Of a stretch of 64,000 nucleotides of DNA, positions 1 to 64,000 are shown piece by piece; the first letter of the stretch is position 1; every line of letters begins with the position of its first letter. The translations under genes and the position numbers were made by a program. The notes under the pieces are model-generated. The model was not told the DNA's origin and did no database searches. It was given only the letters and a program-made list of their open reading frames with translations. This stretch comes from Paraburkholderia fungorum (lineage in GTDB: Bacteria; Pseudomonadota; Gammaproteobacteria; Burkholderiales; Burkholderiaceae), in the NCBI RefSeq assembly GCF_900099835.1, contig NZ_FNKP01000001.1, positions 3,162,001 through 3,226,000 of the forward strand, written 5' to 3'.

Positions 1-2
1 CG

Positions 3-626
3 GTCGCTCCGCAGGTGGCGTTCCGCATCCTGCAACTGGCGCGCGAGCATGGTTTCGCGATCATCGAAGACGATATCTACGCCGATTTCCAGACCGAACT
101 CACCGACCGGCTCGCGACGCTCGACCAGCTCGAGCATGTGATTTACGTGGGCGGGTTGTCGAAGACGCTGTCGTCGTCGCTGCGAATCGGCTGCGTGGTC
201 GCGAGCCACGCGATCATCAAGGATCTGGTCGACATCAAGATGCTGACCAGCATTGGCGGCTCGCGCTTTGCCGAAGCAGTGGCCGTGGCGATGCTGGAGC
301 GCGGCGCCTATCGCAAATATCTGGAGCGCCTGCGACGCCGGATGCGCGACGCGCTGGGCTCGACCATCCGCACGCTCGAAGATGCCGGCTGGGAGATTTT
401 CGACAAGCCGGTGGGCGGCAAGTTTGTGTGGGCGCGGGTGCCCCATGTCGGCAATGCTGAGCGGCTGGTGGAATGCGGTGCCCCCATGGGCGTGACCGTG
501 GTGCCGGGCAGCCACTTTCGGCCGAACATGGAAGTTAGCCCCTGGATCAGGATTCATGTGGCGTTTGGGAATGATCCCAAGGCGCAAGCGTTTTTTCGTG
601 CGGCGGCGGAGTTGGACGGCGATTGA
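3..626 (+). CDS. MocR/PdxR-type aminotransferase-like regulator or aminotransferase, C-terminal part (5' truncated by window)
   Basis: The reading frame is open from the first in-frame base, so the start lies outside the window; about 207 residues of a fold-type I PLP-dependent domain are visible. IIEDDIYADF carries the aspartate that contacts the pyridine nitrogen, GGLSKTLSSSLRIG carries the PLP-binding lysine, and PWIRIHVAFGN near the end carries the substrate-carboxylate arginine. In this group such a domain is often fused behind a GntR winged helix (MocR family), and short tails like this one are typical. The N-terminus is not visible, so a stand-alone aminotransferase cannot be excluded. 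The next gene, an efflux pump, lies 185 bp downstream on the same strand. Confidence 0.75.
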   Translation, partial: VAPQVAFRILQLAREHGFAIIEDDIYADFQTELTDRLATLDQLEHVIYVGGLSKTLSSSLRIGCVVASHAIIKDLVDIKMLTSIGGSRFAEAVAVAMLERGAYRKYLERLRRRMRDALGSTIRTLEDAGWEIFDKPVGGKFVWARVPHVGNAERLVECGAPMGVTVVPGSHFRPNMEVSPWIRIHVAFGNDPKAQAFFRAAAELDGD

Positions 627-811
627 CGCCAGTACTTAACGTGGCTTGATTGGGCCGCAAGTCGGGCAAGCGGCCGAACCTGATCTGATGCGCGGGTTGT
701 GTGGCCGGAGATTGATCCGGTTGGCATGGAATACCCTCCCCACGCTGCGCGGCACCGCGCTTTTCCCTAGAATACGAATCCCAGCCCGCCCGCACGCGCC
801 CCGCGCCCTCC

Positions 812-2260
812 ATGTCCACGCCGACTCCGCCTGCCGCCGCTTCCTCCGCCCCTCCGGCCCGCTCGCTCAGCGTGATGCTGTGGGTTGTCGCCACGGGCTT
901 CTTCATGCAGACGCTCGATTCGACCATCGTCAACACCGCGCTGCCCGCGATGGCGACGAGCCTCGGCGAATTGCCGCTGCGTATGCAATCGGTGGTGATC
1001 GCCTATTCGCTGACGATGGCGGTCATGATTCCGGTGTCTGGCTGGCTCGCCGACAAACTCGGCACCCGGCGCGTATTCATGAGCGCGATCCTCGTGTTCA
1101 CGATCGGTTCGCTGCTGTGCGCGAACGCGCACACGCTGAACCAGCTGGTCATTTTCCGCATCGCGCAAGGCGTGGGAGGCGCGATGCTGTTGCCAGTGGG
1201 ACGGCTCGCGGTGCTGCGCACCTTTCCGGCCGAACGCTATTTGCCCGCGTTGTCGTTCGTTGCGATACCTGGTTTGATCGGACCACTGATTGGCCCGACG
1301 CTCGGCGGCTGGCTGGTGAAAATCGCATCGTGGCACTGGATTTTTCTGATCAACGTGCCGGTGGGCATTATCGGCTGCATTGCGACGTTTATTTTTATGC
1401 CGGACAGCCGCAACGAGGACACCGGCAAGTTCGACCTGAAGGGTTACCTGCTGCTGATTGTCGGCATGATCGCGATCTCGTTTGCGCTCGACGGCCGCAC
1501 GGAATTCGGTATTCAACACGCCACCGTGCTGGTACTGCTGATTCTGAGTCTCGGCTGCTTCGTCGCGTACGGTCTGCATGCGCAACGCGAACCCTCTCCG
1601 ATTTTCTCGCTGGATCTCTTCAAGATTCACACGTTCAGCGTCGGGCTGCTGGGCAATCTGTTCGCGCGAATCGGCAGCGGCTCGATGCCTTATCTGATTC
1701 CTCTGCTATTGCAGGTGAGTCTCGGCTATAGCGCGTTCGAAGCCGGCCTGATGATGCTACCGGTCGCCGCCGCCGGCATGGCGTCCAAACGACTCGTGAC
1801 GAAGTTGATCATTAAGTACAGCTACCGCAGCGTGTTGATCGTCAACACGGTACTGGTCGGCGTCGCCATGGCGAGTTTCGCGCTCACGAGCGCAAATCAG
1901 CCGCTGTGGCTGCGGCTGGTGCAACTCGCGCTGTTCGGCGCCGTCAACTCGATCCAGTTCACCGCGATGAACACGTTGACGCTCAAAGACCTGGGCACCG
2001 GAGGCGCCAGCAGCGGCAATAGCCTGTTTTCGCTGGTCCAGATGCTGTCGATGAGTCTCGGCGTGACTGTCGCAGGCGCGTTGCTCGCAACCTTCACGGG
2101 CCTGCTCCAGCGAGTGACGGCGATCAATTCTCTGCCTGCATTTCATGCGACCTTTTTGTGCGTTGGGATTATCACGGCGGGCTCGTCGTGGATCTTTGCG
2201 CAGTTGTCGCCGGATATCCGCACGCCGGTGAGGAAGACGGATCCGTCGGAGCGGACTTGA
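812..2260 (+). CDS. MFS multidrug efflux transporter, DHA2 (14-TM, EmrB/QacA) family
   Basis: This 482-residue polytopic protein is expected in the inner membrane as a proton-driven drug exporter. After a short Pro/Ala/Ser-rich N-terminus, TM1 contains LDSTIVNTALPAMATSL, the DHA2 signature. The loop GWLADKLGTRRVF is the MFS motif A, and GVGGAMLLPVGRLAVLR with PGLIGPLIGPTLGGWL matches the motif C region. Length fits the 14-helix subfamily. No membrane-fusion (EmrA-like) or outer-membrane partner gene is adjacent, so it probably works alone. No clear Shine-Dalgarno precedes the ATG; the start was chosen because the first transmembrane segment begins soon after it. Substrate is unknown. Confidence 0.85.
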   Translation: MSTPTPPAAASSAPPARSLSVMLWVVATGFFMQTLDSTIVNTALPAMATSLGELPLRMQSVVIAYSLTMAVMIPVSGWLADKLGTRRVFMSAILVFTIGSLLCANAHTLNQLVIFRIAQGVGGAMLLPVGRLAVLRTFPAERYLPALSFVAIPGLIGPLIGPTLGGWLVKIASWHWIFLINVPVGIIGCIATFIFMPDSRNEDTGKFDLKGYLLLIVGMIAISFALDGRTEFGIQHATVLVLLILSLGCFVAYGLHAQREPSPIFSLDLFKIHTFSVGLLGNLFARIGSGSMPYLIPLLLQVSLGYSAFEAGLMMLPVAAAGMASKRLVTKLIIKYSYRSVLIVNTVLVGVAMASFALTSANQPLWLRLVQLALFGAVNSIQFTAMNTLTLKDLGTGGASSGNSLFSLVQMLSMSLGVTVAGALLATFTGLLQRVTAINSLPAFHATFLCVGIITAGSSWIFAQLSPDIRTPVRKTDPSERT

Positions 2261-2835
2261 GGGGTGGGGGCCTGCTGGTTTGGGGTGACTGCTTCGAGGG
2301 GTGCCTTCAAGGGTTGCTGCTTCAGGGCGGCTGGTTCCGGAGTGCTGGTTTGGGATGGCTGGTTTGGGGTTGCATTCGGGAGTTGCCTTCGAGGGTTATT
2401 GCTTCAAGGGGTGCTGCTTGAGGGCGCTGGTTCCGGGTCGAGTTGCGGACAGCCCAGGGCGTCACGCGCTTTCGCACCGCGAGCTCGACCCGTTTTCAAG
2501 CGACCTTCGGTCCACCCTGAGCGCTGCCCTTTGATCTGCGCGTTCGAACCGCCCTTTTAAACTCCCTTTTCTAGCGGCATTGTCCAGTCGCGCTTTCGCC
2601 CCGAACCTCCTCCCACTTCGACCCGCAACGGGGCGGGAACCGCACCAGCAAAGTGCGAACCTACTCCTCCTTGCCCACGCTAGCGCGCAATCGTCGTATC
2701 AGACTGCGGAACTTGCACGCTATGTTGTGTTTCCCGCTCGCGCACAGTTCTTGCTCGGCTATCCTGTAAACTCACGTTTTGCGCGTGCCGATCTGTGTCG
2801 AGCATGCAACCGCGCAGCACTTCCACACGACTGAC
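2261..2835. other. 575-bp intergenic region with G/T-rich degenerate repeats
   Basis: No convincing gene is seen. The first 180 bp (2261-2440) is strongly G/T-rich and built from repeated words such as CTGGTTTGGG and GCTTCAAGGG or GCTTCGAGGG. It has several runs of three to five G, which could allow G-quadruplex formation on the plus strand. Short open frames here read as simple-sequence translation and lack protein character. The remaining 400 bp is ordinary high-GC spacer leading to the EAL gene. Confidence 0.6.
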
Positions 2836-4113
2836 ATGATGAGCATGATCGAACTCGATCCTCCCGGCTTTCAGCCGCCGCGCCCGGTAGCAGGCGACGA
2901 AGGCTCCCGGCGCACCGTTCTATACGGCGGCTACACCGTATTCAGCGTGTTTCAGCCGGTTTTTTCGGTGTCGCACCGGCGTGCGATCGGGTACCACGCG
3001 TCGCTGCGCGCCCACGACGAACATGCGCAGCAGGTGCCGTCGCACGAAGTTTTCACGCAGGCCGCCCGACGCGGTGACCTGCTGGAACTCGGCCGGCTGG
3101 CCGAATCGCTGCATCTCGGCAATTTCAACGCCTTCGACAGCCACGACGAATGGCTCTTTCTGAGCCTGCACCCAGCGGCGCTGATGGACACGAGCTACGG
3201 CGATGCGCTGCTTGCCGGCCTCAAAGCCCTCGGCTTGCCGCCTCAGCGCGTGGTGCTGGAGGTGTCCGAACAGGCAGGTGGTGAAACCACGCGCTTCGCC
3301 GAAATCATCGATGCGCTGCGCAAATCCGGCTTTCTGATCGCGCTCGACGGCTTCGGCGCGAAGCATTCGAACATTGACCGCGTGTGGAATCTGCGGCCGG
3401 ACATCGTCACACTCGATCGCTGCATTCTCGCGCAAGCCAGCGAACACTCGCATATCGAACGCGTGCTGCCTGGCCTCGTTTCGCTGCTGCACGAATCCGG
3501 ACAACTTGTGCTGATGGGCGGCCTCACCACCGAGCGCGACGCGCTGATCGCGCTCGAATGCAACGTGGACTTTGTCCAGGGCGCATTCTTTGCGGGTCCG
3601 AGTGTCGAGCCGGTTAAACCGCAAGCGGCGGCCGGTTTGATGGACTCGCTTTCCGCAGCACTTCGCGAACGGGTCACCGCACGCGAACGCGCACAATCCA
3701 CGCGACTCGCACCCTACGTCACCGCACTGGAAACCGCAGCCGCACAATTGGTTGCCGGTGACTCGATTTCAGCAGCAACCGCACCGCTACTTACGCTCGG
3801 CGAAACAGCCCGCTGCTTCGTACTAGACGGGTCAGGCCGCCAAATTGGCGATAACGTACTGCCACCGGGGCGCACTTCACAACGCGCCAAACGCTTCCGC
3901 CCGCTGCTGCATTCGGAAGGTGCGAGCTGGGAACGCCGACCGTACTTTATCCAGGCGATGCGCGTGCCCGGCCAGGTGCATCTCACTCCCCCCTATCTGT
4001 CGATCAATGAGGCCCACCTGTGCGTGACAGCTTCGATCGCCGCCCACACGCCGCACGGCACACAGGTGCTATGCGTAGACATCAACTGGGAAGTCGCCGC
4101 TCACCGGAATTGA
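2836..4113 (+). CDS. Degenerate EAL-domain protein with C-terminal PAS/PDC-like domain (probable non-catalytic c-di-GMP effector)
   Basis: The 425-residue protein has an EAL fold at about 35-260 and a C-terminal sensor-like domain at about 270-425 (WERRPYFIQA, HLCVTASIA, VLCVDIN), reminiscent of YkuI-type PAS-like tails. Catalytic residues are largely lost. The EAL motif region reads YHASLRA (53-59) instead of YEALLR, the metal-binding Asn is Ser110, the DDFG motif is DGFG (171-174), the catalytic Lys is Thr192, and the EGVET glutamate is Gly. Only Glu142 (LEVSEQ), Asp171 and Gln248 remain. It is therefore expected not to hydrolyse c-di-GMP but may bind it or a protein partner. ATG 2836 is chosen because the upstream TTG option adds unconserved sequence; no Shine-Dalgarno is visible. 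Its 3' end overlaps the convergent sigma gene by 45 bp. Confidence 0.82.
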   Translation: MMSMIELDPPGFQPPRPVAGDEGSRRTVLYGGYTVFSVFQPVFSVSHRRAIGYHASLRAHDEHAQQVPSHEVFTQAARRGDLLELGRLAESLHLGNFNAFDSHDEWLFLSLHPAALMDTSYGDALLAGLKALGLPPQRVVLEVSEQAGGETTRFAEIIDALRKSGFLIALDGFGAKHSNIDRVWNLRPDIVTLDRCILAQASEHSHIERVLPGLVSLLHESGQLVLMGGLTTERDALIALECNVDFVQGAFFAGPSVEPVKPQAAAGLMDSLSAALRERVTARERAQSTRLAPYVTALETAAAQLVAGDSISAATAPLLTLGETARCFVLDGSGRQIGDNVLPPGRTSQRAKRFRPLLHSEGASWERRPYFIQAMRVPGQVHLTPPYLSINEAHLCVTASIAAHTPHGTQVLCVDINWEVAAHRN

Positions 4114-5052
4114 CGGAGCGGGATTTTGCTGGATTCGTGTGAGCAGTTGCGTGACTGCCGCACGACCTACCACGCGATTTAGAGCTTGCAGACGCTCCTC
4201 GCCGGTCACGATGCGCAACGAGATTATCTTCGTCGACCCCACCACGCCGTCTGTCCACACGTCGAGCAGACCGACCACGTCGCCTTCGAAGAACAGCACG
4301 ACGCACATCGCTCCCTGCACAGATACCACCTCGGCCGTGTTCGCCTGCCGCGCAAGCGACGTAACGGTGTCCACCCACCCTGCCGAAGCCGGCTCGCGCG
4401 CGGACATAGCGGCGCAAACGGGCGCGTCGCTGACAATTTCCGGCGAGTCGCTGAAGAGCCGCAACAGATCTGTTCGATCCCGCGCCTCCAGCGCTGTGCG
4501 CAGCCGCTCTACGATCTGTGCATGCGCGGCAGGATCAGGGCGTTGTGACGGTGCACCCGCGCGTTGCAGACGCGCTTTGGCCCGATGGACGATCTGCCGG
4601 CAAGCGCCCGGCGTGCGCTCAAGAATGCTCGCAATCTCTGCGTAATCGCAGTCGAAAGCTTCATGCAGCACGAACGCAGCGCGTTCGTCCGGCTTAAGAC
4701 GTTCGAGCAGCAGCATCACGCCATAAGACATCTCCGCTGCCCGCAAAGCCAACTCTTCCGCCGACGGCGCAACCTCATCGAGCCACGGCTCAGGTAGCCA
4801 ACCCGAAGCCTGAGACGCGCGTTCGCGCTGCGCCTGCCGCAAACGGTCGATTGCCGTACGGGTGGTAAGCGTGGTGAGCCAAGCAGCTGGAGTTTGCACC
4901 GCTCGTGTATCGGCCAGATGCCACTTGAGCCAGACGTCCTGAACTACGTCTTCCGCTTCGGCGCGGCTGCCGAGCATTCGGTACGCCAGCGCAATCAGGC
5001 GGGCGCGCGCTGCCTCGAAACTGGATGCCTTGTCGTTTCCCTGTTCCATCAT
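4069..5052 (-). CDS. ECF RNA polymerase sigma factor with fused SnoaL-like domain (ECF41/SigJ-like)
   Basis: This 327-residue ECF sigma factor has region 2 at about 12-75 (RMLGSRAEAEDVVQDVWLKW), the WLPEP linker motif typical of ECF41 at 85-89, region 4 at about 105-165 (DYAEIASILERTPGACRQIV), and a SnoaL-like C-terminal domain to 327. In ECF41 proteins that domain controls sigma activity in place of an anti-sigma factor. Both signatures of that domain are altered: the usual DGGG site reads SDAPV (208-212) and the NPDKL site reads TGEERL (283-288). The start has GGAG a few bases upstream. A perfect ECF41-type promoter lies upstream on the same strand, implying autoregulation. The divergent neighbour is a ClpP paralogue with its own copy of that promoter. 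Confidence 0.88.
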   Translation of the reverse strand: MMEQGNDKASSFEAARARLIALAYRMLGSRAEAEDVVQDVWLKWHLADTRAVQTPAAWLTTLTTRTAIDRLRQAQRERASQASGWLPEPWLDEVAPSAEELALRAAEMSYGVMLLLERLKPDERAAFVLHEAFDCDYAEIASILERTPGACRQIVHRAKARLQRAGAPSQRPDPAAHAQIVERLRTALEARDRTDLLRLFSDSPEIVSDAPVCAAMSAREPASAGWVDTVTSLARQANTAEVVSVQGAMCVVLFFEGDVVGLLDVWTDGVVGSTKIISLRIVTGEERLQALNRVVGRAAVTQLLTRIQQNPAPSIPVSGDFPVDVYA

Positions 5053-5145
5053 GCGTAGATCTCCAGATTCGTGGTGGTGAAAAATGCTGCCCGCTTGCTT
5101 CGGTGCCGTCCTTTTGTTTCTGACTTTTGATGTTCTTCCCAGCTT

Positions 5146-5172
5146 GACGATCTGGCTACCGACGATGTGACA
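5146..5172 (-). promoter_or_regulatory. ECF41-type promoter facing the sigma-factor gene
   Basis: On the minus strand the sequence reads TGTCACA (5172-5166), exactly 16 bases, then CGTC (5149-5146). This matches the TGTCACA-N16-CGTC consensus of ECF41 sigma factors, as I recall it. The predicted transcript start is near 5140, giving a leader of about 88 nt to the sigma start codon. Confidence 0.75.
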
Positions 5173-5192
5173 ACAAACGAAAAAAATATTTC

Positions 5193-5219
5193 TGTCACAT
5201 CGCAGCCCTCTCCTTCGTC
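5193..5219 (+). promoter_or_regulatory. ECF41-type promoter facing the clpP-like gene
   Basis: On the plus strand TGTCACA (5193-5199) is followed by exactly 16 bases and CGTC (5216-5219), a second perfect match to the ECF41 consensus. It is back-to-back with the sigma-gene promoter, with 20 bases between the two -35 elements. The predicted leader to the clpP ATG is about 86 nt. Confidence 0.75.
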
Positions 5220-5310
5220 AAATGAGCAATAACCGGCGCATGGGGCGCGTGGTTTCAAATCGGCCGCTGCTATCAGGCATTCGCGTCGCGCCGCTTATAA
5301 CGAGGCACCT

Positions 5311-5958
5311 ATGCATTCCAGCCATTCCTTTATCACCGGTCTCGGCCTTGTACCTACCGTGATCGAACAATCCGGCCGCGGCGAACGTGCGTACGACATT
5401 TATTCCCGTCTGCTGCGCGAACGCATCGTGTTTCTGGTCGGCCCGGTGAATGATCAATCGGCTAGTCTGATTGTCGCGCAACTGCTGTTTCTGGAATCGG
5501 AAAACCCCGACAAGGATATTTCCTTTTATATCAACTCGCCGGGCGGCTCGGTGTACGACGGCCTTGCGATTTACGACACCATGCAATTCATCAAGCCTGA
5601 AGTATCGACGCTTTGCACAGGCTTCGCCGCGAGCATGGGCACCTTCTTGCTGACCGCGGGCCAACGCGGCAAGCGCTATGCATTGCCGAACGCCCGCATC
5701 ATGATTCACCAGCCATCCGGCGGCAGCCAGGGCACGGCGGCAGACATCGAAATTCAGGCGAAAGAAGTGCTTTATCTGCGAGAGCGGTTGAATGCAATAA
5801 CCGCCGAGCGCGCCGGGCGCAGCGTCGAAGAGGTAGCGCGAGACTCCGATCGCGACAACTTTATGTCCGCGCACGAGGCCAAGGAATATGGCTTGATCGA
5901 CGACGTGCTGGAAACACGCGCTGCGCTCGGCGACCCCAGTCGTTATCGGGATATGTAG
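5311..5958 (+). CDS. ATP-dependent Clp protease proteolytic subunit paralogue (ClpP-like)
   Basis: This is a 215-residue ClpP serine peptidase, which in the family forms a double-heptamer barrel fed by ClpX or ClpA unfoldases. The catalytic triad is complete: Ser108 in AASMG, His133 in MIHQPSGG and Asp182 in RDSDRDNF, with spacings matching E. coli ClpP. The YINSPGG oxyanion-loop motif and the [13 protein letters not shown]-terminal region are conserved. It is not next to tig or clpX, so it is probably a second ClpP. The start has GAGG six bases upstream. An ECF41-type promoter precedes it and is shared, back to back, with the divergent sigma gene, so it is likely induced by that sigma factor. 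Confidence 0.92.
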
Positions 5959-6153
5959 GGTTGGTGAGTCGCCGCGTCATGCCATGAAACTTGCGACAGT
6001 CAAGGAACGATGCTCACCGGCAGCACTGAAATTTCCACATGCTTTTGCTGAACCTGTCGGTGCGCAAGTGCCACAAATTCTGCTCACCTTCGCTGGAATC
6101 GCTATCATGGTCGCGATTCGTCGAGTTCGACGATCGCTTCAATGGAGATATAC

Positions 6154-7620
6154 ATGGCGTCATCCAACGAAACCGTCAGCATGGCGCTATTCTGCGACTT
6201 CGAAAATGTCGCGCTAGGCGTGCGCGACGCGAAGTACGACAAGTTCGATATCAAGCTGGTGCTCGAACGTCTGTTGCTCAAGGGCAGCATTGTCGTGAAA
6301 AAAGCCTACTGCGACTGGGACCGCTACAAAAGTTTTAAAGGCGCGATGCACGAGGCCAATTTCGAATTGATCGAAATTCCGCACGTTCGCCAATCGGGCA
6401 AGAATTCCGCCGACATCCGGCTCGTGGTCGATGCACTCGACCTCTGCTACACGAAGTCTCACGTCAATACGTTCGTGATTATCAGCGGCGACTCCGATTT
6501 TTCACCGCTGGTGTCAAAGCTTCGCGAAAACGCCAAACAGGTGATTGGCGTGGGCGTGCAGCAATCCACGTCGGATCTGCTGATCGCGAATTGCGACGAA
6601 TTCTTTTTTTACGACGACCTGGTGCGCGAAAGCCAGCGGGCAGTCGCCAAACGGGAGTCCACGCGTCCGCCCAAAGATGCTCAGCAGGCGGCCAGACGCG
6701 CGCCGGGCGAGGAGAAGCCCCGTCACAAGGACGACCTGGAAAAGCGGCGCACCAAAGCGGTCGAAATTGCAGTGCAAACATTCGACGCGCTTGCGTCGGA
6801 GCGCGGCGACAGCGGCAAGATCTGGGCGTCGGTGCTGAAGAACGCGATCAAGCGTCGGAAGCCGGACTTCAACGAGACGTACTACGGTTTCCGCGCGTTC
6901 GGCAATCTGCTCGAAGAAGCGCACGCGCGTGGGCTGCTCGAATTTGGCCGTGATGAGAAGTCGGGTGCGTATGTGTATCGGAGTAACGCTGCGAGTGCTG
7001 CGGGCGAGAATATGAATGAGCCGGTCGAGGCCGAATCGTCCGAGCAGTTGTATGAAACGCAGGTTGCTGAGGCTGTGGTGGCCGAGACAGTTGCCAAGCA
7101 TGAGTCTCGGCGTCGTGGCCGAGGCAATCGCAAGCAAGGCCGTGGCCAGCAGGAAGCCGTTCACGACGAGCGGACCATCGCCGGGCAGGCGATCGACGTT
7201 CAACCGGGGGAAAGCGAACGGTATGAGCAGGATTGGTCTACCAGCGAGCCTGTTTTCGAACAACCGGATGCGGCTTCGGTAGCGTCGGAAGCCTCTTCAT
7301 TCGCACCAGAACGAGGCGCGGTTGAATCGGAGAACGCCATCGCCGGAGCGCTCCCCGCTGGGAGCGAAGAGCACCAGGAAGCAGACGACAAGCCCGCTGA
7401 ACGTCGCAAAACAAGAGCACCGCGCAAAACAGCCGCGAAGAAAGCGAAGAAAAGCGCGCCGCGATCAATCGATGAAATACCCGAGATCGCCGTGCCTGCT
7501 GAGCCGACCGCGCCGTCGAACGATGTGCAGGAGGCTCCGGTTGCCGCAAAGAAGGCCGCACGAAAAGCCGCGCCGCGAAGCCGGCGTCCGCGCAAGGCAG
7601 CCACAGAGAGCGACTCTTAG
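6154..7620 (+). CDS. NYN-domain / LOTUS (OST-HTH) RNA-associated protein with lysine-rich histone-like tail
   Basis: This 488-residue protein has three parts. Residues 8-165 form a NYN (PIN-like) domain with the expected acidic residues in CDFENV, NSADIRL and ISGDSDFSPL; such domains are predicted metal-dependent RNases. Residues about 195-280 form an OST-HTH/LOTUS domain (KAVEIAVQTFDAL, GSVLKNAIKRR-like helix, YGFRAFGNLLEEA), an RNA-binding module. The remainder is Glu/Ala-rich disorder ending in Lys/Arg/Ala blocks (APRKTAAKKAKKSAPRS and KKAARKAAPRSRRPRK) like H1 or AlgP tails. The start at 6154 is set by GGAG six bases upstream; an earlier in-frame ATG at 6142 lies over that site. Function is inferred from domains only. 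Confidence 0.85.
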   Translation: MASSNETVSMALFCDFENVALGVRDAKYDKFDIKLVLERLLLKGSIVVKKAYCDWDRYKSFKGAMHEANFELIEIPHVRQSGKNSADIRLVVDALDLCYTKSHVNTFVIISGDSDFSPLVSKLRENAKQVIGVGVQQSTSDLLIANCDEFFFYDDLVRESQRAVAKRESTRPPKDAQQAARRAPGEEKPRHKDDLEKRRTKAVEIAVQTFDALASERGDSGKIWASVLKNAIKRRKPDFNETYYGFRAFGNLLEEAHARGLLEFGRDEKSGAYVYRSNAASAAGENMNEPVEAESSEQLYETQVAEAVVAETVAKHESRRRGRGNRKQGRGQQEAVHDERTIAGQAIDVQPGESERYEQDWSTSEPVFEQPDAASVASEASSFAPERGAVESENAIAGALPAGSEEHQEADDKPAERRKTRAPRKTAAKKAKKSAPRSIDEIPEIAVPAEPTAPSNDVQEAPVAAKKAARKAAPRSRRPRKAATESDS

Positions 7621-7975
7621 TAAAGCGGCTCACATTGCGTGATTTATGTCGACAGCAAGAGAAAGTCAGCGGCGGTCGTCGCAATGTGAGTGCGGAACTA
7701 GGGGCGGCATCAATAAGTAAGGCCTCATTCGCAATGAAGAGGGCTTGTACGGTCGGCCAAGGTGAAGTGGGTCGTTGCTGAGTAAGCCGAACGGCATAAC
7801 GGCCGGCCCTCGTGCACTGCCCCCACCAGACCTCAAAAGAACGTGGGCAGCGAAGCATGTTTGCTTCGCCACCTCTGGCCTGCGCATCACCTGCCTGATG
7901 CTCATGTTGCGCGGTCCGGGCTACCAACTCCCTGCCCTCTCCCACCCGCTGCGATCCACTCCCGCCCTACAACCC
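7621..7975. other. 355-bp intergenic region with a short hairpin
   Basis: No gene is supported. A perfect 8-bp stem with a 4-base loop lies at 7850-7869 (GCGAAGCA and TGCTTCGC) but has no adjoining T tract, so it is not a clear terminator for the convergent genes on either side. Confidence 0.5.
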
Positions 7976-9811
7976 TCACAACAATCCAAACACCGCCACC
8001 CCATTGGTCGCGCCCACATAAACCTTTCCTCGCGCGATCATCGGCGTAATGAATTTATTGCCCGCACCCCACTGATCCCGCGTTCCGGCCTGGTTGCTGT
8101 TGTACAACTCGCGTGCGAGATTGCTCGCGTCGTAAGCATGCAAAGCGCCGGTTGTGCCGTTTTCTGCGGCCCACACGATTGCGTTGCTCGCGCCGTTCGC
8201 CGACACCGCCGGCGTCGCACCGGGGTAGGCAAACGTCGTCGGACTTTTCGACGCGGCGGTCGTCGCCAACAGCGCCCCCGTGACCGGCAACGCCTTCAGG
8301 TTGTCGTTCAAGCCACCGTAATACACCACGCCCCCGTAGTAAGCCGGTGATCCCCAGATACCGCCCGCCAGCGTACCGATCAACTCCTGCCAGATATTGT
8401 TGGTGGTCGGATTGAATTTGCCCATCGAATCGCGATCGACAACATAGATCAGGTTGTCTTTACCCGCCGCCACCGCGAGATGTTTTACGACACCGTTCGC
8501 GGTCGTCTGATCCGGCAGCAACATCACGCCACCCGAGCCGAAGTCATTGTCGGCGGCGGCCTCGGCGACGACGTTGTCCATCGCGAAATAATCGGTCACC
8601 TGCAAATTGCTCAATGACAACTTCATCAGCGAGTTGCCGTAGTCGCCATCGACGGGAAATCCTTGCGCATTCAGCGTGGTGCCGAACGTGCCGTTGCCGT
8701 CCACGACGTAGAGCGAGGTGCCATCCGATGCCATCCCCGAGCCCGCCATCCAGACCGATCCCTGGCTGCCGTTCGGCGCCACGTTCAGCACACTGGTCTG
8801 TTTGAGCGTGTCGGCGCTATATCCCATCAGCCAGCCGTTATATGCGCCCGACATACAGTGCGCCGTCCAGCCCATATAAACGGTTCCGCCGACCAGCGTG
8901 AGCGCGGCGCGCACCGAATGCAGCGACGGATTGAACGTGATCACACCGTTGACACTTCCCGCGCCATTGCCGGGGAAAGTGGCCGCGATTTCCGTCGGAC
9001 CGCCAAGCACCTCGGCGCCGGTGGCGAGATCGAGCGCATGGAGTCGGTGGTGGTAGCCGCCGCTAGCGTCCTTCGTCATCGCGACGGCATAGAGCACGCC
9101 ATTCGTGCCGCGATTGCGGTCGATCACCGGCGTCGACGTAATGCCGATTTCGGGCGTGATGTCCTGGCAGCCCCGGTCGTCGCTCGGTGTTTCGCCGCTG
9201 CCGACCAGCGAGACCTTCCATAGCTGCGCGAAGGTGCTGGCGTCGTATGCGTAGACGCTATCGTGCTCGGTGACGACGTAGACCACATCGTGCGACGCAC
9301 CGCCAATCGACAGACTGGTGACGAACAGCGGCTGTCCGTCGACCTTGCCGTCGGCGGCAAGAAACGCGACTTTACCGAAGCTGGCGGAATTGACGTTGGT
9401 AGGAGTCAGTGCTGTCTCGGCGAGCATCTGACCGGTGCGCGCGAGATCGTTGTGATGCATCAGAACATCGGTGGCAAAAACGATCGTTGACGTGGATGAT
9501 CCGCCCGAACCGCCAGCGCTTCCGGAAGAACCGGTGCCAGTGCCGCTGCCCGTGCCGGTAGTCGTCCCGCTACCGCCGCTGCCGGAGCCCGTCGACGAGG
9601 TTCCTGTGCCGCTGGTCGACCCGCCAGTGGGATTGCTGGCTCCGCTGCCACCTCCCGAACCCGACGACGAGCCGGCCGAACCGCCAGAACCCGAGCCGCC
9701 CCCGCCGCCTCCGCACGACACGAACACTGAGACGATCAACGCTATGGACAGCCACGCGCACACCCGCGTCGCCACACTCGGATCAGATGTGCCGGTTCTG
9801 GGTCTCCACAT
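7976..9811 (-). CDS. PQQ-like beta-propeller lipoprotein with Gly/Ser/Thr-rich linker
   Basis: This 611-residue exported protein starts with a hydrophobic signal ending in a lipobox (VFVSC, Cys33). It continues with about 75 residues almost wholly Gly, Ser and Thr, then a repeated beta-propeller of the PQQ enzyme-like type (YVVTEHDSVYAYDASTFAQL, LLPDQTTANG, YDASNLARELYNSN). It should be anchored to a membrane and exposed to the periplasm or surface by the flexible linker. Catalytic PQQ-dehydrogenase residues could not be identified, so a scaffold or binding role is as likely as an enzyme. ATG 9811 is preferred to an upstream start because GAGG precedes it and the signal peptide begins there. 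Confidence 0.75.
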   Translation of the reverse strand: MWRPRTGTSDPSVATRVCAWLSIALIVSVFVSCGGGGGGSGSGGSAGSSSGSGGGSGASNPTGGSTSGTGTSSTGSGSGGSGTTTGTGSGTGTGSSGSAGGSGGSSTSTIVFATDVLMHHNDLARTGQMLAETALTPTNVNSASFGKVAFLAADGKVDGQPLFVTSLSIGGASHDVVYVVTEHDSVYAYDASTFAQLWKVSLVGSGETPSDDRGCQDITPEIGITSTPVIDRNRGTNGVLYAVAMTKDASGGYHHRLHALDLATGAEVLGGPTEIAATFPGNGAGSVNGVITFNPSLHSVRAALTLVGGTVYMGWTAHCMSGAYNGWLMGYSADTLKQTSVLNVAPNGSQGSVWMAGSGMASDGTSLYVVDGNGTFGTTLNAQGFPVDGDYGNSLMKLSLSNLQVTDYFAMDNVVAEAAADNDFGSGGVMLLPDQTTANGVVKHLAVAAGKDNLIYVVDRDSMGKFNPTTNNIWQELIGTLAGGIWGSPAYYGGVVYYGGLNDNLKALPVTGALLATTAASKSPTTFAYPGATPAVSANGASNAIVWAAENGTTGALHAYDASNLARELYNSNQAGTRDQWGAGNKFITPMIARGKVYVGATNGVAVFGLL

Positions 9812-10128
9812 AATCGCCTCGTTTTTTTGCACCGTGCCGGGCGCGCTCCGCGTCGAGTGGCGGAGTAAAAACGTCGCGTGCAGGCAGGGATAAGCTGGAT
9901 GTTGCTGACCGTGCGAGACCGCCGACCAGCGGCGGTCACACACTCCATCCAAACCTACGCCCTTTGCTGACGGCGCTGTCGCCATCCTGTCGCGTGTTTA
10001 CGCCAGAGATGACGGAATCTTTACAGCGCGTTGCCGGGCTTTCGAAACGGCGTACAGCGAAGCGAATATGCAGATCTTTCCGCTGACTAATTGCCAACTA
10101 ATGCCGACAAATGCGGATCAATGCAGAT
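9812..10128. other. 317-bp intergenic region, nothing recognised
   Basis: This stretch holds the promoter side of the beta-propeller lipoprotein gene and the 3' side of the glycine-zipper lipoprotein gene. No open frame with protein character, hairpin terminator or clear sigma-70 promoter was found. Confidence 0.5.
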
Positions 10129-10680
10129 TTAGTACGGATACGGCGCGTACATGACCGGCGGCGGCGGAGCGTAATACGGCTGCGGCGCAACATAGACCGG
10201 CTGCGGCGCGGCGTAGTAACCGCGCGGCTGGATCGTCTCACCCTTCGACGTCATGCATTGTGCGTAAGCGGTGTCGTAGCGGGATTGCAAGCCCGCTGCG
10301 GAATATTGCGCGCTGTTGGCGCCGTTCGAGCCGCCGATCAGCAAGCCGCTGCCTGCGCCGATTGCCGCTCCCGCACCCGCGTTGCCAGCGGCAGCGCCGA
10401 TCAGCGCGCCGATTGCCGCGCCGCCGAGCGTACCGAGTGCCGCGCTGTTGACGCTGTTGGTGGTGGCTGCCTGCGACGCCGTGCCGTTCGGGTCCGTCGA
10501 GCGGTTCGCGTAGTCGCGGCATGCATAGTCGTTCTGCTGGAACTGGCCGAGCGTCTCGCCGCTGTGCGGCAGCGCGACAATGCTCGGACCGCTGGGCGGT
10601 GCCACCGCGCAGCCGCCGAGCGCGAGCGCAACGATGACGGCCGGTATCGCAAGACTGATGGATTTAGTGCTGGAAATCAT
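10129..10680 (-). CDS. Glycine-zipper lipoprotein with Pro/Tyr-rich tail
   Basis: The 183-residue protein has a signal peptide ending in the lipobox ALGGC (Cys24). A glycine-zipper segment follows at about 85-125 (LGGAAIGALIGAAAGNAG), of the YMGG/OmpA-associated type that inserts into or packs on membranes. The C-terminus is rich in Pro, Tyr, Ala and Gln (VYVAPQPYYAPPPPVMY). Outer-membrane or periplasmic location is likely. ATG 10680 was chosen over the upstream TTG at 10710 because the lipoprotein signal starts there; the ribosome site is weak. The function is unknown. It is divergent from a small exported protein. Confidence 0.75.
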   Translation of the reverse strand: MISSTKSISLAIPAVIVALALGGCAVAPPSGPSIVALPHSGETLGQFQQNDYACRDYANRSTDPNGTASQAATTNSVNSAALGTLGGAAIGALIGAAAGNAGAGAAIGAGSGLLIGGSNGANSAQYSAAGLQSRYDTAYAQCMTSKGETIQPRGYYAAPQPVYVAPQPYYAPPPPVMYAPYPY

Positions 10681-11036
10681 ACTGGTGCGCTTCAGAGGAT
10701 CGGAATTCAAACGTTAGGCCAATCGGCCCGGTTCGTGGTTACTGGATCGTTACAGAAAGTTTATTGCTGCATCGCGCACGTGGGCCGCACGAGCCGCGAG
10801 CATACCCGAATCGCCGACGCTCTCGTTTGCGTTATATCGGGTAACGCTTGTAAGTGCGGCGGCAATCAAATTCTGCATCGGGCCGCCTAAACTCGCTGCG
10901 AGCCGGGTGGCAAAAAATGCTGCACGAACCGCTCGCCGCGACGCGCGAAACCCGATTTCGGACAACCCGTGCCATTAGCCGCCCATGCGTGTTGCGCCCC
11001 TCGGCGGCGGCCGTCAACGAAACAAAGGATGACTCA
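10681..11036. other. 356-bp divergent intergenic region
   Basis: This region separates the glycine-zipper lipoprotein gene from a small exported-protein gene and must hold both promoters. I see no strong sigma-70 match, repeat or additional coding frame. Confidence 0.45.
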
Positions 11037-11339
11037 ATGAACCGGCTAGTTTTCGCTGTGCGCGCGGCCTGCGTCGCGTCCTTGTCCTCCTTGATCTGTG
11101 CCTCGCCGGCTTTCGCCCAAGCGGATCAGGCCGTGCAGAGCGACGTGATCCAGCATCCGGCCACGAACTTCTCCAGCACCACCGCCGCCATCTCAGACAA
11201 TTTCCAGTACATCAACCATCCGCCTGCGCCCGCCGTGCCGGCAAGCTCGCCAAAGTCGAACGGCGGAGGCCGGGGGCATCGGCATGGAAAAATGTCGGGG
11301 ACTCAGGATTCGGACGGCACGGCGTCTACGCAACCCTGA
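11037..11339 (+). CDS. Small exported protein of unknown function
   Basis: The 100-residue product has a clear Sec signal peptide with predicted cleavage after ASPAFA (residue 27). The mature part of about 73 residues is polar and probably disordered, with a Pro-rich stretch (HPPAPAVPASS) and a Gly/His/Arg cluster (GGGRGHRHGK). The start is supported by AAGGA eight bases upstream. No family is recognised. The His-rich cluster could bind metal or anions, but this is speculation. Confidence 0.6.
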   Translation: MNRLVFAVRAACVASLSSLICASPAFAQADQAVQSDVIQHPATNFSSTTAAISDNFQYINHPPAPAVPASSPKSNGGGRGHRHGKMSGTQDSDGTASTQP

Positions 11340-11438
11340 ACCGGCCAGACAGTACGCCTGCATGAACGGCCCCAAGCGCAAACAGCCAATCACCACTGCG
11401 GACGAACGGCTCAGTTACCAACTGTGACAAACTTTTGG

Positions 11439-13805
11439 TCAGGTGCAGGTCTGACGACACCACCGCGCCCACACGTCGCGATACACCTTCTCCACATGCG
11501 CAGCAAAGCGCATGCCGTTCATCAACGGCGACGCTTCGAGGCGTGCGCGCAAACCCGCTCGTAGTCCGCTCAATCGAGTTAGATCCCGCGCCAGTCCAAC
11601 TGCGATCTCGACAAACCGTTCATCGCTTTCGGCAACCAGATCCCGCAGTCCCATATTTGCCGATTGGCTCAGCCCGGCGCGCCCGGCCGCCGTTTCGCCT
11701 ACCCGCGTAACGACCGGCACGCCCATCCAGTACGAATCGAGGCTGGTCGTATGGCCGTTGTACGGGAACGTGTCGAGGCCGACATCGATCCGGTGATAGG
11801 TGCGCAGATACTCCGCGCGGCGCTGGAAGGGAGTGAAAGAGATTCGTCCGGCATCGATTCCCACTGCGCCGAGCCGCTCGATCAGACGCACGCGAGCCGG
11901 GCCATCCGGCGCCATCAGCAGCAGTCGCGCGTCCTTCACTTCGCGCATCACACCGCCCCACATCCTGAACGTCGCGTCGCTCAGCTTGCAGGGGTTGTTC
12001 AGACAGCCGAACGTCGGATACCCATTGGTCAGCGCGGGCAACGCGTTGACCGTCGGCGTGTCCGTCAGCGGGTCGTAGCACCAGAACGAATCAGGCAGAC
12101 GGATCGAAGTTTCGCTGTACTGGTCATCCGTTCCGGTGGGATCGAGCCACGGATCGGTCAGCCGGTAATCGATCGAGCGCATGCCGGTCGTTCCAGGATA
12201 GGCCAGCCACGCAATCTGCACCGGCGCGGGTTTGCGCGCGAACAGCAACGGCCGGCCGTCCGCCATATGCATGGTCAGATCGATCAGGATGTCGATGCAG
12301 TCATCGCGGATAACTTGCGCGAGCCGCGCGTCGTCGAGTTCGCGCACATCGCGCCAAACGTCGGCGTGCGACGCGACGCGCTGTGTCAGATCGTCTGGCC
12401 GCGTCACGCTGGCATAACAGTAGATCTCGAATTGCGCGTGATCGTGATGCGACAGCAGCGGCAACGTGAACAGCGTCTGACAATGGTCGCGGAAATCCGG
12501 CGACACGTAGCCGATACGCAAACGCCGCGACGGCGTCGCATCGTTCGCATGCGGTTGATGGGTGTCGAGATGACGCGTCTCATGTTGCTCGGACCAGCGT
12601 AGGCATTCGTCCAGCACGGGCTGCGGATGCTCCGCCTGAAAACTCAGCCCATACGCGAGATTGCTGTGAGCGATCACGTTGTCCGGGTCGCTCGCGAGCG
12701 CTCGCCGGTAGCTGTCGATACCATCGTCGAGCCGCCCTTGGTCCTTCAGCACATTGCCCAGATTGTTATGCGTGACGGAGTGCGTGGGATCGACACTCAA
12801 CGCTTCCCGCAGATGAGCCTCGGCTTCAGCTACACGCCCAAGCGTGCGCTTGAGCGTCGCGGCATTGTTGAGCGCAGCCACGAAGCCGGGACGCAAGCGG
12901 ATCGCCGTATCGAACGCGTGCTCCGCCTCTTCGTGCGCGCCCGATTCCTGATAGACGATGCCCAGATTGTTATGGGCATCCGCGTGCGTGGGTGTTTGCG
13001 CGATCGCCTTTTGATAGTGAAGCGCGGCTTCGCGCCGCCTGCCGAGCGCGTGCAGCGCGTTGGCCAGGTTGTAGGCCGCTTCGGGAACCGCCGGGTCCAA
13101 CTCCAACGCACGAGTGAGCAGTCCGGCAGCCTCTGCGGGGTCGCCCCGCTGCTGAAGCGCGACGCCAAGATTCACCAGCGCGTAAGCCGACGCGGGAGCC
13201 GCACGCACCGCCGCTTCCAGCAATGCAAGCGCTTCCTCCTGACGATCGCCTGATTCGAGCAGCGTACCGAGATTGGTGAGCGCATTGGCGTCGTCGGGAT
13301 GCAATTCAAGCGCACGTCGATACGCAGCTTCAGCGGCCTTCGTGTCGCCCTGCTGACGGTGACAGTTGGCCAGATTGTTGAGCGCATCGGCGTGCGCGGG
13401 TTCGAGTACGAGCGCTGCCGTATAGGCTTCGATGGCGGCAGGATAGTCGGCGCTCGACTGCAGCGCCGACGCCAATGCACACAGCACGTCGGCGGAAGCC
13501 GGGTCGACTGCGAGCGATTGCCGGTACGCGCCGATCGCTTCGTCGAGCCGTTGAGCAGCGGTCAGCACATGGCCGCGAACGAAGTGGTATTTCGCGTTAT
13601 CGGGAACGAGCTTTAACGCCTGGTCGAGCCAGCGGAGCGCGCTGTCGTGGGCACCCGTCTGCATGTCGAGCACGCCGAGACGGAACATCACATTGGCGTC
13701 GCCCGGTTCGATGGCGAGCGCGTTTTCGTACAGTTCGCGCGCTTCGCCGAACGCGCCCGCGAGGTGCCGTGCCATCGCGAGTTCCAGAATCTGATTGCGG
13801 TCCAT
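11439..13805 (-). CDS. TPR-repeat GT41 glycosyltransferase (O-GlcNAc transferase / SPINDLY-like)
   Basis: The 788-residue protein begins with about eleven tetratricopeptide repeats (residues 1-400; for example ALNNLANCHRQQGDTKAAEA). A GT41 catalytic region of about 360 residues follows. Recognisable catalytic-domain motifs are RIGYVSPDFRDH, AYPGTTGM, FGCLNNPCKLS (with the UDP-binding Lys) and DTFPYNGHTTSLDSYWMG followed by VPVVTR. In the family this is a cytosolic nucleotide-sugar transferase acting on protein Ser/Thr, with the TPR superhelix selecting substrates. The sugar donor and targets here are unknown. No glycan-synthesis genes are adjacent. Confidence 0.88.
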   Translation of the reverse strand: MDRNQILELAMARHLAGAFGEARELYENALAIEPGDANVMFRLGVLDMQTGAHDSALRWLDQALKLVPDNAKYHFVRGHVLTAAQRLDEAIGAYRQSLAVDPASADVLCALASALQSSADYPAAIEAYTAALVLEPAHADALNNLANCHRQQGDTKAAEAAYRRALELHPDDANALTNLGTLLESGDRQEEALALLEAAVRAAPASAYALVNLGVALQQRGDPAEAAGLLTRALELDPAVPEAAYNLANALHALGRRREAALHYQKAIAQTPTHADAHNNLGIVYQESGAHEEAEHAFDTAIRLRPGFVAALNNAATLKRTLGRVAEAEAHLREALSVDPTHSVTHNNLGNVLKDQGRLDDGIDSYRRALASDPDNVIAHSNLAYGLSFQAEHPQPVLDECLRWSEQHETRHLDTHQPHANDATPSRRLRIGYVSPDFRDHCQTLFTLPLLSHHDHAQFEIYCYASVTRPDDLTQRVASHADVWRDVRELDDARLAQVIRDDCIDILIDLTMHMADGRPLLFARKPAPVQIAWLAYPGTTGMRSIDYRLTDPWLDPTGTDDQYSETSIRLPDSFWCYDPLTDTPTVNALPALTNGYPTFGCLNNPCKLSDATFRMWGGVMREVKDARLLLMAPDGPARVRLIERLGAVGIDAGRISFTPFQRRAEYLRTYHRIDVGLDTFPYNGHTTSLDSYWMGVPVVTRVGETAAGRAGLSQSANMGLRDLVAESDERFVEIAVGLARDLTRLSGLRAGLRARLEASPLMNGMRFAAHVEKVYRDVWARWCRQTCT

Positions 13806-13888
13806 CGTGTCCCTGACTGTGTTGCTATTAATCGACCAGGCGTCGCGCTACGGTTGACTCATCCAGCCATTATCGCGGACCAGAAAAA

Positions 13889-13918
13889 CAGAAAGCCCTC
13901 ACATGTGAGGGCTTTCTG
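13889..13918 (-). terminator. Rho-independent terminator of sodB
   Basis: This is a perfect 30-bp palindrome (stem CAGAAAGCCCTCACA) about 75 bp past the sodB stop. On the minus strand it is followed by TTTTTC. It also separates sodB from the TPR-GT41 gene. Confidence 0.8.
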
Positions 13919-13993
13919 TCGTACTCCTGCTGTTGCCAGCCGTTGGCGCCTGCGTGAAAGTCAGCCGTCACGCGAGACACGCAACCGTCGATC

Positions 13994-14572
13994 TCACGCG
14001 AAGTTCTTCGACGCGAATTCCCAGTTGACGATGTTCCAGTACGCTTCAACAAACTTCGGACGCGCATTGCGATAGTCGATGTAGTACGCGTGTTCCCACA
14101 CGTCGATCGTCAGCAGTGCCTTTGCGTCGGTGGTCAGCGGCGTAGCAGCGTTGCTCGTCGACACCAGGTCGAGCGAACCGTCAGCCTTCTTCACCAGCCA
14201 TGCCCAGCCCGAGCCGAACGTGCCGACTGCGGTCTTGGCGAATTCTTCCTTGAACTTGTCGAACGAACCCCACTTGGCGTTGATCGCGTCAGCCAGTGCG
14301 CCGGTCGGAGCACCGCCACCTTGCGGCGACAGGCTGTTCCAGAAGAACGTGTGGTTCCACACTTGAGCCGAGTTGTTGAACACGCCACCCGACGACTTCT
14401 TGACGATCTCTTCGAGCGACAGGTTTTCGAACTCCGTGCCCTTGATCAGATTGTTCAGGTTGGTCACATAGGTCTGGTGGTGCTTGCCATAGTGAAACTC
14501 GAGCGTCTCTTCCGACATGTGCGGGACGAGAGCGTTTTTCGCGAACGGCAGCGGCGGGAGCGTATGTTCCAT
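13994..14572 (-). CDS. sodB: Superoxide dismutase [Fe]
   Basis: The 192-residue protein is a cytoplasmic Fe/Mn-family superoxide dismutase. The four metal ligands are present at His27, His74, Asp157 and His161, and the sequence is of the iron type ([20 protein letters not shown]). The start is set by AAGGA upstream of the ATG; an earlier in-frame start adds non-family sequence. A sigma-70 promoter and a strong terminator bracket it, so it is probably a single-gene transcript. Confidence 0.95.
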
Positions 14573-14635
14573 GGTGCTTTCCTTGTGTCTGTATCTGTTG
14601 TGGGGGAGTTTGCGGATAACGCTTTTGAGCACTCG

Positions 14636-14664
14636 ATTGTAGGCGAGTTGGAATAACCCCGCAA
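14636..14664 (-). promoter_or_regulatory. Putative sigma-70 promoter of sodB
   Basis: On the minus strand TTGCGG (14664-14659) is followed by 17 bases and TACAAT (14641-14636). The predicted leader to the sodB ATG is about 57 nt. Confidence 0.55.
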
Positions 14665-14791
14665 ACCAACGGACTTTATGCCCGGCATCGGTAAACGAGC
14701 CGTGCATGAAGCGTATTCGAGGGTATCCGCACGTCGTGTGCCTGCTTCGTCACGTGTGCGGATCGGGCGTGCTCAGGTCGTTGGCAAAGTG

Positions 14792-16171
14792 TCAGAAACC
14801 ATCGGTAAGACGCGCTTGCACGTCGGCCAGTGCGATGTCGGCCGAGCCCTCGGCGAGATGCACGGTCAGGCGCCGCCCCGGCTTCAACGACGACGGCGCG
14901 CGCACCGCGCGGCCGTTTTGCGCATCGAGCACGGCGGCGTAACCGCGCTCCAGCGTCCGCTGCGGACTCAGCACTTCGAGCCGTGCAGCAAGCGAGTCGA
15001 CACGTGCAAGCTGACGTTCATGCTGGCGTAACAATGCCGCATCGAGACGTTGCGAGAGATTACCCAGTTTCGCCCGATGCGCGGCGAGATCGGGACGCCA
15101 GCGTTGCCAGCGCATCTGCAGCAGCAAAAACCGCGCTCTTGCATCGCGCACGGGACGCGCGCCGGCGGACCCGAGCCGCACGCTCAGTTGCTGCAAATGC
15201 GTGCGTTGTCGCGCGAGACGTTCCGCGGGCGACACGAGCCGGCGCGCAAGCCAGTCGAGTTGCTGCGCGCGCCGCTCCATCATTCGACCGAAACCGCGCG
15301 CAAGCGTGGCGTGCCGCTGATCGAGTTCGCGCAACAGCAGCACGCGTTGCGGGCTGACGAGTTCGGCCGCGCCGGTCGGTGTCGGCGCGCGCACGTCGGC
15401 GGCAAAGTCGGCAATCGTGAAATCGGTTTCGTGACCGACGCCGCTCACTACCGGAATCGCGCTCTCCGCGATCGCACGCGCCAGCACTTCTTCGTTGAAC
15501 GCCCACAGGTCTTCGATCGAGCCACCGCCACGGCACACGATCAGCACGTCGACTTCACGCCGCGCATTGGCTGCGTCGACCATCGCCGCGAGCTTGCCGC
15601 TGACGCCTACGCCCTGCACGGGCGCCGGATAAACGATCACCGGAATATGCGGCGCGCGGCGCGACAGCGTGGTCAGCACGTCGCGCAGCGCGGCGGCCTG
15701 CAGCGACGTGACAATGCCAATCGCTCGCGGATGCGTCGGCAGCGCGCGCTTGCGCTCGGCGGCAAAAAGCCCCTCGGCTTCGAGCTGCGCCTTCAGCCGC
15801 AGGAACGCTTCGTAAAGACGCCCTTGGCCCGTACGGCGTACCGCTTCCACGTTCAGTTGCAATTCGCCGCGCGGCTCGTACATCGTGACCAGCGCGCGCA
15901 CTTCAATGCGGTCGCCTTCGCGCGGCGTGAATTCGGCGTATTGCGCGCGTCCGCGGAACATCACACAGCGCATTTGCGCCTGCGCGTCCTTGATCGAGAA
16001 ATACCAGTGACCGCTCGCGGCGCGCGTGAAATTGGACACTTCGCCCGCCACCCACACGAGCGGAAACGAGCGTTCGAGCATCGAGCCGATTGCGCGGTTG
16101 AGTGCGGAAACGGGAACGACGACTTCACCGCCGGGCGCGGCCGACGAAGCAAAAGGGCTTTCGGGATTCAT
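14792..16171 (-). CDS. xseA: Exodeoxyribonuclease VII large subunit
   Basis: The 459-residue product is the catalytic large subunit of exonuclease VII, which degrades single-stranded DNA in both directions together with XseB (not in this window). An N-terminal OB-fold domain spans about 18-115 ([20 protein letters not shown]). The catalytic domain has the conserved [16 protein letters not shown] and [12 protein letters not shown] motifs, followed by a coiled-coil-rich C-terminal part. The start at 16171 matches the usual XseA N-terminus; upstream in-frame sequence does not. The ribosome site is weak. Confidence 0.94.
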
Positions 16172-16779
16172 GCGAGGGAGTATCTGTGACTGGCCGGACA
16201 GACGATAGACCGAGCGGCCATCCGCGTCCAGCTTGTCCGCTGAATTGTTAAAAGTGTCCACATGGCGGGAGTCGCCAGGCGAAGTCCGCCAAATCGCCCG
16301 CCAGGGCGCATGAATTCGAAGCATCCCATTGATTTATATGGAGTTTATATTCCGCCAATGAGAACCCTTACCGATCCGGAGCGCCCGGAACGGCCCTCTC
16401 GGCCCCTCGAATGGGAGGTTCTCCACAAAGTTATCCACAGGCTGCGGTTAGCGCGGACAGTCCCGAAGCGCCGCGCCTCCTCTGTGCCACGACTTGCCGG
16501 GCTGGACGCCCGCGCGCTAGAGTGGCGGGTTCCACGGCATGCCAGACGCCCGCGAAACCTGCCATTGCGGCACACTGCATGCGAGCGTCGGGCGTCAATA
16601 CCGACGTCCTCGTTCAAGCCCTGGTTGCCTCATTTTTCGCCCTACTTTTCGATTGTCCGGAGAACCGCGTTGATGCAGACCCCGCGTATTGCGCATGGCG
16701 CCTCCACGCCGGCGAGTTGTCCTTCTGTTTCGGCCCGAGTATCGGCCCGAAGTGCGCCGTCTGTTCGCATGGCTCGCCC
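16172..16779. other. 608-bp intergenic region between xseA and lpxK with AT-rich patch and DnaA-box pair
   Basis: No convincing gene is seen; the open frames here have the composition of shadow translation. An AT-rich patch (about 16318-16355) contains ATTTATATGGAGTTTATATT. Two DnaA-box-like nonamers follow at 16419-16439. Related genomes, as I recall, carry exbB and exbD at this place, but no trace of them was found. Confidence 0.5.
16419..16439 (+). promoter_or_regulatory. Pair of DnaA-box-like sites
   Basis: TTATCCACA (16431-16439) is a perfect DnaA box. TTCTCCACA (16419-16427) differs by one base and lies three bases before it in the same orientation. They sit about 340 bp upstream of lpxK. 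A regulatory DnaA site is possible; nothing else here resembles an origin. Confidence 0.4.
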
Positions 16780-17796
16780 ATGAGCGAATTCAACGACCGC
16801 CTCGAAGCGCGCCTCGCGCGTGAATGGCAACAGCGCGGGCCGCTCGCGTGGGCGTTGTCGCCGCTCGCGTGTGTGTTCGGTACGATTGCCGCCGCGCGCC
16901 GCGCCGCGTTTTCGATGGGATGGCTGAAATCGGTGCGCGTTGGCGTGCCGGTGGTGGTGGTCGGCAACGTGACAGTCGGTGGAACCGGCAAGACGCCGAC
17001 CGTGATCGCGCTGGTCGAAGCGTTGCGCGCCGCGGGCTTCACGCCCGGCGTGGTGTCGCGCGGCTACGGCGCGCGCGTGAAGGGGCCGACACCGGTCACG
17101 GCGACGTCGGCGGCGACCGTCGGCGGCGACGAACCCTTGCTGATCGCGCGGCGCACCGGCGCGCCTGTGTGGGTCTGCCCGGACCGCGTGGCCGCTGCAC
17201 AGGCGCTATGCGCCAGGCATCGCGACGTCGACGTGATCGTCAGCGACGACGGCCTGCAACACTACCGCCTCGCGCGCGACGCTGAGCTGGTGGTGTTCGA
17301 TCACCGGCTCGGCGGCAACGGTTTTCTGCTGCCGGCGGGTCCATTGCGCGAGCCGCTGTCGCGCCGCCGCGACGCGACGCTGATCAACGATCCCTACGCG
17401 CGCTCGCTGCCCGCCTGGCCGAATACGTTCGCGCTGCAACTCGCGCCCGCCGAGGCGTGGCATCTGGATAACCCGGCGCTGCGCCGGCCGCTTGCGCAAT
17501 TCAGCGGCGACCGTGTGCTGGCCGCGGCCGGCATTGGCTCGCCGGAGCGCTTTTTCTCGACGCTGCGCGCTGCCGGCCTCACCCCCGCTACGCGCGCGCT
17601 GCCCGACCACTACGCGTTCGAGCGCAATCCTTTCACCGACGTGGACGCCGACGCGATCCTGATAACGGAAAAGGATGCGGTAAAATTAGGGTCCTGGCAC
17701 GATGCGCGCATCTGGGTTGTCCCGGTCGAAGCCGCGCTCGATCATCGCCTCATCGCATTAGTTGTGGAGAAAGTCCGTGGACGCTCGCCTGCTTGA
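16780..17796 (+). CDS. lpxK: Tetraacyldisaccharide 4'-kinase
   Basis: The 338-residue inner-membrane-associated kinase phosphorylates the 4' position of the lipid A disaccharide precursor. A membrane-associated N-terminal helix is followed by the P-loop GGTGKTPTV (about 68-76), [10 protein letters not shown] and DDGLQHYRL, all characteristic of LpxK. ATG 16780 gives the usual length, although no Shine-Dalgarno is visible. The stop overlaps the start of trm112 by 20 bp, so lpxK, trm112 and probably kdsB and adk form one transcription unit linking lipid A and Kdo supply. Confidence 0.93.
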
Positions 17797-17980
17797 AATT
17801 CTCGTCTGCCCGATCTGCAAGGGCCCGCTCAGCTACGACCGTTCCGCCCAGGAGCTGATCTGCAACGCCGACAAGCTCGCATATCCGATCCGCGACGGCA
17901 TTCCCGTCATGCTCGTCGACGAAGCGCGGCAGACTGTCGAAGGCACGCCGGTCGACCTGAATCCGGGCTCGGTGGCCTGA
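17777..17980 (+). CDS. Trm112 family protein (YcaR-like)
   Basis: This 67-residue protein has the Trm112 zinc-ribbon-like fold: CPICKGPL near the N-terminus and [11 protein letters not shown] in the second half. Its second cysteine pair is reduced to one ([12 protein letters not shown]), as in E. coli YcaR. Bacterial members are of uncertain function; eukaryotic and archaeal ones activate methyltransferases. It starts with GTG, chosen because GGAGA lies eight bases upstream and the conserved sequence begins there. The start overlaps lpxK by 20 bp. Confidence 0.9.
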
Positions 17981-18199
17981 GCCGGTCGATACGCGAGGCG
18001 ATACGAAACGGCGTTCGCAGAAATGACGCGACGCCTCTTTCGCTTCGTTAAGCCGCGTGCGTTGATCCACCGTTCGTTTCTCCGTCGTTTGCTGTCGTAG
18101 CCGTACGCGCCCGCGCTGTCTGCCGGGTCGTTTGACACGGCTTCACCGCGATCCGTCTTTCCGCCGTTCTTCCCGATCACCTCCCTGCTCATCTCGCCG

Positions 18200-19003
18200 A
18201 TGACTCAAGCCAACTCCACCACCGCCCCCCCGTTCATCGCCGTCGTACCGGCCCGGCTCGCTTCGACGCGTCTGCCTAACAAGCCGCTCGCGGACCTTGG
18301 CGGCAAGCCGATGGTGGTGCGGGTCGCCGAACGCGCACGCGAATCGGGCGCACAGCAGGTGCTGGTCGCGTCCGACGCACAAGAAGTGCTCGACGCTGCC
18401 CGCGACCACGGCTTCGAAGCCGTGTTGACGCGCGCCGATCACCCGTCGGGCACCGACCGTCTCGCGGAAGTCGCCGCGCAGTTCGGCTGGAGCGACGACA
18501 CGATCGTCGTCAACGTGCAGGGCGACGAACCGCTGATCGACCCGGCCCTCGTATGCGGCGTGGCGTCGCACCTTGCAGCCAGCAGCGGTTGCGCGATCGC
18601 TACCGCCGCGCACCCGATCGTCGACCCCGCCGAAATCTTCAACCCGAATGTCGTCAAGGTCGTGCTGGACGCTCGCGGCGTAGCGCTGTATTTCTCGCGC
18701 GCGCCGATTCCCTGGGCTCGCGACGCTTATCAGCCGCACTGGCCCAATGTCGCGTCGATGCCCGCGCCGCCTGCTCCGGCGGTGGTTCACCGGCACATCG
18801 GGCTGTATGCGTATCGTGCGCAATTTCTGCGCACGTATCCCACTCTCGCGATCTCGCCGATCGAGCAGGTCGAAGCGCTCGAACAGTTGCGCGCGATGTG
18901 GCATGGCGAGCGAATTGCAGTGCTCGTCACCCAGGACGTGCCGCTGCCAGGCGTCGACACCCCCGCCGATCTCGCGCGCGTAAGGGCTTTATTCGGGTCT
19001 TGA
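18200..19003 (+). CDS. kdsB: 3-deoxy-manno-octulosonate cytidylyltransferase (CMP-Kdo synthetase)
   Basis: The 267-residue cytosolic enzyme activates Kdo with CTP for transfer to lipid [17 protein letters not shown] is the nucleotide-binding signature, NVQGDEPLI carries the metal-binding acidic residue, and the [12 protein letters not shown] segment is typical of KdsB. It lies 219 bp after trm112 in a lipid A/Kdo cluster. The ATG start fits family length. Confidence 0.95.
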
Positions 19004-19202
19004 CCGCAAAAACCCATGGCATAATCGGACGGTTGTGCGCGCCTCCTACAACAAGCGAGCGTCAGGGTTTGCCCCGGTCGCGCCGGTTTCCTCCTGCAGC
19101 GCCGTCGTGTTTCGACGTGCAGCGCGAGAGTCGAACGGCAGTCGATGCGGGTCCCTCGGCGAATCGCCGGATGGCTGCAGCGTCTTCAAAGAATTCACAT
19201 AG

Positions 19203-19883
<681 letters not shown>

Positions 19884-19902
19884 TCCCTCCGGTTTTGTTC
19901 GA

Positions 19903-19934
19903 CAAAAAAACCCGCCCATGCCGGCGGGTTTTTT
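19903..19934 (+). terminator. Rho-independent terminator after adk
   Basis: A stem of AAAACCCGCC with GGCGGGTTTT around a short loop is followed by seven T. It lies about 20 bp after the adk stop. Confidence 0.85.
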
Positions 19935-20148
19935 TATTGCCGCATGCGACAGGCGATGTATATGAAATGCGCGTGCCGCCATTTTTTGACGCCATAAGCT
20001 CAACTTTAATTAGACCTCCGTATCGGCAGCGCTCCGAATTCCGCGCTCCGATCGCTCGCTTTCTGCATCGCAACACAGCCGCTACAATCGACTATCGAAA
20101 AAATATTCGATCTGGCCACGACTGAACAACCGTAGCAAAGGAGAAGAG

Positions 20149-20907
20149 ATGGAGATTCGTGACAATGTGTTCCTGATCACCGGCGGTGCATCGGGTCTCG
20201 GCGCCGCCACAGCTCGCCTGTTCGTCGAGAACGGCGGCAAGGTGGTGCTGGCCGACCTGAATCAGGACGCCGGCGAGGCGCTCGCGAAGGAACTCGGTGG
20301 CGTGTTCGTCAAATGCGACGTGAGCCGCGAAGACGACGCGACCCAAGCCGTGGAAGCCGCCATCAAGCTCGGCACACTGCGCGGGCTGATCAATTGCGCG
20401 GGCATTGCGCCCGCGGTCAAGACGGTCGGCAAAGACGGCCCGCATCCGCTCGACTCGTTCGTGCGCACCATCTCGATCAATCTGATCGGCACCTTCAACA
20501 TGATCCGGCTCGCCGCCGCGGCCATGTCGAAGAACGAGCCGAATGCGAACGGCGAGCGCGGCGTGATCGTCAACACGGCGTCGGTGGCGGCCTATGACGG
20601 GCAGATCGGCCAGGCCGCCTACGCGGCATCCAAAGGCGGCGTGGTCGGCATGACGCTGCCGATTGCACGCGACCTTTCGCGCAACGCGATCCGCGTGATG
20701 ACGATTGCCCCTGGCATCTTCGAAACGCCGATGCTGCTCGGCATGCCGCAAGAAGTGCAGGACGCGCTCGGGGCAATGGTGCCGTTCCCGCCGCGCCTGG
20801 GCAAACCAGCCGAATACGCGATGCTGGCCAAGCAGATTTTCGACAACCCGATGCTGAACGGCGAAGTGATTCGTCTGGACGGGGCGATACGGATGCAGCC
20901 AAAGTAA
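20149..20907 (+). CDS. SDR-family 3-hydroxyacyl-CoA dehydrogenase-like (HSD17B10-type)
   Basis: The 252-residue short-chain dehydrogenase has the NAD-binding motif [18 protein letters not shown], the catalytic Ser in [12 protein letters not shown] and the Tyr/Lys in AAYAASKGG. The C-terminal [18 protein letters not shown] segment is characteristic of type 2 3-hydroxyacyl-CoA dehydrogenases acting on short or branched acyl-CoA in fatty-acid or isoleucine degradation. GGAG precedes the ATG. No beta-oxidation partner is adjacent. The substrate is inferred from family resemblance only. Confidence 0.85.
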
Positions 20908-20948
20908 TTGCCGTGCCCGCTCAGCTCGGCTCATAACGCGCCAATGCA

Positions 20949-20986
20949 AAAACGCCTGCTCATGAATCGATCATGAGCAGGCGTTT
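20949..20986. terminator. Bidirectional hairpin terminator
   Basis: A 16-bp stem (AAACGCCTGCTCATGA and its complement) with a 5-base loop is flanked by A-rich and T-rich ends. It lies between the SDR gene and the convergent SirB1-family gene and can serve both. Confidence 0.75.
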
Positions 20987-21031
20987 CATTTTGGTGCGTA
21001 CGCGGCCTTGCGCGTCGAAAGCCTCGCGCGA

Positions 21032-21874
21032 CTAGTCGCGATCGTCCTGCTGGGTCCGCTGACGCAACTCGTGCAATTGCGACTCCACCACCATTGCGTC
21101 TTCCGCATCGGGGCGGTCGCCGAGATAGTTTTCGAGGTCTTCGAGCGCGGGCCGCAGATAATCGAGCCGCGCATACGCAAAACCACGATCGCGCACTTCT
21201 TCGATATTGTCGGGCAACAGAATCACCAGACGCTGCTGAACAGCCAGCAGGCGCTGCCACCGTTCAGTCTCGAGATAAGTCGCCTTGAGGTTGCCCAACA
21301 TCCGCGTGAGGATTTCGCGACTCGTGGCCGGTTGCAGCAGCATCCGCAGCGCCCTGCTCACCGACTCCCCCGCCGACGCCACATAAGGCTCCAGCATGTC
21401 GACCATCTCCGACTCGGACAGCGAATGACCGTTGATCGGGTCGAGCATCACGTCGCCGTCGGGCGTCGTGACGCGCAACAGGAAATGCCCGGGGAACGAG
21501 ACGCCGCGCACCGGAATGCCGATCTGCTCGGCCATCTCCAAGTACAACACCGCCAGCGAAATCGGAATGCCGCGACGACGCTTGAGCACGACATTCAGAT
21601 GACTGTTGTCGGGGTCGAAATAATCGTTGAGATTGCTGGCAAAACCCAGCTCGCGGAAGAAGAACCGGTTCAGAATGCCGATCTTTTGCCTAGGGTCGGC
21701 GTTCTCCGGGATGCGTCGCTGGAGGCGCAGCACGAGTTCGTCGATCTCGGCCAGCGTGGCTTGCAGATCGAGATCGGGATAAGCGTCCTGTGCGAGCGAA
21801 AGCGCCGCTTCGGTCAACGGCAGACTTTCGTCTTCGGCCACGAGCGTGCTGAAATAGTCGAGAACTCGCGTCAT
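21032..21874 (-). CDS. SirB1 family protein (transglutaminase-like fold with TPR segment)
   Basis: This 280-residue cytoplasmic protein matches the SirB1/YchA family: an N-terminal transglutaminase-like region (KRRRGIPISLAVLYLEMAEQ, GVSFPGHFLLRV, MLDPINGHSLS) followed by a helical TPR-like C-terminus (DNIEEVRDRGFAYARLDYLR). The biochemical role is not established. It starts 5 bp after the murJ stop and is almost certainly cotranscribed with murJ. ATG 21874 fits the family N-terminus. Confidence 0.85.
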   Translation of the reverse strand: MTRVLDYFSTLVAEDESLPLTEAALSLAQDAYPDLDLQATLAEIDELVLRLQRRIPENADPRQKIGILNRFFFRELGFASNLNDYFDPDNSHLNVVLKRRRGIPISLAVLYLEMAEQIGIPVRGVSFPGHFLLRVTTPDGDVMLDPINGHSLSESEMVDMLEPYVASAGESVSRALRMLLQPATSREILTRMLGNLKATYLETERWQRLLAVQQRLVILLPDNIEEVRDRGFAYARLDYLRPALEDLENYLGDRPDAEDAMVVESQLHELRQRTQQDDRD

Positions 21875-21879
21875 CGTGA

Positions 21880-23430
21880 TCACTTCACTCGCCTTTTGAA
21901 ATACGCGTACTTGAAGCCCATCAGCCAAAGCATACCGAAATATAGCGCGGCGAACAGCACGAGGCACGCGCCCAGCAGCACGATCCGGTTGAGCGGCTGA
22001 TCGTGCATGGCGATCCAGTCAAAACTGATTGCCAGCCACCTCATCACGCCCGCCAGCACCAGACAGGCGCCCAGCAACTGCACGAAGAATTTCAGCCAGC
22101 CATTCGACGGCATATAGATGCCGCGCTTGCGCAGACCGAGAAACAGCAGCAACGCGTTGACGCAAGCGCCGAGCCCGACGCTCAGCGTCAAGCCCGCGTG
22201 CGCGAACATCGGCACGAACGCGTAGTTGCTCAACTGCGTCACGATCAGCACGCCGATGCCGATCTTCACCGGCGTCTTGATGTCCTGCTTCGCGTAGAAG
22301 CCCGGCGCGAGAATCTTGATCAGGATCAGGCCGATCAGCCCGACGCCGTAGGCGGCCAGCGCGCGGCTCACCATCACGACCGAATGGCCGTCGAATTTGC
22401 CGTAGTGGAACAGCACGGCCGTCAGCGGCTCGGCAAAGAAGAACAGCGCGACCGCGCTCGGCGCGGCCAGCAGGAACGTCACCCGCAGCCCCCAGTCGAG
22501 CAGCGACGAATATTCGTGCGGATCGGCGTCGACGTGCGCCTTGGCCAGACTCGGCAGCAGGATCGTACCGAGCGCGACACCAAGCAGCGCGGTCGGGAAT
22601 TCCATCAGACGGTCGGCGTAGTTGATCCACGAGACCGCGCCGGGGCCGATGCGCGACGCGATATTCGTGTTGATGATCAGGCTGATCTGCGCAACCGACA
22701 CGGCGAACATGGCCGGCACCATCTTCGACAGCACCCGCTTGACGCCGCGATGCGCGAGCGCCCGCAAGGGATTCCAGCCGATGCGCGGCACCATGTCGAT
22801 CTTCTTCAGCCCCGGCAACTGCACCAGAAACTGCAACAGCCCGCCGACGATCACCGCCCACGCGAGCGCGTAGACCGGCGTTTGCAGACGCGGCGCGACG
22901 AACACCGCAGCGAGGATGAACGCCACGTTCAGCAGCACCGGCGCGAACGCGGGCAACGAGAAGCTCTTGTACGTATTCAGCACGCTCGACGCCAGCGACG
23001 TCAGCGAAATGAAAATGATGTACGGGAACATGATGCGCGTCATCGTGACGGCGAGCGCGTACGCGTGGCCTTCATGCGCGAGCCCCGAGGCCACGATGAA
23101 CACCACGCCGGACGCGCCCAGCACGCCGATCACCGACAGCACGGCCAGCGCCCAGGCCAGCACGGTCGAGGTGGCGTCGACGAGTGCCTTGGTGGCGTCA
23201 TGACCCTGCTGGTTCTTGAACTCGGCGAGGATCGGCACGAAGGCCTGCGAGAACGCGCCCTCGGCGGAAATACGGCGCAGCAGATTGGGAATACGGAAGG
23301 CGACGTAGAACGCGTCAGTAAATTGACTGGCGCCGAACGCACGAGCGATCAGCGTTTCGCGGGCCAGTCCGGTCACGCGCGACAGCAGCGTGAAGCCGCT
23401 GACCGTCAGCAAGGCTCGGAGTAGATTCAT
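21880..23430 (-). CDS. murJ: Lipid II flippase MurJ
   Basis: This 516-residue polytopic inner-membrane protein of the MVF/MOP superfamily flips lipid II to the periplasm for peptidoglycan synthesis. The start region SRVTGLARETLIARAFGAS and the FRIPNLLRRISAEGAFSQAF segment are MurJ hallmarks; about 14 membrane helices follow. ATG 23430 is chosen because the conserved N-terminus starts exactly there. A perfect TATAAT lies only nine bases before the ATG and no Shine-Dalgarno is present, which suggests a leaderless or nearly leaderless message. The downstream SirB1-family gene is in the same operon. Confidence 0.95.
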   Translation of the reverse strand: MNLLRALLTVSGFTLLSRVTGLARETLIARAFGASQFTDAFYVAFRIPNLLRRISAEGAFSQAFVPILAEFKNQQGHDATKALVDATSTVLAWALAVLSVIGVLGASGVVFIVASGLAHEGHAYALAVTMTRIMFPYIIFISLTSLASSVLNTYKSFSLPAFAPVLLNVAFILAAVFVAPRLQTPVYALAWAVIVGGLLQFLVQLPGLKKIDMVPRIGWNPLRALAHRGVKRVLSKMVPAMFAVSVAQISLIINTNIASRIGPGAVSWINYADRLMEFPTALLGVALGTILLPSLAKAHVDADPHEYSSLLDWGLRVTFLLAAPSAVALFFFAEPLTAVLFHYGKFDGHSVVMVSRALAAYGVGLIGLILIKILAPGFYAKQDIKTPVKIGIGVLIVTQLSNYAFVPMFAHAGLTLSVGLGACVNALLLFLGLRKRGIYMPSNGWLKFFVQLLGACLVLAGVMRWLAISFDWIAMHDQPLNRIVLLGACLVLFAALYFGMLWLMGFKYAYFKRRVK

Positions 23431-23439
23431 GGGGCGCTT

Positions 23440-23445
23440 ATTATA
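23440..23445 (-). promoter_or_regulatory. -10 element for murJ
   Basis: TATAAT on the minus strand ends nine bases before the murJ ATG. No good -35 element is seen at 16-18 bp. Transcription from here would start within about three bases of the start codon. Confidence 0.45.
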
Positions 23446-23696
23446 CGGGTGCCGCAAGTGCGGACGACGAGCCGGGACGCGATTCGGACCGATTTGCTGC
23501 ACAGACGTTCGATTGGATTTACGGTCTACGCCGTTTTTCGCGGCTTTTCGGGGATTGCCTCGGCAAGCGTACCAACCCAACCAGTGCTTGGGGGCATGAT
23601 CAGCGCCTCGCCCGCACCACAGCGGCTCCCCACTCCTCTTGCACGTCGCTGGACCTCGCGCTACACGGGCGACGGAGCGGTCATCAAGCTTTCCCG

Positions 23697-23726
23697 TTGC
23701 CACGTGCCTGATTTTGTTGCTATAAT
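23697..23726 (+). promoter_or_regulatory. Sigma-70 promoter of rpsT
   Basis: TTGCCA (23697-23702), an 18-base spacer and a perfect TATAAT (23721-23726) form a strong promoter. It implies a leader of nearly 250 nt before the rpsT ATG, long enough for feedback control by S20. Confidence 0.65.
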
Positions 23727-23979
23727 CGTCGGCTTCGAAGAGCTCGCTCAATTTTCGGGCGGTGTTTTATGACATCGCGGACACCGCGGGTTGGCACCAC
23801 GCCCCCCGCTAAATACCGTCCGGCACCAAGAAAATCCGAGCCCGCCTTCGCGTAGTTCGATCGATTTTTCGACACTTTTTGCGCTCTTGGGCAATCGCTT
23901 CCAAGAGTTCGGATCTAAAAGCAGCACCTCACCACTTGAAGGTCAGGTACTGGAAACAGGAACAGGATAAGGAACCGTC

Positions 23980-24258
23980 ATGGCAAACTCCGCACAAGCA
24001 CGCAAGCGCGCCCGCCAGGCCGCCAAGGCAAACTCGCACAACTCGGCACTGCGCTCGAAGTTCCGCACGGCTATCAAGGCTGTTCGCAAGGCGATCGACG
24101 CCGGCGACAAGGCTAAGGCCGCTGAAATCTTCCAGGCATCGTCGAAGACCATCGACATCATTGCCGACAAGAACATCGTTCACAAGAACAAGGCAGCTCG
24201 CCATAAGAGCCGCCTCGCTGCAGCCATCAAGGGTCTGCAAGCGGCCGCAGCTCAGTAA
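23980..24258 (+). CDS. rpsT: 30S ribosomal protein S20
   Basis: The 92-residue basic protein binds 16S rRNA in the small subunit. The N-terminus [21 protein letters not shown] and the helical Ala/Lys-rich body are diagnostic. AAGGA lies seven bases upstream of the ATG. It is a single-gene unit with a strong promoter and its own terminator. Confidence 0.97.
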
Positions 24259-24308
24259 TTCCGGTCGGCCCGCTTCGGTGGGCTAACTCCTGTTTCCGCT
24301 GCACAGAA

Positions 24309-24333
24309 AGGCCCGCCTCGGCGGGCTTTTTTG
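24309..24333 (+). terminator. Rho-independent terminator after rpsT
   Basis: A stem GCCCGCC / GGCGGGC with a two-base loop is followed by six T, about 50 bp after the rpsT stop. Confidence 0.8.
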
Positions 24334-24417
24334 CTTGGGACTTTGCGCCCGCCTGGTCCACGAGACCAGCGGATTGCGGCTCAACAGACCGCCCGCCTGG
24401 AGCCCTCGCTCCGGGCA

Positions 24418-24446
24418 CAAAAAAACCCGCTTCTGGCGGGTTTTTG
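24418..24446 (-). terminator. Hairpin terminator serving the DUF3579 gene
   Basis: AAAAACCCGC, a short loop and GCGGGTTTTT form a stem flanked by A and T runs. It lies about 30 bp past the stop of the minus-strand DUF3579 gene and can act in either direction. Confidence 0.7.
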
Positions 24447-24476
24447 CTTTTACAGATCCAACCGGGCGGACCCGGT

Positions 24477-24818
24477 TTAGATCACATGCCTCTTTTCCCG
24501 CGGCGCGACGTGCTCGAGCTCCAGCTCACACGCCTCGGTTACGACGAGGTCGTTGTCCTTTGCAAAATTGAGGACGAAATCGAAAGCCATGGGCTCGATG
24601 TCGCGCAGGCGCGAATCGAGGATCACACACTTCAGGTCGCCGATCATGGTGGGCCGCACGTACAACGAATACTGCATGTAGGCGTTCGGCCCCTTTCTCG
24701 CACCGGGACCAAAACACGCCATCACGCCCGCGAGCCGCTCCGACCAGTCGCTCGGCCGAAACTTTTTTCCTTTCGACGTGATGCCCTGAATGAAATATTC
24801 GGTTGGTGCTTCGGCCAT
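24477..24818 (-). CDS. DUF3579 family protein
   Basis: The 113-residue soluble protein matches the betaproteobacterial DUF3579 family (YFIQGITSKGKKFRPSDWSERL, MACFGP, YSLYVRPTMIGDLKCVILD). No catalytic motif is evident. ATG 24818 is used because the conserved sequence starts there; an upstream in-frame start adds 17 unconserved residues. It is flanked by rpsT and argF and is probably monocistronic, with a TATAAT box about 240 bp upstream. Function is unknown. Confidence 0.82.
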   Translation of the reverse strand: MAEAPTEYFIQGITSKGKKFRPSDWSERLAGVMACFGPGARKGPNAYMQYSLYVRPTMIGDLKCVILDSRLRDIEPMAFDFVLNFAKDNDLVVTEACELELEHVAPREKRHVI

Positions 24819-25254
24819 GTAGGAATACCTGTGTGACTGCCCAGCGGATGACGGCAAAGCCGGCGGCAAGCCGGTTCAACTGCCTGAACTCGCCGCATAC
24901 GCCACGATGGCGAATCGTGCCGCCAGAAACCGCCCGAGGCCAGCGGAACGCCGCCCCGGCGTTTGTCATGACGGCGCACCGCGAGCAGACTTTCCGAACC
25001 GCGCGAGCCGTGTCCCGCAAGCAAAATAGCTGCCTGCCGGGCTTTGAGATAACCGGCAGATTATAGCGCAGCGGACCCTTTTCCGCAGCGCACACAAGCC
25101 CCGGCCGACACACTTCCGAGGCTTTCACCCTGCTTACCCGGCCTTTTGGCCGACTCGTCAAACGGGGCAAAATCCTTTATGCTGCATTGAGTTACCACAA
25201 ACGACGGCGGCGCCGTCCGGCAATCCTGCCGGGTGAGACCGCCGTATTTGTTTC
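24819..25254. other. 436-bp divergent region between DUF3579 gene and argF
   Basis: No gene is seen. On the minus strand a perfect TATAAT (25065-25060) could serve the DUF3579 gene with a leader of about 240 nt, though its -35 is weak. On the plus strand TCGTCA (25155-25160), 17 bases, TATGCT (25178-25183) is a modest candidate argF promoter. Confidence 0.4.
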
Positions 25255-26184
25255 ATGACCGCCAAGAAAATTCGCCACTATCTGCAGTTCAAGGATTTCT
25301 CGCTGGAAGACTACGAATACGTGCTGGAACGAGCACGCATTCTCAAGCGCAAGTTTAAAAACTACGAGACCTACCACCCGCTGCACGACCGCACGCTGGC
25401 GATGATCTTCGAGAAAAATTCGACTCGCACGCGCCTGTCGTTCGAAGCCGGCATCTTCCAGCTCGGCGGTCACGCCGTCTTCATGAGCACGCGCGACACG
25501 CAACTCGGCCGCGGCGAACCGATCGAAGACGCTGCGCAAGTCATTTCGCGCATGGTCGACATCATCATGATCCGCACGTATGGGCAGGACATCATCGAGC
25601 GCTTCGCCGAGAACTCGCGCGTGCCGGTCATTAACGGGCTGACCAACGAATATCATCCCTGCCAGGTGCTCGCGGACATCTTCACGTTCTTCGAACATCG
25701 CGGCCCGATTCGCGGCAAAACGGTCGCGTGGGTCGGCGACGCCAACAACATGCTGTACACGTGGATCGAAGCTGCGCAAATTCTCGGCTTCAAACTGCGC
25801 CTGTCCACGCCCCCGGGCTACAAGCTCGACCGCGCGATGGTCGCCGCCGAAAGCGCGCCGTTCTACGAAGAGTTCGACGATCCGAACGAGGCCTGCGCGG
25901 GCGCCGACCTCGTCACGACGGACGTCTGGACCAGCATGGGCTTCGAAGCCGAAAACGAAGCACGCAAGAAAGCCTTCGCCGACTGGTGCGTCGACGCCGA
26001 CATGATGGCGCGTGCCAATTCCGACGCGCTCTTCATGCACTGCCTGCCCGCCCATCGCGGCGAGGAAGTCAGCGCTGAAGTGATCGACGGTCCGCAGAGC
26101 GTCGTGTGGGACGAAGCGGAAAACCGTCTGCACGTGCAAAAGGCGTTGTTGGAATTCCTGCTGCTCGGCAAGCTGAATCACTGA
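25255..26184 (+). CDS. argF: Ornithine carbamoyltransferase (anabolic)
   Basis: The 309-residue enzyme makes citrulline from ornithine and carbamoyl phosphate. STRTR (56-60) binds carbamoyl phosphate, HPCQ is conserved, and FMHCLPAHRGEEV carries the ornithine-binding Cys. argG lies 234 bp downstream on the same strand, so two consecutive arginine-pathway steps are adjacent. No Shine-Dalgarno stronger than a weak G-rich stretch is seen before the ATG. Confidence 0.96.
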   Translation: MTAKKIRHYLQFKDFSLEDYEYVLERARILKRKFKNYETYHPLHDRTLAMIFEKNSTRTRLSFEAGIFQLGGHAVFMSTRDTQLGRGEPIEDAAQVISRMVDIIMIRTYGQDIIERFAENSRVPVINGLTNEYHPCQVLADIFTFFEHRGPIRGKTVAWVGDANNMLYTWIEAAQILGFKLRLSTPPGYKLDRAMVAAESAPFYEEFDDPNEACAGADLVTTDVWTSMGFEAENEARKKAFADWCVDADMMARANSDALFMHCLPAHRGEEVSAEVIDGPQSVVWDEAENRLHVQKALLEFLLLGKLNH

Positions 26185-26418
26185 GCGAGCCCTTCCAGCA
26201 CCTGCGTGAAGCGCGACGGGGCCTTGGTTACGAGGCAAGCATCCACGTCAGCGCCATGCAGCGAGCCGGAGTCCACGGTTGCCAGTGAACCCGGCTTGCA
26301 TCACCGCACTGTCCCAAAAACGCGGGCACCCGGCGGTTTAGTGTCAAAATAGCGTTTTTCCGCGCTCCGGACCCGCCGGTGCGCCTGTTTTCCCGCTTTT
26401 TCCAGCTACGAGTTCACC

Positions 26419-27645
26419 ATGAGCGATATCAAGAAAGTCGTGCTCGCCTATTCGGGCGGCCTCGACACCTCCGTCATCCTGAAGTGGTTGCAGGACAACT
26501 ACGACGCCGAAGTCGTCACGTTCACGGCCGACATCGGCCAGGGCGAAGAGCTGGAGCCGGCGCGCAAGAAAGCCCTGCAACTCGGCATCAAGCAGGAAAA
26601 CATTTTCATCGAAGACCTGCGCGAAGAATTCGTGCGCGACTACGTGTTCCCGATGTTCCGCGCGAACACGATTTACGAAGGCGAATACCTGCTGGGCACG
26701 TCGATCGCGCGTCCGCTGATCGCGAAGCGCCAGATCGAAATCGCCCGCGCAACCGGCGCGCAAGCGGTGTCGCACGGCGCAACCGGCAAGGGTAACGACC
26801 AGGTTCGCTTCGAACTCGGCTACTACGCGCTGGAACCCGGCATCAAGGTGATCGCACCGTGGCGCGAATGGGACCTGCTGTCGCGCGAAAAACTGCTCGC
26901 GTACGCAGAAAAGGCCGGCATTCCTATCGAAATGAAGCACAAGCAAGGCGGCGCGCCGTATTCGATGGACGCGAACCTGCTACACATCTCGTTCGAAGGC
27001 CGTCACCTGGAAGACCCGAAGGCCGAGGCCGAAGCCGATATGTGGCGTTGGACCGTGTCGCCGGAACAGGCGCCGGACCAGGCCGAATACCTCGACATCG
27101 AGTACGAACACGGCGACCCGGTTGCGATCAACGGCAAGCGTCTGTCGGCGGCTGAAATGCTGACCGAACTGAACCGTTTGGGCGGCAAGCACGGCATTGG
27201 CCGTCTGGATCTGGTCGAAAACCGTTACGTCGGCATGAAGTCGCGTGGCTGCTATGAAACGCCGGGCGGCACGATCATGCTGAAGGCGCACCGCGGCATC
27301 GAGTCGATCACGCTCGACCGTGAAGTGGCTCACCTGAAGGACGACCTGATGGCCCGCTACGCGTCGCTGATTTACAACGGCTACTGGTGGAGCCCGGAGC
27401 GTCGCGCGATTCAGGTGCTGATCGACCACACGCAAGAAAAGGTCAACGGCTGGGTGCGTGTGAAGCTGTACAAGGGCAGCGTGTCGGTCGTGGCGCGTGA
27501 TTCGAAGGAAACGCTGTTCGACAAGACGATCGCTACGTTCGACGACGACGGCGGCGCTTACAACCAGGCTGACGCTGGCGGGTTCATCAAGCTGAACGCG
27601 CTGCGTATGCGGATTGCTGAGAACGCACGCCGTCAGCGTGACTAA
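26419..27645 (+). CDS. argG: Argininosuccinate synthase
   Basis: The 408-residue enzyme joins citrulline and aspartate with ATP cleavage. The PP-loop AYSGGLDTS is at 9-17, and [19 protein letters not shown] and EGRHLEDP are typical of the type 1 enzyme. It follows argF and is closed by a very strong terminator. Confidence 0.97.
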
Positions 27646-28001
27646 AGAAGTTGGTTTGAGATTGGGCTAACTTTGCGCGGCTGATCTCGAACGACAACGT
27701 GAAAAAGGCGCCGGGAGGAAACTCCCGGCGCCTTTTTCATTGCCGGCGCACAAATGTCTGCTCAGGAGCGGGCGGCTGCATGCCGATGCAGGAGCGCTGA
27801 GTCAGCATGCTCCCGTTGTTAGCGACAACAAGGATCAGAACGACCACTGGGCGTCGCAGCGCCCGTTGGCACCGATTTCGTGCCTCTTGTATTCGGAACG
27901 CACATCACGGCGTCACCAGGCGAGATGCGGAAGGAAGTTGACACCCAAGCTCGAAGCCCCGCACGCGCCGCCGGTTCATTCCACGCCGCCCGCGCTGCAA
28001 C
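27646..28001. other. 356-bp convergent intergenic region after argG
   Basis: Apart from the argG terminator nothing is recognised. The open frames in this stretch lack protein character. Confidence 0.5.
27702..27737 (+). terminator. Rho-independent terminator after argG
   Basis: A 16-bp perfect stem (AAAAAGGCGCCGGGAG with its complement) closed by a GAAA loop ends in five T. It is one of the strongest terminators in the window. Confidence 0.9.
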
Positions 28002-29063
28002 TCACAAACAGACCGGCTCGGCTTCCAGCTCGACCCCAAATCGCGCCAGCACATCGCGCTGGACCGCTTTCGCAAGCGCCAAAACCTCCGCGCCGCTCGC
28101 GCCGCCGCGGTTCACCAGCACCAGCGCCTGGCGCTCATGCACCGCCGCCGCGCCCATCGCACGGCCTTTCCAACCGCACCGGTCGATCAACCAGCCCGCC
28201 GCAAGCTTTACCCGGCCGTCGGGCTGAGGATAAGACACGACCTCCGGCTCCCGGAGCTTCAGCGCGTCAAACTGCGCTGCATCCACGACCGGGTTTTTGA
28301 AGAAACTCCCGGCATTGCCAAGCTCCAGCGGATCAGGCAACTTCGCGCGACGCACGGCTACCACCGCATCGAAAATAGCCTGCGCGGTCGGCAGCGCGTC
28401 ATCTGAACCCGGCGCAGCAGAGGCTGAAGCGCCTGCCGTCAGTGCTCGCGCCAGATCCGCATACCCGGCGCGTGGCTGCCAGGCCTTTGGCAAGCGGAAC
28501 GTCACTGACGTGATCACAAAGCGCTCGCGCCCTTCCCGCTTGAAGAAACTGTCGCGGTAACCGAACTGGCAAGCCTGCGCGTCGAGTTCGACGACCTCGC
28601 CGGTGGCCAGCTCCACGGCCCGCAGCGACGCGAACCGCTCGCACATTTCCAGCCCATATGCGCCGATATTCTGGATCGGCGCGGCGCCGACCGTTCCGGG
28701 GATCAGCGCAAGGTTTTCCAGGCCGGGCATGCCCTGCGACAAAGTCCACGCGACGAACTCGTGCCACGGCTCGCCGCCGGCTGCCTCGACGTACCACGCG
28801 TCGTCGTCCTCGCGTACGACCTCGCGGCCGCGCATCGCCATCAGCAGCACCAGCCCGCCGAAGTCGCCGGTCAGCACGACATTGCTGCCGCCGCCCAGCA
28901 CGAGGCGCGGCAGGCCGGCGGCGCGCGGATCGCGCACGGCGACCATCAATTGCTCTTCGCGTTCGATCCGGCACGCAAACTGCGCACGGACATCGAAGCC
29001 GAAGGTGTTGTGCGCCTTCAGCGGATAGCCGGCAATGAACGCGGCGGAATCGGATTGGGACAT
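28002..29063 (-). CDS. murB: UDP-N-acetylenolpyruvoylglucosamine reductase
   Basis: The 353-residue flavoenzyme reduces UDP-GlcNAc-enolpyruvate to UDP-MurNAc in peptidoglycan synthesis. LGGGSNVVL and [16 protein letters not shown] are FAD/substrate motifs, YRDSFFK is characteristic of the type I (E. coli-like) enzyme, and NAGSFFKNP carries the catalytic Ser. It is divergent from yajQ. The ATG start matches the family. Confidence 0.95.
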
Positions 29064-29259
29064 CGGAATAAGAGCAATGAAACGACGAAAGAGACCACGA
29101 ACGAGGCCAGGTCAGCCCTCGCCCGCGCGGCATTGCGCGGCGGTCTTGGGCAAAAGGGAGTGGCGTCGGTAAAATGACGTCCGGTCCGTGATTATAGCGA
29201 GTGCCCCGTGAGCAGCCGACCGGCCGCCTCACGCATCGCAGCACTATTGGGAGAATGCA

Positions 29260-29745
29260 ATGCCATCGTTTGACGTCGTCTGCGAAGCAGACATGATCGA
29301 AGTCAAGAATGCGATCGAACAGTCCAACAAGGAAATCTCAACGCGCTTCGACTTCAAAGGGTCGGACGCGCGCGTCGAGCACAAGGAAAGCGAAATCACC
29401 GCATACGCGGACGACGATTTCAAGCTCGGTCAGGTAAAGGACGTGCTGCTGTCGAAAATGGCCAAGCGCAACGTGGACGTGCGCTTCCTCGACTACGGCA
29501 AGATCGAGAAGATCGGCGGCGACAAGGTCAAGCAGGTCATCAAGATCAAGAAAGGCGTGTCCGGCGATCTGTCGAAGAAAATCGTGCGCCTCGTGAAGGA
29601 CAGCAAGATCAAGGTCCAGGCGAGCATTCAGGGCGACGCGGTGCGGATTACCGGCGGCAAGCGAGACGATCTGCAAAGCGTGATCGCGATGCTGCGCAAG
29701 GACGTGACCGATACGCCGCTCGACTTCAATAACTTCCGCGACTGA
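29260..29745 (+). CDS. yajQ: YajQ family nucleotide-binding protein
   Basis: The 161-residue cytoplasmic protein has the two ferredoxin-like domains of YajQ ([21 protein letters not shown] start region, [41 protein letters not shown]). Members bind nucleotides, and some are reported c-di-GMP receptors. GGGAG lies upstream of the ATG. The gene is convergent with plsY, with a GC-rich hairpin between them. Confidence 0.94.
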
Positions 29746-29779
29746 GTCTGCGAGTTCTGCTGTATCTGCAACTGACAAC

Positions 29780-29800
29780 GAGGGGCGCGCGGCGCCCCTC
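29780..29800. terminator. GC-rich hairpin between yajQ and plsY
   Basis: A nine-base perfect stem GAGGGGCGC / GCGCCCCTC with a three-base loop lies between the convergent genes. No T tract follows, so it may be only a weak or processing structure. Confidence 0.5.
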
Positions 29801-29805
29801 TACCG

Positions 29806-30441
29806 TCACAGATCGTTGCCTGCCGCTGGGGCGCTCGCCTTCTTTTTATCGCCGATCCGGCTTTCCTGCCCGCGCGCCAGCTTTGCAATGTTGCCGCGAT
29901 GGCGCCAAACGAGCAGCGAACTCATCGCCACGATAGCCAGCGCGATGATGTGCGGACCAAACAGAAAGGCATCGAAAATCGGCGCGAACACGGCGGCAGC
30001 CAGCGCGGCCAGCGACGAATAACGCGTGAAGAACGCGACGATCAGCCAGGTCAGCAACGTAGCGACGCCGAGAATCGGGTTAATCGCGAGCAGCACGCCC
30101 GCCGCGGTCGCCACGCCCTTGCCGCCCTTGAAGCGGAAGAAAATCGGGTACAGGTGGCCCAGAAACACCGCGATCGCCGCAATCGCGACCGACGTGTCGT
30201 CGAGCCCGTAACGCGCGCCGAAGTGCACGACGAACCACACGGGCAGCCAGCCTTTGAACGCGTCGCCGAGCAGCGTCAGGATCGCCGCTTTCTTGCTGCC
30301 GCTGCGCAGCACGTTGGTGGCGCCGGGGTTGCCCGAGCCGTACGAGCGCGGGTCGTCGAGGCCCATCGCGGCGCTTACGACGACGGCGAACGAAATCGAA
30401 CCGATCAGGTAGGCAACGACAGCAACGATCAGGTTTTGCAT
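29806..30441 (-). CDS. plsY: Acyl-phosphate:glycerol-3-phosphate acyltransferase
   Basis: The 211-residue inner-membrane enzyme acylates glycerol-3-phosphate from acyl-phosphate in phospholipid synthesis. The three signature loops are present: [27 protein letters not shown] and the later loop before the last helices. Five to six membrane segments are visible. ATG 30441 gives the normal length; the longer frame upstream is not family sequence. Confidence 0.94.
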
Positions 30442-30584
30442 CTGGGGACTCTTATAAGGATCGGCGGTCCGACGTTCGGAGAAACCCGACACGTCGACCG
30501 CAAAGGAAACGCCGACAGACAACAGGGCGCAAAGCGGCGCACATTCTACCCAACGTGCGCGCCCGGAAAACATTCAGACAAACG

Positions 30585-31076
30585 TCAATCGACGCTCGCG
30601 CACTGAACCGCCTTCGCTGCCAGCAGGTCGGTCAGCACCTTCGGCTCGATGCTGACCAGAAAGCCGCGCCGCCCGCCGTTCAGCCAGATCTTGTCCATCT
30701 CCAGAATGGTCGACTCGACATACACCGGCATTTGCTTGCGCGTGCCGAACGGCGAGGTGCCGCCGATCAGATACCCTGAGTGTCGGTTCGCGACCTCGGG
30801 CTTGCACGGCTCGACGCGTTTCGCGCCGATCTGCCGCGCGAGGTTCTTGGTGCTGACGGTACGGTCGCCGTGCATCAGCACGATTAACGGCTTGGCGTGC
30901 TCGTCTTCCATCACGAGGGTCTTGACCACATGATGTTCGTCCACGCCGAGCTGGCGCGCCGATTCCCCGGTGCCGCCGTGCTCGACATACTCGTAAGGAT
31001 GCTCTCCGAAAGTGACGCCGTGACGGCGCAGGAACTGCGTGGCGGGCGTTTCGGAGACGTGTCTGGATTTGCTCAT
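30585..31076 (-). CDS. ybaK: YbaK/EbsC-type Cys-tRNA(Pro) deacylase
   Basis: This 163-residue protein of the YbaK/ProX editing superfamily hydrolyses mischarged Cys-tRNA(Pro). VVKTLVMEDE, GDRTVSTKNLARQIGAKRVE and YLIGGTSPFGTRKQMPVYVE are family motifs. ATG 31076 is chosen because the conserved N-terminus starts there; the same frame remains open upstream through a tandem repeat, which is not coding. It is divergent from the TTG-started ligase gene. Confidence 0.92.
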   Translation of the reverse strand: MSKSRHVSETPATQFLRRHGVTFGEHPYEYVEHGGTGESARQLGVDEHHVVKTLVMEDEHAKPLIVLMHGDRTVSTKNLARQIGAKRVEPCKPEVANRHSGYLIGGTSPFGTRKQMPVYVESTILEMDKIWLNGGRRGFLVSIEPKVLTDLLAAKAVQCASVD

Positions 31077-31210
31077 CGGCGCATTGTAATGGCGAGTTTG
31101 CGCAACGGCTATTTGCCGAACGGCCAATTGTGCGGGGTGGGCGCTTGTGGCACGATCGTTCGATAAATTTTCCGGCGCACTGTATGCCGGTATCGAATCG
31201 TAGCCGGAGA

Positions 31211-31347
31211 GGACCCGAGTAAGCGCTAAAGCGCTAACTCTGGGTCGACCGCCGGGGCATGGGACCCGAGTAAGCGCTAAAGCGCTAACTCGGGGTCGAC
31301 CGCCGGGGCATGGGACCCGAGTAAGCGCTAAAGCGCTAACTCGGGTC
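31211..31347. repeat. Three tandem 51-bp repeats, each containing a hairpin
   Basis: Units begin at 31211, 31262 and 31313 with an exact 51-bp period; the third is truncated after its hairpin. Each holds GACCCGAGT, a mismatch, AGCGCT, two A, AGCGCT, a mismatch and ACTCGGGTC, forming a stem of about 16 pairs. Copies one and two have a one-base difference near the stem base, while copy three pairs perfectly (31314-31347). The connecting sequence GACCGCCGGGGCATG is identical. The array lies between divergent genes and ends three bases before the Shine-Dalgarno of the ligase gene. Confidence 0.85.
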
Positions 31348-31350
31348 GAC

Positions 31351-31365
31351 AAGGAGACAGCATTG
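31351..31365 (+). promoter_or_regulatory. Strong Shine-Dalgarno with TTG start, adjacent to repeat hairpin
   Basis: AAGGAG (31351-31356) precedes a TTG start (31363-31365) by six bases. It begins four bases after the third perfect hairpin, close enough for the hairpin to influence ribosome access. Confidence 0.7.
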
Positions 31366-32925
31366 AATATTGATTCACGAACCCGTTCCACCATCGACAT
31401 CCCCGCGCTGCTGGCCGGCTTGCCCGCGCGCATCGCAGACATTCCGGCATTCGCCGCCGCACGCGATCCGCAACACGTCGCGCTGATCGAGGACGCGCGC
31501 CGCCTGACCAGCGCGCAACTGCTGCAAGCCGTCGACGCCGCCACCGCGCTGCTGCGCGAATGGGGCGTGCGCGGCGGCGATCGCGTGATGATCGTCGCGG
31601 AAAACAGCATCGTGCAGATCGTGTTGCTGTTCGCGACCGCGCGGCTCGATGCATGGGCGCTGGTGTCGAACGCACGGCTTTCCGCAGCCGAACTCGATTC
31701 GATCCGGGCGCACGCACAACCTCGCGTGGTCGCGTATGCGGTGGAAAGCTCCGTCGATGCCCAGCAGCACGCGCAACGCCATCAGGCAACTCAAGCGCCC
31801 GCCATCACGCCGGACATCGGCGCATGGTCGTATTCGGTGGACGACGCCGTGCAGGCCGAGCCAGTCGAAGCCGCAAACGACCGCCAGTGCGCCGCGCTCA
31901 TCTACACCACCGGCACCACCGGCGCGCCGAAAGGCGTGATGCTGTCGCACCGCAATCTGCTGTACATCGCGGCCGTGTCGAGCCGTCTGCGCAAAGTCGG
32001 TCCCGACGATGTCGTCTACGCGGTGCTGCCCATCTCGCACGTGTACGGCTTTGCATCGGTGTGCCTGGGCAGCCTGCATGCGGGCGCGACCTTGCGGCTG
32101 GTGCCGCGCTTCTCGCCGGAAGCCGTGCGCCGCGCGCTCGCAGACGAACGCGTGTCGATCTTCCAGGGCGTGCCGGCCATGCACGCCAAGCTGCTCGAAC
32201 ATCTGCAGACGCACGGCCACGCGTGGTCCGCGCCGCAGCTGCGCTTTGCGTACTCGGGCGGCTCGCCGCTCGACGCCGCGCTGAAAGCGCAGGTCGAATC
32301 CGTCTACGGTCTGACGCTGCACAACGGCTACGGAATGACCGAGAGCAGTCCCACGGTTTCTCATACGATGCTCGACGCACCGCGCAGCGATTGCTCGGTC
32401 GGCGAAGTGATTCCTGGCGTCGACGTGAAGTTTGTCGGACTCGACGGTGTCGAAGCTGCGCCGGGCGAGATCGGCGAATTATGGGTACGCGGTCCGAATG
32501 TGATGCTCGGCTATTACCGCAGTCCTGAGCAGACACGCGCGGCCGTAACCGAAGACGGCTGGCTGAAAACCGGCGACCTCGCGCGGCAGGATGCCGACGG
32601 CGCGCTGCATATCGTCGGGCGTAGCAAGGAGTTGATCATCCGCTCGGGGTTCAACGTGTATCCGGCCGAAGTCGAACATGTGCTGAACGCGCATCCGCAA
32701 GTGGTGCAATCGGCAGTGATCGGGCGCGCGGTCGAGGGTAACGAAGAAGTGCTCGCGTTCGTCGAGTTGACCGCCGGGGCGACGGTCACGCCTGCTGAGT
32801 TGATCGCGTGGTGCGGCGAGCGGCTTGCACCGTACAAGCGGCCCGCCGAACTGAAGGTGCTTGCCGCGTTGCCGGCTGCGTCGACGGGAAAGATTCTCAA
32901 GCACCGGCTGCGCGAATTTATCTGA
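31363..32925 (+). CDS. AMP-dependent acyl-CoA synthetase/ligase
   Basis: The 520-residue adenylate-forming enzyme activates a carboxylic acid, probably a fatty or aromatic acid, to its CoA thioester. Motifs in order are IYTTGTTGAPKGVMLSHRNL (A3), the A5 region YGMTESSP, GDLARQDADGALHIVGRSKE and SGFNVYPAEVE (A7-A8), and STGKILKHRLRE with the catalytic Lys (A10). The start is TTG, fixed by AAGGAG seven bases upstream; no in-frame ATG occurs for about 75 codons. Three tandem hairpin repeats end just before that ribosome site and may affect expression. The substrate is unknown. Confidence 0.88.
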   Translation: MNIDSRTRSTIDIPALLAGLPARIADIPAFAAARDPQHVALIEDARRLTSAQLLQAVDAATALLREWGVRGGDRVMIVAENSIVQIVLLFATARLDAWALVSNARLSAAELDSIRAHAQPRVVAYAVESSVDAQQHAQRHQATQAPAITPDIGAWSYSVDDAVQAEPVEAANDRQCAALIYTTGTTGAPKGVMLSHRNLLYIAAVSSRLRKVGPDDVVYAVLPISHVYGFASVCLGSLHAGATLRLVPRFSPEAVRRALADERVSIFQGVPAMHAKLLEHLQTHGHAWSAPQLRFAYSGGSPLDAALKAQVESVYGLTLHNGYGMTESSPTVSHTMLDAPRSDCSVGEVIPGVDVKFVGLDGVEAAPGEIGELWVRGPNVMLGYYRSPEQTRAAVTEDGWLKTGDLARQDADGALHIVGRSKELIIRSGFNVYPAEVEHVLNAHPQVVQSAVIGRAVEGNEEVLAFVELTAGATVTPAELIAWCGERLAPYKRPAELKVLAALPAASTGKILKHRLREFI

Positions 32926-32949
32926 AGCCTGCGTCTGGAAGTGCGCGCA

Positions 32950-33906
32950 TCATCCTCGCGGATGATGCATCGCATGCAGCGACTTCAGCCGCTCCCGCGC
33001 CACATGCGTGTAAATCTGCGTAGTCGAAATATCGGTGTGACCGAGCAGCAGTTGCACGACGCGCAAGTCGGCACCGTGATTCAGCAGATGCGTCGCGAAC
33101 GCATGCCGCAACGTGTGCGGCGACAACGGCGCATGCACGTCGGCGGCCACCGCGTGTCGCTTGATGATGTTCCAGAACTGCTGACGCGTCATACCCTCGG
33201 CGCGGCTCGTCACGAACAGCGCATCGGTCGAACGCGCGCCGAGCAGCGCCGGGCGAGCCTCGCGCAGATAGCGTTCGATCCACCCGTGCGCTTCTTCGCC
33301 GAACGGAATCAGCCGCTCCTTCGCGCCCTTGCCCATCACACGCACTACGCCTTCGTTCAGGCCGACCTCCACCGTCTTCAGCGTGACGAGTTCGGTCACC
33401 CGCAGGCCGCTCGCGTACATCAACTCGAGCATCGTCCGGTCTCGCAGACCCAGCGGCGTGGAGATATCCGGCGCACCGAGCAACGCTTCGACTTGCGCTT
33501 CCGATAACGTCGACGGAAAACGCATGGGCTGTTTGGCCGAGCGGATGCGCAGCGTCGGATCGGCCTGCGCGCGATGCTCGCGCACCGCCCAACCGTAGTA
33601 GCGGCGAAACACCGAGAGCCGCCGGTTCGACGACGTCGATTTGTCGGCGTGCCGCGCGGCGGCATAGGCGTTGAGATCGGCTTCGCTGGCGGTGTCGAGC
33701 GACGCATTGCGGGTCTGCGCAAGCCATTCGCAAAAGAGCCGGAGGTCGCGGCGATACGCGTCGAGCGTGTTGCGCGACAGGCCGTGCTCGAGCCACAGCG
33801 CGTCGCAGAACGCATCGATCGAGGCGGCGCTTGCCAGATAAAGAGGAGACGCGACGACGCTCGTGTCGTCGGCCAGGGAATCGGTCGTGCCCATGCTCGT
33901 GCTCAT
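32950..33906 (-). CDS. xerD: Site-specific tyrosine recombinase XerD
   Basis: The 318-residue recombinase resolves chromosome dimers at dif together with XerC. An N-terminal SAM-like core-binding domain spans about 25-115. The catalytic residues Arg169, Lys193, His264, Arg267, His290 and Tyr299 are all present (ASGLRVTEL, HTLRHAFATHLL, GHTDISTTQIY). Its ATG overlaps the ogt stop by four bases (ATGA), so translation is coupled to ogt. It is not next to mobile genes, which fits a housekeeping XerD rather than a phage integrase. Confidence 0.94.
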   Translation of the reverse strand: MSTSMGTTDSLADDTSVVASPLYLASAASIDAFCDALWLEHGLSRNTLDAYRRDLRLFCEWLAQTRNASLDTASEADLNAYAAARHADKSTSSNRRLSVFRRYYGWAVREHRAQADPTLRIRSAKQPMRFPSTLSEAQVEALLGAPDISTPLGLRDRTMLELMYASGLRVTELVTLKTVEVGLNEGVVRVMGKGAKERLIPFGEEAHGWIERYLREARPALLGARSTDALFVTSRAEGMTRQQFWNIIKRHAVAADVHAPLSPHTLRHAFATHLLNHGADLRVVQLLLGHTDISTTQIYTHVARERLKSLHAMHHPRG

Positions 33907-34373
33907 GCGTACGGAATGCCTTCGTGCGCCAATAGCCAGCGCTTGACGTTGCGGAAAAAGCCGTCATCGCCGTGATGCGCGAATCCGCCGATGCCGCTCG
34001 AACTCACCACGCGATGACAGGGAATCACAATCGGGAAAAAATTGGCGCCGCACGCCTGACCGACCGCGCGCGGCGCGCTGCCGAGCTGCCTTGCCACCTG
34101 TCCGTAGGTCAGCACGACGCCCGGCGGAATATCGCAGATCGCCTGCCACACGCGCTGCTGGAATGCCGTGCCGACCGGCGCCAGCGGCAACTCGAATGTC
34201 GCGGACGCCCGCTCGAAATATCGCTCGATCTGCGCGGCGGCCTGCTTCGCCAGCGGCGAGTCGGGCGCGACGCTCGCCATCGAGTCCGGCAGATAGACGA
34301 TCTCGCGCACCGCTTCGCCTTCGAGACGAATGCCGACCTTGCCGAACGGCGCGTGGATCACTGCATTGAACAT
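33903..34373 (-). CDS. ogt: Methylated-DNA-[protein]-cysteine S-methyltransferase
   Basis: The 156-residue suicide repair protein removes alkyl groups from O6-alkylguanine. The active-site motif IPCHRVVSS places the acceptor at Cys119, and the helix-turn-helix segment VLTYGQVARQLGSAPRAVGQA is intact. AGGAG lies about nine bases before the ATG. The stop overlaps the xerD start, forming an ogt-xerD unit downstream of queG. Confidence 0.94.
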   Translation of the reverse strand: MFNAVIHAPFGKVGIRLEGEAVREIVYLPDSMASVAPDSPLAKQAAAQIERYFERASATFELPLAPVGTAFQQRVWQAICDIPPGVVLTYGQVARQLGSAPRAVGQACGANFFPIVIPCHRVVSSSGIGGFAHHGDDGFFRNVKRWLLAHEGIPYA

Positions 34374-34453
34374 GATGGCCTGCTCCTTACTATCGTGGCG
34401 GCTCGGTTGTGCGAGATGGCACCGCAGCATGCAGTGCTATTGCCTGCTCAACT

Positions 34454-35707
34454 TTACGCCGCTTCCAGCGCCCATTGCACGTGCTCGCGTACCACGTCCG
34501 AAGCGTCGCCGGCGCGCTGTCGCAACGCCTGCACGATGGCGTCGCGCGCCTGAGTATTCAAACTCTCCGGCGATGCACGCAACGCATTGCCCATCCCCAC
34601 TGCGAGATTGCGCAACCAGCTTTCGTAGCCGATGCGGCGAATCGCACTGCCCTGCATTCGCGTATCGAACTCGTCGGCGGTCCATGCGAACAGATCGACC
34701 AGCGACGCGCGATCGAGTCCGTGCCGCACGTCGAAATCGGCGACCGGCGCGGCCTGCGCAAACTTGTTCCACGGACACACGAGCTGACAGTCGTCGCAGC
34801 CATACACACGATTGCCGATCAGCGGCCGCATCTCGAGCGGAATGCTGCCCTTCAGTTCGATGGTGAGATAAGAAATGCACAGCCGCGCATCGACCTTATA
34901 AGGTGCGACGATCGCGCCGGTCGGACACGCGCCGATGCAACGCGTACAACTTCCGCAATGCGAGCCCGGCGTTTCAGGCGCGATGTCGGGCGACGTTTCG
35001 GCATCGGTCGGCAACGGTACATCGACGTAAATTTCGCCGAGGAAAAACAGCGAACCGGCGTCGCGTTGCAACAGCAACGTGTGCTTGCCGCGCCAGCCGA
35101 TGCCCGCCTTCTGCGCAAGTTCTACCTCCAGCACCGGCGCCGAATCGGTAAATACGCGGAAGCCGAATGCACCGATCTCCGCTTCGATTTTCTCGGCGAG
35201 ATGTTGCAGGCGATTACGCATCACCTTGTGATAATCACGGCCGCGCGCATAGACCGACACCACCGCCGCCGACGGGTCTGCGATCCGCGCATGCTCGGCT
35301 GAGCGCCAGTCTTGCGCGCTCAGGCCGCCGCTCGAGCCGCTTTCGTGCGCCGCTCCGTTCAATGTTTCGGCGGGCAAATAGGCGATGCGCGCGGTAATCA
35401 CACGTCGCGTGCCGGCCACAAGCTCAGCCGGCCTCGCGCGTTTCATGCCGTGTTTCGCCATATAATCCATCTCGCCGTGGCACCCCGCTTCCAGCCAGGC
35501 TGCAAGCGGCGCTTCGGCCGCGGAGAGATCGGTATCGCTAATGCCGATCGCCCCGAATCCCAGTTCACGGCCCCAGCTTTTGATGTTCAGCGCGAGCGCA
35601 TTCAGCGCTGCGTCATCGTAATGACGAGCGCTCTCCGCAGCGTTCGTCGCGATGGACGAATGCGCGCTGGTGACAGTGGACTCAGGGGACTCCGGACTTC
35701 GGTTCAT
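34454..35707 (-). CDS. queG: Epoxyqueuosine reductase
   Basis: The 417-residue cobalamin-dependent iron-sulfur enzyme performs the last step of queuosine synthesis in tRNA. Two ferredoxin-type clusters are visible (HCGSCTRCIGACPTGAI and CDDCQLVCPW), plus the N-terminal reductase domain and a C-terminal HEAT-like segment (DASDVVREHVQWALE). The sequence between about 105 and 125 has an insertion (NGAAHESGSSGGLSAQD). The start is ambiguous between ATG 35707 and GTG 35710, with no Shine-Dalgarno. It is divergent from tsaE with only 17 bp between starts. Confidence 0.93.
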   Translation of the reverse strand: MNRSPESPESTVTSAHSSIATNAAESARHYDDAALNALALNIKSWGRELGFGAIGISDTDLSAAEAPLAAWLEAGCHGEMDYMAKHGMKRARPAELVAGTRRVITARIAYLPAETLNGAAHESGSSGGLSAQDWRSAEHARIADPSAAVVSVYARGRDYHKVMRNRLQHLAEKIEAEIGAFGFRVFTDSAPVLEVELAQKAGIGWRGKHTLLLQRDAGSLFFLGEIYVDVPLPTDAETSPDIAPETPGSHCGSCTRCIGACPTGAIVAPYKVDARLCISYLTIELKGSIPLEMRPLIGNRVYGCDDCQLVCPWNKFAQAAPVADFDVRHGLDRASLVDLFAWTADEFDTRMQGSAIRRIGYESWLRNLAVGMGNALRASPESLNTQARDAIVQALRQRAGDASDVVREHVQWALEAA

Positions 35708-35724
35708 CACGCCATTTTACGAGA

Positions 35725-36306
35725 ATGCCTGCCAATCCCGATCACGCGATTCTGCCGTCCGCCAATCTTCTGCTCGAACGCAGCTTTGCGCTCGCAGACG
35801 AAGCCGCCACGCACGCGTTCGGCGAGCGCTTCGCACAGGCGATCGAAAGCGTTCGCGACGCTGCGCAGCATTCCCAACACGCGCCGGACGCGAACGGCGG
35901 CACGGCATTCCACGGGCTGCAAGTCCAACTCATCGGCGACCTCGGCGCCGGCAAAACCACCCTCGTGCGCGCGACCTTGCGCGGCCTCGGTCACACTGGC
36001 CGCGTGCGCAGTCCCACGTACACGCTCGTCGAACCTTATGCGCTAGAACGCCCTGCTGGGGAACTCGCGCTGTATCACTTCGATCTCTATAGATTCACCG
36101 ATCCGGCCGAATGGGCCGATGCGGGCTTTCGCGAATACTTCGACAGCGGCGCTATCTGCCTCGTCGAGTGGCCGCAGCGCGCAGGGCCCCTTCTGGGAGT
36201 GCCGGATCTCGTCTTCTCACTCGATCTGGACAGCGAGAACGACGGACGCGTGCTCGTCGCACGGGCATACAGCGAATCAGGAAAGGCATGTCTCGAAAGA
36301 TGTTGA
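35725..36306 (+). CDS. tsaE: tRNA threonylcarbamoyladenosine biosynthesis ATPase TsaE
   Basis: The 193-residue P-loop ATPase supports the TsaBD complex in t6A37 tRNA modification. The Walker A motif GDLGAGKTTLVR, SPTYTLVEPY, HFDLYRF and the LVEWPQRAG motif are all characteristic. Compared with E. coli it has a longer N-terminus with an insert (QHSQHAPDANGG). Its last 19 bp overlap the amiC start, so the two are translationally coupled, as is common for tsaE and amidase genes. Confidence 0.93.
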   Translation: MPANPDHAILPSANLLLERSFALADEAATHAFGERFAQAIESVRDAAQHSQHAPDANGGTAFHGLQVQLIGDLGAGKTTLVRATLRGLGHTGRVRSPTYTLVEPYALERPAGELALYHFDLYRFTDPAEWADAGFREYFDSGAICLVEWPQRAGPLLGVPDLVFSLDLDSENDGRVLVARAYSESGKACLERC

Positions 36307-37883
36307 TCAAACCGTTCCGCTCGATCGAATCCGCGGCTACCGCCACGCATAACTGGCGGCGTCGGCAGATTCTGCGGGCGGGAGCGTCCACGCTCGTACT
36401 CGGACTCGTCGCGCCGCGTCTGGCCCTGGCCAGCTCGGTGCTCGGCGTGCGGGTCTGGCCCGCGCGCGACTACACCCGGGTGACGATCGAATCCGATCAG
36501 CCGCTGCAAAACACGCAGCAGCTCTTGCAGGCGCCCGACCGTCTGGTGGTCGATCTGAGCGGCCTCGATCTGGATCAGGCGCTGAAGGACCTGGTATCGA
36601 AGATCACGCCGAACGATCCGCAGATTTCGGCGGTGCGGGTGGGACAGAATCAGCCGCACGTGGTGCGCATGGTGTTCGATCTGAAGGGCTCGGTGAAGCC
36701 GCAGGTGTTCACGTTGCCGCCGGTCGGCGCGTACAAGTACCGGCTGGTGTTCGACCTGTATCCCGCAGTCGCGCCCGATCCGCTGATGGATCTGCTCGCG
36801 CAAACCGAACACAAGCAGCAGACGTTCAACGAAGAGAACGGTGTGCCGCCCGCCACGCTGAGCGGTCCCGGCACGACGCCGCCCGCCGCGGATAACAGCG
36901 AGGCTTTCTTCGAGCGTTACGCGCAGAACGGCAACGGCGGCGCTAACAGCGGCTCAGCACCTGCGCCGGGCGTGCCACGTCCACCCGTGCATGTCGCTCC
37001 CACGCCTTCGGCACCGATCATTGCCGGCAAGCCGGCTGTTCCGCTGTCGCCGCCTGCCGCGATTGCGCGCAACAAAGGCAGCAGCAAGCCGAACAACCTG
37101 GGCGGCGACAACGACGACAGCAGCGACGACACCTACGCGTTCTCCACGCCGAAGTCCGGCAAGAGCAACACGGTGCGCCTGCTGACCGTCGCGATCGATC
37201 CGGGTCATGGCGGCGAAGACCCCGGCGCGATTGGCGGCGGCGGAACGTATGAGAAGCACGTCGCGCTCGACATCGCGAAGAAGCTGCGCGCGAAGATCGA
37301 CGCCCAGCCCAACATGCGCTCGATGATGACCCGCGACGCCGACTTCTTCGTGCCGCTGAACGTGCGCGTGCAGAAAGCGCGGCGCGTCGGCGCGGACCTG
37401 TTCGTGTCGATCCACGCCGATGCGTTCACGACGCCCGAGGCGAAAGGGTCGTCGGTGTTCGCGTTGTCGGACCATGGCGCGTCGAGCGCGGCGGCTCGCT
37501 GGATGGCGAACAAGGAAAACTCGTCGGATCAGATTGGCGGGATCAACATCAAGTCCGCCGATGCGACCGTCAACCGCGCGCTGTTCGACATGTCGACCAC
37601 GGCGCAGATTCGCGACTCGATGCGCTACGGCAACTTTGTGCTGAAGGAAATCGGCGGCATCAACAAGCTGCACAAGGGCTCGGTCGAGCAGGCGGGATTC
37701 GCGGTGCTGAAGGCGCCGGACATTCCGTCGATCCTCGTGGAAACCGCGTTCATCAGCAACCCGGACGAGGAGCGACGCCTGAACGACGACGCCTATCGCG
37801 ACAAGATGGCCGACGCGATCATGAACGGCATCAAGCGTTATTTCGCGGCAAATCCGCCGCTGGCGAAAAACCGGATGACTTGA
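36288..37883 (+). CDS. amiC: N-acetylmuramoyl-L-alanine amidase (AmiC type, Tat-exported)
   Basis: The 531-residue periplasmic zinc amidase cleaves peptidoglycan side chains during cell separation. It has a twin-arginine signal (NWRRRQIL, 23-30, cleavage near residue 48), an AMIN localisation domain (about 50-150), a Pro/Ala/Gly-rich linker of about 130 residues, and an Amidase_3 domain. The catalytic domain includes AIDPGHGGEDPGAIG, ISIHADAF-like FVSIHADAF and the catalytic Glu in ILVETAFISN. No LysM domain is present. AGGA precedes ATG 36288, inside the end of tsaE. Confidence 0.94.
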   Translation: MSRKMLIKPFRSIESAATATHNWRRRQILRAGASTLVLGLVAPRLALASSVLGVRVWPARDYTRVTIESDQPLQNTQQLLQAPDRLVVDLSGLDLDQALKDLVSKITPNDPQISAVRVGQNQPHVVRMVFDLKGSVKPQVFTLPPVGAYKYRLVFDLYPAVAPDPLMDLLAQTEHKQQTFNEENGVPPATLSGPGTTPPAADNSEAFFERYAQNGNGGANSGSAPAPGVPRPPVHVAPTPSAPIIAGKPAVPLSPPAAIARNKGSSKPNNLGGDNDDSSDDTYAFSTPKSGKSNTVRLLTVAIDPGHGGEDPGAIGGGGTYEKHVALDIAKKLRAKIDAQPNMRSMMTRDADFFVPLNVRVQKARRVGADLFVSIHADAFTTPEAKGSSVFALSDHGASSAAARWMANKENSSDQIGGINIKSADATVNRALFDMSTTAQIRDSMRYGNFVLKEIGGINKLHKGSVEQAGFAVLKAPDIPSILVETAFISNPDEERRLNDDAYRDKMADAIMNGIKRYFAANPPLAKNRMT

Positions 37884-37913
37884 AGCCGGCTTCTGATAAC
37901 GCACGAGGCAAAG

Positions 37914-37953
37914 AAAAAACGGCCGCTCATCAGTGATGAAGCGGCCGTTTTTT
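37914..37953. terminator. Strong bidirectional terminator after amiC
   Basis: A nearly perfect stem starting AAAAAACGGCCGC and including TCATCA/TGATGA ends in six T. It lies about 30 bp after the amiC stop and can also serve the convergent EamA gene. Confidence 0.85.
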
Positions 37954-38048
37954 GTCGATGCGCGCTGCGGCATGATGCGCACGTCGCACATTGCAAGTTG
38001 CAAGTTGCACATCGCACGTTGCTCGCTACATGCTGCGCAGCAAAAAAC

Positions 38049-38930
38049 TCAGCGTGCCGGTGTCAGCCTCTGCACGACCCATCCGCCGAACACGTTCACC
38101 GCCAGCCCCGCCATCACCAGCAACGCACCGCCGACCTGCGCCATCGACAATTGCTCACCCAGCAGCAACGACGCCGACGCCAGCCCGACAATCGGCACCA
38201 GCAGCGAAAACGGCGCGACCTGGCTCGCCGGATAGCGCGACAACAGACGGCTCCACAATCCATAGCCGATCAGCGTCGCGATAAACGCCAGATAGACGAT
38301 CGCGAATATCGACATCGCGCTGATGCCGGACAAAGCGGCGGCGATCCGCTGCGGCCCCTCGAACGCATACGACGCCGCGAAAAACGGCAGCGGCGGAATC
38401 AGACTCCCCCACACCACCAGTCCGACGAGATCGACCTTGCCGACCTTCTTCGTGACGATGTTGCCGAGTGCCCACGAACACGCCGCGCACAAGGTCAGCG
38501 CAAAGCCTGCGGCGGTCATCGCGTGACCGCCTTGCAAACCGATTACAGCGAGACCGGCTGCCGCGATCAGCAGACCCACGAGGTTCGGCAAACGGAAGCG
38601 CTCGTGCAGGAAGATCGCCGCGAAAATCAGCGTGAAAAACGCCTGCGCCTGCAACACCAGCGAAGCAAGCCCCGCCGGCATGCCGACGTACATCGCCGAA
38701 AACAGGAACGCGAACTGGCCAAACGAAATCGTCGCGCCGTACGCGAACAACCAGCGCCATGGCAGATTCGGCTTCTTCACGAAAAACACCGCGGGCACAG
38801 CGGCGAGCGTAAAGCGCAGCGCGCCGAGCAGCATCGGCGGCACGCCATGCAGACCCACCTTGATCACGACGAAATTGACGCCCCACGCGATCACGACGAT
38901 CAGCGCGAGCAGCAGATCCCTGGGCGACAT
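38049..38930 (-). CDS. EamA-family (DMT) transporter
   Basis: The 293-residue inner-membrane protein has ten predicted helices in two EamA repeats (IAWGVNFVVIKVGLHG; LGNIVTKKVGKVDLVG). Members export amino acids such as cysteine or O-acetylserine, or other metabolites; the substrate here is unknown. ATG 38930 is preferred over ATG 38942 because GGAG lies six bases upstream of the former and within the alternative start. A short spacer with TTGCAAG repeats separates it from the amiC terminator. Confidence 0.85.
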   Translation of the reverse strand: MSPRDLLLALIVVIAWGVNFVVIKVGLHGVPPMLLGALRFTLAAVPAVFFVKKPNLPWRWLFAYGATISFGQFAFLFSAMYVGMPAGLASLVLQAQAFFTLIFAAIFLHERFRLPNLVGLLIAAAGLAVIGLQGGHAMTAAGFALTLCAACSWALGNIVTKKVGKVDLVGLVVWGSLIPPLPFFAASYAFEGPQRIAAALSGISAMSIFAIVYLAFIATLIGYGLWSRLLSRYPASQVAPFSLLVPIVGLASASLLLGEQLSMAQVGGALLVMAGLAVNVFGGWVVQRLTPAR

Positions 38931-39106
38931 CCCGGTCTCCATCCGATTGTTGAATCCGGCAGTTTAACGGAGCCTTACATCGGCGGTCATCGCCGTTGCC
39001 ATCGATTCCGGAGCGCGGGCGCGTAGCGAGGCGTCGGCATTGTGCGCTGCGCAGTAGAATCGTCCATTCAGCAAGATTTCCACCCACCATTTCAGCCGAG
39101 CCTGCC

Positions 39107-39982
39107 ATGTCCTCCTCGATCAAAGCCGTCCTCAAACCGCATCTGCGCGACGTCGGCAGCCTGACCGTGCGGCGCGTGCTGCCCGCCATGGCCGCGCGTC
39201 TGATCGGCCCCTTCATCTTCTTCGACCACATGGGCCCCGCCACCCTCGAACCCGGCGTCGGACTCGACGTGCGGCCGCATCCGCATATCGGCCTCGCGAC
39301 CGTCACGTATCTGTTCGAAGGCTCGATCATGCATCGCGACAGCCTCGGCTCGGAGCAGAAAATCGTCCCCGGCGACGTCAACTGGATGACGGCCGGACGC
39401 GGCATCGTCCATTCGGAACGCACGCCCGCCGAAGATCGCGCGAGCGGGCTGACCATGCACGGCATCCAGACCTGGGTCGCGCTGCCGCTCGACGACGAAG
39501 AAGTCGAGCCGTCGTTCGCGCATCACGCTGCCCACACGTTGCCGGTGGTCGAGCGCAACGGCGTCACGCTGCGCGTGATCGCGGGCACGGCGTTCGGCGT
39601 GGAGTCGCCGGTCACGACGTTCTCCGGCACGCTGTACGTCGCCGCCGAATTCGCGCCGGGCGGTGCATTCGCGCTCGAACCGGAACACGAGGAACGCGGC
39701 GTCTATCTGGTGGACGGCGATCTGGAAATCGACGGCACGCCGCTCGAAGTCGGCCAGATGGCCGTGCTCGCGCTCGACGAAACCGTCACGCTGGCAAGCA
39801 CGAACGGCGCGCGCGCGATGCTGCTCGGCGGTGAAAAACTGGACGGCGAGCGCTTTATCGAGTGGAATTTCGTCGCGAGTTCACGCGAGAAAATCGAAGC
39901 CGCGAAGCTCGCGTGGACCCACCAGGAAATGGGCCAGGTGCCGGGCGAAACCGAATGGATTCCGTTGCCGGAGCGTAAATAA
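39107..39982 (+). CDS. Pirin family protein
   Basis: The 291-residue bicupin has the pirin metal-binding motif in the N-terminal cupin: DHMGP, RPHPHIGLATVTYLFEG and VHSERTP. Bacterial pirins include quercetinase-like dioxygenases and regulators of metabolic enzymes; no specific role can be assigned. The C-terminal cupin retains GVYLVDGDLEIDG. ATG 39107 gives the family N-terminus; the ribosome site is weak. Confidence 0.9.
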   Translation: MSSSIKAVLKPHLRDVGSLTVRRVLPAMAARLIGPFIFFDHMGPATLEPGVGLDVRPHPHIGLATVTYLFEGSIMHRDSLGSEQKIVPGDVNWMTAGRGIVHSERTPAEDRASGLTMHGIQTWVALPLDDEEVEPSFAHHAAHTLPVVERNGVTLRVIAGTAFGVESPVTTFSGTLYVAAEFAPGGAFALEPEHEERGVYLVDGDLEIDGTPLEVGQMAVLALDETVTLASTNGARAMLLGGEKLDGERFIEWNFVASSREKIEAAKLAWTHQEMGQVPGETEWIPLPERK

Positions 39983-40102
39983 CGAACCCGGGCACGAATC
40001 GCGCCGATTAACCCCGACGCTCGCGTGGGCAAGCATGCGACGCATTGAACCCGCGCTGTTCGGCCCCATTTAGTGACAAACCGTTTTATCGACGAGGACG
40101 CA

Positions 40103-40951
40103 ATGGACACCACTCTGGCCACTTTTGAACAGGACGTCATCGCGGCGTCGACACTGGCCCCCGTGCTGGTCGATTTCTGGGCGCCGTGGTGCGGCCCGTG
40201 CAAAAACCTGGGCCCGATGCTCGAAAAGCTCGAGGCCGAAGCCGCCGGCAAATGGAAGCTGGTGAAAGTGAACGTGGACGAAAATCAGGAACTGGCCGCG
40301 CACTTCCAGGTACGCAGCATTCCGCACGTGATGGCGTTTGCCGACGGCCGCCCGGTCGACCAGTTTGTCGGCGTGCTGCCGGAAGGCCAGTTGCGCGAAT
40401 TCATCGAGCGGCTCGTGCCGCAAGGTGCAGATGCCGCGCGCCTCGAAGCGCAGACCGCATTGGCCGAAGGCCGTCGCGACGATGCGTACGACGCGCTGCA
40501 AGCCGCCCTCGCCTACGACCCGGGCTTCGACGAAGCGCGCCTGGATCGCATCGAACTGCTGCTCGAAGACAATCGTGTCGACGAAGTCCGCAACGAAGTC
40601 GATCTGCTGTCGCCGAAAACGACGCAGGGTATCGACGCACGTTTCAACGCGATCAAAACGCGCCTCGACGCGCTGGATGCCGCCGCCGACCTGCCGCCCA
40701 CGGACGCGCTCGAAGCCAGAGTCGCCGCCGCGCCCGACGATCTCGAAGCCCGCTTCGATCTTGCCAGCGCGCTGATCGCCCGACTCAAGTATTCGGAAGC
40801 ACTCGAACATCTGCTGGCAATCGTGCAACGCGACCGCACGTTCCGCGACGATATCGGCCGCAAGACGATGTTGTCCGTGTTCGATCTGGCCGCGCATCAG
40901 CCGGAACTGGTGTCGCAATGGCGGCGCAAGTTGAGCGCATCGCTGTATTGA
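40103..40951 (+). CDS. cnoX: CnoX/YbbN-like thioredoxin-TPR protein
   Basis: The 282-residue cytoplasmic protein has an N-terminal thioredoxin domain with an intact WCGPC active site (Cys30, Cys33) and a C-terminal TPR-like helical region (about 115-282). This is the architecture of the chaperedoxin CnoX, which protects proteins from oxidative aggregation under chlorine stress. Unlike E. coli YbbN (SxxC), this one keeps both cysteines. The start at 40103 is set by GAGGA five bases upstream; a GTG at 40073 is an unlikely alternative. Confidence 0.88.
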   Translation: MDTTLATFEQDVIAASTLAPVLVDFWAPWCGPCKNLGPMLEKLEAEAAGKWKLVKVNVDENQELAAHFQVRSIPHVMAFADGRPVDQFVGVLPEGQLREFIERLVPQGADAARLEAQTALAEGRRDDAYDALQAALAYDPGFDEARLDRIELLLEDNRVDEVRNEVDLLSPKTTQGIDARFNAIKTRLDALDAAADLPPTDALEARVAAAPDDLEARFDLASALIARLKYSEALEHLLAIVQRDRTFRDDIGRKTMLSVFDLAAHQPELVSQWRRKLSASLY

Positions 40952-40984
40952 TTCGCGTGCGGTCTGTCGGGAAGGGATAGCACG

Positions 40985-41032
40985 TAAAAAAGGCGGTGAA
41001 AGCGATACCTTGTCGCTTTCACCGCCTTTTGC
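40985..41032. terminator. Bidirectional terminator between cnoX-like and tcdA genes
   Basis: An 18-bp stem (AAAAGGCGGTGAAAGCGA and complement) with a seven-base loop ends in four T. It sits between convergent genes. Confidence 0.85.
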
Positions 41033-41082
41033 TTTTCATGGTCGCTTCGCTTGAAACGGCGGTTGGAACTTCGGCCGAACCG

Positions 41083-41964
41083 TCAACCGGCCGCCTGCTT
41101 CGCCAACGCCCGCAACACATGCGCGGCCGCGGCAAAGCCGAAACTCGCCGTCACGCACACGCTCGAACCAAACCCCGCGCAATTCAGACCGACCGGCCCC
41201 GTGTGTCCCGGCGACGTGCTCACGTGCTCCGCTTCTTCGTCGATATCGCAGACGGCCACTTCGGGGTAGATCAACGGCTCGTCGGAATACACCGCGCTCA
41301 CCTTGAACTTCGCCTTCGGCCCGCGCGGAAAACCATGCTGCTTGCGCAACTGTCCGCGCACTTTCGACAGCAACGGATCCTGGATCGTCAGCGCGAGATC
41401 GTCGATGCGAATGCGCGTCGGGTCGAGTTGACCACCTGCTCCGCCCACTGTGATCAACGGCTGCTTGCGCTCGACACACCATGCGATCAACGCGGTCTTG
41501 GTTCGCACGCTGTCGATGGCGTCGATCACATAATCGAAACCGCCGCCTAAGGTCGCGTCGAAATTATCCGCCTCGACGAAATCTTCGATCAGCCGCACGT
41601 CGCAGTACGGGTTGATCATCTTGATGCGCTCGGCCATGGCTTCGACTTTCGGTTTCCCGTAGTTGCCGTCGAGCGCGTGAATCTGCCGGTTCGTGTTGCT
41701 CTCGGCCACGTTGTCGAGATCGATCAGCGTCAGCGTGCCAACCGCACTGCGCGCCAATGCTTCCGCCACCCACGACCCCACTCCGCCGATGCCGATCACC
41801 GCCACATGTGCGCCTTCGAACGCGGCGAGCGCGGGCGCGCCGTACAGGCGTGCAATGCCGCCGAAACGCCGCGCGTGGTCGGCGCTTTCACTCGCGTCGA
41901 GGCTGGTAGTAATATCGGCATACGCGTCGGACTGCGCGTCGGATTGCGCGGTGGTGCTGGACAT
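41083..41964 (-). CDS. tcdA: tRNA threonylcarbamoyladenosine dehydratase
   Basis: The 293-residue E1-like ATP-dependent enzyme cyclises t6A to ct6A in tRNA. The nucleotide-binding motif GIGGVGSWVAEALARSA, LIDLDNVAESNTNRQ and DAIDSVRTK are diagnostic of TcdA (YgdL/CsdL). The N-terminal 35 residues are polar and variable. The family usually works with the CsdA/CsdE sulfur system, which is not nearby. tsaE, needed for the t6A precursor, lies about 5 kb away. Confidence 0.93.
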   Translation of the reverse strand: MSSTTAQSDAQSDAYADITTSLDASESADHARRFGGIARLYGAPALAAFEGAHVAVIGIGGVGSWVAEALARSAVGTLTLIDLDNVAESNTNRQIHALDGNYGKPKVEAMAERIKMINPYCDVRLIEDFVEADNFDATLGGGFDYVIDAIDSVRTKTALIAWCVERKQPLITVGGAGGQLDPTRIRIDDLALTIQDPLLSKVRGQLRKQHGFPRGPKAKFKVSAVYSDEPLIYPEVAVCDIDEEAEHVSTSPGHTGPVGLNCAGFGSSVCVTASFGFAAAAHVLRALAKQAAG

Positions 41965-42225
41965 GGTGGCGGGACTCGTTGAAGACTGGCAAAACGGAAA
42001 TTGGCGGCGTCCGGGTCGATTCTGAATCGCCCCAAAACGCACTCAGACCGTATTTTGCCTGAACGCGCCGAGCCGCATCGCCGTACACGTTGCGGCGCAC
42101 GAATCGGCGATCATCATCGGAGTACGCAGTATCCGTTCGTGCAAAGCGCAAGCGCTTGACCTGCCTGCGCGCAAAGAATTTTCTCCTTAGCTATACTTGC
42201 CTGACTGTAGCGTTCGCATAAGAAC

Positions 42226-42867
42226 ATGACCTCACTCGCCGAACTTCGAAAAAACTATTCGCTGGGTTCTTTGGACGTTGCCGATGTCGACCGCGATCCA
42301 TTTCGCCAGTTCGACACCTGGTTTGAACAGGCGGTAGACGCCAAACTGCCCGAACCGAATACGATGACGCTGGCTACCGTCGACTCGCGTGGCCGGCCAT
42401 CGGCGCGCATCGTGCTGATCAAGGGTGTCGACGAACGCGGCTTTGTGTTCTTCACCAATTACGAAAGCCGCAAGGGCCGCGAACTCGCAGCCAATCCGTA
42501 TGCGAGCCTGCTGTTCTACTGGATCGAACTCGAGCGCCAGGTGCGCGTCGAGGGGCGCATCGTCAAAACCAGTGCAGAAGAAAGCGATACGTATTTCGCG
42601 TCGCGCCCGCTCGGTTCGCGTATCGGTGCGTGGGCATCGAATCAAAGTCAGGTAATTGAAAGCCGTTCGCAGCTCGAAACACGTGAACGCGAAATCAGCC
42701 TGCAATACGGCGACCAGCCACCGCGTCCATCGCACTGGGGCGGCTATCGTTTGGTCCCCGAAGCAATCGAATTCTGGCAGGGCCGGCCGTCGCGTCTGCA
42801 CGACCGTCTGCTCTATACGCGCGAAACTGAAAACGGCGACTGGCAAATCTCCCGCCTATCGCCTTGA
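42226..42867 (+). CDS. pdxH: Pyridoxamine 5'-phosphate oxidase
   Basis: The 213-residue FMN enzyme produces pyridoxal 5'-phosphate. [28 protein letters not shown] contains the FMN/PLP-binding residues (first part [14 protein letters not shown]), and the C-terminal [17 protein letters not shown] and [10 protein letters not shown] segments are conserved. It is followed by cfa 140 bp downstream on the same strand. Confidence 0.95.
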
Positions 42868-43007
42868 ATCGGAATATAACGTCGGCAGCGCGCCGCCAAC
42901 GCAGCAGCGCGCACCGGCAGGATTGCGTCTGCGGCATAGGAGTCGAGCCGCGCTGAGTCGCGATCCGCACAAGCTTTGCTTTAATTCAACGGACACGGAG
43001 AGATCAC

Positions 43008-44222
43008 ATGTTCTGGGAGAAGAAGCTGGCGCAGTGGGTAGAAGATGTAAAGACCAAGGCTAACCTGCCTGCACGACTCGTGCTGTGGGACGGTCAGCAA
43101 CATGACTTTGGGCAGTTCGCCGCGCCTCAGGTCACGCTACACGTCAAAAGTGCGACGGCGCTGCCGTATCTGCTCGAACCGAGCCTCGACAATCTCGGCG
43201 AGGCTTACGTGCAGGGCAAGATCGACATTGAAGGCAAGCTGTCGGACATCATCAATATCGGCTATCAGCTGGCGCGCAATACCGTCACCAGCGCGAGCAA
43301 GCTGGCGCGCGTGCGGCGCTACTTTCATCATTCGAAGGCGTCGGACAAGAAGGCTATCCAGTATCACTACGATGTCTCGAACGAGTTCTACAAGCTGTGG
43401 CTCGACGAGAACATGGTGTACTCGTGCGCCTACTTCGAGAACGGCGACGAAGATCTCGCGACCGCGCAGATCAAGAAGATCGATCACATCCTCACGAAAA
43501 TCCAGTTGCAACCGGGGCAGCGTCTGCTCGATATCGGCTGCGGCTGGGGTGCGCTCGTGCTGCGCGCGGCGCAGAAATTCGGCGCGAAATGCGTGGGCGT
43601 GACGCTGTCGCAGAACCAGTTCGATCTCGCCACCGCTCGCGTGAAAGCAGCAGGCCTCGAAGGCCAGATCGAGATTCGTCTGCAGGATTATCGCGATGTT
43701 CAAGGGCAATTCGACCGCATTACCAGCGTCGGCATGTTCGAACACGTGGGCCGCAAGAATCTGCCGGGCTACTTCGAAAAGATCCACGATCTACTGGTCG
43801 ATGACGGCGTGGCGATGAACCACGGCATCACATCGAGCGATTCGGACAGCGGCGAAACCGCACTCGGCGGCGGCGAGTTTATCGACCGTTATGTGTTTCC
43901 CGATGGCGAGCTGCCGCACATCAGCCTCGCGCTCGAAGCGATGCAGCGCGGCGGACTGGAAGCGGTCGACGTCGAAAGCCTGCGCCGTCACTACGCGCAC
44001 ACGCTGGACATCTGGGCGGAAAACTTCGAGGCGAACGCGGAAAAAGCCCGCTCGCTCGTCGACGACGAAAAATTCCGCATCTGGCGCGTGTACCTCGCCG
44101 GTTGCGCGTACGCGTTCGAAACCGACGACGTGTCGATCTATCAGGTGGTCTGCCGCAAAGCCGGCCGCAGCGCGAAAACCTTGCCGTGGTCGCGCCGCTA
44201 TATGTACGAGAAGACGCTGTGA
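43008..44222 (+). CDS. cfa: Cyclopropane-fatty-acyl-phospholipid synthase
   Basis: The 404-residue SAM-dependent enzyme converts unsaturated phospholipid acyl chains to cyclopropane forms at the inner membrane. The N-terminal lipid-binding domain is followed by HYDVSNEFYKLWLDENMVYS, the SAM motif LLDIGCGWGALVLRAA and GVTLSQNQFDLA. GAGA precedes the ATG weakly. Such genes are usually induced in stationary phase or by acid; no such signal is identified here. Confidence 0.92.
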   Translation: MFWEKKLAQWVEDVKTKANLPARLVLWDGQQHDFGQFAAPQVTLHVKSATALPYLLEPSLDNLGEAYVQGKIDIEGKLSDIINIGYQLARNTVTSASKLARVRRYFHHSKASDKKAIQYHYDVSNEFYKLWLDENMVYSCAYFENGDEDLATAQIKKIDHILTKIQLQPGQRLLDIGCGWGALVLRAAQKFGAKCVGVTLSQNQFDLATARVKAAGLEGQIEIRLQDYRDVQGQFDRITSVGMFEHVGRKNLPGYFEKIHDLLVDDGVAMNHGITSSDSDSGETALGGGEFIDRYVFPDGELPHISLALEAMQRGGLEAVDVESLRRHYAHTLDIWAENFEANAEKARSLVDDEKFRIWRVYLAGCAYAFETDDVSIYQVVCRKAGRSAKTLPWSRRYMYEKTL

Positions 44223-44301
44223 TACGGTTGCGCCGTCGTCGCGAACCGAGTGGGTGAAGCGGCGACATGGCGCAATCTTTTGAACAGCAGGTCGGATAGA
44301 G

Positions 44302-45768
44302 ATGGATCAGAGCGGGGCAAACGAAACTGACGGGCCGCAAGGCGGCGATGGCGATGCTGTCGACGTCGGGCATGAGGCTGTGCAGGTCGATCTGTTTGGG
44401 ATGCCGGTGGAGCGGGCGGAGGTGGCGACCAGGTCGGCGACGGTGACCGTGAAGCCGCAGCACGCGACATCTGTCGTGGCTAAAGCCGGAGGCCGGGCGG
44501 GGATTGTGGCGGCGGCCTCCGCCGACGCCGACGCGCAATCCACGGTTGCCGCGTCGACGCAGCCTGAAGCACGGCGTCAATCACGCGCAAAACCTACCGC
44601 AGCGGCATCGCTCTGGCAGGAAGACGAAAGCGCCGCCACTGGAACCGAAGCACTCCCCTCTCCCGCCGATTCCCCGAAAAAGCGCCGCACGCGCGAAATC
44701 CTCGCTGCCCCGCCCTCGCCCGAACTGCTCGCGCTCGCCGCCGAACTGCCACCGCAAGTCCACCTCGGCACGTCGACCTGGTCGTTTCCAGGCTGGAACG
44801 GCATCGTCTACGGCGACGAATACAGCAACAGCAAACTGTCGCGTGAAGGCCTCACGGCTTATGGCGCGCATCCGCTGCTGAAGACCGTCAGCATCGACAG
44901 GTCGTTTTATCAGGCGCTGTCGGTCACCGAGTATTTGCGCTACGCCCAGCAGGTTCCGGAGCACTTCCGCTTCATCGTCAAGGCGCCCATGTCGATCACC
45001 GACGCCACCGTGCGCGCCGAACGTGGCGAGCCGGTATCGCTGAATCCATGCTTTCTGAACGCGCAGATGGCGATCGACGAGTTCGTCACGCCCTGCATCG
45101 AGGGACTCGGCGCGAAAGCGGGCGCGTTGGTGTTCCAGTTGTCGCCGCTACCGGATCAGATGCTCGCGCAGCCGGCAGTATTCATCGAACGGCTGGGCGA
45201 ATTTCTGATGGCGCTGCCGACGCTGCCCAACGACAGCCGCTACGCGATCGAAATCCGCGATGCGAGCCTGCTGACGCCGCGTTTTATCCGCACGCTGAAA
45301 GCGGCGGGCGTGCGCTATTGCGTCGGGATTCACGCGCGGATGCCGGACCCGCAGCGCCAGGCGGCGGCGCTCGCGCTGCTGGACGGCGAACCGGCGGCCG
45401 GCGATCCGGCGGCCGGCGCCCCGGCCGGACCGCTGATCGTGCGCTGGAGTCTGCACGGCGGCTTCAAATACGAGCAGGCGAAGGCCAAGTACGAACCGTT
45501 CAACCAGTTGATCGATCAGGACCCGGCCACGCGCACGGCGTTGGCCGAACTCGCCGCGCGCTATGCGCTGGCCGGTCAGCCGGTGGTGATCGCGATCAAC
45601 AATAAGGCGGAAGGATCGGCGCCGTTAAGCTGTCTGGAGCTGGCGCGCGCGATTATCGATGCGTATGCGCGGCTGGTTCGAGAGCGGGAGCAGGCTGAGG
45701 GGCGGCCGCAACAGGAAGACGCTGGCGACCGGGAAAGTGAAGGCAAGCCCGGTGACGAACCGGAGTAA
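44302..45768 (+). CDS. DUF72 (YecE-like) protein with long disordered N-terminus
   Basis: This 488-residue protein has a DUF72 TIM-barrel domain at about 150-460 (HLGTSTWSFPGWNGIVYG, DRSFYQALS, FRFIVKAPM, IEIRDASLL). Before it come about 150 residues of Ala/Ser/Glu-rich disorder, and a Glu/Gly-rich tail follows. Within the disorder, QVDLFGMP (residues 28-35) resembles the QL(S/D)LF beta-sliding-clamp motif. An Ala/Gly/Pro insert (EPAAGDPAAGAPAG) interrupts the barrel near residue 370. DUF72 function is unknown; its fold suggests a metal-dependent phosphodiesterase-like or binding role. Confidence 0.88.
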   Translation: MDQSGANETDGPQGGDGDAVDVGHEAVQVDLFGMPVERAEVATRSATVTVKPQHATSVVAKAGGRAGIVAAASADADAQSTVAASTQPEARRQSRAKPTAAASLWQEDESAATGTEALPSPADSPKKRRTREILAAPPSPELLALAAELPPQVHLGTSTWSFPGWNGIVYGDEYSNSKLSREGLTAYGAHPLLKTVSIDRSFYQALSVTEYLRYAQQVPEHFRFIVKAPMSITDATVRAERGEPVSLNPCFLNAQMAIDEFVTPCIEGLGAKAGALVFQLSPLPDQMLAQPAVFIERLGEFLMALPTLPNDSRYAIEIRDASLLTPRFIRTLKAAGVRYCVGIHARMPDPQRQAAALALLDGEPAAGDPAAGAPAGPLIVRWSLHGGFKYEQAKAKYEPFNQLIDQDPATRTALAELAARYALAGQPVVIAINNKAEGSAPLSCLELARAIIDAYARLVREREQAEGRPQQEDAGDRESEGKPGDEPE

Positions 45769-45803
45769 AGCGGAGCGGGACACGCGTTAAGGCAGGTTGC
45801 TGT

Positions 45804-45844
45804 GCGGCGGGCGCGATCATGTGCGATCGGATCGCGCCCGCCGC
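45804..45844 (+). terminator. GC-rich hairpin after the DUF72 gene
   Basis: A 15-bp perfect stem GCGGCGGGCGCGATC with its complement and an 11-base loop lies 36 bp past the stop. Only a TTT follows, so termination may be partial. Confidence 0.6.
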
Positions 45845-46001
45845 TTTGGGAGTGGGTGCTCGCCTCGTGTTTCGAGGACGGCGGGTGCCGTGCAGACCAC
45901 CGGGGCACCCACCATCGGCTCTTACCAAGGCTCAGCCCATGCACGCCCTCGTCGTAGCGATCAGCGCCAGGATCGCACGCTGAAACCTACAACCCCAACC
46001 C

Positions 46002-46547
46002 CTACGCCTTAATCCGATGCGCGAACTTCTGACGAAACTTCGCCACTTTCGGCGCCACCACGAACGAGCAGTACCCCTGATTCGGATGCTGCGCAAAATA
46101 GTTCTGGTGATACGCCTCCGCCGGCCAGTAGTTGCCATCGAGCGGCAACACCTGCGTCACGATCTGACCGTCGTAAATGCGCTGCTCGCCAACTTCGCGG
46201 ATTGCCTGTAACGCGGTCTCACGCTGCGCGTCGGAGTTCGTGAAAATCACCGAGCGATACTGCGTGCCCACGTCGTTGCCCTGCCGGTTCAACTGGGTCG
46301 GATCGTGGATCGCGAAGAAAATGTCGAGAATCTCGCGGTAACTGATCTTCGACGGATCGAAGTCGACATTCACCACTTCGGCGTGGCCAGTCACGCCGTC
46401 ACAGACCTGTTCGTAGGTCGGGTTCTGCGTCTGGCCGCCCGCATAGCCCGATTGCACCGAATTCACGCCATCGACGCTCAGATACACCGCTTCGAGGCAC
46501 CAGAAACACCCGCCACCGAGGGTGGCGATTTCGCCTGTCTGACTCAT
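46002..46547 (-). CDS. msrA: Peptide-methionine (S)-S-oxide reductase
   Basis: The 181-residue repair enzyme reduces methionine S-sulfoxide. The GCFWCLE motif carries catalytic Cys14, and GYAGG, HAEVV, DPTQLNRQGNDVGTQYRS and the C-terminal YHQNYF segment are all present. AAGGAGCA precedes the ATG. It is monocistronic and divergent from a flavin reductase gene. Confidence 0.95.
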   Translation of the reverse strand: MSQTGEIATLGGGCFWCLEAVYLSVDGVNSVQSGYAGGQTQNPTYEQVCDGVTGHAEVVNVDFDPSKISYREILDIFFAIHDPTQLNRQGNDVGTQYRSVIFTNSDAQRETALQAIREVGEQRIYDGQIVTQVLPLDGNYWPAEAYHQNYFAQHPNQGYCSFVVAPKVAKFRQKFAHRIKA

Positions 46548-46803
46548 GCTGCCTGCTCCTTGATCTTTGATAGTCGGCCATGCCGGGCCTGCTTTGCCGC
46601 AACGCTCGTGCCATCGGCAGGATTTTGCAGCTTAACGGGTTTCCCCTTCTCCGGCTGGGGTCACGGCCTGCGCGCCGCGATTGCAGTTAAAATTGGGGCT
46701 AATCGACGATTTTCACTATGACTTTCGAATCATTTGTTTTCAACCGCGCGCGCGGTGGGTTCAGCCCCGGTTTCACCCGACTGGCGCCAGGAACCTCCCC
46801 CCG

Positions 46804-47313
46804 ATGAAGCACGCCAGCCCGCCCAATTTCGACCAGCCCGCCTTCAAACAGGCGCTCAGTCAGTTCGCCACCGGCGTCACCGTTATTACAACGCGTTCGG
46901 CATCCGGCCAGTTGATCGGCATCACCGCCAGTTCATTTAACTCGGTTTCGCTGAATCCGCCGCTGGTGCTGTGGAGTCTCGCCACCCGCTCGGCGTCGAT
47001 GCCGGTGTTCCGTACCAATAGTCACTACGTGATCAACGTGCTGGCGGCGACGCAGCTCGATCTGTGCAAGCGCTTCGCGACCGTGAAGGGCGACCGTTTC
47101 GAAGGTGTGTCGCACGCGGAAGGCGATACCGGCATGCCCGTGCTCGATGGTGCGCTCGCGTGGTTCGAATGCCATAACCGCAGCCGTTATGAAGAAGGCG
47201 ACCACGTGATCTTCGTCGGCGAAGTGGAACGCTGCGGCGTGCATGAGAATGCCGCGGAGATTGCGCCGCTCGTGTTTCAGAACGGACAGTTTCACGGGCT
47301 TAAAACGCTGTGA
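46804..47313 (+). CDS. Flavin reductase family protein (HpaC/RutF-like)
   Basis: The 169-residue protein has the FMN-binding split-barrel of flavin reductases (FATGVTVITTRS, GITASSFNSVSLNPPLVLWSL, FRTNSHYVINVLA, GDHVIFVGEVE). It likely supplies reduced flavin to a two-component monooxygenase or acts on its own. No monooxygenase gene is adjacent. ATG 46804 begins the conserved part; AGGA lies 11-12 bases upstream. Confidence 0.87.
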   Translation: MKHASPPNFDQPAFKQALSQFATGVTVITTRSASGQLIGITASSFNSVSLNPPLVLWSLATRSASMPVFRTNSHYVINVLAATQLDLCKRFATVKGDRFEGVSHAEGDTGMPVLDGALAWFECHNRSRYEEGDHVIFVGEVERCGVHENAAEIAPLVFQNGQFHGLKTL

Positions 47314-47453
47314 AGGCGTTTGCGGGTGCCGCGTGATAGCGGGCACCCGTCAGTTCAGTGGCATGAGTCGCATCGGCGGCATTGGGATACTTGCGTCCAG
47401 CGAGGCTAGCCGCCCGCCGAGGCGCCCGCCTTCTCGGCCGGCGACGCCCACCC

Positions 47454-47969
47454 TCAGCGATCGTTATGCGCCGCGCTATGCCCGCCGGTTTTCGCCACTA
47501 GCGACACCGGCACGCCCGAATCTTCCTTCAGCGTCTGCAGCACGATATTCGAACGGATATCCATCACGCCGGGCGCTTTATACAGCCGCTGCAGCACGAA
47601 ATCAGAATAGTGTTTGAGGTTGTGCGCGAGCACGCGCAGCAAATAATGGCTCTCGCCAGTGACGACAAACGCGCCGGCCACTTCCGGCCAGTCACGCACT
47701 GCCTCTGCAAAGCGCTCGTGCCAGTTTTCCTGGTCGTTGCGCATCGACACCTGCACAAACGCTTCCAGTTCGAAACCCAGAACTTCGCGATTCAGACACG
47801 CGCGGTAATGTTCGATGACGCCCTGCTCTTCCAGCAAACGCAGGCGCCGCAGACAGGCTGATGGCGAGAGCGAGATGCGCTCTGCGAGGTCGAGATTGCT
47901 GATCCGTCCTTCTTGCTGAAGCACCGTCAAGATACGGCAATCGGTGGCGTCGAGCGAGATCGCGTTCAT
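47454..47969 (-). CDS. kynR: Lrp/AsnC-family regulator of kynurenine genes
   Basis: The 171-residue regulator has an N-terminal helix-turn-helix (GRISNLDLAERISLSPSACL) and the Lrp RAM ligand-binding domain (VAGAFVVTGESHYLLRVLA). It is divergent from kynB, the usual place of KynR, which in this group of bacteria activates kynBUA in response to kynurenine. The assignment rests on position and family. A dyad in the 130-bp intergenic region is a candidate binding site. Confidence 0.85.
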   Translation of the reverse strand: MNAISLDATDCRILTVLQQEGRISNLDLAERISLSPSACLRRLRLLEEQGVIEHYRACLNREVLGFELEAFVQVSMRNDQENWHERFAEAVRDWPEVAGAFVVTGESHYLLRVLAHNLKHYSDFVLQRLYKAPGVMDIRSNIVLQTLKEDSGVPVSLVAKTGGHSAAHNDR

Positions 47970-48025
47970 ATTCGGTCTCCCTTTCCGGTTTGAATCAAAT
48001 TATGTTCCAAGACAGGGCTCAGAAG

Positions 48026-48044
48026 GTGATTTTTTCGCAATCAC
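48026..48044. promoter_or_regulatory. Candidate KynR operator dyad
   Basis: GTGATT (48026-48031) and AATCAC (48039-48044) form a perfect six-base dyad with seven T/C-rich bases between. It lies between the divergent kynR and kynB genes, 56 bp before the kynB ATG. Lrp-type regulators bind such A/T-centred dyads. Confidence 0.4.
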
Positions 48045-48099
48045 ATTTCACGGCAAGACACCTATCATTCCCGGATAGACATATTCCGCAGATGGAGAC

Positions 48100-48759
48100 A
48101 TGCAAACACTCTGGGACATCACCCCCGCCGTCGATACCGCGACGCCCGTCTGGCCAGGCGACACGCCGGTCACGATCGACCGCGTATGGCGCATGGAGGC
48201 GGGCTCGCCCGTCAACGTCGCGCGGCTGACGCTGTCGCCGCACACCGGCGCGCACACCGACGCACCGCTGCATTACGACGCAGAAGGCGCGGCAATCGGC
48301 GAGGTGCCGCTCGATATTTATCTCGGTTTATGCAGGGTGATTCACTGCATAGGGGTATCTCCTGTTGTGATGCCACAACACCTCGCCGGGTCGCTCGAGA
48401 ACCTGCCGCCGCGAGTCTTACTGCGGACTTACAGAAATGCGCCGACTGCCGCCTGGGATAGCGCGTTTTGCGCGGTCGCGCCCGAGACGATCGACCTGTT
48501 CGCGTCGAAGGGAGTGAAGCTGGTCGGCATCGATACGCCGTCGCTCGATCCGCAGGAATCGAAGACGATGGACGCTCATCATCGAATCCGCGAGCACAAG
48601 ATGGCGATTCTCGAAGGCATCGTGCTCGATGCGGTCGCGCCCGGCGACTATGAGTTGATCGCGCTGCCGCTGAAGCTGACCACGCTCGACGCGAGTCCGG
48701 TGCGGGCGGTTTTACGCGCGTTGCCTGGGGCGCGGGCCGAGGCGCCGCCGGGGGTTTAG
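48100..48759 (+). CDS. kynB: Kynurenine formamidase
   Basis: The 219-residue metal-dependent hydrolase converts N-formylkynurenine to kynurenine. The metal-binding motif [12 protein letters not shown] gives His48, His52, Asp54 and His58, and [19 protein letters not shown] is typical of KynB. It leads the kynBUA cluster, the second step of tryptophan degradation. The spacing to kynU (173 bp) is wider than usual and contains short repeats. Confidence 0.95.
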
Positions 48760-48775
48760 TGCCCGTGTTTAGGTC

Positions 48776-48842
48776 TGGGGCTTCGATCTGAGATTTAGGT
48801 CAGGGGCTTAGGTCGGAGGCCTGGCCCCGACGCTTAAGCCCG
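48776..48842. repeat. Short imperfect direct repeats between kynB and kynU
   Basis: Words of the form TTTAGGTC and GGGGCTT occur three times within about 65 bp (near 48778, 48795 and 48808). No function is apparent; replication slippage could produce them. Confidence 0.5.
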
Positions 48843-48932
48843 GCACGTCGCCCCGAAACGTATCAAGCGCCGCACGCGCATTCCCAATCGAACTTTTCAC
48901 CGAATCTGAACGAATTCACCCACGGAACCGCC

Positions 48933-50183
48933 ATGAACCATCGTGACGAAGCACTGGCGCTCGATAGCGCCGATCCGCTCGCGCCGCTGCGCGCCCAATT
49001 TGCGCTGTCGCCGACCACCATCTATCTCGACGGCAACTCGCTCGGCGTGCCGCCTGCCGCCGCCGCGCAACGCGCGCAGACCGTGATCGCCGCCGAATGG
49101 GGCGAAGGCCTGATCCGCAGCTGGAACAACGCCGGCTGGTTCGAACTGCCGCGCCGTCTGGGCAACAAGCTCGCGCCGCTGATCGGTGCCGACGACGGCG
49201 AAGTGGTCGTCACCGATACGATTTCGATCAACCTGTTCAAGCTGCTCTCCGCAGCCGTACGGGTCGCGAATGCGCGCGATCCGAAGCGTCGCGTGATCGT
49301 GTCCGAGCGCTCGAATTTCCCGACCGATCTGTACATCGCGCAAGGCCTGATCGAGCAGCTCGACCGGGGCTACGAATTGCGTCTGGTCGACGACCCTTCC
49401 GAGTTGCCTGCCGCCATCGGCGACGACACGGCCATCGCGATGATCACGCATGTGAACTACCGCACCGGCTACATGCACGACATGGCCGCGCTGACCCAAC
49501 TGATCCACGACAAGGGTGCACTCGCGCTGTGGGACCTCGCGCATTCGGCGGGCGCAGTGCCGGTCGACCTCAACGGCGTCAACGCGGATTACGCGGTCGG
49601 CTGCACGTATAAGTATCTGAACGGCGGACCGGGTTCGCCCGCGTTCGTGTGGGTGCCGAAGCGGCATCAAAACGATTTCGCGCAGCCGCTGTCCGGCTGG
49701 TGGGGACATCGCGCGCCGTTCAGGATGGAACCGGCGTATCAGCCGGACGACGGCATCGGCCGCTTTCTTTGCGGCACGCAGCCGATGGTGTCGATGTCGC
49801 TGGTCGAATGCGGGCTCGACGTGTTCCTGCAAACCGACATGCAGGCGATTCGCCAGAAGTCGCTCGCGTTGACCGATCTGTTTATCGAACTGGTCGAAGC
49901 GCGTTGTAGCAAGTTTCCGTTGAAGCTGGTCACGCCGCGTGAGCATGCGCAGCGCGGCTCGCATGCGAGCTTCGAACATCCGCATGGCTATGAGGTGATG
50001 CAGGCGTTGATTGCGCGTGGCGTGATCGGCGATTACCGCGAGCCGCATGTGCTGCGATTCGGTTTTACGCCGCTCTATACGCGCTTTGTCGATGTGTGGG
50101 ATGCGGTTGAAACCTTGCGCGAAGTGCTCACGCAGGAAACCTGGCGTGCGCCTGAATTTGCCGCGCGCGGTGCGGTGACTTGA
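48933..50183 (+). CDS. kynU: Kynureninase
   Basis: The 416-residue PLP enzyme cleaves kynurenine to anthranilate and alanine. [11 protein letters not shown] near the start, [14 protein letters not shown] and the PLP-lysine motif [12 protein letters not shown] (Lys227) are diagnostic. It ends 10 bp before kynA, so the two are cotranscribed. Confidence 0.96.
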
Positions 50184-50193
50184 GGAGCCTGTC

Positions 50194-51141
50194 ATGACCG
50201 ATCACATGCAAACGCCGGGTTTGCCGGAAGAAAAAGCTGCGCAAGGCTGTCCGTTTGGACATGGGCGTGAGGCAACGGCCGCCGACTCCTCTCCCCGTTC
50301 AGTTGACGATGCCACTTCCGGCGATGGCTGGCACGACGCGCAACTCGATTTCTCGGAGTCGATGAGTTACGGCGACTATCTGTCGCTCGGGACGGTGCTG
50401 GATGCGCAGCATCCGTTGTCGCCGGATCACAACGAGATGCTGTTCATCATTCAGCATCAGACGAGCGAGTTGTGGATGAAGCTCGCGCTGTACGAGTTGC
50501 GTGCCGCGTTGAAGGCGGTGCATCGCGACGAGTTGCCGCCCGCGTTCAAGATGCTTGCGCGCGTGTCGCGGATCATGGAGCAACTCGTTCAGGCGTGGAG
50601 TGTGCTCGCAACGATGACGCCGTCCGAATACACGGCCATGCGGCCTTATCTGGGAAGTTCTTCCGGGTTTCAGTCTTATCAATATCGGCAGATCGAGTTT
50701 CTGCTCGGCAATAAGAACGCGCAGATGTTGAAACCGCATGCGCATCGGGCGGATGTTTTTGCTGAAGTTAAGGCTTCGCTCGAAGCGCCGTCTTTTTATG
50801 ATGAAGTGGTGAGGTTGCTGGCACGGCGCGGGTTCGCGATTTCAGCCTCGCGGCTGGAGAGGGACTGGACGCAGCCTACTGTGCATGATGCTTCGGTTGA
50901 AGCGGCGTGGCTGGAGGTTTATCGGAATCCTTCGCAGCATTGGGAGTTGTATGAGATGGCCGAGGAACTTGTCGATCTCGAGGATGCTTTTCGGCAGTGG
51001 CGGTTCAGACATGTCACTACCGTTGAAAGGATTATCGGGTTTAAGCAGGGGACTGGCGGGACGAACGGCGCGGTTTATCTCCGGAAGATGCTGGATGTGG
51101 TTTTGTTTCCTGAGCTTTGGCAGGTTAGGACGATGTTGTAG
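50194..51141 (+). CDS. kynA: Tryptophan 2,3-dioxygenase
   Basis: The 315-residue heme enzyme opens the tryptophan indole ring, the first step of the pathway. [45 protein letters not shown] and [13 protein letters not shown] are conserved. The N-terminal 45 residues ([14 protein letters not shown]) are a variable extension common in Burkholderia. A large inverted-repeat element follows 47 bp after its stop. Confidence 0.95.
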
Positions 51142-51188
51142 GTTGGGTTCGCCTCGTGTGGCGGGTTCTGGTTTTGAATGTGGTGTTG

Positions 51189-52052
51189 GTGGTGTTGGCC
51201 TTTTCTTGTGATCACGGTGGTCTATTTGCACTGCCCCTGTGCGGGGGGGAGCTTTTTTGGGCAGCGCCCTTTGGTGGTGTGCTTCGTGGCGTTGGCCTTT
51301 CCTTGCTGTCACGGTGGTCTATTAGCGCTGCCCCTGTGCGGGGCGGCACTCACTTTCTTTGCCGCCGCAAAGAAAGTAAGCAAAGAAAGCGGGCTCACAC
51401 CGCTAGCTCATAAGCGGGTCCCCTGGCTTGGAGGGGGCAGTGGTGCATCTGGAATCAGTGCTTCCGCACACTCCGCCTTAGTGACAAGGCAGTCATTCTT
51501 CCGGCGGCGCTTCGCGCGCCGTCGCGGTCCTTCCCAAACCCCGCGCTCATGCTTCCGTGCAACCTCGTTCTGAGGGCACGCTATCCAATCGAATTGTGGT
51601 TTATGCGCCCCCGCGTTTCGGCACGGGCGCACTGCGTTCCTGATCGAACAAGCATTCGGCAGAGCATCACGAGGCAACCCGATTGCACACCAACCAACGC
51701 GGGGACCGACCCATTCCGGCGAGCACTAGTGCGAGGCGGGAAGCATGACTGCCTTGTCACGAACGCGGAGTGTGCGGGAGCACCGATTCCAGATGCACCA
51801 CTGCCCCCTCCAAGCCAGGGGACCCGCTTCATAGCTAGCGGTGTGAGCCCGCTTTCTTTGCTTACTTTCTTTGCGGCGGCAAAGAAAGTGAGTGCCGCCC
51901 CGCACAGGGGCAGTGCTAATAGACCACCGTGATCACAAGGAAAGGCCAACGCCACGAAGCACACCGCCAAAGGGCGCAGCCCAAAAAAGCTCAGCCCCGC
52001 CCCGCACAGGGGCAACGCTAATAGACCACCGTGACCACAAGGCCAACACCAC
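51189..52052. repeat. Large inverted-repeat element (about 315-bp arms, about 235-bp centre)
   Basis: The left arm (51189-51503) and right arm (51739-52052) are near-identical in inverted orientation. Each arm holds two direct copies of a roughly 100-bp module (GTTGGCC..., CACGGTGGTCTATTAGC, GCCCCTGTGCGGGGC), then CTTTCTTTGCCGCCGCAAAG with AAAGAAAGTAAGCAAAGAAA, and then GCGGGTCCCCTGGCTTGG. The centre is unrelated. Open frames crossing the arms encode FFAAAKKVS-type peptides on both strands, a sign of repeat sequence rather than genes. No transposase, terminal target duplication or known IS feature was recognised. Similar sequence is, as I recall, dispersed in many Burkholderia genomes. Confidence 0.85.
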
Positions 52053-52083
52053 AAAGAACCTACCCAAAACAAAAAACAAAAAA

Positions 52084-52821
52084 TCACCTCGCCGTATACC
52101 CCCCATCAACCGGCAAAGCCACCCCACTCACCATCGAAGCTGCCTCACTCAACAAAAACAGAATCACCGCAGCCACCTCAGCCGACTCGGCAAACCGCCG
52201 CAAAGGAATCGCCGCCAAAGCAGGATCCCGCTTAACCGGATCACTCCACGCAAGCACCGCCATCGGCGTCAACGTAACCGTAGGATTAACGCTATTCACG
52301 CGAATCCCAAACGGCCCCAACTCGATACAAAGCGCGCGCGTCACCGCGTCCATAGCCGCCTTGGAAGCCGAATAACTCAAATGATCGTCCAGCGCGACAA
52401 GAGCGGCCTGACTCGACACGTTCACGATACTGCCCGCGCGCTTACCTTCGATCATCCCGCGCGCGACATGCTTGGCAACCAGCACCGCGCCGCGCGTATT
52501 CACCGCCATCACCCGATCGAAACTCGCAGCCGTCGTGTCCACCGCGCGCTCCAGCAACGCAATGCCCGCGCAATTCACCAGGCCGTCGAATGCATCGAGC
52601 GAACCCAACGCATCGTCGATTGCAGCCTCGTCGCCGACGTCCAGCACCAGCGGCTCGCAACCGGTTTCCTCCGCGAGTCGCGCTAGTTCGTTCACGTTAC
52701 GCGCTGCCGCCACGACATTCGCGCCCGCAGCGCACAGCGCTTCGACAGTCGCGCGGCCGATACCGCTCGATGCACCCGTCACGAGAATCGAGCGGCCAGA
52801 AAAATCGAAAGTAGCATTCAT
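52084..52821 (-). CDS. SDR oxidoreductase, L-xylulose reductase (DCXR)-like
   Basis: The 245-residue short-chain dehydrogenase has the NADP-type motif TGASSGIGRA, NCAGIALLE, VSSQAAL with the catalytic Ser, and YSASKAAMDA. The segment NPTVTLTPMAVLAWSDPVKR closely resembles human dicarbonyl/L-xylulose reductase (NPTV, WSDP, IPLxxFAE). It may interconvert a pentulose and its pentitol in the adjacent polyol pathway. Its start overlaps the FGGY kinase stop by four bases. Its stop lies about 30 bp from the inverted-repeat element. Confidence 0.85.
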   Translation of the reverse strand: MNATFDFSGRSILVTGASSGIGRATVEALCAAGANVVAAARNVNELARLAEETGCEPLVLDVGDEAAIDDALGSLDAFDGLVNCAGIALLERAVDTTAASFDRVMAVNTRGAVLVAKHVARGMIEGKRAGSIVNVSSQAALVALDDHLSYSASKAAMDAVTRALCIELGPFGIRVNSVNPTVTLTPMAVLAWSDPVKRDPALAAIPLRRFAESAEVAAVILFLLSEAASMVSGVALPVDGGYTAR

Positions 52822-54362
52822 GATGATTGCAACCGATGCATGACCGGCTTCAACGCCGGATAGAGGTCCGTATAAACGCCAAAGCGCTGCTCGTATAACG
52901 TCATTCGCACAGCATCGGGTTGCGCGCGTTCGACCAAAGTCACCCAGCCGCGCTGCGCGTCGTCACGCGAAACAAGCCCGACGCCTACCGCTGCAAGTAA
53001 CGCCGCGCCCATCGCCGCTTCGACATCCTGCTCGATCGTGTAGACCGGATAGCCGGTGATGTCCGCGATAATCTGCATCCACAAATCGGAATGCGCGGCG
53101 CCGCCGACGACGATCAGTTTGTCATCGAGCGATTGCGCGCCTTTGCGCCCTGCCTCGATGTTGTGCTTCAACGCAAACGACACGCCCTCCAGCACCGCGC
53201 GGTACAGATGCGCGCGCGTATGAAAGAGGCTCAGGCCAACGAACGCGCCGCTCGCCTTTGCGTCCCACACAGGACTGCGTTCGCCCATCAGATACGGCAG
53301 AAACATCACGCCGTCCGAACCGGCCGGGACCTTGCCTGCGGACTCTTCCAGCAAACGATGCGCGTCGCCATGCGGCATCGCGCGCGCGGCTTCGATCTCG
53401 GCCTGGCAGAACTGCTCGCGATACCAGGTGACCGACGCGCCCGCCGTAATCGCACCGCCGAATACGTAGATATCGTGCTGGCCGTTGAAGACGTGCGGCA
53501 TGCTGATCAACCCATGACGCGCGTCGACCGATTGATTGATGTAGCCCCAGCACATGCTCGTGCCGATCATCGCGACATGCTGCCCTGACCGCGTGACGCC
53601 AGCCGCGAACGTTGCCATCGCGGCATCCACGCCGCCCGCGACGATCGCCGTGCCCGTGTCGAGTCCGAGTTGCTCCGTCCACTGCGATAACAGGCCACCC
53701 ACCACGTCCGATGAATCGACCAGTCGCTCCGGCATCATCGTCGCGGGAATGCCGAGCATGTCGAGCGCTTCGTCAGACCAGTCGCGTTTCGCGATGTCGT
53801 AGACGCCGCCGATGTTGCCCGCCGAACTATGATCGACCGCGACCTCGCCCGTCAGCATGTAGATCACGTACGCGTTCGGCGGCAGGAAATAGCGCGTTTT
53901 CGCCCATACGTCCGGCTCGTGATCGCGCAGCCACAACATCTTCGTATAGCCGTAGTAGCTGTCCACACCGTTGCCGGTAATCGTGTAGAGCCGTTCGAGA
54001 TCGACGTTTGCGCGCACCCACTCGACCTCGCGCGTCGCACGCCGATCCATCCAGATCAGACACGGCGCGAGCGGGCGCATTTCGTTGTCGACCGGAATAC
54101 CCGAGCCGCCGTACAGACTGCTCACGCACACCGCCTTGATCGACTTCGCCGCGACGCCCGCCTGCTTCGCTTTGCCCACGCAAGCGGCGATGCATTCCAC
54201 CACCGCCTTCAACCACACCGCCGGCCATTGTTCAGCCCACAGCGGCTTGGGCGTATCCGGCTGATAGCCCGACGCATGTTGCGCGACGATCGTGCCATGC
54301 TGATCGACCAGCAGCGCCTTGGTGCTCTGCGTGCCGATGTCGATGCCGATCACGTAGTTCAT
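52818..54362 (-). CDS. FGGY-family carbohydrate kinase (pentulose kinase-like)
   Basis: The 514-residue ATP-dependent kinase has the FGGY N-lobe motif IGIDIGTQSTKALLVD, WMDRRATREVEW, SSAGNIGGVYDI and the C-lobe signature VVGGAAHSDLWMQIIAD. It is distinct from the xylulokinase gene 8 kb away and is cotranscribed with a dehydrogenase, a reductase and an ABC transporter. It should therefore phosphorylate a ketose made by the zinc dehydrogenase or SDR, perhaps D- or L-xylulose or ribulose. Substrate is inferred from context. Confidence 0.85.
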   Translation of the reverse strand: MNYVIGIDIGTQSTKALLVDQHGTIVAQHASGYQPDTPKPLWAEQWPAVWLKAVVECIAACVGKAKQAGVAAKSIKAVCVSSLYGGSGIPVDNEMRPLAPCLIWMDRRATREVEWVRANVDLERLYTITGNGVDSYYGYTKMLWLRDHEPDVWAKTRYFLPPNAYVIYMLTGEVAVDHSSAGNIGGVYDIAKRDWSDEALDMLGIPATMMPERLVDSSDVVGGLLSQWTEQLGLDTGTAIVAGGVDAAMATFAAGVTRSGQHVAMIGTSMCWGYINQSVDARHGLISMPHVFNGQHDIYVFGGAITAGASVTWYREQFCQAEIEAARAMPHGDAHRLLEESAGKVPAGSDGVMFLPYLMGERSPVWDAKASGAFVGLSLFHTRAHLYRAVLEGVSFALKHNIEAGRKGAQSLDDKLIVVGGAAHSDLWMQIIADITGYPVYTIEQDVEAAMGAALLAAVGVGLVSRDDAQRGWVTLVERAQPDAVRMTLYEQRFGVYTDLYPALKPVMHRLQSS

Positions 54363-54415
54363 ACAGTCTCCGTTTTATAGTCCGCTGGTGCACGCGCTTT
54401 GTACCGCGCAAAAAC

Positions 54416-55504
54416 TCACGCGCGCGGTTTCAGCAGCACCTTGATCGAATCGAGCGAATTCGCAATCCTGATCGCGTCGTCCCACTCTTCCAGCGAAAAG
54501 CCGTGCGTGACAATACCTTTCGATGTGACGAGTCCGCGCGCCAGCAGATCGATTGCAATCGGATAGCAGTACGGCCCCAGATGCGCGCCGCGTACGTCGA
54601 GTTCCTTGCGGTCGCCGATCACCGACCAGTCCAGCGTCGTATCCGCACCGAACACTGAAAACTCCACGAAACGCCCGAGCTTGCGAATCAGGTCCATCCC
54701 CTGGTTGACGCCGATCGGCGCACCGGTCGTTTCAATATACACATCGCAGCCGTAGCCGTCCGTCAGCGAATGGATGATCGCGAGCGCGTCCTGCTCTTTC
54801 GGATTGATCGTCACGTCCGCACCGTATTCGCGTGCCAGCGCGAGGCGCTCTTCCACCAGATCGATCACTACCAGTTTCTTCGGTGTCTTCAGATGCGCGA
54901 CTTGCGTCATCATCAATCCGAGCGGACCGGCGCCTGCGATCACCACCACATCGTCGAGTTGCAGATCGCCGCGATTGACCGTGTGAATCGCGCACGCCAA
55001 CGGCTCGATAATCGCGGCGTCTTCGAGAGAAATGCCGTCGGGAATCTTATGAACAATCGCGGTCGGCGGAATGCGCATGTATTCGGCCATGCCGCCGTCC
55101 GCGACTTCGCGCTGGAAACCGAAAATGTTGTGCACTTCGCACATCCAGTACTTGCCGGATTTGCAATAACGGCACTTGCCACAAGGCACAATCTGTTCGG
55201 CGATCACGCGGTCGCCCGGTTCGACGCCGAAGTGTTCGGCTGCGCCTTCGCCGATTTCTTCGACATAGCCAAAGAATTCGTGCCCCGGAATCACCGGCGC
55301 TTTTACCCACGGGCTCGGGCCACCCCAGAACATTTTCGCGCCGGAATGGCATTTGCAATCGCTCGCGCAAATGCCGCACGCAGCAATGCGGATCACCAGT
55401 TCGTGCGTGCCGGCCTTCGGTTTCGACACCTGTTCGACGCGATAATCTTTCGGCGCGTGACAGACGATGGCGGTCATGTTCTCTTTGTCGGATTGTGTCG
55501 TCAT
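54416..55504 (-). CDS. Zinc-dependent polyol/alcohol dehydrogenase (MDR family)
   Basis: The 362-residue protein has the GroES-like catalytic domain with GHEFFGYVEEIGEGA and the four-cysteine structural-zinc loop (CGKCRYCKSGKYWMC), and a Rossmann domain with GAGPLGLM. This pattern fits sorbitol, xylitol or threonine dehydrogenase-like enzymes. Flanked by a CUT2 sugar transporter and an FGGY kinase, it likely oxidises the imported polyol to a ketose. A short N-terminal extension precedes MTAIVCHAPKDYRV, where the family sequence begins, so the second Met (residue 10) is a possible start. Confidence 0.85.
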   Translation of the reverse strand: MTTQSDKENMTAIVCHAPKDYRVEQVSKPKAGTHELVIRIAACGICASDCKCHSGAKMFWGGPSPWVKAPVIPGHEFFGYVEEIGEGAAEHFGVEPGDRVIAEQIVPCGKCRYCKSGKYWMCEVHNIFGFQREVADGGMAEYMRIPPTAIVHKIPDGISLEDAAIIEPLACAIHTVNRGDLQLDDVVVIAGAGPLGLMMTQVAHLKTPKKLVVIDLVEERLALAREYGADVTINPKEQDALAIIHSLTDGYGCDVYIETTGAPIGVNQGMDLIRKLGRFVEFSVFGADTTLDWSVIGDRKELDVRGAHLGPYCYPIAIDLLARGLVTSKGIVTHGFSLEEWDDAIRIANSLDSIKVLLKPRA

Positions 55505-55537
55505 TGCATGGTCCTGCTAAAAGGAGTCGAGGGGAAT

Positions 55538-56545
55538 TTACTTTCTACGGTCGCGGCTAATGTAGATCGCGAGCAGAATGATTCCGCCCTTGATCACGTT
55601 CTGCACATACGGATTCACGCCGACCATGTTCAGGCCGTTGTTCAGCACGCCGAGCAGCAACGCGCCGATCAACGTGCCGATGATCGAGCCGCGTCCACCG
55701 GAAATCGACGTGCCGCCCATCACCACAGCGGCAATCGCATCGAGTTCGAAGCCGACGCCCGCGTTCGGCTGGCCGCTCATCAAACGCGCGGTCAGAACGA
55801 TGGACGCGAACGCGGACGTCAAACCCGCAATCGTGTAGACGATCAGCTTCACGCGCGCCACGCGCACGCCGGACAAACGCGTCGCCTGTTCATTGCCGCC
55901 AATCGCGTAGACGTAGCGGCCGAACGGCATGCGTTCGAGCAGCACCCACGCGATCACGTAGATCACCGCCATGATCACGACAGGCGCCTGAATGCCGAGA
56001 ATCTTGCCGCTGCCGAAGAAGCTGACCCAGTCGGGCAAGCCGTCAATTGGATAACCGCCGGTGTAGATCAGCGCAAGCCCGCGAGCGATGCCCATGGTCG
56101 CCAGCGTGACGATGATCGGCGGCATGCCCGCGAACGCGACGAAGAAGCCGTTGGCCGCGCCGAATCCCAATCCGACCGCGATGCCCACTGCCAGCGCGGC
56201 GACAGCGTTCATGCCGGCGACCATCAAACCGGCGGCGAGCGTGCCCGCCAATGCCATCACCGAGCCCACCGAGAGGTCGATGCCGCCGGTGAGAATCACG
56301 CACGTCATGCCGACCGCAATGATCGCGTTGATCGATACCTGGCGCAGCACGTTCTCGATGTTCGCCGCGGAGAGAAAGCTGTCGCTGGCAAAGACCATCA
56401 CGATGCACACGACCAGCAATCCGATGAACGGATAGAACAACGTAGAGCGCTTGAGCGCGGCCCAGGTGAAGCGCACAGGCGCACCAGGTGTGTCGCTACT
56501 CACCGTGGAAGTCTTCGGCGAAGAAGAAGGATTAGGCGTGTTCAT
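55538..56545 (-). CDS. ABC sugar transporter permease (RbsC-like, CUT2)
   Basis: This 335-residue inner-membrane protein has 8-10 helices and the CUT2 permease motifs [32 protein letters not shown] and [11 protein letters not shown]. It forms the channel with the neighbouring ATPase and binding protein. ATG 56545 is chosen because GGAG lies six bases upstream. The start overlaps the ATPase gene by 14 bp. Confidence 0.92.
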
Positions 56546-58052
56546 GGGGTGCTCCAAGGGCGCCGGCAGTGGCATAAGTCATCACGGCGTTCGAGTCGAT
56601 CGCGTCGCCTTCGAGCATCGCTTCGATGCGTCCCTGCCGGAACACGGCGACGCGGTCGCACATGCCGACGATCTCCGGCAATTCGGATGAGATCATGATG
56701 ATCGAGTAGCCACGCCCGGTGAGTTCGCGCATCAGCAGATAGATTTCGGCTTTGGCGCCGACGTCGATGCCGCGCGTCGGTTCGTCGAAGATCAGGATGT
56801 TGGTGTGGTGATTCAGCCAGCGCGCAATCACGACTTTCTGCTGATTGCCGCCGGAGAGCGTTGCGACTTCGGTGTGCATCGTCGGCGCTTTCACGCCGAC
56901 GCGTTTCATGATGTCGGCGGTCGCGCGCGCTTCACTGCGCTGGTCGATGAAAAACCGCATCGATCGATATTTACCGAGATTGTTGATCGAGATGTTCTGT
57001 TTGATCGAGAAGTCGGTAATCAACCCCTCTGTCTTGCGGCTTTCGGGCAGGATGCCGACGCCCGCGCGCAATGCATCGGCTGGGTCGGACAACTTCGCCG
57101 ACTCGCCGTTGATGCGAATCTCCTTCACGTAGGCCGGATCCGCGCCGATCACCGCGAGCGCGGTTTCCGTGCGGCCCGAACCGACCAGTCCCGCGAAGCC
57201 GAGAATTTCGCCTTCACGCAGCGTGAAACTCAACTCGGGGCTGTCCTTCAGTAATTGCAGCTTCTGAACATCCAGCACAATCTTCGCGTCGGCCCGCAAC
57301 GGCGGCTTCGGCGGAAAGCTGCTTTCGATCCGGCGTCCCACCATCATCTGCACGAGACGTCCCACGTCGGACTCCGCGACCTCGGTCATGCCGACATACT
57401 GGCCGTCGCGCAACACCGTAATGCGGTCGCACACTTCGAAAATTTCTTCGAGATGGTGCGAGATAAAAATCATCGCGACACCCTGTTTTTTCAGGTCGCG
57501 CATGATCGCGAACAGATGCTCTGCTTCGGCAGGCGTGAGCGTCGCGGTCGGTTCATCGAGAATCAGAATGCGCGCTTCCAGCGACAACGCCTTGCCGATT
57601 TCGACAAACTGCTGCTGCGCGACCGACAGCTCGCGAATCGGTACCGACAGATCGATCGCCACGCCGAGCCGCTGAAAAATCGCCGCCGCCGCGCGCCGCA
57701 TCTTGCCGCGTTCTAGCAGACCCAAACCGTTCTTCATTTCGCGGCCGAGAAACATGTTCTCCACTGCGTTCAGATATGGAATCAGACTGAACTCCTGAAA
57801 CACGATGCCGACGCCCGCAGCAACTGCGTCGTGATAGTTCGTGAAGTGACGCGCCTCGCCTTCGATCGTGATCGTGCCTTCGTCCGGCTGATAAATGCCG
57901 CACAGGATTTTCATCAGCGTCGATTTGCCCGCGCCGTTTTCACCGAGCAGTGCGTGAATCTCGCCGCGCGCGATTTCCAGGTGAATGCCTTGCAGCGCCT
58001 TCACACCCGGAAAGCTCTTGGTGATGTTGTCGAGTTTGAGAATGGTGTCCAT
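56532..58052 (-). CDS. ABC sugar transporter ATP-binding protein (RbsA-like, CUT2)
   Basis: The 506-residue protein carries two fused nucleotide-binding domains. The first has [32 protein letters not shown] and [10 protein letters not shown]. The second has a degenerate Walker A (GLVGSGRTE), [15 protein letters not shown] and [12 protein letters not shown], as normal for RbsA-type ATPases. ATG 58052 is preceded by AAGGAGGA. It is coupled to the permease gene by overlap. Confidence 0.93.
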
Positions 58053-58113
58053 CGGGTCCTCCTTTACCACCGGTTGCCATGCGTCAAACGACGCGCGGCA
58101 ACCGGACTTCGCG

Positions 58114-59076
58114 TTACCAGCTAAAACCCTTGGCGTTACTCTTGTCGATCATCTTCACGTCGACGGGAATCGCTTTCGGCACATTGGCGCCCCACTTCTT
58201 CGCGAGCGCAATGCCGAGTGCAATACGCACCTGGTCAGCCGGAAATTGCGCGGACGTCTCGATGAATTTCGAATTCGGCTTCTGGATCGCGGCGATCGCT
58301 TCCGGCGCTCCGTCGACGCTCGTCAGCTTGATGTCCTTACCGGACGATTCGATTGCCGACAACGCGCCCATCGAGCCGCCGTCGTTCACGCTGAAAATAC
58401 CCTTCAGATTAGGATGCGCCTGAATCATGTTTTCGGTGACGGACAACGCGGTCGCTCGCTCCTGCTTGCCGTTTTGGGTATCCACGAGTTTCACGCCTGG
58501 CGCTTTCGCGAGCGCCGCTTTGCAACCGCGTACGCGTTCGAGAATCGGCACCACCGGAATGCCGTCGAGAATCGCGACTTCACCGCTGCCGCCAATCGAT
58601 TTCGCGAGGTAATCGCAGGCCATTTCGCCCGCATCGTAGTTCTTCGAACCGACGAACGAATCGACCGGGCCGTTCGCGTTTGCGTCGACGGCAACCACAA
58701 CCACGCCCGCTTTCTTCGCCGACGTCACCGCCGATTGAATGCCGGTCGTGTCGGTCGGATTCACGAGCAGAATGTCGATCTTCTTCTGCAGCATGTCTTC
58801 GACATCGCTGACCTGTTTGCTGACATCGTGATGCGCATCGGTGACGACCACCGTCGCGCCGATCGATGCGGCCGCGTCGTTCAACGCCTTCTGCATCGTC
58901 ACGAAATACGGGTTATTCAACTCCTGGAACGTCATGCCGATTTTCAGCGGCGCGGCTTGCGCGGCGGGCGCGGCAATCAACGAAAGGCCGAATGCGAGCG
59001 TCGCGAAAGCCGCCGTGTTGCGCGCGAAACTCGTCAACGTGGCCCGCTGTGAAGGCAGTTGAGGGAATTGCGTCAT
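58114..59076 (-). CDS. ABC sugar transporter periplasmic binding protein (RbsB-like)
   Basis: The 320-residue protein has a signal peptide with cleavage near AAQAA (about residue 42) and a periplasmic-binding type I fold ([53 protein letters not shown]). It captures the sugar or polyol for the transporter. It is the first structural gene of the minus-strand operon, downstream of the AraC regulator gene. Confidence 0.92.
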
Positions 59077-59208
59077 GGTTTGTCTCCGTTATTAAGGTTG
59101 AACGCGTCCCTCACGCTGTCGTGGGACAGCGCGATACGTGTCGAACGCGAGGTGAGATAAAGCGCTTCGGCTACGGGCCAGACGCGCGAACTACGTGGAC
59201 TACATGAA

Positions 59209-60222
59209 TCAGTTAGTCGCCCGCTGCGCGCCCGTGGCGCGCTTCAGCGGCGGATAGGCAGCGGCAACCGTGGGCGGCAGGCCGGGTGCGAGAACGATGG
59301 CCGGTGCATCGTCGATACCCGCGCCGCGCGCGGCGGCTTCTTCGGATGCATCCCGGCTCGCGTCATTCAGTTGCTGATAGCGACGGAATTTCGACGGCGC
59401 CATCCCCTTCACCGCAAGGAACTGCCGGTTGAAATTCGACAGGTTATTGAAGCCCGCCTTGAAGCAGATATCGGTGACGCTCAGTTCGTCGTCGGTGAGC
59501 AACTGACACGCGAGGTTAATGCGCATCCGGTTCACGTATTGCACGAACGGCAGACCGGTATGCCGGCGAAAATATCGCGAGAAAGCGCTCACGCTCTGGC
59601 CCGCGAGTTGCGCAAGATCGGACTCGCGCAGTTCGTTCGCGAGGTTCTTGCCGATATAGGAAAGCGCATGATTGATACGGGTCGATGCAAAGCCCGTCGG
59701 GTCCGCCTGATAAGCGGGGCTCGCCAGCGTCTCGCGGTCTTCCGCGTTCATCAGGATGTCGAGCATCGACATGAACAGCGTGAGACGGCGCAATCCGCGC
59801 GCGGCCAGCAACTCGTGGAACAGCGGCAGGATCGCCGCGCTGGTCTGCGTACCGAACGACAGCCCGCGCCGTGAATCCGCGAGCAGGGTGTCGACCTGCC
59901 GCCACTCGGGAAAGCTGTCGATACAGCTCGACACGAACTCCTGCCCGAATTGCACGACCAGATTGCGCTGCGCAATCGACTCGCCTTCCGGCACGTCGCT
60001 GACCCAGTTGTGCGGCAGGTTCGGGCCCATCAGCACGAGATTGCCCGGCGCGAAATTGCTGATGTGATCGCCGACGAACATCTTGCCGGTGGTCGCCACG
60101 ATCAGATGAATTTCGTATTCCGGATGAAAATGCCAGCGCACCGTCCGGTACGGATAACCATGCGACCACACTTTGAATGATTCGTCGCGGCGTACGGCCA
60201 CGATCTCGAGATCGGGTTGCAC
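59209..60222 (-). CDS. AraC-family transcriptional regulator of the polyol operon
   Basis: The 337-residue regulator has an N-terminal cupin sensor domain (WHFHPEYEIHLIVATTGKMF, LPHNWVSD) and a C-terminal double helix-turn-helix (ESDLAQLAGQSVSAFSRYF; SVTDICFKAGFNNLSNFNRQ). A variable tail of about 45 residues follows. It lies just upstream of the transporter operon in the same direction and probably senses the transported polyol or its ketose. A 388-bp region separates it from the divergent dalD. Confidence 0.9.
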   Translation of the reverse strand: MQPDLEIVAVRRDESFKVWSHGYPYRTVRWHFHPEYEIHLIVATTGKMFVGDHISNFAPGNLVLMGPNLPHNWVSDVPEGESIAQRNLVVQFGQEFVSSCIDSFPEWRQVDTLLADSRRGLSFGTQTSAAILPLFHELLAARGLRRLTLFMSMLDILMNAEDRETLASPAYQADPTGFASTRINHALSYIGKNLANELRESDLAQLAGQSVSAFSRYFRRHTGLPFVQYVNRMRINLACQLLTDDELSVTDICFKAGFNNLSNFNRQFLAVKGMAPSKFRRYQQLNDASRDASEEAAARGAGIDDAPAIVLAPGLPPTVAAAYPPLKRATGAQRATN

Positions 60223-60502
60223 TGTCTGCCTCCATGATGCGGTTCGCCGGGGCGCCGCTGAGCTTCATCTTGTAGAGCGAAAAGTAACCTTCAAACGCGC
60301 GATCCACCACTAGAAATGAGACCGCGGACCAATACTTTTTTGCATTCGGGTTACTCCCGACGCGTCGAATGTCAATTTTGGTGCAATGCAATACGCTTAA
60401 ATGCGCCCATCGATGTACGCCCCATCTGGCGACCGGCGTCGCCGAACCCCGCTGCAAACCCCGCCACGCCGCGCTGCGCCACAAAAAGCCCGTGCACTCG
60501 CC

Positions 60503-60531
60503 TTGACATTCGTTTCAGCGGGTACGATCAT
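60503..60531 (+). promoter_or_regulatory. Sigma-70 promoter of dalD
   Basis: A perfect -35 TTGACA (60503-60508), a 17-base spacer and GATCAT (60526-60531) form a promoter with a weak -10, as expected for an activated gene. The leader to the dalD ATG is about 72 nt. Confidence 0.55.
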
Positions 60532-60544
60532 TCGCTCACATGCA

Positions 60545-60556
60545 GAGCAAATGCTC
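60545..60556. promoter_or_regulatory. Candidate operator palindrome in dalD leader
   Basis: GAGCA, two A and TGCTC form a perfect palindrome a few bases after the predicted transcription start. It could bind the SorC-type or AraC-type regulator encoded nearby. Confidence 0.3.
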
Positions 60557-60610
60557 CATCTTAAGAAAAAACGCACGCTCCGTGTCGTGCGAGACATTCA
60601 GGAGACGAAC

Positions 60611-62023
60611 ATGAACAGCGGGCAAAGCAGCGGCACGGCCGCCCACGTGATCCTGCACATCGGCGCGGGATCGTTTCATCGCGCGCACCAGGCGTGGTAT
60701 CTGCATCGGCTGAACGAGGCGAAGGTGGCGGGCGAGCCGCACTGGTCGCTCACGGTCGGCAATATTCGCGGCGACATGAACGCCGTGCTCGACGCGCTCG
60801 CTGCGCAAAACGGCGTCTATACGCTCGAGACCGTCACGCCTCAGGGCGAGCGCGCTTACGAGACAATCCGCTCGATCGAACGCGTGGTTCCATGGACAGA
60901 AAGCCTCGACGGGCTGATCGAAGCCGGCGCCGATCCGGCCTGCAAGATCATCGCGTTCACGGTCACCGAAGGCGGTTATTACCTCGACGAGGAAGACGAA
61001 CTCGATACCGCGAATGCCGACCTTGCCGCCGATCTGCAAGGCGGCCACACGACGATTTACGGTGCACTCGCGGCGATTCTCGACGCGCGCATGAAGCGCG
61101 GCGCGGGTCCGGTCACGCTGCAAACCTGCGACAACCTGCGCAGCAACGGCGAGCGTTTTCACGCGGGCATGAGCGAGTTTCTGGAGCGGCGCGGTGCTGA
61201 CGAACTCGCGCAATGGTTCGACGACAACACCGCGTGTCCGAGTTCGATGGTCGACCGCATCACGCCGCGCCCTACGCCCGACGTGAGCGAGCGCGTGAAG
61301 GCCGCGACCGGTGTCGACGACGCGTGTCCGGTGATGGGAGAAGCGTTTATCCAGTGGGTGATCGAAGACCGTTTTATCGCTGGACGCCCCGCGTGGGAAA
61401 AGGTCGGCGCGGAACTGGTCGACTCGGTGATGCCGTACGAGGAAGCGAAAATCCGCATCCTGAACGCGACGCATAGCTGCATTGCGTGGGCCGGCACGCT
61501 GGTCGGGCTGAACTACATCCACGAAGGCACGCTCGACGCCGACATCCAGAAATTCGCCTACGACTACGTGAGCGAAGACGTGATCCCGTGCCTCACGCCG
61601 AGTCCGCTCGATCTCGAACGTTATCGCGACGTGGTGCTGGAACGCTTCGGCAATCCTTATATCCAGGACACGAATCAGCGCGTCGCGGCGGACGGCTTTT
61701 CGAAGCTGCCTGGTTTCATCGCGCCGACGCTGTCCGAATGTTTCGAACGCGGCGTCACACCCGCTGCGACAGCGATGCTGCCCGCGCTGTTCTTCCGCTT
61801 TCTCGAACGCTGGCATCACGGCAAGCTGCCGTACAAGTATCAGGACGGCGTGATGGACGACAGCGTCGCGCACGCTTTCTTCGCGGCGCCCGATCCGCTG
61901 AAAGCTTTCGCCGCCGACCGGTCGCTGTGGGGCAGCACGGCGCAGACGCCCGAACTGGAATCCGCATTGGCGGGCGCGCTCGCCCGCGTCGACGTGTGGC
62001 TCGCCAAACGCGGCGCAGCCTGA
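60611..62023 (+). CDS. dalD: D-arabinitol 4-dehydrogenase (mannitol dehydrogenase family)
   Basis: The 470-residue NAD-dependent long-chain polyol dehydrogenase oxidises D-arabinitol to D-xylulose. GAGSFHRAHQAWYLHRL is the nucleotide-binding start, and KIRILNATHSCIAWAG carries the catalytic Lys, Asn and His of the family. It is followed 114 bp later by xylB, which phosphorylates D-xylulose, a pairing that supports DalD over mannitol or fructuronate enzymes. AGGAGACGAAC before the ATG fixes the start at 60611. Confidence 0.9.
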   Translation: MNSGQSSGTAAHVILHIGAGSFHRAHQAWYLHRLNEAKVAGEPHWSLTVGNIRGDMNAVLDALAAQNGVYTLETVTPQGERAYETIRSIERVVPWTESLDGLIEAGADPACKIIAFTVTEGGYYLDEEDELDTANADLAADLQGGHTTIYGALAAILDARMKRGAGPVTLQTCDNLRSNGERFHAGMSEFLERRGADELAQWFDDNTACPSSMVDRITPRPTPDVSERVKAATGVDDACPVMGEAFIQWVIEDRFIAGRPAWEKVGAELVDSVMPYEEAKIRILNATHSCIAWAGTLVGLNYIHEGTLDADIQKFAYDYVSEDVIPCLTPSPLDLERYRDVVLERFGNPYIQDTNQRVAADGFSKLPGFIAPTLSECFERGVTPAATAMLPALFFRFLERWHHGKLPYKYQDGVMDDSVAHAFFAAPDPLKAFAADRSLWGSTAQTPELESALAGALARVDVWLAKRGAA

Positions 62024-62137
62024 GCGCGGCGCTTCAATTCACCTTGATTCACGCGCGGTGCCAGGCTTAATGCGCATGGCACCGTGCGTCATGTGCGGCT
62101 AAAGTAGCGCATCTCTAACGACGAAGGTTCCGCGCCC

Positions 62138-63619
62138 ATGTATCTCGGCATCGACCTCGGCACGTCCGAAGTAAAAGTCCTGCTGCTAGCGTCCGATGGA
62201 CGCGTGATCGGCACCGCAGGCTCCCCTTTTACCGTTTCGCGTCCGCATCAGCGCTGGGCCGAGCAGAATCCCGAAGACTGGTGGACCGGCACGCGCGCGG
62301 CGCTCGCCGCATTGCGCGCGAAGCATCCCGATGAGTTCGCGCAGATTCGCGGCATCGGCCTGTCCGGGCAGATGCACGGCGCCGTGCTGCTCGATTCGCA
62401 GGACCGTGTGCTGCGCCCTGCGATTCTGTGGAACGACATGCGCAGCGACAAGGAATGCGCCGAGCTGACCGAACGCGCGCCCGATCTGCACAGTGTGGCC
62501 GGTAATCTGGCGATGCCGGGTTTCACCGCGCCGAAGCTGTTGTGGGTTGCGCGTCACGAGCCGGAGATTTTTGCGCAGACCGCGTGCGTGCTGTTGCCGA
62601 AGGACTATCTGCGTCTGCAACTGACCGGCGGCAAGGTGTCCGATCCGTCCGACGCAGCCGGTACGTTGTGGCTCGATGTCGCTAAGCGCGACTGGTCCGA
62701 CTCGCTGCTCGCCGCGTGCAACATGACGCGCGCGCAGATGCCGAGCCTCGCCGAAGGCAGCGCGCCGTCGGGCACATTGCTGCCCTCGGTCGCGCGCGAA
62801 TTCGGTTTGAGCGACGGCGTGATCGTCGCGGCCGGCGGCGGCGACAACGCGACCAGCGCGATCGGCATCGGCGCGACGCAACCGGGCGACGGCTTCGTGT
62901 CGCTCGGCACGTCGGGCGTGCTGTGTGTGGTCGGCGACAGCTTCAGGCCGAATCCGGCGTCCGCCGTGCACGCGTTCTGTCACGCGATTCCCGACCGCTG
63001 GCATCAGATGAGCGTGGTGTTGTCGGCGGCGAGCTGTTTGCGCTGGGTCTGCAAGCTCACGTCCACCGACGAACCCACGTTGCTCGCCGAAATCGAGGCG
63101 CTTCCCGCCGATGCGTTGACCACCGCGCCGCTGTTCCTGCCGTATCTGTCGGGTGAGCGCACGCCGCACAACGACCCGTACGCGCAAGGCGTGTTCTTCG
63201 GCATGAATCACGCGACCGACCGCGCCTTACTCGGCTACGCGGTGCTCGAAGGCGTGACGCTCGCGCTCACCGACGGCCTCGACGCGTTACGCGCCGCCGG
63301 CACCGAAGCGAAGGCGCTGTCGCTGCTCGGCGGCGGTGCGCGCAGCGACTACTGGGCGCAATTGCTGGCCGACGCGCTCGACACCGCCACCCGCAAACAC
63401 GGCGGCGGCGAAACCGGCGCGGCACTCGGCGCGGCCCGTCTCGGCTGGCTGGCAGCGGGCGGCGATCCGGCCACCGTGCTGACCAAACCGCCCATCGAAA
63501 AGGAGTTCACGCCGAACCCACGTCGTCATGCGGAATTGCGCACGCGGCTCGAAGCGTATCGCGCGCTTTACCGTCACGTGCGTCCGTTGTTCGACCCGGC
63601 GCGAGCCCCGCTCGCCTGA
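62138..63619 (+). CDS. xylB: Xylulokinase
   Basis: The 493-residue FGGY kinase makes D-xylulose-5-phosphate. GIDLGTSEVKVLLL, GLSGQMHGAVLLD (with the xylulose-binding residues), WNDMRSD, DAAGTLWLD and GGGARSDYWAQLLAD fit xylulokinase well. It is in the order dalD-xylB-regulator, so D-arabinitol is channelled into the pentose phosphate pathway. Confidence 0.94.
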   Translation: MYLGIDLGTSEVKVLLLASDGRVIGTAGSPFTVSRPHQRWAEQNPEDWWTGTRAALAALRAKHPDEFAQIRGIGLSGQMHGAVLLDSQDRVLRPAILWNDMRSDKECAELTERAPDLHSVAGNLAMPGFTAPKLLWVARHEPEIFAQTACVLLPKDYLRLQLTGGKVSDPSDAAGTLWLDVAKRDWSDSLLAACNMTRAQMPSLAEGSAPSGTLLPSVAREFGLSDGVIVAAGGGDNATSAIGIGATQPGDGFVSLGTSGVLCVVGDSFRPNPASAVHAFCHAIPDRWHQMSVVLSAASCLRWVCKLTSTDEPTLLAEIEALPADALTTAPLFLPYLSGERTPHNDPYAQGVFFGMNHATDRALLGYAVLEGVTLALTDGLDALRAAGTEAKALSLLGGGARSDYWAQLLADALDTATRKHGGGETGAALGAARLGWLAAGGDPATVLTKPPIEKEFTPNPRRHAELRTRLEAYRALYRHVRPLFDPARAPLA

Positions 63620-63628
63620 CCGGTCAGC

Positions 63629-63662
63629 GCAGCCGGCCCCGTTGAGAGTCGGGACCGGCTGC
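63629..63662 (+). terminator. Imperfect hairpin after xylB
   Basis: GCAGCCGG with CCC pairs with GGG and CCGGCTGC around a ten-base loop. There is no T tract, so it may attenuate rather than fully terminate transcription into the regulator gene. Confidence 0.4.
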
Positions 63663-63694
63663 TATCATCGGCGCACTTCAAGCGAACCGTTACC

Positions 63695-64000
63695 GTGCCC
63701 AAGTCCACAGAAAAACTAGATCTTGCAACCCGTGCGGCGTGGCTTTACTACGTCGCCGGCAATACCCAGAACGAAATCGCCGAGAAGCTGCAGGTGTCGC
63801 GCCCGGTCGCACAACGGCTGGTCGCATTCGCCGTCGAAAAGAACCTGATCCGCGTGCGGGTCGATCACAAACTCGCCGACTGCCTCGCACTCGCCGATCA
63901 ACTGTCGAAGCGCTACGGCCTCACCATGTGCGAAGTCGTGCCGATCGACGGCGATGCCGCCGAAGAGGTCGACCGCAAGCTGGCCGTGGCCGGCGCGCAG
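63695..64000 (+). CDS. SorC-family transcriptional regulator, N-terminal part (3' truncated by window)
   Basis: An open frame of 102 codons runs from a GTG to the window end. It has the SorC/DeoR-type helix-turn-helix (AAWLYYVAGNTQNEIAEKL followed by QVSRPVAQRLVAFAVEKNLI) and the start of the sugar-phosphate-binding domain. It follows xylB by 75 bp and likely controls dalD-xylB. The start is uncertain, as no good Shine-Dalgarno is seen. Confidence 0.85.
   Translation, partial: MPKSTEKLDLATRAAWLYYVAGNTQNEIAEKLQVSRPVAQRLVAFAVEKNLIRVRVDHKLADCLALADQLSKRYGLTMCEVVPIDGDAAEEVDRKLAVAGAQ

Follow-up and report, generated by a model that had tools for sequence, protein, structure and literature searches.

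Which gene does an ECF41-like sigma factor serve when its divergent neighbor encodes a subunit of the ClpP protease? This question is raised by a locus of Paraburkholderia fungorum, within a stretch of 64,000 nucleotides that was analyzed as a whole and is called the window here. A sigma factor gene and a clpP paralog, whose product we name ClpP2, stand back to back across a 258-bp gap, and the original prediction held that two promoters in this gap place the protease subunit under an autoregulated sigma factor. The features of the locus, in window positions, are as follows.

4069 to 5052, minus strand: ECF41-like sigma factor gene, 327 aa, with sigma2, sigma4 and a SnoaL/NTF2-like C-terminal domain
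4072 to 4539, minus strand: C-terminal domain of the sigma factor, residues 172-327, SnoaL/NTF2-like by predicted fold
4786 to 4800, minus strand: WLPEP motif, sigma residues 85-89, in the sigma2-sigma4 linker
5053 to 5310: intergenic region between sigma and clpP, 258 bp
5053 to 5145, minus strand: from the -10 element to the sigma start codon, 93 nt, with GGAG 8 nt before the ATG
5146 to 5172, minus strand: predicted sigma-facing promoter, TGTCACA (5166-5172), N16, CGTC (5146-5149)
5193 to 5219, plus strand: predicted clpP-facing promoter, TGTCACA (5193-5199), N16, CGTC (5216-5219)
5220 to 5310, plus strand: from the -10 element to the clpP start codon, 91 nt, with GAGG before the ATG
5311 to 5958, plus strand: clpP paralog encoding ClpP2, 215 aa, with a complete catalytic triad
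5632 to 5634, plus strand: codon of catalytic Ser108 of ClpP2
5707 to 5709, plus strand: codon of catalytic His133 of ClpP2
5854 to 5856, plus strand: codon of catalytic Asp182 of ClpP2

The predicted divergent promoter pair and its conservation

The gap contains, as predicted, two exact copies of TGTCACA-N16-CGTC on opposite strands, back to back with 20 bp between them. The prediction had taken this motif for the consensus and spacing of ECF41 promoters, in agreement with Wecke et al., who report it as the ECF41-dependent promoter (PMC3426412). In the rpoE9 operon of S. meliloti, a transcription start was mapped 9 nt past the same motif (PMC3616915). If transcription at our locus begins 5 to 12 nt past CGTC, the leaders on both sides would be about 80-88 nt long, which roughly fits the 88 and 86 nt first proposed. 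No Rfam match was found in 4900-6200, a range that includes the clpP leader, and a search of 4950-6150 for sigma-70-like promoters found 0 (shuffles gave 0.8). At the other end of the sigma gene, its 3' end overlaps that of an EAL gene on the plus strand by 45 bp (4069-4113).

When spacers of 14 to 18 bp were permitted, the window held one additional match (11401-11429, minus strand); 100 shuffles averaged 0.27 matches under the same rule, and none reached 3. A form with 2 mismatches permitted occurred 12 times in the window against 21 expected. Since this looser form is not enriched, the signal lies in the exact pair. Across the 8.58 Mb genome there are 4 exact copies (3 for the pattern read backwards), and two of the four are the intergenic pair described here.

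Is this arrangement a property of one genome or of a lineage? We sampled 200 genomes from the family and searched them for relatives of the sigma factor (E <= 1e-40) and for ClpP genes (E <= 1e-60). A sigma relative was present in 92/200 genomes and two ClpP genes in 38/200, and in 35 of these 38 (our own genome and 34 relatives) the second clpP has an adjoining divergent sigma gene. A second genome scan confirmed 392 relatives, and among the best 80 of the 392 a divergent clpP stands beside the sigma gene in 80/80. These best 80 come from Paraburkholderia, Burkholderia, Caballeronia, Trinickia, Pararobbsia, Herbaspirillum and Pseudoduganella. The two locus sets overlap in genomes (L113 and L016, for example), and relatives are non-independent samples. 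A class-wide search with A1 returned matches at 1e-45 in 7/369 genomes, one of them our own, and no clpP was found within ~1.5 kb on either side of the 7 loci in the other six. For alignment A2, 54 of the 80 loci were tried and 51 were used together with the window; L169 and L179 were left out for match ranges that run past a stop, and L192 for being short. A3 omits six further loci with long inserts or a short end (L136, L138, L140, L143, L152 and L189).

We then asked how the promoters fare in these loci, using a relaxed motif, [TC]GTCACN-N16-CGTC, in which the first base is T or C, the seventh is free and the spacer is 16 bp. It occurs on the clpP side of 35/35 loci from the family sample and on the sigma side of 32/35. 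Among 98 distinct intergenic regions drawn from both sets, 96 carry it on the clpP side (L147 and L189 lack it), 95 on the sigma side (L032, L035 and L037 lack it) and 93 on both. The strict TGTCAC form is found in 73, 90 and 72 of the 98, respectively, and exact TGTCAC and CGTC at N16 occur on both sides in 65/81 loci (the best 80 of 392 plus our own). In 200 rounds of dinucleotide shuffles, no region carried the motif both ways. With the boxes masked, the median pairwise identity of the regions is 0.49, compared with a shuffled mean of 0.47; when the regions are grouped by single linkage at 60%, both motifs turn up in some member of 21 of the 22 clusters, and at least one motif in some member of all 22. 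Because identity outside the boxes is near random and both motifs recur in 21/22 clusters, the motifs stand out from otherwise diverged DNA. The distance between the two boxes ranges from 19 to 94 bp and is 20 bp in 67/93 regions, and the inner spacer is always 16 bp. Conservation of the gene pair and of both motifs had been named beforehand as a point on which the original prediction should stand or fall, and with 93/98 regions carrying the motif both ways, the prediction holds on this point.

Some loci depart from the consensus in a regular way. In L030-L035, L037 and the Trinickia loci among L180-L186, one or both promoters mostly have a CGTCAC -35 element, with C for T, as if sigma factor and promoters had changed together. 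Several of these genomes also encode an unlinked ECF41 with TGTCACAA promoters.

A wider regulon found little support. TGTCACR-N16-CGTC occurs in 50 places in six genomes (our own and five relatives), and its backwards control in 30. The sigma-clpP locus accounts for 12 of the 50, two per genome, and the 38 that lie elsewhere are near the control of 30, a count that speaks neither for nor against a hidden second target among them. We examined 26 of these 38 sites, using a rough GC3 rule to call genes. Twenty are inside genes and 6 between genes; a gene lies no more than 300 bp ahead of 1 of the 6, and the same is true of one of the sites inside a gene (L103). A broader set of targets was rejected: the sole recurrence among the 26 was one site inside a gene, common to two close relatives. 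The proposed genome scan thus yields four exact copies with two at this locus, and no second target that recurs across the six genomes. This fits the conclusion of Wecke et al. that an ECF41 sigma factor as a rule has one target close by, a gene for a carboxymuconolactone decarboxylase, oxidoreductase or epimerase (COE) (PMC3426412).

Unlinked ECF41 loci from the same family served as a positive control. Stretches around these loci contain the strict motif in 28/32 cases, and all five candidate targets scanned (5/5) are carboxymuconolactone decarboxylases. At about 12 of the 32 (L058 at 5075-6143, L060, L069, L074 and others), the motif lies just ahead of a gene for a LysR-type-like regulator, an identity confirmed by Pfam in 4/4 scanned; at L058 it lies beyond a decarboxylase-like gene. 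The LysR-type gene is possibly another non-COE output of ECF41.

The clpP-linked sigma factors as a branch of their own

The original prediction called the sigma factor ECF41-like, and we wanted to place it more precisely. Pfam finds Sigma70_r2 and r4_2 in the protein, and the best NCBIfam models, SigJ (203 bits, cut-off 271) and SigX4 (202 bits, cut-off 323), both score below their cut-offs. Predicted structure and fold searches identify a SnoaL/NTF2-like C-terminal domain, an extension of the ECF41 kind, with low model confidence for the last 13 residues. Three short motifs were compared between the clpP-linked proteins and the unlinked ECF41 proteins of the same family. WLPEP is present in the window protein and 9/34 relatives (10/35 of the clpP-linked branch) versus 32/32 unlinked ECF41; NPDKL, judged by the pattern N-P/R-D/E-K/R/N, in 0/35 versus 31/32; and DGGG in 0/35 versus 32/32. 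DGGGK is a signature of the ECF41 extension. In the sigma tree, the clpP-linked proteins form a branch of their own with support 100/100; the tree leaves out L200 as well as L085, L089, L091 and L094, which are second copies of linked loci and were also left uncounted. By these sequence features, the window protein belongs to an ECF41-like sister group rather than to canonical ECF41. The likeness therefore stands for the promoter and the SnoaL-like tail, and membership in ECF41 proper does not, given the separate branch that lacks NPDKL and DGGG.

What may this mean for the switch? ECF41 is reported to stay compact through a contact between NPDKL and the linker. Since NPDKL and DGGG are missing from all 35 members examined, the switch of the sister group probably differs, and the clpP-linked proteins would be gated in another way than ECF41. 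Their genomic neighbor differs as well: the COE gene is replaced by clpP in 35/35 loci of the family sample and in 80/80 of the best 80 of 392. The missing COE neighbor alone does not exclude membership in ECF41, because ~30% of ECF41 have none according to Wecke et al. (PMC3426412). The other nine sigma matches in our own genome are short and weak, with 26-35% identity and E >= 2.7e-8.

The linked sigma proteins vary from ~245 to 439 aa between species, with varied inserts near residues 208-225, where model confidence is low. In Herbaspirillum autotrophicum (L178, 4850-5320), an ORF of 156 aa without a Pfam match starts 6 bp past the sigma gene on the same strand and could encode a partner of the sigma factor in Herbaspirillum. 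Among 10 neighbor genes from 5 loci, none has an anti-sigma domain, and 5 of the 10 match no Pfam family, which leaves room for a partner protein.

We also looked at the loose C-terminal end as a potential degron. The final residue is alanine in 83/97 distinct linked proteins, compared with 72/381 other genes and 7/32 unlinked ECF41. Counted by tail cluster, alanine ends 8/17 against a baseline of 0.19 (p ~0.008, post hoc), and the signal is owed mostly to a single group of 69, in which the sigma tail and the EAL gene overlap. An FPVDxxA tail shared by many Paraburkholderia was considered as a conserved degron and rejected: the tail is encoded antisense to the end of the EAL gene, and what is conserved there may be the EAL protein, so the conservation is no evidence of a degron. 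The terminal alanine of the linked proteins is possibly a degron or else chance.

ClpP2, the apparent target

ClpP2 appears to be a genuine ClpP. It matches the Pfam ClpP family at 281 bits and scores above the curated NCBIfam cut-offs of NF001368 (331 bits, cut-off 249) and TIGR00493 (323.7 bits, cut-off 308.6). The triad Ser108-His133-Asp182, noted at the outset for the window protein, is present there and in 43/43 ClpP2 rows. In a tree of 43 ClpP2 and 21 housekeeping ClpP rows (62 of the 64 different), one branch splits the two sets with support 100/99. With the two on separate sides of this branch, the paralog looks old rather than like a recent copy. Fixed or near-fixed differences between ClpP2 and housekeeping ClpP (ClpP1) include P/E45, Y/S82, S/L136 and Q/R140, together with the near-fixed D/A83 (40/43), T/M103 (42), T/Q142 (39) and A/S144 (42). 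Positions 82-83 follow the SPGG-S-V stretch and positions 136-144 follow the catalytic His; the strands at both places presumably line the substrate cleft. Because fixed differences fall on these strands, it is plausible that the cleavage preference of ClpP2 differs from that of the housekeeping enzyme. The P45 change is nothing special, as GPV is also found there in a ClpP structure solved from another genus. At housekeeping clpP, no [TC]GTCACN-N16-CGTC was seen in 21 loci of ~2.3-3.6 kb each. A 2025 review of P. xenovorans LB400 records two copies of clpP and, for gene copies at large, suggests that they have differentiated in function (PMC12117332). The sigma-clpP pair of LB400 lies at about 4,022,936-4,024,841 of NC_007951.1.

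Three genomes separate the paralog from the sigma factor. G013, G034 and G051 keep clpP2 and have no sigma relative within the 6.6 kb examined around it, and the same 6.6 kb contain no copy of the motif in its strict or its relaxed form. Sigma gene and motifs are absent together, as would be expected of motifs that serve the linked sigma factor, and the retention of clpP2 suggests that ClpP2 can be useful without the sigma gene. All three genomes encode an unlinked ECF41 elsewhere (L074-L076). Around the loci, the EAL and MFS genes of the window neighborhood still adjoin in L050 and L051, with clpP2 of L050 ~60 bp past the EAL gene on the same strand; unlike these two, L052 has other DNA in between.

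A predicted sigma-protease module, its alternatives and its relatives

We consider it likely that the locus is a small conserved module in which the ECF41-like sigma factor reads both promoters and so drives its own synthesis and that of the triad-intact ClpP2. The genomic comparisons strongly support a private, autoregulated sigma circuit that makes extra ClpP, and the role of ClpP2 would probably be that of a spare subunit made on the sigma factor's command. In the proposed sequence of events, the linked sigma factor, as the reader of the motif, would direct RNA polymerase to both TGTCACN-N16-CGTC promoters; transcription from the sigma side would raise sigma synthesis, and transcription from the clpP side would yield ClpP2. 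The C-terminal domain may switch the sigma factor through a contact or ligand other than the ECF41 contact between NPDKL and linker. ClpP2 may then work with ClpX or ClpA, and under some condition the cell would thereby gain a protease that prefers other cleavage sites. A bolder version, which we think unlikely, has the NTF2-like domain bind a small molecule, whereupon ClpP with an altered pocket floods the cell, the cuts made by ClpXP or ClpAP change, and the pulse ends itself as the new protease clears the sigma factor by way of its loose C-terminus. The altered pocket in this version rests on S82Y, A83D, M103T, L136S, R140Q, Q142T and S144A relative to housekeeping ClpP.

Could the two boxes instead be a single site? 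An inverted repeat, CGATGTGACA-N20-TGTCACATCG, recognized by some other regulator would explain why the arms of the boxes in the window make a 10-bp palindrome and why a 20-bp distance prevails (67/93 regions). Elsewhere, however, the gap is 31, 50, 78 or 94 bp, the bases past TGTCAC differ between the sides in many regions, and CGTC at N16 lies outward on both sides, which an operator does not need. Because the gap varies and the inner spacer is constant at 16 bp, we rejected the palindromic operator in favor of two promoters, and an inverted repeat seems very improbable to us. A different division of labor, in which the sigma factor controls itself alone or another ECF reads the motif and clpP2 is a neighbor with a different promoter, draws on the survival of clpP2 in the three sigma-less genomes. 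We hold this to be quite improbable: the clpP-facing motif is present in 96/98 regions and missing at 3/3 sigma-less loci, the interval 4950-6150 has no sigma-70-like promoter, and the nine remaining sigma matches of our own genome are too short and weak to favor another ECF.

Two further readings accept the shared control and assign it another meaning. ClpP2 might be mainly a brake: by breaking down the sigma factor, or by releasing it from its own C-terminal domain, the protease would become part of the signaling. Divergent shared control in 80/80 of the best 80 of 392, the low confidence of the last 13 sigma residues and the alanine that ends 83/97 linked proteins are all in line with this, but the alanine signal comes mostly from one group of 69 and shrinks to 8/17 by tail cluster, which leaves a brake improbable. 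We assign a similarly low probability to an ordinary ECF41 with an unusual neighbor, where the novelty would amount to one more target gene. The same promoter, the SnoaL-like fold and WLPEP in the window protein all suit an ordinary ECF41, and yet the clpP-linked proteins have their own branch (100/100), NPDKL and DGGG are missing in 35/35, and the pair is kept across several genera. Of the readings weighed here, two promoters read by the linked sigma factor remain the one we prefer, and autoregulation with the ClpP paralog as apparent target, as first proposed, is likely in view of the two conserved divergent promoters; the stress-specific role proposed along with it is conjectural.

The closest known system is ECF41, studied in B. 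licheniformis and R. sphaeroides (Wecke et al. 2012, PMC3426412), with which the module shares the promoter, an apparently single local target, the SnoaL-like extension and, in the window protein and close relatives, the WLPEP linker. ECF41 targets a COE gene, whereas the clpP-linked group, which lacks NPDKL and DGGG, occupies a separate branch and has no WLPEP in 25/35 members, apparently targets clpP. SigJ of M. tuberculosis (5xe7) and SigG1/ECF56 of Streptomyces tsukubaensis (7qh5) likewise join a sigma2-sigma4 core to SnoaL_2; SigJ is the best match by sequence profile and SigJ and SigG1 are the best by fold, although global superposition of the full-length sigma model on SigJ is poor (TM 0.18-0.21). 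For SigG1, too, NPDKL is reported to be missing (PMC7730460), and a separate antagonist, RsfG, is described. ECF294, exemplified by Herbaspirillum hiltneri (PMC8999054), has a SnoaL-like extension, and the clpP-linked group includes Herbaspirillum; the group may already bear a number in the 2021 ECF classification, perhaps as ECF294 or a portion of that class, and a protein search from the Herbaspirillum autotrophicum member did not have H. hiltneri among the 120 matches listed.

ECF control of clpP has a precedent. In Corynebacterium glutamicum, the ECF sigma factor SigH reportedly acts on clpP1 and clpP2 (PMC3489674). SigH differs in that it is paired with an anti-sigma factor, RshA, serves a broader regulon and has as its targets these two genes rather than an extra paralog in a private two-gene module. 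Second ClpP proteins with a role or specificity of their own are described for P. aeruginosa (ClpP2, PMC8141521) and M. tuberculosis (ClpP1P2, PMC3613350), where the accessible parts of the papers do not mention pairing with a sigma factor. Our literature search, which took in a minority of the subscription papers, found no report of an ECF41 or SnoaL-type sigma factor acting on ClpP. The idea that ClpP is a new output thus appears to hold for sigma factors of the ECF41 or SnoaL type and gives way to SigH for ECF sigma factors at large. The module, which is small and occurs in laboratory strains, offers a case for the rewiring of a ligand-type domain fused to a sigma factor, and it may help to explain the second ClpP found in many Burkholderiaceae. 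Compared with ECF41, this sister group retains the promoter code, and its apparent output is a protease subunit.
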